Positions 1-29,756 of a stretch of 29,756 nucleotides of DNA are shown here, in pieces. The position numbers and the translations under genes are program-made. Below the pieces are notes generated by a model. The model was not told the DNA's origin and searched no databases. It worked only from the letters and a program-made list of their open reading frames with translations. The stretch's first letter is position 1. The number at the start of each line of letters is the position of its first letter. This DNA is from a virus: positions 1 through 29,756 of the IMG/VR virus record IMGVR_UViG_3300025264_000075; one strand, 5' to 3'.

Positions 1-261
1 GTCCAGGCCGCGCTTGAGCCGCCGATAGGCGATCTTCGCCTGGGGATAGACCGGCGAGACCCACCAATACGCCTGGCCGCGCAACCCGCCCATCGCACGC
101 TCCAGAATCCACGCGATGCAGGCGACCGTCTTGCCGCACTTCGTCGACCCCTCGATGATCCCGTAGCGGTCAGCCGAGAAGATCGCCGCCTGCTGCTTCG
201 GGTAAAGACTGGGCCGTCTGTACGTCACCGTCGGGGCCGTTGCCGTTGAGGTAGTTGCCAC
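1..261 (-). CDS. terL: Terminase large subunit, N-terminal fragment (left copy, cut by the window edge)
   Basis: This is the first 87 codons of the ATPase that drives DNA into the prohead. The frame starts at a GTG (259-261) behind a GAGG ribosome site and runs off the left edge. The N-terminal YPKQQ adenine-binding-type motif and a Walker A of form GSTKCGKT are readable. Against the complete copy at 27737-28942 only six conservative changes are seen (for example Tyr/Phe, Val/Ile, Arg/Gln), although the DNA differs at about 35 sites in this stretch, so the gene is under purifying selection. It overlaps the end of terS by 92 bases. Confidence 0.9.
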   Translation of the reverse strand, partial: MATTSTATAPTVTYRRPSLYPKQQAAIFSADRYGIIEGSTKCGKTVACIAWILERAMGGLRGQAYWWVSPVYPQAKIAYRRLKRGLD

Positions 262-691
262 TTGCTGCCTCGATACTGAATGTGACCTCGCCCTGGGTCA
301 GGTTGATCGCCCGCTGGTCGATGGTGATCAACGGTTCCTTGGGAATCACGCCGTTGATCTCGCTGATCCGGTGCATGATCTTCAGCACCATGTTCGACGC
401 GGCCTCGTCGCCGGCCAGAGCCTGGGGCCACCACCGGGCCAGGAGGGTCGTGTACCGCTCCATTTGCAGGCCGCGCATCTGGTCGGCCATGCCGGAGTAC
501 TTCTCCGCGAGGTCGTTGAGGACGCGCTTGATCGACCGATGCACCTGGGACTTGTCGACGCCCAGGGTTTCCCCGATCTGCTTCTCAGTCGCGCCCCCTT
601 TGTACAACTCCAGCATCTGATACCGGCGAAGCTCCCACTCGGCCCGCTTCTGAGGCGTCGGGTAGAGCCCCGGCTGCTTGCGTTTTGCCAT
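170..691 (-). CDS. terS: Terminase small subunit (left copy)
   Basis: This 173-residue protein would recognise phage DNA and recruit the large subunit. Its N-terminal half has a helix-turn-helix around residues 35-58 (ATEKQIGETLGVDKSQVHRS), followed by a helical middle suited to ring assembly. I chose the ATG at 691 because it overlaps the methylase stop as ATGA and matches the right copy; an upstream in-frame start at 751 lies inside the methylase. Compared with the right copy (28851-29372) the first ~150 residues carry about eight changes, while the last ~19 carry about ten. That tail lies in the 92-base overlap with terL, where terL stays conserved. Confidence 0.88.
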   Translation of the reverse strand: MAKRKQPGLYPTPQKRAEWELRRYQMLELYKGGATEKQIGETLGVDKSQVHRSIKRVLNDLAEKYSGMADQMRGLQMERYTTLLARWWPQALAGDEAASNMVLKIMHRISEINGVIPKEPLITIDQRAINLTQGEVTFSIEAASGNYLNGNGPDGDVQTAQSLPEAAGGDLLG

Positions 692-2010
692 CAGACCTTC
701 ACCGCCTTCTGTCCCGTGTAATCTTCCCACCGCTTGATCGCGACGTCGCAATACCTCGGTTCAATCTCCATCGCATAGCACCGACGACCCAGACGCTCGG
801 CTGCCATGATGGTTGTGCCGGAGCCGACGAAGGGGTCAACCGTTAATTCGTCCTGTGCTGATAGGTACTCCATGAATGACTGAGGTATCAATATGGGGAA
901 GTTCGCTGGATGCGCCTTATGTTTTCTCGCGTCCAAATTACTTTGTGTGCCCGCTTTGCTCCTGCCAGTATCTAACTCCCTCCCTGCGTTTGTTTGATGC
1001 ACCTCAAAAACATCGTTCTCCAATAGCCCAGTACGGGTAGTCTTCTGTGATGGGATGAACCCCTGACGGCTAAATATCAGCATCAGTTCGTGGGTATAGT
1101 TGGGTGTGAAGTGCCGAGCCAAGAGGCTGTTGTTCATATGGTATGAGGAAGGTACTGGGACGCCCACTTTCCTCCAAATTAGCTGCCGTTCAAATTCAAG
1201 AAACTCAGCCAACAGCACTCCCTGTTGAAATGGGAACGTAGACGGCGACACCCCAATATTCCATACCCAAGCCCCTCCAATATCCATCTGCTGCACCCAC
1301 GCAGCAATCACATTTCTAAGCCACCCTCCATATTCATCCCAAGATGTACGCTTGTCGTCGTGAACACCGTAAACCACATCCACGTTGTAAGGCGGAGAAG
1401 TAAGCAGGCATTGAAAATTCTCTCCCGCCATCAACAATCCAACAGCCTCGCCGTCAGTAGAATCCCCGCACATGAGGCGGTGCCGCCCCAGACTCCAGAC
1501 CTCGCCCCGCTGTACCGTCGGCTCGTAATCGTCTTCCTCGACATCGTCCAGCGCGTCGTCAACGTCGAAGCCCTCGTCCGGCGGGTCAGGCTCCAACAAC
1601 GTCAGCGGCTCGTACCCGTTCGCCAGGGTCTCGAGGAGGGCGTTCACCGTGTCATTATCAGACGACACCGTCGACAACAACTCCGTGAGCCGCTCCTCGT
1701 CCCGGCCCGCCATCGCCGCCAGCGGGTCGAGCGTCGCCAGCATCAGGTCTGACTCGGCCTCGTCGATGTCTAGCACCAGCACCGGGACGGTTGCGTCGGG
1801 CGTGGTCTCGGCCCGCAGATGACCGTCGACCAGCATCAGCCCCTCCGGCGTCTCGCGGGCGATCAGGGCGTCGGCATACCCGACCTCGGCCAGCACGCCT
1901 CTAAGGGCATCCTGCTGCGCTATAGGATGGATGCGCCAGTTCTTCGGGTTGGGCAATAGCTCCGATGCCGGGACTCGTCGCAGTTCCTTGATCCGATCAC
2001 GTATCTGCAT
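691..2010 (-). CDS. ParB-like domain fused to a beta-class DNA methyltransferase
   Basis: The product is 439 residues. Residues 1-100 look like a ParB/Srx-type nuclease-like domain (VDGH at 61-64). An acidic linker follows, then a methyltransferase domain with motif IV TSPPYN near 204-209 and motif I DPFVGSGTT near 392-400. The catalytic motif preceding the AdoMet motif is the beta-class order; TSPPY is common in N4-cytosine enzymes but does not settle the modified base. It could protect phage DNA or mark it for packaging, since it abuts terS with an ATGA overlap. The ATG at 2010 has a good GGAGG-type site. The part between motifs IV and I (roughly 880-1440) is visibly more AT-rich than its flanks, which suggests module exchange. 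No restriction partner is visible. Confidence 0.9.
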   Translation of the reverse strand: MQIRDRIKELRRVPASELLPNPKNWRIHPIAQQDALRGVLAEVGYADALIARETPEGLMLVDGHLRAETTPDATVPVLVLDIDEAESDLMLATLDPLAAMAGRDEERLTELLSTVSSDNDTVNALLETLANGYEPLTLLEPDPPDEGFDVDDALDDVEEDDYEPTVQRGEVWSLGRHRLMCGDSTDGEAVGLLMAGENFQCLLTSPPYNVDVVYGVHDDKRTSWDEYGGWLRNVIAAWVQQMDIGGAWVWNIGVSPSTFPFQQGVLLAEFLEFERQLIWRKVGVPVPSSYHMNNSLLARHFTPNYTHELMLIFSRQGFIPSQKTTRTGLLENDVFEVHQTNAGRELDTGRSKAGTQSNLDARKHKAHPANFPILIPQSFMEYLSAQDELTVDPFVGSGTTIMAAERLGRRCYAMEIEPRYCDVAIKRWEDYTGQKAVKV

Positions 2011-2182
2011 GAGTCCACTCCTCCTCCTCGGTCAGATCGTCATCGCCCCGACAAGCGCGGCAGAGTTTGTCAGGGCATTTGTAACCGTTGTCCTCGGTGC
2101 CGATCCAATCGCCGCATATGTCCTCCACGGGATCGAGTCCACCGACCCCGCATTCTTCACACTGCACAACCTCACGTATCAC
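1997..2182 (-). CDS. Small Cys-rich protein, probable zinc binder
   Basis: This 61-residue protein has a GTG start (2182) behind AGGAGG and overlaps the methylase start by 14 bases and the preceding HTH gene by 11. It carries CEEC at residues 8-11, a lone Cys near 23, and CPDKLCRAC near 36-44, then a very acidic tail. Paired Cys clusters suggest one zinc site. I do not recognise the family. It may be a small regulatory or adaptor protein; the function is unknown. Confidence 0.65.
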   Translation of the reverse strand: MIREVVQCEECGVGGLDPVEDICGDWIGTEDNGYKCPDKLCRACRGDDDLTEEEEWTHADT

Positions 2183-2363
2183 GGCTGCACCTCCTGAGTT
2201 CTTTCATGATAATCTGCCTCACTCGCTCAGGTGTTATTCCCCAGGTGTCGCCGATCCTCTTGAGGGTCAACCCCTCCCGGCGGGCCTGGAGGATGCACTC
2301 CCGGCGGGCATCGTACCATTCAGGGTCTTGCGTGTAATACGGCCCTCGCGGAGTTTTCTGCAT
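2172..2363 (-). CDS. Small sigma-region-4-like helix-turn-helix protein
   Basis: This 63-residue protein starts at an ATG with an AGGAGG site. Residues about 34-58 read TLKRIGDTWGITPERVRQII, which has the spacing and the ...PERVRQI recognition helix of sigma-70 region 4.2. It lacks the upstream region 4.1 pattern, so it is best called a sigma-4-like HTH protein. It may bind DNA as a regulator or interact with host RNA polymerase. It sits between the RusA gene and the Cys-rich gene, with a clearer sigma region 4 protein two genes upstream. A generic DNA-binding protein is equally possible. Confidence 0.7.
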   Translation of the reverse strand: MQKTPRGPYYTQDPEWYDARRECILQARREGLTLKRIGDTWGITPERVRQIIMKELRRCSRDT

Positions 2364-2374
2364 GACTGCGCCTC

Positions 2375-2758
2375 CTATTCGCTGACCGGCGTGACGGTGA
2401 CCGCGACCCGGCTTTCAGCGCGAGTGGCGACCCGTTCCGCGGTCATAGTGTATTCCAATATATGACTGGGGTCATCCTCGACCGGCATGGCCCCTGCATC
2501 CACTAGCCCGTCGATCACGGGGCCGCACAGGGTCGCGAGGCCGTCCCAATCGAACGGCTTACCGCACCAATACTGCTTCACCGATACCCTGCACCGATCC
2601 GGTGTCTGCCATCCATCCTCGGCCTCGATCAGCCCCAGGATATATGCGTCCTCCCTGGCCTGCTTGATCAAGGGCTGCGTCGTTCTCCAATGACCCTTCC
2701 GCAGACCGTTCTTTGACAGCCTGCGATCAGGCTGGAATTCAACCGTTAGCGTTTCCAT
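2375..2758 (-). CDS. rusA: RusA-family Holliday junction resolvase
   Basis: This 127-residue protein matches the RusA family in length and motif layout. The N-terminal substrate strand region ([19 protein letters not shown]) is followed by a conserved acidic region, [19 protein letters not shown], then a PVEDDPSHI segment. These correspond to the Asp residues that bind magnesium in RusA. It would cut branched recombination or replication intermediates before packaging. The ATG at 2758 has a GGAG site and overlaps the end of the sigma-4 gene by 20 bases. It may be the main DNA-branch processing enzyme of this phage, since no other recombinase is recognisable. Confidence 0.8.
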
Positions 2759-3038
2759 CGTTCTCCTTCCGTTTCTTCTCGGCTTTCAGTTTACGGATGG
2801 CCCTTGCCTCGATCTGTCGGATGCGTTCCCGTGTGACTCCTAACTGTGGCCCTACCACGTCCAGAGTCTGCGGCATACCAGTCTCCAGACCCCACCGGAG
2901 TGTTAATACTTTTTGTTGCCGTTCATCGAGGACGGCAGCAAAGTCGGCCTTGAGGCTCAGTATGTCGCCCATACCGCACTCGACCCCATGCAGAAGGCTT
3001 ACCCAACTCAGGTTGATCATCCTCCGAGTGATATCCAC
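2739..3038 (-). CDS. Stand-alone sigma-70 region 4 protein
   Basis: The protein is 99 residues from a GTG start with an AGAGG site. Residues ~37-85 follow the primary sigma factor region 4 closely: [17 protein letters not shown] corresponds to region 4.1, and [20 protein letters not shown] to the region 4.2 HTH that reads the -35 box. There is no region 2 or 3, so it cannot be a complete sigma factor. It may redirect host RNA polymerase, compete for the beta flap, or act as a DNA-binding activator. Its upstream region has a long GC hairpin and a cluster of GTTAAC palindromes, which suggests controlled expression. A basic Lys/Arg-rich C-terminus follows the HTH. Confidence 0.88.
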
Positions 3039-3075
3039 CGATCACCTCTCTTTTTTTTCTTTATATACTCTTACT

Positions 3076-3110
3076 CCCCCCTACGCCCCCCTTTAGGGGG
3101 GGCTAGGGGG
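3076..3110 (-). promoter_or_regulatory. Long C/G hairpin upstream of the sigma-4 gene
   Basis: A C-rich arm (3076-3091) and a G-rich arm (3096-3110) pair around a four-base TTTA loop, with one small mismatch near the CTA/TAG step. In the minus-strand transcript the hairpin is followed by an A-rich stretch, not a U tract, and then by the ribosome site of the sigma-4 gene. It is therefore not a canonical intrinsic terminator in either direction. It may block read-through by another route, or control translation or RNA stability. Confidence 0.7.
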
Positions 3111-3172
3111 AAGAGTTAACAGTTAACTCTTAAGAGTTCTTAAGAGTAACCGTTAACACGTTCGCTGTTAAC
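3111..3172. promoter_or_regulatory. Cluster of GTTAAC palindromes (putative operators)
   Basis: Four GTTAAC hexamers occur in about 60 bases (3115-3120, 3122-3127, 3152-3157, 3167-3172). The first two form a perfect 10-bp inverted repeat, AAGAGTTAAC around a single A. Two CTTAAGAG repeats lie at 3129-3136 and 3139-3146. The block lies between the 78-residue gene and the sigma-4 gene. The symmetry suggests binding of a dimeric regulator; the regulator is unknown. Confidence 0.6.
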
Positions 3173-3404
3173 GCAGGTCTCTGGCGTGGATGCGCCGGGA
3201 ATAGCCGTACCGGTTCCTGACCCATGCGCTCCGTCCGTCGCGGAACACACGTTTCACGGTATTGGGCTTGTGATAGCAGTCTCGGCTGTCGTACCAAATC
3301 GGCTCCGGTTCACGCCGCAGCCGTTGCAGCACTGGCATCGGTTCGGGGCTGCACTCACAATCGCCATTCATCTCTACCATGTCGCCGATATTCAGTTCTT
3401 TCAT
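3168..3404 (-). CDS. Small hypothetical protein, 78 residues
   Basis: The ATG at 3404 follows a GGAGGGACG ribosome site. The N-terminus has an acidic CEC pair (residues 16-18) and the C-terminal half is strongly basic and aromatic (RNRYGYSRRIHARDLR), which could contact nucleic acid. The first ~12 residues (ELNIGDMVEMN) resemble the start of a small beta-barrel domain, but I do not recognise a family. It is flanked on both sides by TTAA-containing palindromes, so it may be separately regulated. Function unknown. Confidence 0.65.
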   Translation of the reverse strand: MKELNIGDMVEMNGDCECSPEPMPVLQRLRREPEPIWYDSRDCYHKPNTVKRVFRDGRSAWVRNRYGYSRRIHARDLR

Positions 3405-3423
3405 CGTCCCTCCGTAGCTGTCG

Positions 3424-3460
3424 TGTTAAGGTTAACATCCAAAATGTTAAGGATTAACAT
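3424..3460. promoter_or_regulatory. Two tandem TGTTAA...TTAACA palindromes
   Basis: TGTTAA-GG-TTAACA lies at 3424-3437 and ATGTTAA-GGA-TTAACAT at 3444-3460. Their centres are about 21.5 bp apart, close to two helical turns, as expected for two dimers on one face of DNA. They lie just upstream of the gene starting at 3404. The half-site matches the GTTAAC cluster at 3111-3172, so both may be read by the same protein. Confidence 0.65.
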
Positions 3461-3843
3461 CACGATATGTACTCATCCGGCTCCAGGGTCTCGTTGTCTG
3501 GGCCGAACGTCGCCTGGACTCGTTGCCGCTTCAATCTGAAGATTCCCGCCAGATCGGGCCGTCGAGCCATCAACAATCGAGCGTAGAACGCCCGGTGATT
3601 GTTGGACAGTTTCGGCGGCGGCGTATCGCCGAGGGACTCAAACCACATCTCCCACCGCGCTCGTTCGTACAGCGCACCGATCCCGCAGACGGCATCCGGC
3701 CCGCGCCGCTCCCGCCACTCGCGGGCGAAACGCACCAACGTCCGGTATACCTCTGGATGATCGGAATGGAACTGCCAGAACTTCTTCTCCATCTCGCCCT
3801 CGTCAATGTCGAAATCGAACCTCGCCTGGGCTGAGTTCTGCAT
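3460..3843 (-). CDS. Hypothetical protein of replication module, 127 residues
   Basis: The ATG at 3843 overlaps the stop of the ATPase gene (ATGA), so the two are translationally coupled. The pattern is FWQFHSDHPEVYRTLVRFAREW, then an Ala/Arg-rich helix, then LSNNHRAFYARLLMARRPDLAGIFRLKRQ. I recall similar small proteins next to replication genes in many siphoviruses, without a known activity. It is probably helical and soluble. It may be a helicase-loader or accessory protein by position; this is inference only. Confidence 0.75.
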   Translation of the reverse strand: MQNSAQARFDFDIDEGEMEKKFWQFHSDHPEVYRTLVRFAREWRERRGPDAVCGIGALYERARWEMWFESLGDTPPPKLSNNHRAFYARLLMARRPDLAGIFRLKRQRVQATFGPDNETLEPDEYIS

Positions 3844-5129
3844 CAGTCCACCCCCAGCGGCTCGGTGGTCTCCCACGCGCCGTTCTTGCTGACGAATCGG
3901 TCGTCGCCCGACAGGGTCGCCGATAGGCTGCGGGTCGGGGCGTCGAGTAGCTCCGCGAGGTCGGCGGTGGACATCGCCCCATGCTCGCCGATCGCGATCC
4001 CGACCCGTTCGCCGAGTGGCAACGTCGCGACCAGTTTGGAGTTCTGCCGGATGTCGAGGTCGTCGATCGTGCAACCGTCGTCGCCCCACGTAAGCCGGAA
4101 GCCCAGAGGAGGCCGGAGAGAGCCTGTATTTGATTTGCGGTGGTGTAGCGCATAGTCGGAGTGATTCTGTCGCTGTCCGGCTGATACAGCAAGTTCAAAG
4201 ACGTTCCTGGGCAGGTTGATCCAGTACACGGAACCGAACGGGCTGGATTTGCCGCCCTTCCGCGCCTCATGTGTAACGTGGGCGAGGATGATCGTCTGCA
4301 CCGGATCGGACGGGTCTGACATGTCCCGCAACGAATCGAAGAATTTAAGCGTCGGTGCAGCCGACTCAGGCTCCCCGCCGCAGGCTGGGCCTGCCGAGTC
4401 GATCACGACCGTCTTGATTCCCATGCGGGCGATCTCGGCCTTGAGGAACTCGACCGAGTCCCAAATCGGGCCAGACATGAAGCGGTAGAAGACCATCCCC
4501 GTCCGGCCTGCGTCGGGATAGTCGGGATCAGGCCAGTCGCCCGGTTCGATGTCACGCGCTCGGAGCAGTCCCCGGTTCCTGTGCCATGTCATCCGGTCGC
4601 TCGTCTCCCAATCCAAGAACAACACGTTCCCCTGCCGCGCCTGCCGGCCACCGACCTCGGTGCCGGTATGCAATGCCGACGCAAACGCCAGAGCCATCTG
4701 CGACTTGCCGATCCCGCCTGCACCATACACCAACGTCGGGAGTCCCTCCCACACGATACCCGGCAAGACCTCGGCAATCGCCTCCGGTGGCTGCATAGCT
4801 CCCAGGGCCACGATCGGCACCCCGGCCCGGTATCTCTCCAGCACCAGGATCGATGCCTGCGTCAGACGTTGCCGCCAGTCGCCCCGCTCCGACACGTTGT
4901 CGAGATCGGCGATCACTGACCTCCAGGTCTTGGTGATCGAGGTCCGGACCGGCCCCAGGAGATGGGGCGACAGTTCCTGGTCGTCGCTGATCGTGACCTC
5001 TGCGTCCACCTGATAATCTCGATGCTCATATATCCTGTCGAGGCGTATCTCAACGCCCTCGTCCCATCGCACAATGTACGACGTCCCGAGTGCCTCCAGC
5101 ACCGGGACGGTTAGCCTCTCCATCGTCAT
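3843..5129 (-). CDS. RepA/RecA-type replication ATPase
   Basis: The protein is 428 residues. An N-terminal domain of about 110 residues precedes an AAA_25/RepA-like core: Walker A GAGGIGKS at ~136-143, a strand FLDWE near 171-175, and Walker B TVVIDS at ~240-245 followed by a Ser-rich loop and a LAHVTH segment near the usual sensor position. The C-terminal ~60 residues (STADLAELLDAPTRSLSATL) look like a winged helix. This matches hexameric RepA-type helicase-like ATPases, so it may unwind the origin or load the host helicase. The ATG at 5129 overlaps the upstream stop. No primase or polymerase is seen, so the phage probably relies on the host replisome. Confidence 0.82.
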   Translation of the reverse strand: MTMERLTVPVLEALGTSYIVRWDEGVEIRLDRIYEHRDYQVDAEVTISDDQELSPHLLGPVRTSITKTWRSVIADLDNVSERGDWRQRLTQASILVLERYRAGVPIVALGAMQPPEAIAEVLPGIVWEGLPTLVYGAGGIGKSQMALAFASALHTGTEVGGRQARQGNVLFLDWETSDRMTWHRNRGLLRARDIEPGDWPDPDYPDAGRTGMVFYRFMSGPIWDSVEFLKAEIARMGIKTVVIDSAGPACGGEPESAAPTLKFFDSLRDMSDPSDPVQTIILAHVTHEARKGGKSSPFGSVYWINLPRNVFELAVSAGQRQNHSDYALHHRKSNTGSLRPPLGFRLTWGDDGCTIDDLDIRQNSKLVATLPLGERVGIAIGEHGAMSTADLAELLDAPTRSLSATLSGDDRFVSKNGAWETTEPLGVD

Positions 5130-5398
5130 AACGGCGTCCCTCCCGTCCTGTTCTTAGATTGTCGTCGTTGCTCCGGTGCAGGCTGGGGCGGCGACCAGTT
5201 GGGCTGTCGCCTCTCCATCCTCTCCAGAATATCCCCTAAACGCAAAATAGCCCCAGCCAAGTCCTCGTCGTGAGAACTTGACCGGGGCATATTCTGCGAC
5301 CGCCGGAGAGCATCCTGCCGCAGACAGATACCAGACATGTTGATCTGGTAGTCGTGCGTGTCGCAGTATGCCTCCGAACAGTGCAGCGGGCTGATCAC
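5126..5398 (-). CDS. Small protein with N-terminal Cys/His cluster
   Basis: A GTG at 5398 forms a GTGA overlap with the previous stop, giving 90 residues; a TTG one codon earlier is also possible. The first 30 residues contain HCSEAYCDTH and a further Cys, arranged like a small zinc site. The middle is a short amphipathic helix with Ile/Leu spacing (LAGAILRLGDILERMERRQ), and the C-terminus is Pro/Gln/Arg-rich and probably disordered. Family not recognised. Tight coupling to the ATPase gene suggests a replication accessory role. Confidence 0.65.
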   Translation of the reverse strand: MISPLHCSEAYCDTHDYQINMSGICLRQDALRRSQNMPRSSSHDEDLAGAILRLGDILERMERRQPNWSPPQPAPEQRRQSKNRTGGTPL

Positions 5399-6258
5399 CA
5401 ACCGAGTCGTTCGTTCAACAACGATGCCAGCCCCTGCACCGTGTTTCCAGGTTCTTCAAGATACGCCGCCGAGGACGCATACCCGGCATCCTGTAGGACG
5501 CCCGCGATCTTCTCCTTCTGCCATCCCTGTTCGGCGACCCAGTCCGCGAGGGCGGGCCGGTTGATGATCGCCGGGACTCCATCGGTCTCGTTGCTATTCA
5601 GATCGTAGACCTCGGTCACGACCGCGCCCGCTTCCTGTGCCGCCTCCACCAGCGGAGACCCGCACCTCGCAGCCATCCGCGAGTTATACCACGCCGCCAG
5701 TTTCTCCGCGTCCTCGATCAATCCGTCGACCGTGTACGTCCCAGGCTCGACCATCGCGAGAATGTCCGAAACGGCCTTGCGATCATTGACGCCTTCGATC
5801 TCTCTGCGGAACTTCGCAATTTCCTTCGCTAGCCGTTCATCAGTAGTGGGAGCCGCCAGATACGTCGTCCCTGGGGCAGTTACGGCGTCCGAGGTTGACC
5901 GTACAGGCGTTTCTTGCGCCGTTCCGGTACTATCTACCACCCCTGCCCCGTTACTGGCCTCTATCGGTCGGGACGCGGTCATGTTCCAGGTGATCTGATA
6001 GTGTTTCTCGGTTCCGTCGACGGGGCCGTCTTCGATGTCGCCCCGCTGCACGTAATACTTCGCCCGTTGGTACGGTTCAAACGTCGCCATCACCGTCGCG
6101 CCTTGCTGGGGCGGTGGGCCTTGCCGCTTCGCCCATGCGAGGTATCGGTACGACCTGTCGCCGTCGAACGCTGGAATGTCAGCCTCTATGGAATACTTCC
6201 ATTTCGCGTCGTCCTCGACGCTCAGAATCGTCGCCTGTGTCTCGATCGGTTGCATCAT
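5395..6258 (-). CDS. Hypothetical protein, possible OB-fold DNA-binding protein
   Basis: I chose the tandem ATGATG at 6258-6253, which overlaps the previous stop, giving 287 residues; a longer reading frame upstream overlaps the preceding gene and is unlikely. The first ~100 residues alternate beta strands (TQATILSVEDDAKWKYSIEA ... ATVMATFEPYQR) and suggest a beta barrel of the OB type. A Thr/Ala-rich linker follows, then a helical domain. The C-terminal ~60 residues (LADWVAEQGWQKEKIAG...) look like a repeated short helical motif. A single-stranded DNA-binding or recombination-mediator role would suit the context but is unproven. Confidence 0.7.
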   Translation of the reverse strand: MMQPIETQATILSVEDDAKWKYSIEADIPAFDGDRSYRYLAWAKRQGPPPQQGATVMATFEPYQRAKYYVQRGDIEDGPVDGTEKHYQITWNMTASRPIEASNGAGVVDSTGTAQETPVRSTSDAVTAPGTTYLAAPTTDERLAKEIAKFRREIEGVNDRKAVSDILAMVEPGTYTVDGLIEDAEKLAAWYNSRMAARCGSPLVEAAQEAGAVVTEVYDLNSNETDGVPAIINRPALADWVAEQGWQKEKIAGVLQDAGYASSAAYLEEPGNTVQGLASLLNERLGW

Positions 6259-6683
6259 CTGTCGCCCTTCCTCTCTTTGAACTTGATCTGCGGGTCGCCG
6301 TAAATCTTCGCGTCCTCGATAATCGCCCGGTGCTGGCTCGACAGTTTCGCCAGGGTCTTGCCCTGGGTCATGTTCCACCGCTCGCGTTCGACCTTCACGA
6401 CCTCGCGCTCCGGCGTATAGCCCACCAGATCACCGGGGCAGGTGATCTCGCGCAGTTGTGCGAGTTTGCCGTAGTCGTAGGACACCGGCGTTCGCAGGGT
6501 AGCCTCGCCCGCGTCGGTCTTGACCACCGTCGCCCCGCGCTCCTTCATGCCCTCGATCGCGGCCTTCTCGAGATACCACACCGCCTGTTGCTGGGCCGCG
6601 AGGGTCGCACGGGCCGCGACCAACTCATCGACCAATTCCTCCAGGCTCAAGTCCACCGTATGCTGCACATCTGATAGCCTCAT
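6255..6683 (-). CDS. Hypothetical helical protein, 142 residues
   Basis: The ATG at 6683 sits behind GAAGGGG and overlaps the HTH gene stop by four bases. Residues 10-55 form a heptad-like helix (LSLEELVDELVAARATLAAQ, continuing), and the rest is mixed, ending in a basic KFKERKGDR tail. The build resembles early phage proteins with an N-terminal coiled coil, but I cannot assign a family. It lies between a regulator-like gene and the putative OB-fold gene in the operon started near 6980. Confidence 0.7.
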   Translation of the reverse strand: MRLSDVQHTVDLSLEELVDELVAARATLAAQQQAVWYLEKAAIEGMKERGATVVKTDAGEATLRTPVSYDYGKLAQLREITCPGDLVGYTPEREVVKVERERWNMTQGKTLAKLSSQHRAIIEDAKIYGDPQIKFKERKGDR

Positions 6684-6892
6684 CGTTTCCCCTTCTCGGC
6701 CTTCGGAGGCCGTCCATTCCTCAACTCTGTCCTCGCAAACGGGAATGGCAGATACCAGACCGCGCCGCGTGGCATATCGACTAGCCTCGCCCCGGCGAAC
6801 CCGCCCTTCGCGATCAACTGGTTGATCCGTTGACGGGTCACGCCGTAATGCAGCGCAGCCTCGCCTACCGTCCCCCACCGTCCTCTCGGCAT
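6680..6892 (-). CDS. MerR/excisionase-type HTH protein
   Basis: This 70-residue protein has an N-terminal HTH (TVGEAALHYGVTRQRINQLI, residues 8-27), then a short wing-like strand region ending VWYLPFPF, and a Lys/Arg-rich tail. This is the layout of HTH_17 or excisionase-type proteins. It starts at an ATG behind AGGTGAGAAT and is the first gene after the extended -10 promoter at about 6980, so it could control that operon. With no integrase visible, a transcriptional role is more likely than excision. Confidence 0.78.
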   Translation of the reverse strand: MPRGRWGTVGEAALHYGVTRQRINQLIAKGGFAGARLVDMPRGAVWYLPFPFARTELRNGRPPKAEKGKR

Positions 6893-6975
6893 ATTCTCAC
6901 CTCCCTTCGATTTCAGACTGGGCAGTTTAAGGTGATGCCCAGCACCGCTGACCCTGCCGCTGGTGGCAGATGGTT

Positions 6976-6984
6976 ATTATACCA
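6976..6984 (-). promoter_or_regulatory. Extended -10 promoter for the 6892-leftward genes
   Basis: On the minus strand the sequence TGG-TATAAT gives a consensus -10 hexamer (6976-6981) with the TGn extension (6982-6984). No good -35 box is seen at the usual distance, as is common with extended -10 promoters. The start of transcription would fall near 6969, leaving about 75 bases before the ATG at 6892. TGGTGG at 6961-6966 and CCACCA at 6982-6987 form a flanking inverted pair that could act as an operator. Confidence 0.65.
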
Positions 6985-7002
6985 CCAACAACTACTTTCG
7001 AC

Positions 7003-7179
7003 CTAGCCCTCGCGGAGCAGCGGGTACAAATTGAACAGGCTGTCGCGGAGGAACTCCATGTCGCTGATGTTGCTCTTCTCCTGCATCGTTCCCGGCTCCA
7101 CCGCCGTCAATGCCTCGATCCCGTAATGCAACGCCTGGGAGACGATGTACTGGCCTCGCATCGACGCGAGGAATACCAT
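7003..7179 (-). CDS. Small hypothetical protein, 58 residues
   Basis: The ATG at 7179 has a GTGAGG ribosome site; longer upstream readings overlap the DUF932-type gene. The sequence MVFLASMRGQYIVSQALHYG continues through a helix into an acidic region ending in LRDSLFNLYPLLREG. I recall similar short proteins beside DUF932 genes in phages and plasmids, without a function. It is the last gene before the promoter at ~6980. Confidence 0.65.
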   Translation of the reverse strand: MVFLASMRGQYIVSQALHYGIEALTAVEPGTMQEKSNISDMEFLRDSLFNLYPLLREG

Positions 7180-7214
7180 CGCCTCACCGCCCTGCGCTAT
7201 GCTCTGTCCGTTCC

Positions 7215-8342
7215 TCAATTGAGATGCACCAGGGCTTGCCTTCCCGCCACCTGGATCGCGTACCGCTCCTCTGGGTCTGTGTAGCCTATAGCGGCCCGCG
7301 TGAAGGCGTTGGCGATGCCCAACACCGAGTCGGCCCAACGCTCCCCGCTCTCGGCCCTCTCCTCACCGTAACCGACCAAGACCTTGGCGAGATCGTCAGC
7401 CGTGAGGCGTTCGGCCTTGCTCACCGCGGCGATGGCGTCTGTCGCGTTGCCGACGATCTTGTCCATCGACTGCCGCCACTGGCCGAGCAGCCCCTCAAAC
7501 TCCATCTTGGAATCCTCGACGGCATCCCGCACAAACGTCCGCAGGGCGTTCGGGTCTCCCCGGTGTATGAACCGCCACCCGCCCTGTTTGCCGCCCTGTA
7601 AGGCCCGACCACGGCGGTCTGTGCGAATGTATATGCGTCCCGCGCTGTCGGTTGTCGTCCCGATGCCGGAGTTGTCGGTGCCACCGAAGCCGACGGCGGG
7701 CATCACGTTGCTGCAAACGTCCCGCCAGACTATACCCTCGATAGTGATGGCTCTCATCCCGACCTCGGAGTTCATGATGTGCAGCCCGCGCCGCACCGTA
7801 TCGGGCGAGGAGATTGCTGCCCGGTATGGCAACTCTGTCTCCGTCTCCGGCATGGTGACGGTCATGTGGGTCGATACCTCGCCGAAACTGTGATACCTGA
7901 CCTCGGCCCCCGGCAGTATGTCGCCGAGGATGCTCAGAAGCTCAAGGTCGTCGAGCGGCTGGTACTGGCTCCCCAGCACCGCCCTCGCCTCGTCACCGTG
8001 GACGAGCCGCAGCATCCCCATCCGCTCCCTGGTCGTGTTCTGCAAGAGCCAGTTCACGTCCATCATGACGTTCTGACTCGGTAGAGCCTGCGCCAGCTTG
8101 GTCGGGTAGCCTACCCGCGCCAGCAACTGCTTCTCGGCTAGGCCCGTCAGCTTGATGGACGCGGGCATGGTCTCGACCACTGGCACACCGCTAGGGTCTG
8201 CCAGGGGCCGCACAGTCGCGACCTCGTCGGCGTTGGTCGGCGGGAAGTATGCCAGCCTGTCCAGCCTCATTCGGCGGTCGATCGGGGCCATCTCGATGAC
8301 CCGCTCTCTCGCGTCTAGTATTTTCGACGTTAGGGTCTGCAA
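7215..8342 (-). CDS. DUF932 family phage/plasmid protein
   Basis: The 375-residue protein begins at a TTG, supported by an AAGGAG site seven bases upstream. Features of the DUF932 family are visible: an early LTGLAEKQLLARVGYPTKLA helix, the RAVLGSQYQPLDDLELL segment near 120-136, beta strands in the middle, a VCSNVMPAVG segment near 215, and a helical C-terminal third. Members are common in phages and plasmids and are linked to replication or recombination by context only; no enzymatic activity is established. It is one of the larger genes of the early module. Confidence 0.78.
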   Translation of the reverse strand: MQTLTSKILDARERVIEMAPIDRRMRLDRLAYFPPTNADEVATVRPLADPSGVPVVETMPASIKLTGLAEKQLLARVGYPTKLAQALPSQNVMMDVNWLLQNTTRERMGMLRLVHGDEARAVLGSQYQPLDDLELLSILGDILPGAEVRYHSFGEVSTHMTVTMPETETELPYRAAISSPDTVRRGLHIMNSEVGMRAITIEGIVWRDVCSNVMPAVGFGGTDNSGIGTTTDSAGRIYIRTDRRGRALQGGKQGGWRFIHRGDPNALRTFVRDAVEDSKMEFEGLLGQWRQSMDKIVGNATDAIAAVSKAERLTADDLAKVLVGYGEERAESGERWADSVLGIANAFTRAAIGYTDPEERYAIQVAGRQALVHLN

Positions 8343-8362
8343 TTGAGGTCTCCTTCCTCTGT

Positions 8363-8464
8363 TCAGATCGTATCGGGTCGGTACGTCTCGCTCCTTCCAA
8401 TCTCAGATTCCATGCCGATGGCCCGAACCACCGGCCCGGTTGAGACCCGCCATACTGGCTGCAT
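8363..8464 (-). CDS. Possible 33-residue ORF in an otherwise empty gap
   Basis: The gap 8343-8479 holds one small ORF, beginning MQPVWRVSTG and ending TYRPDTI. It lacks a recognisable ribosome site. It might be translated by coupling, or be chance; the Trp/Arg content gives no family hint. Confidence 0.25.
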   Translation of the reverse strand: MQPVWRVSTGPVVRAIGMESEIGRSETYRPDTI

Positions 8465-8479
8465 GGCGACGCTTCGGGC

Positions 8480-8686
8480 TTAACTCCTAGACGCCTGCGC
8501 GGCCTGGATGTGTTCGCAACCTGGGCGAGTTGTGTCGCCTGAGTAGCCGTCCACGCTGCATACCCAACCGAATCGGTATTCGTACACGACCACCGATTGA
8601 TCTGTCGTGGTCTTACCGAGCGCAATGGGCTGCGTTTCGTCCCGCACCAGATACGTTCCCTCGATTGGACATGTGACGACGGTCAT
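8480..8686 (-). CDS. Small hypothetical protein with C-terminal Cys/His residues
   Basis: The ATG at 8686 overlaps the stop of the Cys-rich gene (ATGA) and has GGAG upstream; 68 residues. The first half is beta-rich (MTVVTCPIEGTYLVRD ... SVVVYEYRFGWVC). The second half has a Cys and then a CEH triplet (GCEHIQAAQ), a pattern reminiscent of the second half of a SWIM-type zinc motif, although the first CxC is missing. Function unknown. Confidence 0.65.
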   Translation of the reverse strand: MTVVTCPIEGTYLVRDETQPIALGKTTTDQSVVVYEYRFGWVCSVDGYSGDTTRPGCEHIQAAQASRS

Positions 8687-8847
8687 GCCAGCACTCCTAT
8701 CTTTACCAGCTTGACCGTCGGGGTCTTGCACCAAAAGCACACACCGTTCAGCAAGACGGCGCACTCAAAGTCGCACACCGACTCCAGGTCGAGCAAGCAC
8801 TCGCAGTCGGGGCCGTCAATCTCAGGCTGGTCGCATAGCCTCTTCAT
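8683..8847 (-). CDS. Cys-rich mini-protein, 54 residues
   Basis: I chose the ATG at 8847 because the AAGGAG site is six bases before it and directly abuts the alternative ATG at 8853. The protein has seven cysteines: C5, CEC at 15-17, a C..C pair around 24-28, and a CFWC pair near 37-40. It is probably a zinc-binding knuckle or ribbon. It is one of several such mini-proteins in the early module (2182, 8847, 10025, 10162). Confidence 0.7.
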   Translation of the reverse strand: MKRLCDQPEIDGPDCECLLDLESVCDFECAVLLNGVCFWCKTPTVKLVKIGVLA

Positions 8848-8902
8848 ATTCATCTCCTTCTGGCGTCGGTCGCCACCCATATTCGGCTCGTACAGCCGTT
8901 GA

Positions 8903-8924
8903 GCGGGGTGTGGCATCACCCCGC
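8903..8924 (-). other. Intercistronic hairpin, 8-bp perfect stem
   Basis: GCGGGGTG (8903-8910) pairs with CACCCCGC (8917-8924) around a six-base loop. It lies in the gap 8848-8936 between two small early genes. There is no U tract, so it is more likely an RNA-processing or stability element than an intrinsic terminator. Confidence 0.65.
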
Positions 8925-8936
8925 CGGACGACAGTG

Positions 8937-9113
8937 CTAGCTCGTAGCCCTGGCAGCGGCCTCGGCCTTCATCCGCATCACCACATCGTGAACCCGCACG
9001 CTGTACTTGCCGTGCAGGTGGACGAGGTTGTCAGCCTTCGTCCGTTTGAGCGGCAGACCGCAATCGCACCGGAGTGCGCCCGGCCCGTATCCCGTGAACT
9101 TCCTTACAATCAT
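8937..9113 (-). CDS. Small hypothetical protein, 58 residues
   Basis: The ATG at 9113 follows GAGGGAGAC. Residues 15-20 contain RCDCGL, the first half of a metal knuckle, and His residues at about 32, 34 and 42 could complete it. The rest is basic and helical (VHDVVMRMKAEAAARATS). A small zinc-dependent nucleic-acid binder is possible; family not recognised. Confidence 0.65.
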   Translation of the reverse strand: MIVRKFTGYGPGALRCDCGLPLKRTKADNLVHLHGKYSVRVHDVVMRMKAEAAARATS

Positions 9114-9137
9114 GTCTCCCTCTCTCGCCCTAGATTT

Positions 9138-9191
9138 CGGCAGTCCTTTGGACTTCTGCCGTGGGGCTTTCATCGGGGCCGCGTGGCCCCG
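9138..9191 (-). other. Two adjacent intercistronic hairpins
   Basis: The first (9138-9161) pairs CGGCAG with CTGCCG, with a further AGTCC/GGACT pairing inside. The second (9174-9191) pairs CGGGGCC with GGCCCCG around a four-base loop. Both fall in the gap between the stop of the 110-residue gene (9209) and the start at 9113. Neither is followed by a U tract on the transcribed strand. Confidence 0.65.
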
Positions 9192-9208
9192 ACCCATCAG
9201 CCGTCTTG

Positions 9209-9541
9209 CTACCAGTCAGGATAGAACGTGAAGTCGAAGCTGTAGTAATGCTCAAAGCGGACATGGTCTGCGAACTGGAACGTGGGCGTGACGAAGCTGC
9301 CGTCCCGGTTGTGGTACGGGTTCCAACCGAGTTCCTCGTTCCAGATGCGCCCGCCAAGGCCACCTATGATGCCCCACTCATACGGGCCGTCTTCCCATAT
9401 CACTTCGTATGTTCTGGGCGTCTCGCCCTTCCGCAGAATGGCGGTCTTGTCCATGCCCATAGCCGTCGCCTCGGCGTTGACCGCCCTCAACATCTGCCCC
9501 GCCTGTCCCCTCGGTGTCTTCGCGTCTATGACGTAGGTCAT
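9209..9541 (-). CDS. Hypothetical early protein, 110 residues
   Basis: The ATG at 9541 has a GAGGAGACAG ribosome site. The protein has an N-terminal strand-helix (MTYVIDAKTPRGQAGQMLRA), a central EVIWEDGPYEWG segment rich in Trp and Tyr, and an aromatic C-terminus (FEHYYSFDFTFYPDW). The composition is unlike a membrane protein; it looks like a compact alpha/beta domain. I do not recognise it. Confidence 0.7.
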   Translation of the reverse strand: MTYVIDAKTPRGQAGQMLRAVNAEATAMGMDKTAILRKGETPRTYEVIWEDGPYEWGIIGGLGGRIWNEELGWNPYHNRDGSFVTPTFQFADHVRFEHYYSFDFTFYPDW

Positions 9542-9573
9542 CGCTGTCTCCTCATCTTTCTCCCCGTAGGGTG

Positions 9574-9762
9574 TTATCGCGTCCGTAGAATCTGCGTGTC
9601 GACTAACCGCTCCATGCCCTCGGAGAAGGACATTCCCTGCTTCTCAAAGACCGCCATGACCGCCTCGTATTTCGCCACCGGCATCCTGACGCCGCCGACC
9701 TTCGTCTTGATCCCGGTGTGGTACTTGCCGACCCGCCGCGCCTCGCCGTTCGTCATGTTCAT
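9574..9762 (-). CDS. Small hypothetical protein, possible ribbon-helix-helix
   Basis: The start is the ATG at 9762 behind AAGGAG (five bases), giving 62 residues. A basic N-terminal part with RVGKYHTGIKTKVGGVRMPV is followed by two short helices (AKYEAVMAVFEKQGMSFSEG and ERLVDTQIL). A strand plus two helices at this size is compatible with a ribbon-helix-helix DNA binder, but the match is weak. A second ATG two codons later is also possible. Confidence 0.6.
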   Translation of the reverse strand: MNMTNGEARRVGKYHTGIKTKVGGVRMPVAKYEAVMAVFEKQGMSFSEGMERLVDTQILRTR

Positions 9763-9796
9763 CGTGTCTCCTTCTCGGTTCGATGTTCTGGTTTCG

Positions 9797-9864
9797 CCCG
9801 GTTGCCATCCGGGTCTCGTCAGGCGGGATGCTTCCCGCGACCAGGGCGGGGCCGAAGCCCCGCC
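9797..9864 (-). other. Three tandem hairpins, the last with a UUCG tetraloop
   Basis: In the 110-base gap 9763-9872 three stems follow one another: CCCGG/CCGGG (9797-9813), GCGGGA/TCCCGC (9823-9838), and GGCGGGGC/GCCCCGCC (9845-9864). In the minus-strand RNA the last stem closes a UUCG tetraloop, an unusually stable fold. No U tract follows. The gap lies between a Cys-rich gene and the 62-residue gene. Confidence 0.75.
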
Positions 9865-9872
9865 GGTATGGT

Positions 9873-10025
9873 TTATATCTGGAGGACGTCGGCCCGGTTG
9901 ACCGCCCACCACTTGTCGTCGTCGGCCTTGGCCTCGCACAGGAAGCACTCGCCACATGTGGGATTGTCCTCGTCGCAGGCTCCAGCGCACTCGTCGCACA
10001 TGCAGTTCTTCAGGTGGTCGTCCAT
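9873..10025 (-). CDS. Cys-rich mini-protein, 50 residues
   Basis: The ATG at 10025 has AAGGAG eight bases upstream and overlaps the stop of the preceding gene. Seven cysteines lie in the first 30 residues (C8, C10, C13, C17, C24, C27, C30), in the pattern CMCDECAGAC...CGECFLC. This suggests one or two zinc knuckles; the rest is acidic and ends in WWAVNRADVLQI. The function is unknown. It is the second gene of the early transcript. Confidence 0.75.
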   Translation of the reverse strand: MDDHLKNCMCDECAGACDEDNPTCGECFLCEAKADDDKWWAVNRADVLQI

Positions 10026-10162
10026 TATCTCGTCTCCTTATGGGAGTTACACCAGTAGGTCTTCACGAAGTTTCGGCCTGGGACGTGATCCGGTATCAGC
10101 GTGATCGTCGCTCGTTTTGAGCATGGCCGGTAATCAATCACGGCATCGCATTTCTTCGCCAT
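10025..10162 (-). CDS. First early gene: 45-residue Cys/His protein
   Basis: The ATG at 10162 has AAGGAG six bases upstream and is the first start after the strong promoter at 10344-10372. The basic protein has Cys at 5, 14 and 39 and His at 42, which could form one zinc site. An ITLIPDHVPG strand-turn lies in the middle. As the first early product it may act on host functions, but no family is recognised. Confidence 0.7.
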   Translation of the reverse strand: MAKKCDAVIDYRPCSKRATITLIPDHVPGRNFVKTYWCNSHKETR

Positions 10163-10187
10163 GTCGTTCTCCTTGTGTGGGTTTCTA

Positions 10188-10255
10188 GGTGCTACTGGCA
10201 CCCTCGTCAGACCGGTCGATTCCGGTGACCCTACCGTGACCAGTTCACTCTGGTC
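10188..10255 (-). promoter_or_regulatory. Structured early leader with three hairpins
   Basis: Between the promoter and the first early gene the RNA leader (about 10336 to 10163) can fold three short perfect hairpins: GACCAG/CTGGTC (10238-10255), ACCGG/CCGGT (10211-10226) and GGTGC/GCACC (10188-10202). The last ends about 20 bases before the ribosome site. They may protect the 5' end, act as anti-termination (nut/put-like) sites, or regulate translation. I do not recognise a known riboswitch. Confidence 0.55.
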
Positions 10256-10343
10256 TTAGCGCATCCGGGCGATTCGGCCGTTAGTCCGTTTCGTTCCCGC
10301 CATCTTGCCGTGAGCGGTATGTGTTATGTGTTTGTTAGATATA

Positions 10344-10372
10344 AATATAGTCCTATGGTTTACCGTTGTCAA
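10344..10372 (-). promoter_or_regulatory. Near-consensus sigma-70 early promoter
   Basis: Minus strand TTGACA (10367-10372) is followed after exactly 17 bases by TATATT (10344-10349), and an AT-rich run follows. This is a perfect -35 box with a five-of-six -10 box at optimal spacing. It points at the small early genes from 10162 leftward. The predicted start is near 10337. Confidence 0.82.
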
Positions 10373-10399
10373 CAGGTTTTACAACGAATCTGATTAGAC

Positions 10400-10448
10400 T
10401 TTGCCTGATTTGCCCGAAAACAGGCAAAAACAGGGCAAATCAGGCAAA
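10400..10448. repeat. Perfect 16-bp inverted repeat with CAGGCAAA iterations
   Basis: TTTGCCTGATTTGCCC (10400-10415) is repeated as its exact reverse complement at 10433-10448, around a 17-base spacer that contains another CAGGCAAA. It begins 28 bp upstream of the early -35 box. It could be an operator, an activator site or part of an origin. It is not followed by a U tract, so it is a poor terminator. Confidence 0.75.
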
Positions 10449-10587
10449 AGTGCCCCCAAACGCCCATCCTTATTCTTTAAGAAGGGGCAGACGGCAGACC
10501 GGATAGGGGCAAACGTCCAGAGCGGCACGGGATCAGGAGGGTCGGCGTGGTAGTCCTACTTTGCAGGGCGAGCGGCGTCTAAGATGA
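10449..10587. other. Non-coding stretch with no assigned element
   Basis: This middle part of the 565-base gene-free region (10163-10727) has no convincing ORF on either strand. I see only a short TTCTT-T-AAGAA symmetry near 10473-10483 and no repeat or promoter that I would defend. Confidence 0.5.
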
Positions 10588-10627
10588 ATCCGTTAACGGA
10601 TTGACCGTGGAGTATCCGTTACGGTCA
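10588..10627. promoter_or_regulatory. GTTAAC palindrome and adjacent inverted repeat
   Basis: The perfect 14-bp palindrome ATCCGTTAACGGAT is at 10588-10601. The 21 bases from 10588 to 10608 recur exactly at 27686-27706. Here TGACCGT (10602-10608) also pairs with ACGGTCA (10621-10627) around 12 bases. The copy lies between the late-module hairpin and the early promoter. Confidence 0.65.
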
Positions 10628-10659
10628 GAATAGGGGATAGAGCCAGGGCGTGAATAAGT

Positions 10660-10703
10660 AGAGCCGAGAATCGCGGGAGGCTATGTGCCGCGACCTCGGC
10701 TCT
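10660..10703 (-). terminator. Long hairpin at the end of the late module
   Basis: AGAGCCGAG (10660-10668) pairs with CTCGGCTCT (10695-10703), and TCGCGG (10671-10676) with CCGCGA (10688-10693), giving 15 pairs around a small internal loop. It starts 25 bases past the stop of the last late gene (10728). The RNA beyond it has only a weak U content (CUACUUAUUC), so termination may be partial or protein-assisted. Confidence 0.6.
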
Positions 10704-10727
10704 GAGAAGGGAGACCCACCGAGTATA

Positions 10728-10943
10728 TCACGCCTGCCTGGGTGCCGGTGGATCGTCCATCGACCGATCCCAGCACGGCAGGCAGAGGCCGTTCGCGAGT
10801 TCCGCGTCGAAACTTTCGCACCTGTAACCGGGGCGAAGGGCATTGCGGCACGGGCCGACGGATGCGACCGGCATCGTTACAACCTTCTCCTTGGGATGTG
10901 CTGGGCGTCGTCGGCGCGGGCGGGCCTTCGTTTTCTTAGGCAT
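10728..10943 (-). CDS. Small basic protein with a C-terminal zinc-type Cys cluster
   Basis: The ATG at 10943 overlaps the end of the holin-like gene. The first ~24 residues are very rich in Lys/Arg/Pro (MPKKTKARPRRRRPAHPKEK), then Cys at about 32 and 42 and a CLPC pair at 53-56 could bind zinc. It is the last gene of the late module. The basic start suggests nucleic-acid or membrane contact. Family not recognised. Confidence 0.65.
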   Translation of the reverse strand: MPKKTKARPRRRRPAHPKEKVVTMPVASVGPCRNALRPGYRCESFDAELANGLCLPCWDRSMDDPPAPRQA

Positions 10944-11109
10944 CGCTCTGGAGGACGTCCTTCGATAGCGCGATGATCCCGGCGATGCAGCCCACCGAAA
11001 TCTCGTTTTGGGCCGCCCGAATCGATAGGATGGCGATTACGATCAACCCGACCAACGCGAGAAAAATTTGCGGTCGGATTTTACCGAAAATCTGGGTCAA
11101 ATTTTCCAC
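10936..11109 (-). CDS. Two-segment small membrane protein, holin candidate
   Basis: A GTG at 11109 behind AGGAGG (four bases) encodes 57 residues. Two hydrophobic stretches are visible: IFLALVGLIVIAILSI (residues 15-30) and a shorter one, ISVGCIAGIIAL (37-48), with a charged N-terminus and a short acidic tail. The size, topology and position after the tail genes fit a class II-like holin that would permeabilise the inner membrane. No endolysin is recognisable next to it, so this rests on size, topology and position alone. It overlaps the next gene by eight bases. Confidence 0.6.
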   Translation of the reverse strand: MENLTQIFGKIRPQIFLALVGLIVIAILSIRAAQNEISVGCIAGIIALSKDVLQSDA

Positions 11110-11117
11110 GATGCCTC

Positions 11118-12209
11118 CTACGGCGGGCTGATGCTGACCTCGACGTTGTCGGTGATGTTCGCGCTCTTGTATATCGTCGAGGTCGCTATCACGAATTCCT
11201 TTGTGCCAAATCCATTCCCTGCGCCCACCTCTAAAAATTCAACATCAATCGTCCCTGCTTTGATGCGCGACAGGATGCACGGCCCGCCCTTGGTGTGGAT
11301 ATTGCTCAACTTCAACACGTCTACCTTTCCATTAACTGCGCTCGTCGGCGCACCGATGCGAATCTGGTCATAGGTTCCACCGCTCGTTATCATCGAGTCG
11401 GCTCGATTTCCCCCGCCGATGGCCCGCGCTCTGGGAGTCCCTGCCACTGGGCTGATGCTCTGGCCGTCTGAGGCGTTGTACCGGATATTCAGCGTATGAG
11501 CCTCGACGTCGCTCATCGTAAAATTAGTACATCGCCAGCGGTTGATAATGAGGTGGCCGACCTCTAACCACGTCGCCGTGAATCCTGATGAGGCCGCAGT
11601 CCCGCCGACAACGATCACGTTGCTCTGCCCAGATGGGAGCGTCGAGCCGGTGAAGGCCGTACCCACGGTCACATTCTCGATGGTGATTTCACCGACGGGA
11701 GTCGTCCCCAGGTCGACTTTGAGTGTGTTATCGCTTTCGCTGTATGAAGTCGGGACATCCATCGGTGCGGAGTAGACGCCGGAGTCGCCACGACCGAATG
11801 ACCGCTCCGACAGGATCGTCTCGTTGACGACGACGCCACCGCCCGCCGTGCCGCCGACAGCCAGCAATCCGATCGCCATCTGCGGCGACAGGCCCATCAT
11901 TCGCAGGAATGAGTATGGTGCTTTGAGGCCCGTCCACATGGCCCGCCATTTGCTCGATTCGGTGTGGGCATATTCGATCTTCGCGACGACCCAATCCCGA
12001 CCACGGCCCAGGCTCCGATAGAACGCCAGGGGCGAACCCCACAGGAGACGGGCCTGTTTACACATCCCGGCCCATAACCACCTGAGACACCAGCGAACGC
12101 CTCTGAGGGCCGCTGAGACGCCTCTACGGGGCCACTGCCAGACGAGCCGAAGCGGGAGTCCCCAGAACAGGAACACCAGCGCGACCCGTATCCACGACAG
12201 ATATCGCAT
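11118..12209 (-). CDS. Membrane-anchored beta-rich structural protein (unrecognised)
   Basis: The protein is 363 residues. The first ~60 are unusual: a hydrophobic start (VALVFLFWGLPLRLVW), then Trp/Arg-rich amphipathic stretches with several basic turns. A second hydrophobic Gly-rich segment lies near residues 112-128 (MAIGLLAVGGTAGGGVVVNE). The C-terminal ~230 residues are Ser/Thr/Gly-rich with repeated short strands (ITIENVTVGT, DVLKLSNIHT), like a beta-helix or fibre domain. It may be a virion appendage with a membrane-active start, or part of the lysis module since a holin-like gene follows. The ATGA overlap with the 62-residue gene supports the start. Confidence 0.65.
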   Translation of the reverse strand: MRYLSWIRVALVFLFWGLPLRLVWQWPRRGVSAALRGVRWCLRWLWAGMCKQARLLWGSPLAFYRSLGRGRDWVVAKIEYAHTESSKWRAMWTGLKAPYSFLRMMGLSPQMAIGLLAVGGTAGGGVVVNETILSERSFGRGDSGVYSAPMDVPTSYSESDNTLKVDLGTTPVGEITIENVTVGTAFTGSTLPSGQSNVIVVGGTAASSGFTATWLEVGHLIINRWRCTNFTMSDVEAHTLNIRYNASDGQSISPVAGTPRARAIGGGNRADSMITSGGTYDQIRIGAPTSAVNGKVDVLKLSNIHTKGGPCILSRIKAGTIDVEFLEVGAGNGFGTKEFVIATSTIYKSANITDNVEVSISPP

Positions 12210-12397
12210 CAGTCCCCTCGTATCATGGCGAGCTTCCTCTGAACGTCGCGCATCTCGTTCAACACGGCCTGAACCTTTGGGTCTCCGGCCCGGTCATGGA
12301 TCAGGTCTTCGATGGCGACGAACACGTCCTGGAGTTCCTTCGGCAAAGCTAGCACGGCTTGAAGCCTCGGCGAGAATTTAGCAATGAACTCGATCAT
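12209..12397 (-). CDS. Small helical protein, 62 residues
   Basis: The gene has four-base overlaps with both neighbours. It reads as two or three amphipathic helices (FSPRLQAVLALPKELQDVFV and PKVQAVLNEMRDVQRKLAMI). It is soluble, with no Cys and no signal. It may be a tail-fibre chaperone or a small structural subunit by position; family not recognised. Confidence 0.7.
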   Translation of the reverse strand: MIEFIAKFSPRLQAVLALPKELQDVFVAIEDLIHDRAGDPKVQAVLNEMRDVQRKLAMIRGD

Positions 12398-13122
12398 CCT
12401 GACACCTCTCTGAATCCTACGATCCCATCACAGATGCTGTCCCCTGATCCTGCCGTCCGCTGGGCTGTCACCTTCACCGTATGAGCCGACACCGCCAATC
12501 CCGCCGAGAATCCGACAAGGTCTTTGAGCGTGTTGCCAGCACCGCCACCAGTCACGGATGTAATAGTCTCCAGTACGGTCGTGTCGAAATACAGCTTGAA
12601 CGTATACGTGTCCGCAGTATCGCGAGGATGGACGCCTCCCCATATGACCCATGATCGCAACGTCGCCCCTGGAGTAGCGGTCACGGTTGCGACGGTTGTC
12701 TCGGATGATGTCACCGTCGCCAAGTCCTCGTTCTGGCCCACCGCTTCGCTTGCTGGCGTGTGTGTGTGATCCCCGGCTGCGGCCTTCACCGAGGTCGTGC
12801 CGAGCGACCGCAAGGACGCAGTCCCCGCCGACGCATCTGCCTGCGTCAGATTCACGACGCTCGACCCGTACCACAGGAGATCGTTTCCATTCCTTTGTAG
12901 TTCGCCCGCCGCATCGGGATTCGCGCTCTGATCGGCGAACGTCATGGTAGTCAGGGCCGCAAGGGTCACGCCGGACATACTCGCGCCGCCCTGCCCTGCC
13001 GCCCCGGTGTGGGTATGTGTTGATAGGACTGTGAGATTATCGCGGACGTCGACGTTGAGCATCGCTGCCGTCACGATGTCGTCGCTGATGCCAGTCCAGT
13101 CCCGCGGAGTCGTCCATGCCAT
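12394..13122 (-). CDS. Virion appendage protein, MAWTTP family (long paralogue)
   Basis: The 242-residue protein starts at an ATG behind AGGAGG. The N-terminal module has MAWTTPRDWTG, a helix with AAMLNVDVRDNL, then THTHTGAAGQG, and a stretch ending GTTSVKAAAGDHTH near residue 119. The C-terminal half is a beta-sandwich-like domain (TVATVTATPGATLRSWVIWG ... FKLYFDTTVLETI). I recall this opening from tail-associated proteins of uncultured phages. It is likely a tail-tip or fibre subunit. The preceding gene but one (13270-13623) repeats the N-terminal module. Confidence 0.72.
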   Translation of the reverse strand: MAWTTPRDWTGISDDIVTAAMLNVDVRDNLTVLSTHTHTGAAGQGGASMSGVTLAALTTMTFADQSANPDAAGELQRNGNDLLWYGSSVVNLTQADASAGTASLRSLGTTSVKAAAGDHTHTPASEAVGQNEDLATVTSSETTVATVTATPGATLRSWVIWGGVHPRDTADTYTFKLYFDTTVLETITSVTGGGAGNTLKDLVGFSAGLAVSAHTVKVTAQRTAGSGDSICDGIVGFREVSG

Positions 13123-13132
13123 TTGCTACCTC

Positions 13133-13270
13133 CTACTGCGCCGGGAACCGGAATGGGAACTCGTAAGCGAATCCCTTGCTGACGATCCTCGACAGCCATA
13201 GCAGCCGGGGCGGTGGCTCTCGCTTCGCCTGTTGGATCATCGGCCTCGCTGTCACCGTCGTCATGCCCAT
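13133..13270 (-). CDS. Small basic protein between the two MAWTTP genes
   Basis: A TGATG overlap at 13272-13268 gives an ATG start for 45 residues. A second ATG follows two codons later. The protein is rich in Arg/Pro in the middle (QQAKREPPPRLLWLSRIVSK) and ends in aromatic strand-like residues (FAYEFPFRFPAQ). I do not recognise a family. Its stop is 10 bases before the next gene's start and overlaps that gene's ribosome site. It may be a small appendage or cap subunit, or remnant sequence of the duplicated module. Confidence 0.5.
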   Translation of the reverse strand: MGMTTVTARPMIQQAKREPPPRLLWLSRIVSKGFAYEFPFRFPAQ

Positions 13271-13623
13271 CAGTGCGTGTGATTCCCCGCTGCCGCCTGC
13301 GTCGATCCTGTTCCCAGGGTTCGCAGGCTTGCGGTTCCCGCTACTGCGTCGGCGTACAGCCCGACCAGCGCGGCCCCATAGTATACAAGGTTATTCCCGT
13401 TCCTCTGAATCCTCCCAGCCGTCGACGGGTTGCCGGACTGGTCAGCCAGCACAGGGATCGTTAGGGCCGCCAGAGAGACGCCTGAGAGCGTCGAGGAGCC
13501 GTTACCCGCCGCACCGCTGTGAGCGTGGGCTGATAGGACATCCTCGTTCGCCTTGATCTGGGCATTAAGGATCGCGGCGGTCACCATAGAACTCGTCCAG
13601 CTTTTCGGTGTTGTCCAGGCCAT
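13270..13623 (-). CDS. Short MAWTTP-family appendage protein (N-terminal module only)
   Basis: This 117-residue protein starts at an ATG overlapping the hub gene's stop (ATGA). It parallels residues 1-119 of the protein at 12394-13122 along its whole length: MAWTTPKSWTSS, AAILNAQIKANEDVL, AHSGAAGNG, TAGRIQRNGNNLVYYG, and the final AAAGNHTH. It ends directly after the HTH where the longer paralogue continues into its C-terminal domain. It could be a truncated copy or a functional minimal version, for example a collar subunit for the longer one. Confidence 0.72.
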   Translation of the reverse strand: MAWTTPKSWTSSMVTAAILNAQIKANEDVLSAHAHSGAAGNGSSTLSGVSLAALTIPVLADQSGNPSTAGRIQRNGNNLVYYGAALVGLYADAVAGTASLRTLGTGSTQAAAGNHTH

Positions 13624-15179
13624 CAGAACGCCGGGACGGTCGAGGTGCCGAGGACTCCGACGCCCAGCACCCAGAACTGGGAATACCCACCGGAGGCGGG
13701 CGATAGCTGCCAGGACGTTACGTGCTGCATACCGCCAGCCGTCACGGTGTGCTTCTCGGACTCGACGAAGAAATCCGCGTCGATGCCCAACTTCGCATCG
13801 TTCGTCGCGGTGATCGTGATCCGGTCGGATAGATCGCGGGATAATGCCTGCCCGATATTGCCGCTCGTAGAGGCCGGGACGACCATCGTCAGAATATTGG
13901 TCGGCGAGCCGTAGATCACCGCGTGATAATCGCACCAGTCTTGAGCCTCGGAGGTCGTCGGGATAAATTTGGTTTTCGCGACGTACTTCCGCTCCCCATA
14001 TATGCCCTGGGAGGTCGTGTCGATCGCCCGCACGATGCACGGGTTTTTCGTTGTGACTGCCGTGCCTCGCGCCTGGAGTTTTGTGAGATACCCATCCGAC
14101 CCGGTCGCCGAATTGGTGACCGTGATCGCCATTCGCTCTGCCGTCTTGGTCTGGGTCACGGTGATGTCGCTCGTCAGATTTGTGCCGCCACCGCCGGATG
14201 CCGAGTTGAGAAGATAGTCGGTCGTCGCTGCCGGAGTCGTCCAGGCATCGACCTCCATCGCATTATTCGCGGCATCAGGATTCGGAAATTCAGCCTCAAA
14301 GGTCTTCGCCTCGCCCGGTGCCAGGGTGGGCGATGCCGAGCCGGTCTCAGGATGCGTCCAGAGTACAGCAACGCTTGCCGTGTCGAACGTCCGAGCCGTC
14401 GCCTCGACATGATTGACGATCGTCGACAACGGATCGGCCTGTTGGATTTGCTCAAACGTATGTACGGCCCCGTCAGCATCTGAGAACGTGGCCTGGGAGG
14501 TCGTCGAGGCCGTTTCGGTCAGCCGATGATACCGACTCTCAAAGGCGACCTGCCCCGACTTGCTTTCCTTGATGAACCCGGCCTCGGCTTCCTCGACGAG
14601 CCGCAGGGCGTCGATGGTCTTCTTGCCCGACATCCAGAATCGGCTGATCGTGGTCTTGCCAGTATCCAAATCGCGGTCATCGGCTGAAGTCCATCCCACA
14701 TCATCGAGGATGTCCCCGACAGCTTGATCGGTGCGCCGGTTGGTTTGGCTTGCCAACTGGGTCTCAAACTGGTTGAGGTATCCCAGCGTACCGAACGCCG
14801 TGAGGGTCGCTGTCTTGCGACCCACTGCCGCCGGAGCGGGCTTGATCCGGTCGAGCTTGCCCTGCCACCGGACGCCGTCGTTGAATGCCACCGGGAACGT
14901 ATAGGGGAATGAACCTGACCCGGCCTGGAGTTTGATCGATCGGCCTGGGAGGATGTTACCCGTCAGGGCCGAGGATGTATTGCTGGGGCTGTACTTGCCC
15001 TCGGTGTTGATCAGCGTCGCGGTCAGTTTGCCGGCAACGCTTCTGCCCTGGAGGGCCGAGGCATAGTCCCGCCCACGACTCCACGACAGCGACAGGGTAT
15101 CGCCGCTGATGTCATCGTTAGCGTCGGTGAAATCCCCGTCATTATTCCAATCGACGAGGAGGGTATAAGAACCGGGCAT
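13623..15179 (-). CDS. Baseplate/tail hub-like protein
   Basis: The ATG at 15179 overlaps the previous stop (TAATG). The 518-residue protein opens with SYTLLVDWNNDGDFTDANDD, a calcium-loop-like Asp-rich start, then LSLSWSRGRD and a long beta-rich region (ILPGRSIKLQAG, WQGKLDRIKPAP). A helix (QAVGDILDDVGW) and a VEEAEAGFIKES segment are typical of phage tail hub proteins that join the tail tube to fibres. The C-terminal third is beta-rich. It would sit at the tail tip. I cannot place it in a named family with certainty. Confidence 0.68.
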   Translation of the reverse strand: MPGSYTLLVDWNNDGDFTDANDDISGDTLSLSWSRGRDYASALQGRSVAGKLTATLINTEGKYSPSNTSSALTGNILPGRSIKLQAGSGSFPYTFPVAFNDGVRWQGKLDRIKPAPAAVGRKTATLTAFGTLGYLNQFETQLASQTNRRTDQAVGDILDDVGWTSADDRDLDTGKTTISRFWMSGKKTIDALRLVEEAEAGFIKESKSGQVAFESRYHRLTETASTTSQATFSDADGAVHTFEQIQQADPLSTIVNHVEATARTFDTASVAVLWTHPETGSASPTLAPGEAKTFEAEFPNPDAANNAMEVDAWTTPAATTDYLLNSASGGGGTNLTSDITVTQTKTAERMAITVTNSATGSDGYLTKLQARGTAVTTKNPCIVRAIDTTSQGIYGERKYVAKTKFIPTTSEAQDWCDYHAVIYGSPTNILTMVVPASTSGNIGQALSRDLSDRITITATNDAKLGIDADFFVESEKHTVTAGGMQHVTSWQLSPASGGYSQFWVLGVGVLGTSTVPAF

Positions 15180-15370
15180 TAGGCCACCTCAACAACATCC
15201 CCAGTCTTGACATTCACCCCGTTGGTGGTGGACTTGAGGTCATCGAGTTCGGCCTGCAATTCCTCGCGGAGCCGCTCGGCGATGATTCTCCTCAATTGCT
15301 CGGCGGCGAGTACGTTCTGGGAGAGTAAAGCCTGCAAGTCTGCATCGGTGATGCCTTCGTTCGCTGCCAT
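15179..15370 (-). CDS. Small helical tail-module protein, 63 residues
   Basis: The protein is helical and acidic: ADLQALLSQNVLAAEQLRRI then AERLREELQAELDDL, with heptad-like Leu spacing typical of a short coiled coil. A polar C-terminus follows. It sits between the fibre and the hub genes. It may be a fibre trimerisation or assembly factor; family not recognised. Confidence 0.7.
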   Translation of the reverse strand: MAANEGITDADLQALLSQNVLAAEQLRRIIAERLREELQAELDDLKSTTNGVNVKTGDVVEVA

Positions 15371-15380
15371 TTTGGGCTCC

Positions 15381-15611
15381 TTACTCAGATTCTACAGGAC
15401 GGACGGAACCATCCCAGGCCGTGCAAATCGCACAGTCGGAGGCGTGCTGCCGTGCTGTCGGTACGGTCGTTACTTTGGCAAGCTCGGCGGTCTGATTCCC
15501 TGCCGTGAGTTTCGTTCCGTATTGCTGCCACGCAACCACCGTGTTGACGGCACTGTTCACGCTATTCCGCAACTCCTCCAGATGCTCTCGGACGTCTTCG
15601 TTCGTTGCCAT
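15381..15611 (-). CDS. Small tail-module protein, 76 residues
   Basis: The start has TAGGAG upstream. The first ~35 residues form a helix (EDVREHLEELRNSVNSAVNT), followed by polar sequence with a CAIC pair near residues 60-63 and an acidic end. The CAIC pair could bind metal or form a disulphide. Its role is unknown; position suggests a tail component or chaperone. Confidence 0.65.
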   Translation of the reverse strand: MATNEDVREHLEELRNSVNSAVNTVVAWQQYGTKLTAGNQTAELAKVTTVPTARQHASDCAICTAWDGSVRPVESE

Positions 15612-15612
15612 G

Positions 15613-17061
15613 CTACGCTCCTATCGCCTCAAGGCGTCTGCTCAATTCGTCATACTGCGAGTCCATCCGGTGGCGGTTCTGGTAGATACCGCCAGCCAGG
15701 AGTCGGGTCAACGGCTGAATCCGCATATGGTAACCGCTAGAAGCCTCAGCGACTGGTATCAGGATACCCATCTCGACCATACGCTCCCGATTTGCCAGAC
15801 GTTGCTCCTCGGTGATCTCCGGCACTAAATCTTCGACGCCCTCGCCCGAATACGCGAATCTCTGCAACTCCGTGGCATCGTCGTACTCGTCGAATAAATC
15901 TACCTGGGCTGCGGAACCGGAACCACTGAGGTCAACGCTTAGAACGCCCGTCTTCGTCAGAATCATGCCCTGGTTCCGAGTGTTCGCATCATAAACATTT
16001 ACCGCAAACTGTCCGCTGTTATCGGCTCCCGCTCGTATAGCCTCAAGCTCAACACAATTCTGAGCGGTGGCGGCTGCATCTCCAATCTTTAACTGTATAT
16101 GGAGACCGAATCCATCAGCCATGTCCCCGTCTGTGCGGTTCTCAAATCGGAAAACACCTGCCGGTGTATTCGTGCCTGACGTATCCCTGCGCTGTGTCGA
16201 GAACCCCCCAGCAAGATGCGTGCCGCCCGTGCCGTCGTGCGACAGTGTCGTAGCCGTCCAATCGTTGCCCGATGCTCCGACGTTTACTAGGCCAGCAGCG
16301 TTGCTCTGGAGGTCAACTCCTCCACTAACACTCAAGGCCATCAGGTTTGAAACAGCCTTCATCGTTATTATATTGCCGTCGTGGTTGTAACTGAGCAGCC
16401 CTGTATTGTTAGCGTCCGCATCGCCGAAGATGATGTAGTTTACTTTATCGTTCGGTGTGAGGAACTGGATGCCAGCATCGTCAGAATGCTCAATCGTCAG
16501 TTGGGTCACTCCATTGGATGCAACAGTTCCCGCAGACCCCTCCCAAATATGTAGGCGGTCAGTGTCAGGGGTGGGAGATGACCCCGCCAGGGCGATCAGA
16601 AGGTCGCCATCTGTCGAGATGGTATTCCCGTCAAGGGTGATATTGTCGGCGACCAGCGAACCCCCCGTTATGGCCCCGGTCGTCGTGATGGTCGACGAGC
16701 CGTTGTTAATCGTCCCGAATCCCGACGTAATCGAGCCAGCGTTCAAGGCTCCGACTGTCGTCAACGTCCCGCCGCTATTGCTTGCCGCGTGTGCGTGGTT
16801 CGCGTTGGCGAATCCGGTCGAGGAGATCGTCGGAGTCGTAAGGGTCAGGCCTGCCAGGGTCGCCGACCACGCCGGGATGCCTGACGCGAGGTGCAGGACG
16901 GTATTGTCGGCCCCTTTGCCCAGTCTGGATAACTGGGACGAGGACGAGGCATAGACGATATCGCCCGTGGCCTGGGAGTCGATAACGTGTGTCCCGACCG
17001 CTTCCCATTCGGCCTGTGTTAGTTCGGTTCCGACTGAGCCGTGTTTTAGTTCGTTTGCCAT
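15613..17061 (-). CDS. Tail fibre/receptor-binding-like protein
   Basis: The protein has 482 residues. The N-terminal ~200 have many Gly/Ser/Thr short strands (LTLTTPTISSTGFANANHAH, ITTTGAITGGSLVADN), as in fibre shafts. The middle is beta-rich with HDGTGGTHLAGGFSTQR. The last ~90 residues form a helix-rich tail ending in QYDELSRRLEAIGA, a likely trimeric coiled coil. It directly follows the tape measure gene, so it may bind host surface or stabilise the tail tip. Receptor binding is inferred from composition and position only. Confidence 0.72.
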   Translation of the reverse strand: MANELKHGSVGTELTQAEWEAVGTHVIDSQATGDIVYASSSSQLSRLGKGADNTVLHLASGIPAWSATLAGLTLTTPTISSTGFANANHAHAASNSGGTLTTVGALNAGSITSGFGTINNGSSTITTTGAITGGSLVADNITLDGNTISTDGDLLIALAGSSPTPDTDRLHIWEGSAGTVASNGVTQLTIEHSDDAGIQFLTPNDKVNYIIFGDADANNTGLLSYNHDGNIITMKAVSNLMALSVSGGVDLQSNAAGLVNVGASGNDWTATTLSHDGTGGTHLAGGFSTQRRDTSGTNTPAGVFRFENRTDGDMADGFGLHIQLKIGDAAATAQNCVELEAIRAGADNSGQFAVNVYDANTRNQGMILTKTGVLSVDLSGSGSAAQVDLFDEYDDATELQRFAYSGEGVEDLVPEITEEQRLANRERMVEMGILIPVAEASSGYHMRIQPLTRLLAGGIYQNRHRMDSQYDELSRRLEAIGA

Positions 17062-17070
17062 CGTATACCT

Positions 17071-18825
17071 CTACGCTGTCGCTAGGATGCCGCCGAACCC
17101 GCCCCGGCGAACGCCGTCCTGTATCGCCTCGGTGACCTTCTCCTCAAAATCGTCGAACCCGTATGTAGGGCCGAGGATGTTGATCGTGATCCCACCTGCT
17201 CCTCCACGACCCAGCGGCACCACTGCCTCCGGCCCAGCTTCTCCGAGCATCGCCAGGGTCGGCGATCGGACGATACCGCCCTTCGCGAGTTTCGGTATCT
17301 CTGGAATGTTGAGCGAGAAGCCTTTCCCACCGATCCCAGGAACCCACTTAGGAACCTTGATGCTGATCATATTCGCGCCTCGGATCATCAGGTTCAACGC
17401 TGAGATCAGGAGATTCACGTATCCCTTGATCCCGTCCACGACTAAGGAAACCGTGGTCTTCATCCCGTTCCAGATCGTGTCCCAATTGTCCTTGAGGAAA
17501 AACAGCCCTTTGAGCAGCGCACCGCCGGGGAGAAGCCAACCCAGCTTGGAATTGAACACCGACTCCAGCTTCCCCATAACTGTATCGAATAAGGATTTGA
17601 TCGCGTTCCAGACCGTGTCCCAGGTTTTCTTCAATACAAGGACAATTTTGTCCCAGTTCTTGAAGATGAGAATCCCAGCTACTATTGCCGCGCCGATTCC
17701 AATAATGATCAATCCGATCGGCCCCATCGCGAGGTTCAAAGCCGTCATCGCCGCCGTCTGGAGCCACGTCGCCGCCGTCGCTATCGTCTGGGATGCAGCC
17801 ATCGCGGAGATGCCGGTGGCGATCGCAGGCATCATGATCACCATCGGGCCGAGGGCCGTCGCCATGTTCCCGATAGGAGCCAGCGCAGCCTTCGTGCGGT
17901 TCTTCATGATGTCGAATTTGTCGCTCATCGTCAGGGTCGCCGCTCCGAGTTCCGCGACCTTGCCCTCGGACTCGCCCATCGCCTTCAGCATGTCGTCGAG
18001 ACTGAACACGCCCTTGTCGATGGCGTCCTTGAATCGAACACCGGCCCCGGCACCGAAGTTGTCCGTCGCAATCGCCATTGCCTCGGTTTCTGTCTCGGCG
18101 TTCTGGATGCTGGCGATCATATCCTGCAATCCCGCCGATATGTCGGTCACGCCCTCCTTCGCCAGCTTCTGGACGGCGGTGTTCAGACCCGGCATCATCT
18201 TGGAGGCCGATAGCCCTGCCGCTTCCATGTTGCCGACCAGCGCGGTGGCCTCGTCTAAGCTCAGACCCATCGTCTGCAATTGTGGCCCGAACTTGACGAT
18301 CGTAGATGCCAGTGCGGACATCGGAACACCGACAGCCTGGGAGACTGCGGTGAGCTTGTCGAGTTGGAGGCGGGTCTCCTCTGCCGGTACACCGAAAGCC
18401 AACATCGAGTCTGCGACCGACTTGATCATCGGCCCTGCTTCCTCGCCCATCGCCCGCGATACGTCGAGGAACGCCTTCGTCACATCCTCAAGGGCTTCGC
18501 CCTCCAGACCCATCTCGGTATTGATGTCGGCGATCGCAGCAGACACCGTTGCCGCGTCCTGTGGGACGGTTGCCCAGACATCCTTGAACGACTGGGTCAG
18601 CCCTTCCAGTTGTTCGCCGGTTGCACCGGTTCCGGCGGCGATTGTATTCGTCGCCTCCTGATACTCTTGGCCGAGTTTCGCCGCAGCCGCAGCCGCGACC
18701 GTCAGACCGGCCCCAGCCATCGCGACGCCTTTCATAGCCGACCGCATCTTGCCGCCCATGCCCTTGACGTTGGACTCGGCCTTCTTGGTGTCTGCGTCAA
18801 CCGTTATGGTGACTGTGTTAGCCAC
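17071..18825 (-). CDS. Tape measure protein
   Basis: The 584-residue protein starts at a GTG with GGAGGAG upstream. The N-terminal third is TP901-type tape measure sequence, with helical repeats rich in Ala (VTAAIADINTEMG-like pattern, GLEGEALEDVTKAFLDV). Hydrophobic segments lie at ~318-345 and 367-388 (GPIGLIIIGIGAAIVAGILI), likely to enter the host membrane at DNA entry. The C-terminal end contains LAKGGIVRSPTLAMLGEAGPEAVVPL, the common tape-measure tail motif. By the rule of about 1.5 angstroms per residue the tail would be near 90 nm (inference). It overlaps the end of the chaperone extension gene. Confidence 0.9.
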   Translation of the reverse strand: MANTVTITVDADTKKAESNVKGMGGKMRSAMKGVAMAGAGLTVAAAAAAKLGQEYQEATNTIAAGTGATGEQLEGLTQSFKDVWATVPQDAATVSAAIADINTEMGLEGEALEDVTKAFLDVSRAMGEEAGPMIKSVADSMLAFGVPAEETRLQLDKLTAVSQAVGVPMSALASTIVKFGPQLQTMGLSLDEATALVGNMEAAGLSASKMMPGLNTAVQKLAKEGVTDISAGLQDMIASIQNAETETEAMAIATDNFGAGAGVRFKDAIDKGVFSLDDMLKAMGESEGKVAELGAATLTMSDKFDIMKNRTKAALAPIGNMATALGPMVIMMPAIATGISAMAASQTIATAATWLQTAAMTALNLAMGPIGLIIIGIGAAIVAGILIFKNWDKIVLVLKKTWDTVWNAIKSLFDTVMGKLESVFNSKLGWLLPGGALLKGLFFLKDNWDTIWNGMKTTVSLVVDGIKGYVNLLISALNLMIRGANMISIKVPKWVPGIGGKGFSLNIPEIPKLAKGGIVRSPTLAMLGEAGPEAVVPLGRGGAGGITINILGPTYGFDDFEEKVTEAIQDGVRRGGFGGILATA

Positions 18826-19069
18826 TCGTCTCCTCCACTTTGCCCTCGCTCACGATGGTTAGCATCCGCAGTATCCCAACATCCTCGGCCAATACCGCCG
18901 ACGGCAGGCAGCTATACCGCTGGCAGATACCGTCGACGATTTCAGCCATCTCTAACTCGACCGGCTTGCTGATCGGCCTGCCGTCCTGATACGTCCCGCC
19001 TCGCACAGCCTTCCAGCGGGCTATGTCGAGGCCGAGACTTCCCCCGATGTCGTCGCCGCAGACGTCCAC
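18818..19069 (-). CDS. Tail assembly chaperone, frameshifted extension (T-like)
   Basis: This reading frame lies in the -1 frame relative to the gene ending at 19021 and overlaps it by 49 bases. The only start I see is a GTG at 19069 with no ribosome site, while the frame is open upstream, so it is probably made as an extension by -1 frameshifting at 19039-19045. The region beyond the overlap (~70 residues) includes WKAVRGGTYQDGRPISKPVE and ends at the tape measure start. The layout matches the lambda G/GT arrangement that controls tail assembly. Confidence 0.7.
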   Translation of the reverse strand: MDVCGDDIGGSLGLDIARWKAVRGGTYQDGRPISKPVELEMAEIVDGICQRYSCLPSAVLAEDVGILRMLTIVSEGKVEETSG

Positions 19070-19392
19070 GCGCCGAGGATCGCCGTACCGAGCGCGGGAG
19101 GCAGGGTCAGGAACCCATCTGCGTCCGCAGTCAATTCGGTGCCGTCCTCATCGTGGAGGTTCCACGTCTCCAGTATCTCGTCACCGAACATGCGGAAGGC
19201 AGCGCGGAGGCCATCTGGGTCAGCATCCGCACCGCCCGCCAGGGTCTGGAGGTCGAGGAACGTCCGCAGATCGACGTCGAGCCGGGTCTCGATGTGCATC
19301 CCCGCATATTCGGGATCGGCAAACTCAAGGACGGCCCGACGCCGCTGTACGGTGTACGGCCTGATACCAACGCCGTTAGTGCTGATGACCAT
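19021..19392 (-). CDS. Tail assembly chaperone (G-like)
   Basis: I chose the ATG at 19392, which overlaps the previous stop (ATGA), giving 123 residues; a longer frame upstream overlaps the tail-tube gene. The protein is acidic with RRRAVLEFADPEYAGMHIET, LRTFLDLQTLAG and FRMFGDEILETWNL. Its position directly before the tape measure gene, and a second overlapping frame, identify it as the G-type chaperone that coats the tape measure protein. Family identity is by position, not by clear motif. Confidence 0.72.
   Translation of the reverse strand: MVISTNGVGIRPYTVQRRRAVLEFADPEYAGMHIETRLDVDLRTFLDLQTLAGGADADPDGLRAAFRMFGDEILETWNLHDEDGTELTADADGFLTLPPALGTAILGAWTSAATTSGEVSAST
19039..19045 (-). promoter_or_regulatory. 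Candidate -1 frameshift site in the tail chaperone genes
   Basis: On the minus strand the sequence is GGGGGAA, read as TCG-GGG-GAA in the first frame. A -1 slip of the tRNA on GGG keeps a GGG codon and continues GGA-AGT in the extension frame. It resembles, but does not equal, lambda's GGGAAAG; slipping would be mainly at the P-site. The product would be about 190 residues. Confidence 0.55.
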
Positions 19393-19808
19393 CAGACTGT
19401 AGTCCAAGCGGGAACCGTACCATCTGCGAGGCTTAGAGTAGCCGACCATGTCAACGCACCGTCGCTCCCGCGAGTGATGCTATAACCCGACACAACCGTC
19501 TCCATCGCCAGCTTCGGGTTGGATGAGGAGTTCCCACCGATCCTCAAGTCGAACGTCCGAGTCCCGGTGCGCGTTTTGAACACGTCGTGAGATTTGTTAC
19601 TCGCAGCGTTGAAGAACCCGTTGATCGTCACGTCGCCATCGCTCATGCCCGTGATCCGCTCTCGCGCCGACTTGTCGAGGCCGGTGGTCTCGACCAACTC
19701 CTGTGGGATGTTGATCCCATAGTCGCCGATGTCATTGGAGATATCTCTCGCCGTGCCGCCGGAGTCGTCCACTGCCAAGTAATCGCCCAGCCCTGTCTGC
19801 TTCGCCAT
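19392..19808 (-). CDS. Second tail-tube-like protein (shorter paralogue)
   Basis: The 138-residue protein starts at an ATG with AGGAGG. It parallels the upstream tail protein: LDKSARERITGMSDGDVTIN followed by GFFNAASNKSHDVF matches LDVEAKKRIVGIADAEISVD followed by AWFDAASNRSHAVW. The C-terminal part (TLSLADGTVPAWTTV) lacks the extra domain of the longer copy. Both are likely tail-tube or tail-terminator-like subunits. One may form the tube and the other decorate or cap it; the sequence does not show which. Confidence 0.78.
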   Translation of the reverse strand: MAKQTGLGDYLAVDDSGGTARDISNDIGDYGINIPQELVETTGLDKSARERITGMSDGDVTINGFFNAASNKSHDVFKTRTGTRTFDLRIGGNSSSNPKLAMETVVSGYSITRGSDGALTWSATLSLADGTVPAWTTV

Positions 19809-19820
19809 GATTTCGACCTC

Positions 19821-20552
19821 CTATAGTCGCGTGAATCCCACTGCAATCTTCGCGTCGCTAAATGTCCCCGTCGTCGTTACTTTTATATACCTCTGAACTG
19901 TTCCTTCCATCGTCAGCCTCTCCGATGTCGGCGCACCCGCTGTTGCTACAGTTGAGAACGTCATGAAATTGGAGTATGAACCACCGCTGGAGGTAGATTC
20001 CTGTAAATTGACCGTGACACTGCCAGAGGCAACGCTAAGCACTTGCAGATACCCGGCCCCGCCGTTAGACGTTGCCGCGCCACCATCAACAACCGTTCCC
20101 GAACCCGCTGACGAATGGGTGTCATCATGGGCGGTCAGCATGGTTCCAAAATCTAGCCCTGCACCGTTCGATGTCGTATAGGTTACATTCGCAGATATGG
20201 CAGACCCAGGAGAGCGGGTCGTGCTATATGTTCCTTGCTTGGAGATCAGACCGACGCAGGGATCGCCAACCGCTGACCCCATCGGAATGAGAACTTCCTG
20301 ATCAGCCGTCGGCTGTTTGCCGCTGTTGCTTGTCCAGACCGCGTGGGATCGGTTCGACGCTGCATCGAACCAAGCATCGACACTGATCTCCGCATCTGCG
20401 ATCCCGACAATCCGCTTCTTGGCTTCGACGTCGAGCGTTGTCACGTCGAGGAGTTCGGACGTATAGCCCAGGCCATTCAAGGCATTGGCATCGCCCGACA
20501 GGTCATATCCCTCGACGTAAAGCCGGACGTTCAGCCCGTTTACCTTTGCCAT
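19821..20552 (-). CDS. Major tail protein (longer paralogue)
   Basis: The 243-residue protein opens with MAKVNGLNVRLYVEGYDLSG, typical of siphovirus tail-tube proteins, and shows the shared core at residues ~35-80. After residue ~150 an additional domain follows with SGSVTVNLQESTSSGGSYSN and GTVQRYIKVTTTGTF, like an Ig- or carbohydrate-binding-type beta sandwich on the tail exterior. It starts at an ATG with GAGGACG upstream. The downstream gene is its shorter paralogue, so one probably arose by duplication. Confidence 0.8.
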   Translation of the reverse strand: MAKVNGLNVRLYVEGYDLSGDANALNGLGYTSELLDVTTLDVEAKKRIVGIADAEISVDAWFDAASNRSHAVWTSNSGKQPTADQEVLIPMGSAVGDPCVGLISKQGTYSTTRSPGSAISANVTYTTSNGAGLDFGTMLTAHDDTHSSAGSGTVVDGGAATSNGGAGYLQVLSVASGSVTVNLQESTSSGGSYSNFMTFSTVATAGAPTSERLTMEGTVQRYIKVTTTGTFSDAKIAVGFTRL

Positions 20553-20597
20553 ACCCGTCCTCCGTGATTAAATCGCTCTCTGGTCATCCTGGGGCCG

Positions 20598-21032
20598 TTA
20601 CGGTGTGATAGTGATCTCGCCCAATAGCTCCATCTCGTACGGGACGGTCACCGTGCGGAACACCCCGCCGCTCATATTCTGATATCCGACCGTAGCGGCC
20701 CCGACTGACGAGTCGGTGACGTTCCCGCCGAGGTCGGCGTCCGAACGAAGCTGGGTGTCGATCTGAACCATCGCATCCCAAACCGCTTCCTCGATACTTT
20801 CGCGAACATCTGCCGAGTCTTGCATCCTAAAATATGCCCGCACCGTGACCGATACCCGCGACCCGATGTCGCCCAGGGTTTCAAAGTCGTCCCGGCGACC
20901 GGTCAGCCAGAACGCCAACACCGGCGTTCCTGAGATCGCCAGCGGCTCCCCGCGATATACCGCCACGAAGGCCGGGTCGGAGATCGCCGCGAGGAGCGTG
21001 TCGATCTGGGCCAATGCCCCTGACCGGCTCAA
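20598..21032 (-). CDS. Tail terminator/completion-like protein
   Basis: The 144-residue protein starts at an ATG overlapping the gene before it by four bases. It has ALAQIDTLLAAISDPAFVAV, a central strand VSVTVRAYFRM, a helix with SIEEAVWDAMVQI, and a C-terminal strand pair (FRTVTVPYEMELLGEITITP). The fold suggestion and its place between the connector genes and the tail-tube gene suit a tail terminator. Identification is mainly by order of genes. Confidence 0.6.
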   Translation of the reverse strand: MSRSGALAQIDTLLAAISDPAFVAVYRGEPLAISGTPVLAFWLTGRRDDFETLGDIGSRVSVTVRAYFRMQDSADVRESIEEAVWDAMVQIDTQLRSDADLGGNVTDSSVGAATVGYQNMSGGVFRTVTVPYEMELLGEITITP

Positions 21033-21484
21033 TCGAACGCCTCGATCAGAGCGTCCCCGATATAGTCTTCGTACAGCTTCGGATTATTGTTGATGTGGTC
21101 ATATGCGTTCTGGAACATCTTGTAGCCCTTAAACGTCGATCTCTGATTCCGGCTACTGATTCCCTCGACCCACGCGGAATATATAAGGTTCTGCCGACCG
21201 TGCTGTTCACCAGCCGCGATAACCGCTATGCCGTCCTCGGGTACTGTGGCCCCGATGTGACGCCGCAGTTCACCGGTCTTGCGCCCGTGTTTAGAAGCGC
21301 GTGGAGCCTTGTTGTATTGCGAGACCGGTGGCCCCCACAACTGCTCCAGAACTTTGTTCGATCCCTCGATGGTCGCGAGGTCGAGCAGTCCCTGGTTGAC
21401 CGCCTCGGTGAATCCGAGACCGACCTGGGTGGGCGTCCCAAAGACCGGCCCCTTGAGCTTGAACGTCGTTGCCGGAGGTGGCAT
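21029..21484 (-). CDS. HK97 gp10-like head-tail protein
   Basis: The 151-residue protein starts in a TAATG overlap. It contains TEAVNQGLLDLATIEGSNKV, LRRHIGATVPEDGIAVIAAG and YSAWVEGISSRN. Proteins of this size and position in siphoviruses belong to the gp10-like group that closes the head-tail junction. The presence of the basic ASKHGRKTGELRRHI segment agrees. Alternative: another minor tail protein. Confidence 0.58.
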   Translation of the reverse strand: MPPPATTFKLKGPVFGTPTQVGLGFTEAVNQGLLDLATIEGSNKVLEQLWGPPVSQYNKAPRASKHGRKTGELRRHIGATVPEDGIAVIAAGEQHGRQNLIYSAWVEGISSRNQRSTFKGYKMFQNAYDHINNNPKLYEDYIGDALIEAFD

Positions 21485-22401
21485 TAGAAGAAGACCCCGC
21501 TGGATATGCCAGTCGCCTGATACTGGTCGAGGGTCATCAGGATCGAATTGATCTCCCCGGCTGCGGTTGTGATCGCGGCGTCGCCGGAGCCGATAGTCGT
21601 CACTGTCCCCAGGTCGCGATCGCGGAACACGATCTTGGACAGGTCGAGACAGGCCTGGACGACCAGCTCCGGATAGTCGTACCGGTAGAGTGATGCACCG
21701 CCGCTATGGGTCGCTCCAGTCGTGCCATTGACGGCCCGCTCCACGGTCAGGGTATTGCCAGAGATCGCCGTGATATATAGCTGCTCCGAGTCGATAAGGA
21801 TGGTCTGCGCGGGGCCGAGATTGGTCGCAGACGTTACCGACGCGGATGTCGCCGTTGTTGATCCTATGGCATCAGAAGTGGTGACACTGACCGTGTCAGC
21901 GGTGTAGCCCCAGGTGGCGAGGATCGAGAGGGTCTGCTGGCCTGCGTCGAACCCTTTGGTCGTGTCCTCGTTCAACTTCAAGATCGTTTTCGGTGTTGAG
22001 TTGTAGGGCATCAGCCAGAAGTCCGCGTTGTAGCCCTCAGTCAACGTCTCCGAGGTCGCCCGGTCGGTTGCGCCGTATGCCGTGACCGTGGTCGGGCTGA
22101 CGATCCAGCCGTCGAGCGGCACGACGCCGGGAGTCGACATAGAGGTCTTGATGTCGTCCGTTGTCGCGACAATCTGATACTGCGGAGAGTTTCGCAGACT
22201 ACCAGTTCCGATGTCGTAGTACCGAGTCTCGGTCAGCGGCCCGAATGTACCGCCGCCGCAGTAGTCGTCGATCCTCCGGCTCGCCGCCTCCAGGATGCGC
22301 CGTATCGAACCCGCGTCAGACGTCCAGCCGGACGAGTAGCTCGTGCCGGCAAGGTAATCCCGCAGATCGTCAGCGGTCGCGTATGTGTGACGGGTCGCCA
22401 C
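21484..22401 (-). CDS. Head-tail connector protein
   Basis: The protein is 305 residues, from a GTG within a TAGTG overlap. The N-terminal ~50 residues (ATADDLRDYLAG ... IRRILEAASRRIDDYCGG) are helical and match the start of gp6-type connector proteins. A long beta-rich middle (TVSVTTSDAIGSTTATSASV, QTILIDSEQLYITAIS) is followed by a helical end (PELVVQACLDLSKIVFRDRD). It would form a ring between portal and tail. It is longer than gp6-type connectors, which usually stay near 100-150 residues, so an insertion domain is likely. Confidence 0.65.
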   Translation of the reverse strand: MATRHTYATADDLRDYLAGTSYSSGWTSDAGSIRRILEAASRRIDDYCGGGTFGPLTETRYYDIGTGSLRNSPQYQIVATTDDIKTSMSTPGVVPLDGWIVSPTTVTAYGATDRATSETLTEGYNADFWLMPYNSTPKTILKLNEDTTKGFDAGQQTLSILATWGYTADTVSVTTSDAIGSTTATSASVTSATNLGPAQTILIDSEQLYITAISGNTLTVERAVNGTTGATHSGGASLYRYDYPELVVQACLDLSKIVFRDRDLGTVTTIGSGDAAITTAAGEINSILMTLDQYQATGISSGVFF

Positions 22402-22574
22402 TATTTATTCTCCCCGGTCGCGGCCTGCTTGTTCCTGGGCTTCGCTGACTGCTTCTTGAAATAGTCAGGGTATTTCTTGAGGAGTGCGGCGGGGACGTCG
22501 TAGACCTCGCCCATCTCGTACACCTCCCCGGTTGCGCCGAACGTGACATTCACCAGGCTCTTGGCCTTTGCCAT
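22401..22574 (-). CDS. Small basic head-module protein, 57 residues
   Basis: I chose the ATG at 22574 behind a GGAGGAG site; a longer reading frame runs through the hairpin to 22619 and is unlikely. The N-terminal half is strand-like (SLVNVTFGATGEVYEMGEVY) and the C-terminus is Lys/Gln-rich and probably disordered. Small proteins of this type often follow the capsid gene. Function unknown; a capsid or connector accessory role is possible. Confidence 0.65.
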   Translation of the reverse strand: MAKAKSLVNVTFGATGEVYEMGEVYDVPAALLKKYPDYFKKQSAKPRNKQAATGENK

Positions 22575-22591
22575 AAATCTCCTCCCGACCA

Positions 22592-22617
22592 GGGGGCGAG
22601 GCCGAAGCCCCGCCCCC
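22592..22617 (-). other. GC hairpin with UUCG tetraloop after the capsid gene
   Basis: The arms at 22592-22602 and 22607-22617 pair over 11 positions (one G-U wobble in the minus-strand RNA) around a UUCG tetraloop. It sits between the capsid stop (22634) and the next start (22574). It has no U tract. It may protect the capsid mRNA 3' side or damp transcription into connector genes. Confidence 0.75.
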
Positions 22618-22633
22618 ACTTGTTGCCGCTAAA

Positions 22634-23941
22634 CTATGCGGCTCTGGGAATCTTAAACGCTGCCGCCAGTCCGACCTGACCGTCGCCTCGCCGTGAAGCA
22701 AAGAAGCCCACTTGATCGTTCTCCATGTACAGGCTGTCATTGCGCCTTATGGTGAATCCGACCCGGTCGAATATGTAGTACTGCCGGAAGTCCCCGAAGA
22801 TCGCGATCTTCTCGGTGCTGGTGATGTTGCCGCCCAGTCCGCTGGTGACGTCGGTATCCACCACTGGCCGACCCAGGATGAACGCTGACGGAGCGGTGGT
22901 GATGTTGGCGATCCCAGTGACGCCGTTTCCGGTGACCTGAATCTGGTTAATCAGCGAGTTAATAGCCGATTTCATGACCCAGGTGCTGTTCGCCCGATGC
23001 TGGGCTTCCAAGGCGTAGAACGTGCCGATGAGGTCTGCCACGACGACACTTGTCGATCCGGCCATCGTGTAGAACGCCACGTCGGAATCGGACATGATCC
23101 CTGCGTATTGTGTGGTGTTGTTCCCGCTGATGATGCCCACGTCCTCAAACCTGCCCGCGGACTCCTGGAATATCTGCGTTAGCAGAGCCGGGAGATTGAT
23201 CGCTGAGTCCTCCAGCAACTCACGGGTCGTCTTGACCAGACCGCCGGACTTCTCCAATGAGAAAGCAACCTGACCGACTACGGGAGTCTGGTCGGAGAAG
23301 GCGGCTTCCTCGGCGATCGCTGCCCAGGTCGCGCTGCCCATCGTCGGCACATAGCCGTCTTTGGACGACACGCGGATCACCGTGCAAAGGGGCCGAAGCT
23401 GAGAACCCGGTACTCCTGGGTCGTGTATTGTGCTGCTGATGAACATTTCTGGGACGAAGAACCCGCCCTCGGCATCCGTCTCCTCTTGCATGGCCTTAAC
23501 TTCGTCTACGCTGGCGGTCTTCCAGAACACGTCGTCGGACGGAGACCTCAACCACTTCACGAACGTGTCGGTCTGGAACCGGGCCTCCTCTTTCTGGGTA
23601 CTTCCCATCTGCTCCTGTACCCACATCGGCTGCGCCATCGCCGGGAGTCCCTTAACCCAGGAACTGGGCTTGTAGGACGCCTTGTTAATCGCACCGGTGT
23701 CATTCGCGTCGTATGCCGCGACGTCCTTGTCGGCGATCGGTACGCTGTTGGTCGGGCGACTGAACTCGCCCTGGAGAACCTTCAACTGGGACGCGGCCTG
23801 ATCGACCTTGTCGGCGGCCTCCATCTTGGCCTGCGCGTCGCCGATCATGCGCTCAAACTCTTCGACGTTGCCGCCGGTGAGAGCCGTCTCCGCTTGACCG
23901 AGCAGGGCGTTGGCCTCCTGTCTCGTCTCTTTGGTGTTCAA
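22634..23941 (-). CDS. Major capsid protein, HK97 fold
   Basis: The product is 435 residues. I chose a TTG start at 23941, which lies right after the protease stop and has AGGAG seven bases upstream; the frame extends upstream through the protease but without a ribosome site. Residues ~1-60 form a helical delta-domain-like scaffold (ANALLGQAETALTGGNVEEF, then an acidic/Ala-rich helix). The body follows with GGFFVPEMFISSTIHDPGVP, LVKTTRELLEDSAINLPALL, and an end with DRVGFTIRRNDSLYMENDQV GFFASRR, as in the HK97 family. The N-terminal part is likely removed by the upstream protease. Confidence 0.9.
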   Translation of the reverse strand: MNTKETRQEANALLGQAETALTGGNVEEFERMIGDAQAKMEAADKVDQAASQLKVLQGEFSRPTNSVPIADKDVAAYDANDTGAINKASYKPSSWVKGLPAMAQPMWVQEQMGSTQKEEARFQTDTFVKWLRSPSDDVFWKTASVDEVKAMQEETDAEGGFFVPEMFISSTIHDPGVPGSQLRPLCTVIRVSSKDGYVPTMGSATWAAIAEEAAFSDQTPVVGQVAFSLEKSGGLVKTTRELLEDSAINLPALLTQIFQESAGRFEDVGIISGNNTTQYAGIMSDSDVAFYTMAGSTSVVVADLIGTFYALEAQHRANSTWVMKSAINSLINQIQVTGNGVTGIANITTAPSAFILGRPVVDTDVTSGLGGNITSTEKIAIFGDFRQYYIFDRVGFTIRRNDSLYMENDQVGFFASRRGDGQVGLAAAFKIPRAA

Positions 23942-23942
23942 A

Positions 23943-25187
23943 TCACAACTCCTTCGCTTGGTGTATTCCATGCAGGGCGAGCTTGGCTCGTTGTAGGCGC
24001 AACGATCGTTCTGCCGTGTCCGTGGCGACCTCTGGGGCCGTGTCGGAGGCGGCTTCGTCCGTTGCGTCGGAGTCGTCCTCGCCGGTTGCTGGCTCAAATT
24101 TAATGCCATCGTGATCCGTGCAGAACGCACGAGCCTCGGCCTCTGTCCAGTCATCGAGAGGCAGGCGGTACGATGCGATGGCCCAATCCCCGGTCTCTGT
24201 CTCCCTGCCGTATAGCACCTCGACCGGTTTGTCGTCGATGGTCTCGGCGGCGGTGCGGAATCGGTCGAACTCGCCTGGCTCCCGCATCCTGCAGGCGTGG
24301 AAATTCGGATACGGCTTGGAGTGGTCGGGCAGTTCGGCTGACCGAAGTTCGGACGGCTTCCGACCCGCGTCGCGGAGATGGCGAGCGAGGTGGTTGTAGA
24401 CCCCGCGCCGGTCGTTCTCTGGTATCGACGTCTTGCGAGCGTTGAGGTTGCTGAGAGCGGTAGTGACCGCCCTGACATTAGCAGCACCGCCCTTGCCGTT
24501 ACGCCCGACGTGGTGGTGCAGATATTTGTAGCTCGCCTTGAGTTCTGGGTCGCCCTCTGGATCGACCCAGGCGTGGGACGCTCTGAGGATCGCCGCCCCA
24601 CCCTTGATCCGACCCCGCATCAGTTGACCGTCCCAGGCATCCTCGGCCCATGCCGTCAGATGCGACGGGATCGCGCCCTTCTCCTCAGTTGTTGTCGGTG
24701 CAGTCTTAGCCGCAACTGTCGAGGTCGATGGAGACGACCCACGTATTACCGACGAAACCTCGACCCAGTCAAGGTTCCCGATGCGCCGGATCACTGTCGA
24801 CACGTCCTCGCCTTCGTGCGTGATGTCGTCGTCCTTCGGGATGTTGAACCCGACGCTCCACTCCCTGACGAAATCTCCCGCGACGTTGCTGAACGCCTCC
24901 CGGCCTGCCTGAGTGTCCATGTTCATCTGCATCCGCGTGAACAGCCGATATTCGTCGCCCTCGATATGTCTGGGTTGTGCGAATACGACCTTACCGACCA
25001 GCTTGCCTTGATCGTGACCGGACAGGACTGGGATCGGGAGGTTGCCCGCTATAGAGGAATCAAAGGCGGTCGGCTCCACGATGTCGCCGTCGGCGTCGAT
25101 CACACCCATCGAGTTGGTGTACGCCTCAACGATCCCCTCGGCCTCATCGACGGCCTTCGCGCTCGCGATCATCGTCTTGTGAATCAT
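23943..25187 (-). CDS. HK97-family prohead protease with C-terminal extension
   Basis: The 414-residue protein begins in an ATGA overlap with the portal gene. The first ~165 residues have the protease layout: EAYTNSMGVIDADGDIVEPTAF, then LSGHDQGKLVGKV with the probable catalytic His, and FVREWSVGFNIPKDD near the Ser region. The C-terminal ~240 residues are a second part with RVDPEGD-type and YKYLHHHVG, ALSNLNARKTSIPENDRRGV YNHLARHLRDAGR, and an acidic/Ala-rich end. This extension resembles sequence seen on some phage proteases and may serve as scaffold. It would cut the capsid scaffold domain. Confidence 0.85.
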   Translation of the reverse strand: MIHKTMIASAKAVDEAEGIVEAYTNSMGVIDADGDIVEPTAFDSSIAGNLPIPVLSGHDQGKLVGKVVFAQPRHIEGDEYRLFTRMQMNMDTQAGREAFSNVAGDFVREWSVGFNIPKDDDITHEGEDVSTVIRRIGNLDWVEVSSVIRGSSPSTSTVAAKTAPTTTEEKGAIPSHLTAWAEDAWDGQLMRGRIKGGAAILRASHAWVDPEGDPELKASYKYLHHHVGRNGKGGAANVRAVTTALSNLNARKTSIPENDRRGVYNHLARHLRDAGRKPSELRSAELPDHSKPYPNFHACRMREPGEFDRFRTAAETIDDKPVEVLYGRETETGDWAIASYRLPLDDWTEAEARAFCTDHDGIKFEPATGEDDSDATDEAASDTAPEVATDTAERSLRLQRAKLALHGIHQAKEL

Positions 25188-27256
25188 AGAGTCTCCTCCG
25201 GCTTATATCCGCGTGGCATTGGAGTCCAGTTGAGCGTCCCGTTCGGGTGGTCGTCGATATTCTGGGCGGCGTCCAACGCGTAGACCTGACCGTGACGTTC
25301 AGCGCATGTGCGCCCGTGTGGATCGCCTGGGTCGATATAGTTGTCGTCAGGGTCGCCGTCTACGTCGTCAGCCTGCACATATCCGAAGCCCTGCTCTTTG
25401 TAGAATCCGACTGTGGTCTGATTCTGGCTCCTCATGATCTCGGTTCGGGCGATCAGCCTTGACCGGTTCTCGGTCTCGCCCAGGATCGAACGGATGCCGG
25501 GGAACTTGTCGTCCGGTACGCCCCGCGCCAGTTGTTCGATCGAGTACCCGCGTTCCAGGCCGATACCGACCGCCCTGCCGATGGCCTTGGAGGTTGTCCG
25601 GTGGATCATCGCGGCCCGTGTCGGTGCCTGGGTCAGTACCCGCTGAACCGTCGGCAGCTTGTCGCTCCAGTCGAGAGTCCCGGCGACGCCCACGTCGTTG
25701 ATCGCGCTGAACGTCCGCTTGGAGACCCGGCGATACGCGGCCTCTAATATCTTCTCCATGTTCCCGGTCTCGATCGGCGGCAGCATGTCGACGGTCTCAA
25801 ACGGGTACGCCTTCGTCGAGGTGGTCTGCCGCTCCATGTGACGGCCCAGGATGCCGTCGACCCGGTTGCGGATACCGCGAAAATGCGTGAGGGTCTTAGC
25901 TGCCAGGGCGTCGGTTTCCTCCTCGCGTTCCTCAAGGATGCGACGAGCCAGCATACGACCGCGAGGGACGACGCGAGGAGCTTTGACCTGGGCGAGAATC
26001 GGGTGGGCTTGTTCGATCGGCGCGGCATCTACCGCAACTGGTGCAGCGTCGCCCTCGGCAACCTCAAAGACGCTCGACGGGATACGCCGAAGCGCACCTT
26101 CCGAGACCGCGTCGAATCCCAATGCCTCCCGCGTCTCGTTCAGCGTGATGATGCCGCCCGCGAATAGGGCTGTCAGCCGGGTCGTCGTCGCGGCCTGATC
26201 GTCGAGCGTTGCCCGCATCGCGGCCCAATCGACCGCCAGGGTCTCGTTGCCCTTGTACTCGTCGAATAGGTTCGCGTTGAAATACCGGAGAATCCTCGCG
26301 ACCATCGGCTCCAGGGTCTCGGAGTGGAACGCCAGCCGAGCCTCCCGGTAATTACTGAAGGTCGACCGCTGCAGTCCGACGTTGGCCCCGACTAGGATCG
26401 GTGGGACTCCGAACACCGCACAGATGCGGGACTCGGTCAGGTTGTGCAGCCCGCCCAGTTCCATGTCCTTGGGCGAGTTCGACATCGGCTGATACTCGGC
26501 ATCATCGTCGAGGATCGCGACGCGGTGGAAGTTATTGACCCCGCCGAACTGCGACCGCCACCGCGATCGGATCGTCGACGCCTCCTCCTGGGAGGTCAGG
26601 CGACGCTTCACTTTGAGCAAGCCGCTCGGCACGCCCGCGTTCTGGAAATAGACCTTCGCGAAATCGGTCATGTTGAGGTCGAGGTTGACCGTGCGGGACG
26701 CGACCTGGAGAGGGCTGAGACCGTAGATATCGCCAGCGGGATTCGGTAGAGCCAGATGGCACATGTCCCGCGCCTCGACGCCGTACTCGATGCCGCCGAC
26801 GGTGTAGATGTAGCTCTCTGCGCCGTAGTCCCCGGCGACGATGGTGACTCGGTCAGGCCGTAGGAGGTACATCGCCGAGACCTGATCGCCCTTGCCCCGT
26901 TCCTTGATCACGTAGGCGTTGCCCGCAACCATCAGGAACGTGACCAGCCGCTCAATGAATGAGTACCAGTCGGTATAGGGATTCGGCTTGGTGGTCAGGT
27001 CATACAGGAGGCCGCGTTCGACCTCAACGCTGCCGCCGTCAGTAGACGGAGCCTGGACATAGTACCGGGGCGATGCCGCAGAGGTCGCCAGCTCCCTGAT
27101 GCAGGCGTGGACGATCTCGTTCTTGCTGTATCCCTCGGATGCGAAGCTGGCATAGTTAACATCAGGATAGCTGGCCTGCCCCACGTCGAGGTTGAGTGGA
27201 ACGGTGGTCGATAATTCCTGTTGCTGCTTGCGTAACAGCGTGTCCCAGAACGCCAA
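25184..27256 (-). CDS. Portal protein fused to a MuF-type minor head protein
   Basis: The product is 690 residues from a TTG start with GGAGG six bases upstream. Residues ~1-400 have portal features: WYSFIERLVTFLMVAGNAYV, MCHLALPNPAGDIYGLSPLQ, LGGLHNLTESRICAVFGVPP. A linker rich in acidic residues follows. The last ~200 residues are a Mu gpF-like domain: a helical part, then RTEIMRSQNQTTVGFYKEQG (about residues 604-623), ADDVDGDPDDNYIDPGD, and TCAERHGQVYAL near the C-terminus. The portal forms the DNA gateway; MuF proteins are usually separate. The read-through frame is continuous with no sign of a frameshift. Confidence 0.88.
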   Translation of the reverse strand: MAFWDTLLRKQQQELSTTVPLNLDVGQASYPDVNYASFASEGYSKNEIVHACIRELATSAASPRYYVQAPSTDGGSVEVERGLLYDLTTKPNPYTDWYSFIERLVTFLMVAGNAYVIKERGKGDQVSAMYLLRPDRVTIVAGDYGAESYIYTVGGIEYGVEARDMCHLALPNPAGDIYGLSPLQVASRTVNLDLNMTDFAKVYFQNAGVPSGLLKVKRRLTSQEEASTIRSRWRSQFGGVNNFHRVAILDDDAEYQPMSNSPKDMELGGLHNLTESRICAVFGVPPILVGANVGLQRSTFSNYREARLAFHSETLEPMVARILRYFNANLFDEYKGNETLAVDWAAMRATLDDQAATTTRLTALFAGGIITLNETREALGFDAVSEGALRRIPSSVFEVAEGDAAPVAVDAAPIEQAHPILAQVKAPRVVPRGRMLARRILEEREEETDALAAKTLTHFRGIRNRVDGILGRHMERQTTSTKAYPFETVDMLPPIETGNMEKILEAAYRRVSKRTFSAINDVGVAGTLDWSDKLPTVQRVLTQAPTRAAMIHRTTSKAIGRAVGIGLERGYSIEQLARGVPDDKFPGIRSILGETENRSRLIARTEIMRSQNQTTVGFYKEQGFGYVQADDVDGDPDDNYIDPGDPHGRTCAERHGQVYALDAAQNIDDHPNGTLNWTPMPRGYKPEETL

Positions 27257-27338
27257 TAGTGACCTCCACCGGCGTTCGGGCGTGAGCCTCGGACACTGCG
27301 CCGGATCGGGCCACTGTCATGGAAGATACCACGACGAA

Positions 27339-27560
27339 TCACACCGCGTCAAACATAGGCCCAGGGCGACTGCCATCGTCGCGAACCCAAACCAGTGAAT
27401 AGATAACTGGTTTATACGTGAGAAGAAGGTCGACTATATATTCATCGCTGATAATAACCGGGCTTGAAAGCTCGATCTTAGACTTGTCCTCATTAAATCC
27501 CTCCACCCATACGCCTCTCCTACCCATCTCTGCCATTACATCAATAAGTTCACTCATCAT
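27339..27560 (-). CDS. Small acidic hypothetical protein, 73 residues
   Basis: A doubled ATG (27560 and 27557) follows a GAGGTGG site and overlaps the end of the Com-like gene. The protein reads SELIDVMAEMGRRGVWVEGF, a second strand region, then ISDEYIVDLLLTYKPVIYSL and a polar end. It looks like a small alpha/beta domain. Family not recognised. The bases are visibly more AT-rich than those of the neighbouring genes, a hint of recent transfer. Confidence 0.65.
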   Translation of the reverse strand: MMSELIDVMAEMGRRGVWVEGFNEDKSKIELSSPVIISDEYIVDLLLTYKPVIYSLVWVRDDGSRPGPMFDAV

Positions 27561-27675
27561 CCACCTCGTTGCGGGTCTTGCACCGGCTGCACACGATCAC
27601 CGTACCGGGAGCGGCCTTCTCCGCGAGGAGTTTGCCGCAACATACACAACGCATCACTTTGGTTTCATCCGTCAC
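27550..27675 (-). CDS. Com-like zinc-finger protein
   Basis: The 41-residue reading frame begins with a GTG at 27675 (MTDETKVMRCVCCGKLL); an ATG seven codons in (27654) would give 34 residues. The pattern CVCCGKLLAEKAA...VIVCSRCKTRNE has two Cys pairs about 20 residues apart, with the GKLL spacer as in phage Mu Com, a zinc-finger regulator of mom DNA modification translation. The ribosome site is weak. Com homologues are widespread in phages without mom. It lies between terL and the 73-residue gene. No Mom-type acetylaminating enzyme is visible. Confidence 0.68.
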   Translation of the reverse strand: MTDETKVMRCVCCGKLLAEKAAPGTVIVCSRCKTRNEVDDE

Positions 27676-27743
27676 GCCCTGGCGTATCCGTTAACGGATT
27701 GACCGTTGACGACCCACGCCAGCGGAAGATATATGATCACCAT
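27672..27743 (-). CDS. Possible 23-residue ORF at the end of terL
   Basis: An ATG overlapping the terL stop opens a short frame (MVIIYLPLAWVV...) that ends overlapping the Com GTG (GTGA). Its coupling pattern is tidy and it is partly hydrophobic, but it carries the operator-like palindrome in its second half and has no ribosome site. It may only be a leader or chance. Confidence 0.25.
   Translation of the reverse strand: MVIIYLPLAWVVNGQSVNGYARA
27686..27706. promoter_or_regulatory. Second copy of the GTTAAC palindrome repeat
   Basis: The 21 bases here are identical to 10588-10608, including the perfect palindrome ATCCGTTAACGGAT (27686-27699). It lies just after terL, upstream of the Com-like gene. 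Both copies are in or near gene junctions, as expected for regulatory sites. Confidence 0.65.
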
Positions 27744-28942
27744 ACCCCGACCCCTGCCGCGCCTGTACGCCCATATACCGCCAGGGCCAGAGCCATCACG
27801 CAGTCGTCGTGCATCCCGTCCGGTGCTGAGTACCTGACGCCCGTCCTGGTGTATTCGTAGGCGAAGGCATCCAACTCGGAGACGATCACGCCCTGCGGAT
27901 ACCTGACCTCCCCGGTCTGGATCGCCATCGCCAAGCCCTCCATGAGTCGCTGCTTCGATGGGGAGGAGAAGTGGTAGCCCTCCACGTTCGACAGTTCCCG
28001 CTGGAGCCGTTCGACGATAGGATCGCCGACCCCGGTTGAGTCCACGATGGCAGACGTCGCACCGATCTCTTGGGCCAGCCGCTTGACGGTTTCCTCCCAG
28101 GGCCACTGGTATCGGTCGAACCGGCAGACGGCTCCCGTGGCGTCGAGGCCGATCACGACCGTCCAGTCCACGCTCTTCGCCAGGTCGACCCCGTAGACGA
28201 CCGGAGGATCGCCGGAGACGTCACCAATGCAGGCTCGGATAGCTTCCTGCCCGAATGGGTTCCCGCCGTCGTCGGATGGTTCGGCGAAGTACAACTCGCG
28301 GAACACGTTCTCCGGTAGTTGCCGTTGAGCCTGCGCGACTTCCTCCGAGTCAACGATCCCCGCGTCGATAGCGTCCGAAGCCGTCAGCTTCGCGTATGTC
28401 CACCCAGGCTCCCCGCCCTCGGCCCGACGCGCCAGGGCATACGCCCAGTTCCGGCGGCCCTTGACGTTGCCGATGATCCGCACCGGGCCACGGGTCGCGG
28501 TCAGGGTCGAACGTACCGCATGCCATGCTTCCTCCCGCATCCGCGTCGCCTCGTCCAGCACGGCGGCGTAGACGTCCTCGCCGTAGAGGTTGTCCGGCTT
28601 CTCGGCAGACCTGAACGAGATGATCGCCCCGTTCACCAGCGTGATCGTTAGCTCGGATTCGTTGGCGGTGTACAGGGTGTCGTCCAGGCCGCGCTTGAGC
28701 CGCCGATAGGCGACCTTGGCCTGCGGATAGACCGGGCTGATCCACCAGAACGCCTGACCCCGCAGCCCGCCCATAGCCTGCTCCAGAATCCACGCGATGC
28801 AGGCGACAGTCTTGCCGCACTTCGTACTGCCCTCGATGATCCCGTAGCGGTCAGGGCTGAATATCGCCGCCTGTTGTTTCGGGTAGAGGCTGGGTCTCCG
28901 ATATATCACCGTCGGGGCCGTTGCCGTTGAGGTAGTTGCCAC
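27737..28942 (-). CDS. terL: Terminase large subunit
   Basis: The 401-residue protein starts at a GTG with a GAGG site, 92 bases inside the end of terS. The ATPase part has YPKQQ near 20-24, Walker A GSTKCGKT at 38-45 and Walker B AAVLDE at 126-131. The nuclease part has the RNase H-like Asp residues in GVDLAKS (~252) and VDSTGVGD (~301), and a final HDDC motif near 378. This is the standard motor of DNA packaging that also makes the cut. The length of ~400 is short but within the family range. Confidence 0.92.
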   Translation of the reverse strand: MATTSTATAPTVIYRRPSLYPKQQAAIFSPDRYGIIEGSTKCGKTVACIAWILEQAMGGLRGQAFWWISPVYPQAKVAYRRLKRGLDDTLYTANESELTITLVNGAIISFRSAEKPDNLYGEDVYAAVLDEATRMREEAWHAVRSTLTATRGPVRIIGNVKGRRNWAYALARRAEGGEPGWTYAKLTASDAIDAGIVDSEEVAQAQRQLPENVFRELYFAEPSDDGGNPFGQEAIRACIGDVSGDPPVVYGVDLAKSVDWTVVIGLDATGAVCRFDRYQWPWEETVKRLAQEIGATSAIVDSTGVGDPIVERLQRELSNVEGYHFSSPSKQRLMEGLAMAIQTGEVRYPQGVIVSELDAFAYEYTRTGVRYSAPDGMHDDCVMALALAVYGRTGAAGVGVW

Positions 28943-29372
28943 TTGCTGCCTCGATACTGAATGTGACCTCGCCCTGGGTCAGGTTGATCGCCCGCTGGTC
29001 GATGGTGATTAACGGTTCCTTGGGAATCACGCCGTTGATCTCGCTGATCCGGTGCATGATCGACATCACCATCTTCGTCGCGGCCTCGTCACCGGCGAGA
29101 GCCTGGGGCCACCACCGGGACAGGAGCGTCGTGTACCGCTCCATCTGTAGCCCGCGTATCTGGTCGGCCATGCCGCTGTACTTCTCGGCGAGGTCGTTGA
29201 GGACCCGCTTGATCGACCGGTGAACCTGGGACTTGTCGACGCCCAGGGTCTCCCCGATCTGCTTCTCGGTCGCACCGCCTTTGTAAAGCTCCAGCATCTG
29301 ATACCGGCGCAGTTCAAACTCCGCCTTCTTCTGAGGCGTCGGATATAGCCCCGGCTGCTTGCGTTTTGCCAT
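28851..29372 (-). CDS. terS: Terminase small subunit (right copy)
   Basis: This 173-residue copy starts at ATG 29372 in the ATGA overlap with the methylase. HTH and helical core are as in the left copy: DKSQVHRSIKRVLNDLAEK. Differences from the left copy include Arg/Lys and Trp/Phe near residues 16-19, a few in the core, and ten of the last 19 residues. The overlap with terL constrains that end. If the genome is circular this and the left copy are alleles of one locus. Confidence 0.88.
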   Translation of the reverse strand: MAKRKQPGLYPTPQKKAEFELRRYQMLELYKGGATEKQIGETLGVDKSQVHRSIKRVLNDLAEKYSGMADQIRGLQMERYTTLLSRWWPQALAGDEAATKMVMSIMHRISEINGVIPKEPLITIDQRAINLTQGEVTFSIEAASGNYLNGNGPDGDISETQPLPETTGGDIQP

Positions 29373-29756
29373 CAGACCTTCACCGCCTTCTGCCCGGTGT
29401 AATCTTCCCACCGCTTGATCGCGACGTCGCAATACCTCGGTTCAATCTCCATCGCATAGCACCGACGGCCCAGACGCTCGGCTGCGATGATGGTCGTGCC
29501 GGAACCGACGAAGGGGTCAACCGTTAATTCGTCCTGTGCTGATAGGTACGCCATGAATGACTGAGGTATCAATATGGGGAAGTTCGCTGGATGCGCCTTA
29601 TGTTTTCTCGTGTCCAAATTAATTTGTGCGCCCGCTTTGCTCCTGCCAGTATCTAACTCCCTCCCTGCGTTTGTTTGATGCACCTCAAAAACATCGTTCT
29701 CCAATAGCCCAGTACGGGTAGTCTTCTGTGATGGGATGAACCCCTGACGGCTAAAT
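29372..29756 (-). CDS. DNA methyltransferase, C-terminal fragment (right copy)
   Basis: The frame is open to the right edge and gives about 128 residues with motif I (DPFVGSGTT) intact. Five of roughly nine substitutions relative to the left copy over this part change the residue (for example Glu/Ala and Met/Ile near motif I). The upstream part, with motif IV and the ParB-like domain, lies outside the window. Its stop overlaps the terS start. Confidence 0.88.
   Translation of the reverse strand, partial: FSRQGFIPSQKTTRTGLLENDVFEVHQTNAGRELDTGRSKAGAQINLDTRKHKAHPANFPILIPQSFMAYLSAQDELTVDPFVGSGTTIIAAERLGRRCYAMEIEPRYCDVAIKRWEDYTGQKAVKV

What the first reader, a model, noticed from the sequence alone, without database searches (positions are those of the whole stretch)
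10163..10727. 565-base intergenic control region with promoter, 16-bp inverted repeat, palindromes and terminator-like hairpin
The single large gene-free stretch joins the end of the late module to the early promoter. TTGACA-N17-TATATT, the TTTGCCTGATTTGCCC inverted repeat and the GTTAAC palindrome lie within 260 bases. Besides promoter control it could contain the replication origin or an attachment site.
Basis: partly seen in the sequence, partly recalled or inferred. Interest (0 to 1): 0.55.

Follow-up and report, generated by a model that had tools for sequence, protein, structure and literature searches.

The report
Phage control region encodes self-cutting RNA
The gap is the switch point between a marine phage's late and early genes, and its early transcript appears to begin with a conserved folded RNA that a built-in hammerhead ribozyme cuts off, with further ribozymes (one with its parts in an order not described in nature in the papers we searched) between the following genes.

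Summary
The 565-base gap (10163-10727) is real and is read on the minus strand. In order it holds a late-end hairpin, a 16-bp GTTAAC palindrome, a phased repeat array with a perfect 16-bp inverted repeat, and a TTGACA-N17-TATATT promoter. Leader plus hammerhead is 96% identical to relative L010, where the promoter is 43% and the inverted repeat 63%; it recurs with compensatory changes in five other viral contigs. A model built without the window finds both window hammerheads (E about 1e-11). Downstream early gaps hold a second type III hammerhead (9843-9789), a decayed twister-like RNA (9202-9139) and an RNA at 8490-8394 with the pistol core whose pseudoknot hairpin lies downstream instead of upstream, in all three complete copies: apparently a natural circularly permuted pistol. 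Ribozyme clusters in phages are known; the permuted pistol and the leader RNA were not found in print by our searches. Origin or attachment-site roles gain no support. Cleavage itself is inferred, not measured.

The parts
10661..10702 (-). Hairpin at the end of the late module, preceded by CTCCCTTCTC (10713-10704), loop with TAGCCTC; likely late-transcript 3' end or terminator, with a poor U-tract in this phage
   Evidence: TAGCCT loop present at this place in 8 of 8 contigs examined, pyrimidine run upstream in most; L012 and L106 have U-rich tails
10587..10602 (.). 16-bp perfect palindrome AATCCGTTAACGGATT, likely protein-binding site
   Evidence: GTTAAC core with matching flanks in L006, L055, L056 and L106, GTTATC in L010, not found in L054 or L012 (8 contigs)
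10400..10448 (.). Perfect 16-bp inverted repeat plus a third CAGGCAAA in its spacer; half-sites at 10-bp spacing, 28 bp upstream of the -35 box; candidate operator
   Evidence: 63% identity to L010 over these positions, arms not kept
10344..10372 (-). Early promoter TTGACA-N17-TATATT
   Evidence: TTGACR-N17 box at the same place in L010, L054, L055, L056 and L106
10227..10337 (-). Leader RNA from the inferred start (about 10337) to the predicted hammerhead cleavage site (10227/10226): CAAGAUGG, stem A (10299-10266), GAUGCG, stem B (10255-10238)
   Evidence: 96% identity to L010 over 10316-10237; 6 contigs share it, stems A and B with two-sided changes
10179..10231 (-). Type III hammerhead ribozyme motif, variant (one extra A between stem II and GAAA), directly upstream of the RBS of the first early gene
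   Evidence: Descriptor; model R2 built without the window: 45.8 bits, E 1.4e-11; not found by Rfam
10025..10162 (-). First early gene (45 aa, unknown function)
   Evidence: Sequence; no Pfam or PHROG match for the longer GTG-start form 10201-10025
9845..9864 (-). GGCGGGGC-UUCG-GCCCCGCC hairpin immediately upstream of the second hammerhead; would cap the 3' end of the cleaved upstream message
   Evidence: same hairpin ahead of the hammerheads of L054 and L055
9789..9843 (-). Second type III hammerhead motif between early genes; predicted cleavage 9839/9838
   Evidence: Rfam RF00008 31.0 bits, E 3.1e-5 on a 161-base stretch, below the gathering score 48.5; R2 46.9 bits, E 6.4e-12
9139..9202 (-). 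Twister-P5-like RNA, probably decayed (GAG to GAU, UAA to GAA)
   Evidence: Alignment with six twister-P5 or twister-like RNAs of relatives; no Rfam match in the window
8394..8490 (-). Circularly permuted pistol-like RNA: P2, UUAAGCCCGAAGCGU core, P3, GG|GU, P2', then P1 hairpin (8435-8414) whose UUCGGG loop is complementary to CCCGAA of the core; predicted cleavage 8446/8445
   Evidence: the same in L006 and L106, and in L054 up to the contig end

Best explanation
The gap is the late-to-early control junction of a marine siphophage, read on the minus strand. A hairpin ends the late transcript; a repeat array and a palindrome act as binding sites; a sigma-70-type promoter starts the early transcript. 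The transcript begins with a conserved structured leader of about 110 nt and then a type III hammerhead ribozyme ending next to the Shine-Dalgarno sequence of the first early gene. The hammerhead cuts the nascent RNA at 10227/10226, releasing the leader as a discrete RNA with a hairpin near its 3' end and leaving the message with a 5'-OH and a folded 5' end. Further ribozymes in the early gaps (a second hammerhead, a permuted pistol, a decayed twister) would cut the operon transcript between genes, so the early message is diced into units with defined, hairpin-protected ends. Shown: sequence motifs, their conservation, compensatory changes and positions. Inferred: transcription start, cleavage, release, stability effect and any function of the leader.
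For: Leader plus hammerhead 132/137 identical to L010 while promoter 26/60 and inverted repeat 31/49. Two pattern scans of viral contigs gave the same family set: hammerhead-based 4 loci; leader-based 77 stretches including those 4 plus L106. Every helix of the leader and of the nine hammerheads tabulated forms standard pairs, with two-sided changes in stems A, B, I, II and III. Model R2, built from four relatives, finds both window hammerheads at 46.9 and 45.8 bits. Descriptor: 14 distinct hammerheads in 908,344 bases of the family, 2 hits in the reversed control. Relatives carry Rfam-recognised ribozymes in the same operon: twister-P5 in 4 of 51 records, pistol 2, hammerhead III 2, hammerhead II 2. 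Permuted pistol.
Against: No cleavage was measured. The first hammerhead has an extra A next to the core and is missed by Rfam even at E 10; the second is below Rfam's gathering score. The best energy fold of the window's leader region alone is no better than shuffles (z -0.87) and does not show the hammerhead. Ribozymes are confined to a subgroup: 7 of 64 tail-gene relatives with enough downstream sequence have a descriptor hammerhead, two of these being near-identical records; L006 has the early promoter region without leader or hammerhead, and L060 has a terminator and promoter instead. Only six leaders and three complete permuted pistols are known here.
Confidence: 0.8

Rival explanations
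1. The region is mainly a DNA control region (operator plus promoter) and the hammerhead motifs are inactive remnants; the leader is kept for another reason, such as binding a phage antitermination or translation factor.
For: Core irregularities: extra A in W and L010, CUGAACGA in L106 and L055; the leader sits right behind the early promoter as antitermination leaders do (general knowledge).
Against: Hammerhead helices keep pairing while their sequence changes, and the two-sided changes in stem II are frequent; L056 and L054 have intact cores; ribozymes of other classes occupy the neighbouring gaps.
Confidence: 0.15
2. The inverted repeat and phased CAGGCAAA repeats are iterons of a replication origin.
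For: Five half-sites at about 10-bp spacing in an A+T-richer stretch; the phage encodes a RepA-like AAA_25 ATPase.
Against: No skew minimum there; the array is not kept in L010, though L010 is the closest relative over this gap; no initiator gene adjoins it.
Confidence: 0.12
3. The gap holds a phage attachment site.
For: Large non-coding gap at a module border.
Against: No tRNA and no integrase among the proteins scanned; no relative of the tail protein found in 84,980 bacterial and archaeal genomes.
Confidence: 0.03
4. The pistol-like RNA at 8490-8394 is an ordinary pistol with a weak upstream P1, and the downstream hairpin is an unrelated structure.
For: Rfam scores L006 at 38.5 bits with an upstream P1.
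Against: No upstream TTCGGG loop in any of 4 copies; a downstream 8-bp hairpin with exactly that loop in 3 of 3 complete copies, with two-sided changes in P1 and P3; at most 1 of 5000 shuffles reaches 6 bp in each complete copy. Rfam's match in L106 starts at model position 22, that is without P1.
Confidence: 0.12

Closest known systems
Clustered hammerhead ribozymes in prophages (Perreault et al. 2011, PMC3088659, passages read)
   Same: Several hammerheads flank single genes or short blocks in phage DNA and were proposed to cut long phage transcripts; three arrays cleaved in vitro and one in E. coli.
   Different: Here the first ribozyme sits in the 5' leader of the early transcript behind a conserved structured RNA, and related phages carry different classes (hammerhead I, II, III, twister-P5, permuted pistol) in the same operon.
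Pistol ribozyme (RF02679; Harris et al. 2015, PMC4604425, part 1 of 4 read)
   Same: UUA-GC-core, GU cleavage junction, P2, P3, and a P1 loop pairing with the P2-P3 junction.
   Different: P1 comes last instead of first: a circular permutation opened in the P1-P2 junction. A synthetic permuted pistol, opened in stem III, works as a scaffold (Mustafina et al. 2021, seen only as described in PMC10353319 and in the reference list of PMC10201423).
Type III hammerhead (RF00008)
   Same: Topology, CUGANGA and GAAA core, GUC cleavage triplet.
   Different: Extra A beside stem II in the leader copy; scores under Rfam's cut-off.
HK022 put and lambda nut leader elements (recalled, no call)
   Same: Structured RNA right behind an early phage promoter.
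   Different: No sequence similarity tested; here a ribozyme follows.

Membership tests
Hammerhead ribozyme, type III (10231-10179) | CUGANGA, GAAA and UH core in order, three helices closed as in type III | tested here: met
   one extra A between stem II and GAAA
Hammerhead ribozyme, type III (10231-10179) | Score over Rfam RF00008 gathering cut-off | tested here: not met
   No match up to E 10
Hammerhead ribozyme, type III (9843-9789) | Core, helices and Rfam similarity | tested here: met
   Core and helices met; Rfam 31.0 bits, E 3.1e-5
Hammerhead ribozyme, type III (9843-9789) | Score over Rfam RF00008 gathering cut-off of 48.5 bits | tested here: not met
   31.0 bits; no match at the cut-off in the whole window
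Hammerhead ribozyme | Self-cleavage | not testable with these tools
   Needs in vitro transcription
Pistol ribozyme | Core UUA-GC-NAAGCGU, P2, P3, GU junction | tested here: met
   P2 is only 3 bp
Pistol ribozyme | P1 loop pseudoknotted with the P2-P3 junction | tested here: met
   6 of 6 pairs in 3 of 3 complete copies; invariant in the three, so no covariation within the pseudoknot
Pistol ribozyme | Order P1-P2-P3 from 5' to 3' | tested here: not met
   P1 is downstream: permuted variant, works-like claim only
Pistol ribozyme | Rfam match in the window | tested here: not met
   No match in G000
Twister-P5 (9202-9139) | Rfam match and conserved GAG and UAA | tested here: not met
   No match; GAU and GAA instead
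Intrinsic terminator (10661-10702) | G+C-rich hairpin followed by a U-tract | tested here: inconclusive
   Hairpin conserved; tail UACUUAUU; not reported by the terminator scan
Replication origin | Skew switch, conserved iterons | tested here: not met
Attachment site | tRNA-end identity, integrase nearby | tested here: inconclusive
   No tRNA in window, no integrase found; host unknown

The most novel reading that the evidence does not exclude
The early operon is a ribozyme-diced transcript whose first fragment is a new class of conserved phage RNA, either a released small RNA or a sensor domain that controls the adjoining hammerhead (a natural allosteric hammerhead), and which contains the first natural circularly permuted pistol ribozyme.
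Probability: 0.35. Interest if true: 0.85.

Novelty: new variant of a known kind. Interest (0 to 1): 0.62.

Why it matters
Why phages keep self-cleaving ribozymes between genes is an open question. A group of phages in which hammerheads of three topologies, twisters and pistols stand in neighbouring or matching gaps of one early operon suggests that the cut itself is selected, not one ribozyme lineage. A natural circularly permuted pistol would add a third small self-cleaving ribozyme class to the two (hammerhead, twister) listed as naturally circularly permuted in a 2023 paper (PMC10085705, passages read). The leader gives a defined RNA whose release or sensing can be tested directly.

Tried and rejected
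Replication origin from GC skew: no signal at 10400. Attachment site: no tRNA, no integrase. The 16-mer of the inverted repeat in viral contigs: 35 stretches, apparently unrelated contexts, in which only the window showed the inverted pair. DUF932-like protein as bait: 19 stretches matched, no relative confirmed. Tail-protein alignment in bacterial and archaeal genomes: none. Permuted-pistol pattern in the same genomes: 0. Similarity search of 50,697 phage records with the leader-hammerhead and with the permuted pistol: only short chance-level matches (E 0.5 or higher). Energy folding of the leader alone: not better than shuffles for the window, modest for L010. RF00163 (hammerhead I): 0 of 12 records, so the type I hammerheads of L012, L016, L058, L169 and L174 rest on my descriptor alone. 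Weak Rfam hits on the inverted repeat (miRNA families, RAGATH-13) were taken as chance. In one search I misregistered stem B of L056; corrected. An alignment with two hammerheads of another register was discarded. Of the 77 stretches I read only those that the script printed, plus L106; L106 failed that filter because of its inserted core base and was recognised through its tail gene; the rest were not inspected one by one. The descriptor was loosened to accept CUGAACGA after L106 had been seen.

Full report
Setting. The window is a phage record (IMG/VR) with its recognised genes on the minus strand: portal, prohead protease and capsid, tape measure and tail genes down to 10728, then early genes from 10162 downwards, including an AAA_25 (RepA-like) ATPase, a small sigma-70 region 4 protein and a ParB-methylase fusion. 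The gap therefore lies between the end of the late module and the start of the early module, and has to be read on the minus strand.

What the gap holds. From the late side: CTCCCTTCTC and a G+C-rich hairpin with TAGCCTC in its loop (10713-10661); a 16-bp GTTAAC palindrome (10602-10587); an array of CAGGCAAA-like half-sites at about 10-bp spacing including a perfect 16-bp inverted repeat (10448-10400); TTGACA-N17-TATATT (10372-10344); then 180 bases to the ATG at 10162. The inverted repeat is beyond chance (0 of 2000 shuffles).

Comparison. L010, a viral contig with an 88% identical tail protein, covers the whole gap. Identity per element: last late ORF 46%, hairpin 69%, palindrome 82%, inverted repeat 63%, promoter stretch 43%, leader 77/80, hammerhead 55/57. 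So the part of the gap under the strongest constraint is the 5' leader of the early transcript, not the inverted repeat.

The leader and its hammerhead. By eye and by a descriptor 10231-10179 is a type III hammerhead: GGGUC|ACCGG-AAUCGA-CCGGU-CUGACGA-GGGUGC-CAGUA-GCACCU-A-GAAA-CCC. A hammerhead-based pattern scan of viral contigs returned L010, L054, L055 and L056; a separate leader-based pattern returned 77 stretches, among them the same four and a fifth relative, L106, whose core has one extra base. All six have, in the same order, a TTGACR-N17 promoter, CAAGAUGG, stem A, GAUGCG, stem B, hammerhead, Shine-Dalgarno sequence and ATG. Stem A and stem B, and stems I, II and III of nine hammerheads from the window, L010, L054, L055, L056 and L106, keep standard pairs through two-sided changes. 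Model R2, built from L054, L055, L056 and L106 only, finds the window's two hammerheads at 45.8 and 46.9 bits, E 1.4e-11 and 6.4e-12 over 514,225 bases, with rough E-values. Sense-strand copies stand well above the two antisense hits of the same places (about 22 bits) and L174 (21.6 bits). Rfam does not list the leader hammerhead even at E 10 and gives the second one 31.0 bits, below the gathering score.

Other ribozymes of the early operon. Rfam at relaxed threshold found twister-P5 twice in L012 and pistol in L006; hammerhead III and a weak twister-P5 in L054, hammerhead II in L055 and L056, twister-P5 in L057, and twister-P5 twice in L016. Across 51 records: twister-P5 4, pistol 2, hammerhead III 2, hammerhead II 2 with E up to 0.001, of which 2, 1, 0 and 2 are over the cut-off; the window itself has none by these four searches. 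My descriptor adds type I hammerheads in L012, L016, L058, L169 and L174; in all 21 hits, 14 distinct, against 2 in the reversed sequences. Behind the small cysteine-rich gene (W 10025-9873) W has a type III hammerhead, L012, L016 and L058 a type I hammerhead, L057 a twister-like RNA (by alignment, not by Rfam) and L060 a terminator and a promoter. A UUCG-capped hairpin stands directly before the hammerheads ahead of the next gene in W, L054 and L055, as expected if the cut leaves a protected 3' end. Of 64 tail-gene relatives with at least 1500 bases downstream, only 7 records have a descriptor hammerhead, L012 and L016 being near-identical: the system is limited to a subgroup.

The permuted pistol. 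W 8490-8394, L006, L106 and L054 share UUAAGCCCGAAGCGU, P3 and GGGU. None has the pistol's P1 upstream. The three complete copies have, downstream, an 8-bp hairpin whose loop UUCGGG is the exact complement of CCCGAA in the core (at most 1 of 5000 shuffles gave 6 bp or more in each complete copy). L054 shows the hairpin's first strand and its loop, then the contig ends, so its measured stem is 1 bp. In the three complete copies all 25 pairs stand in all 73 cells, four pairs with two-sided changes, against none in any slid control; the pseudoknot itself does not vary. Model R1 (made from those three) finds only these and the truncated L054 at good scores in 95 sources, and nothing more among 44 records searched whole beyond W and L106. 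The published pistol has P1 first and its loop paired with the P2-P3 junction (PMC4604425, part 1 of 4 read; Rfam consensus). Only hammerhead and twister are named as ribozymes with natural circular permutations in PMC10085705 (passages); a designed permuted pistol is described in PMC10353319 (passages). Searches for permuted pistols in the held library listed no natural one; most subscription papers are not held.

Mechanism. Most likely the early RNA starts near 10337, the leader folds, and the hammerhead cuts at 10227/10226. The leader is released, and the message keeps a folded 5'-OH end next to its ribosome-binding site. Further cuts separate early genes. This agrees with the proposal for prophage hammerhead arrays in PMC3088659 (passages), where cleavage was measured. 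Here cleavage, transcription start and effects on stability are inferred. The leader's own role is open: small RNA, sensor for the hammerhead, or antitermination-like element. That the samples are marine, and that the phage is a siphophage, are my inferences from recalled sample numbers and from the tape-measure and tail genes.

The value lies in what was not seen: the RNA.

Noticed in passing
1-1075 and 28682-29756: The window's two ends are 92.6% identical over 1076 columns: the contig seems to run once round a genome unit of about 28.7 kb and end in a related strain's copy of the terminase and methylase region.
   Followed up: partly
8936-8847 (minus): Early gap with three hairpins (one GCGGGGUG-AUGCCA-CACCCCGC), no family match, not seen at this place in L106 or L054; could be another processing element.
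   Followed up: no
10713-10661 (minus) and relatives: The late-end hairpin keeps a TAGCCT loop in 8 contigs, and a CTCCCTTCTC-like run upstream in most, more than a plain terminator needs.
   Followed up: partly
L055 around 462 (minus) and L106 around 2107: Hammerheads with CUGAACGA, one extra A inside the otherwise invariant core, in two phages of this group; activity unknown.
   Followed up: no
7002-6893 (minus): Gap with TATAAT and small hairpins ahead of the HTH gene, possibly a second early promoter.
   Followed up: no
L054 104-1 (minus): The permuted pistol of L054 carries a long extension with its own hairpin inside P3.
   Followed up: no
window 3070-3172: Strong G+C-rich inverted repeat in the gap between two early genes, near which Rfam lists weak sRNA and miRNA hits; L005 and L057 give similar weak hits.
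   Followed up: no
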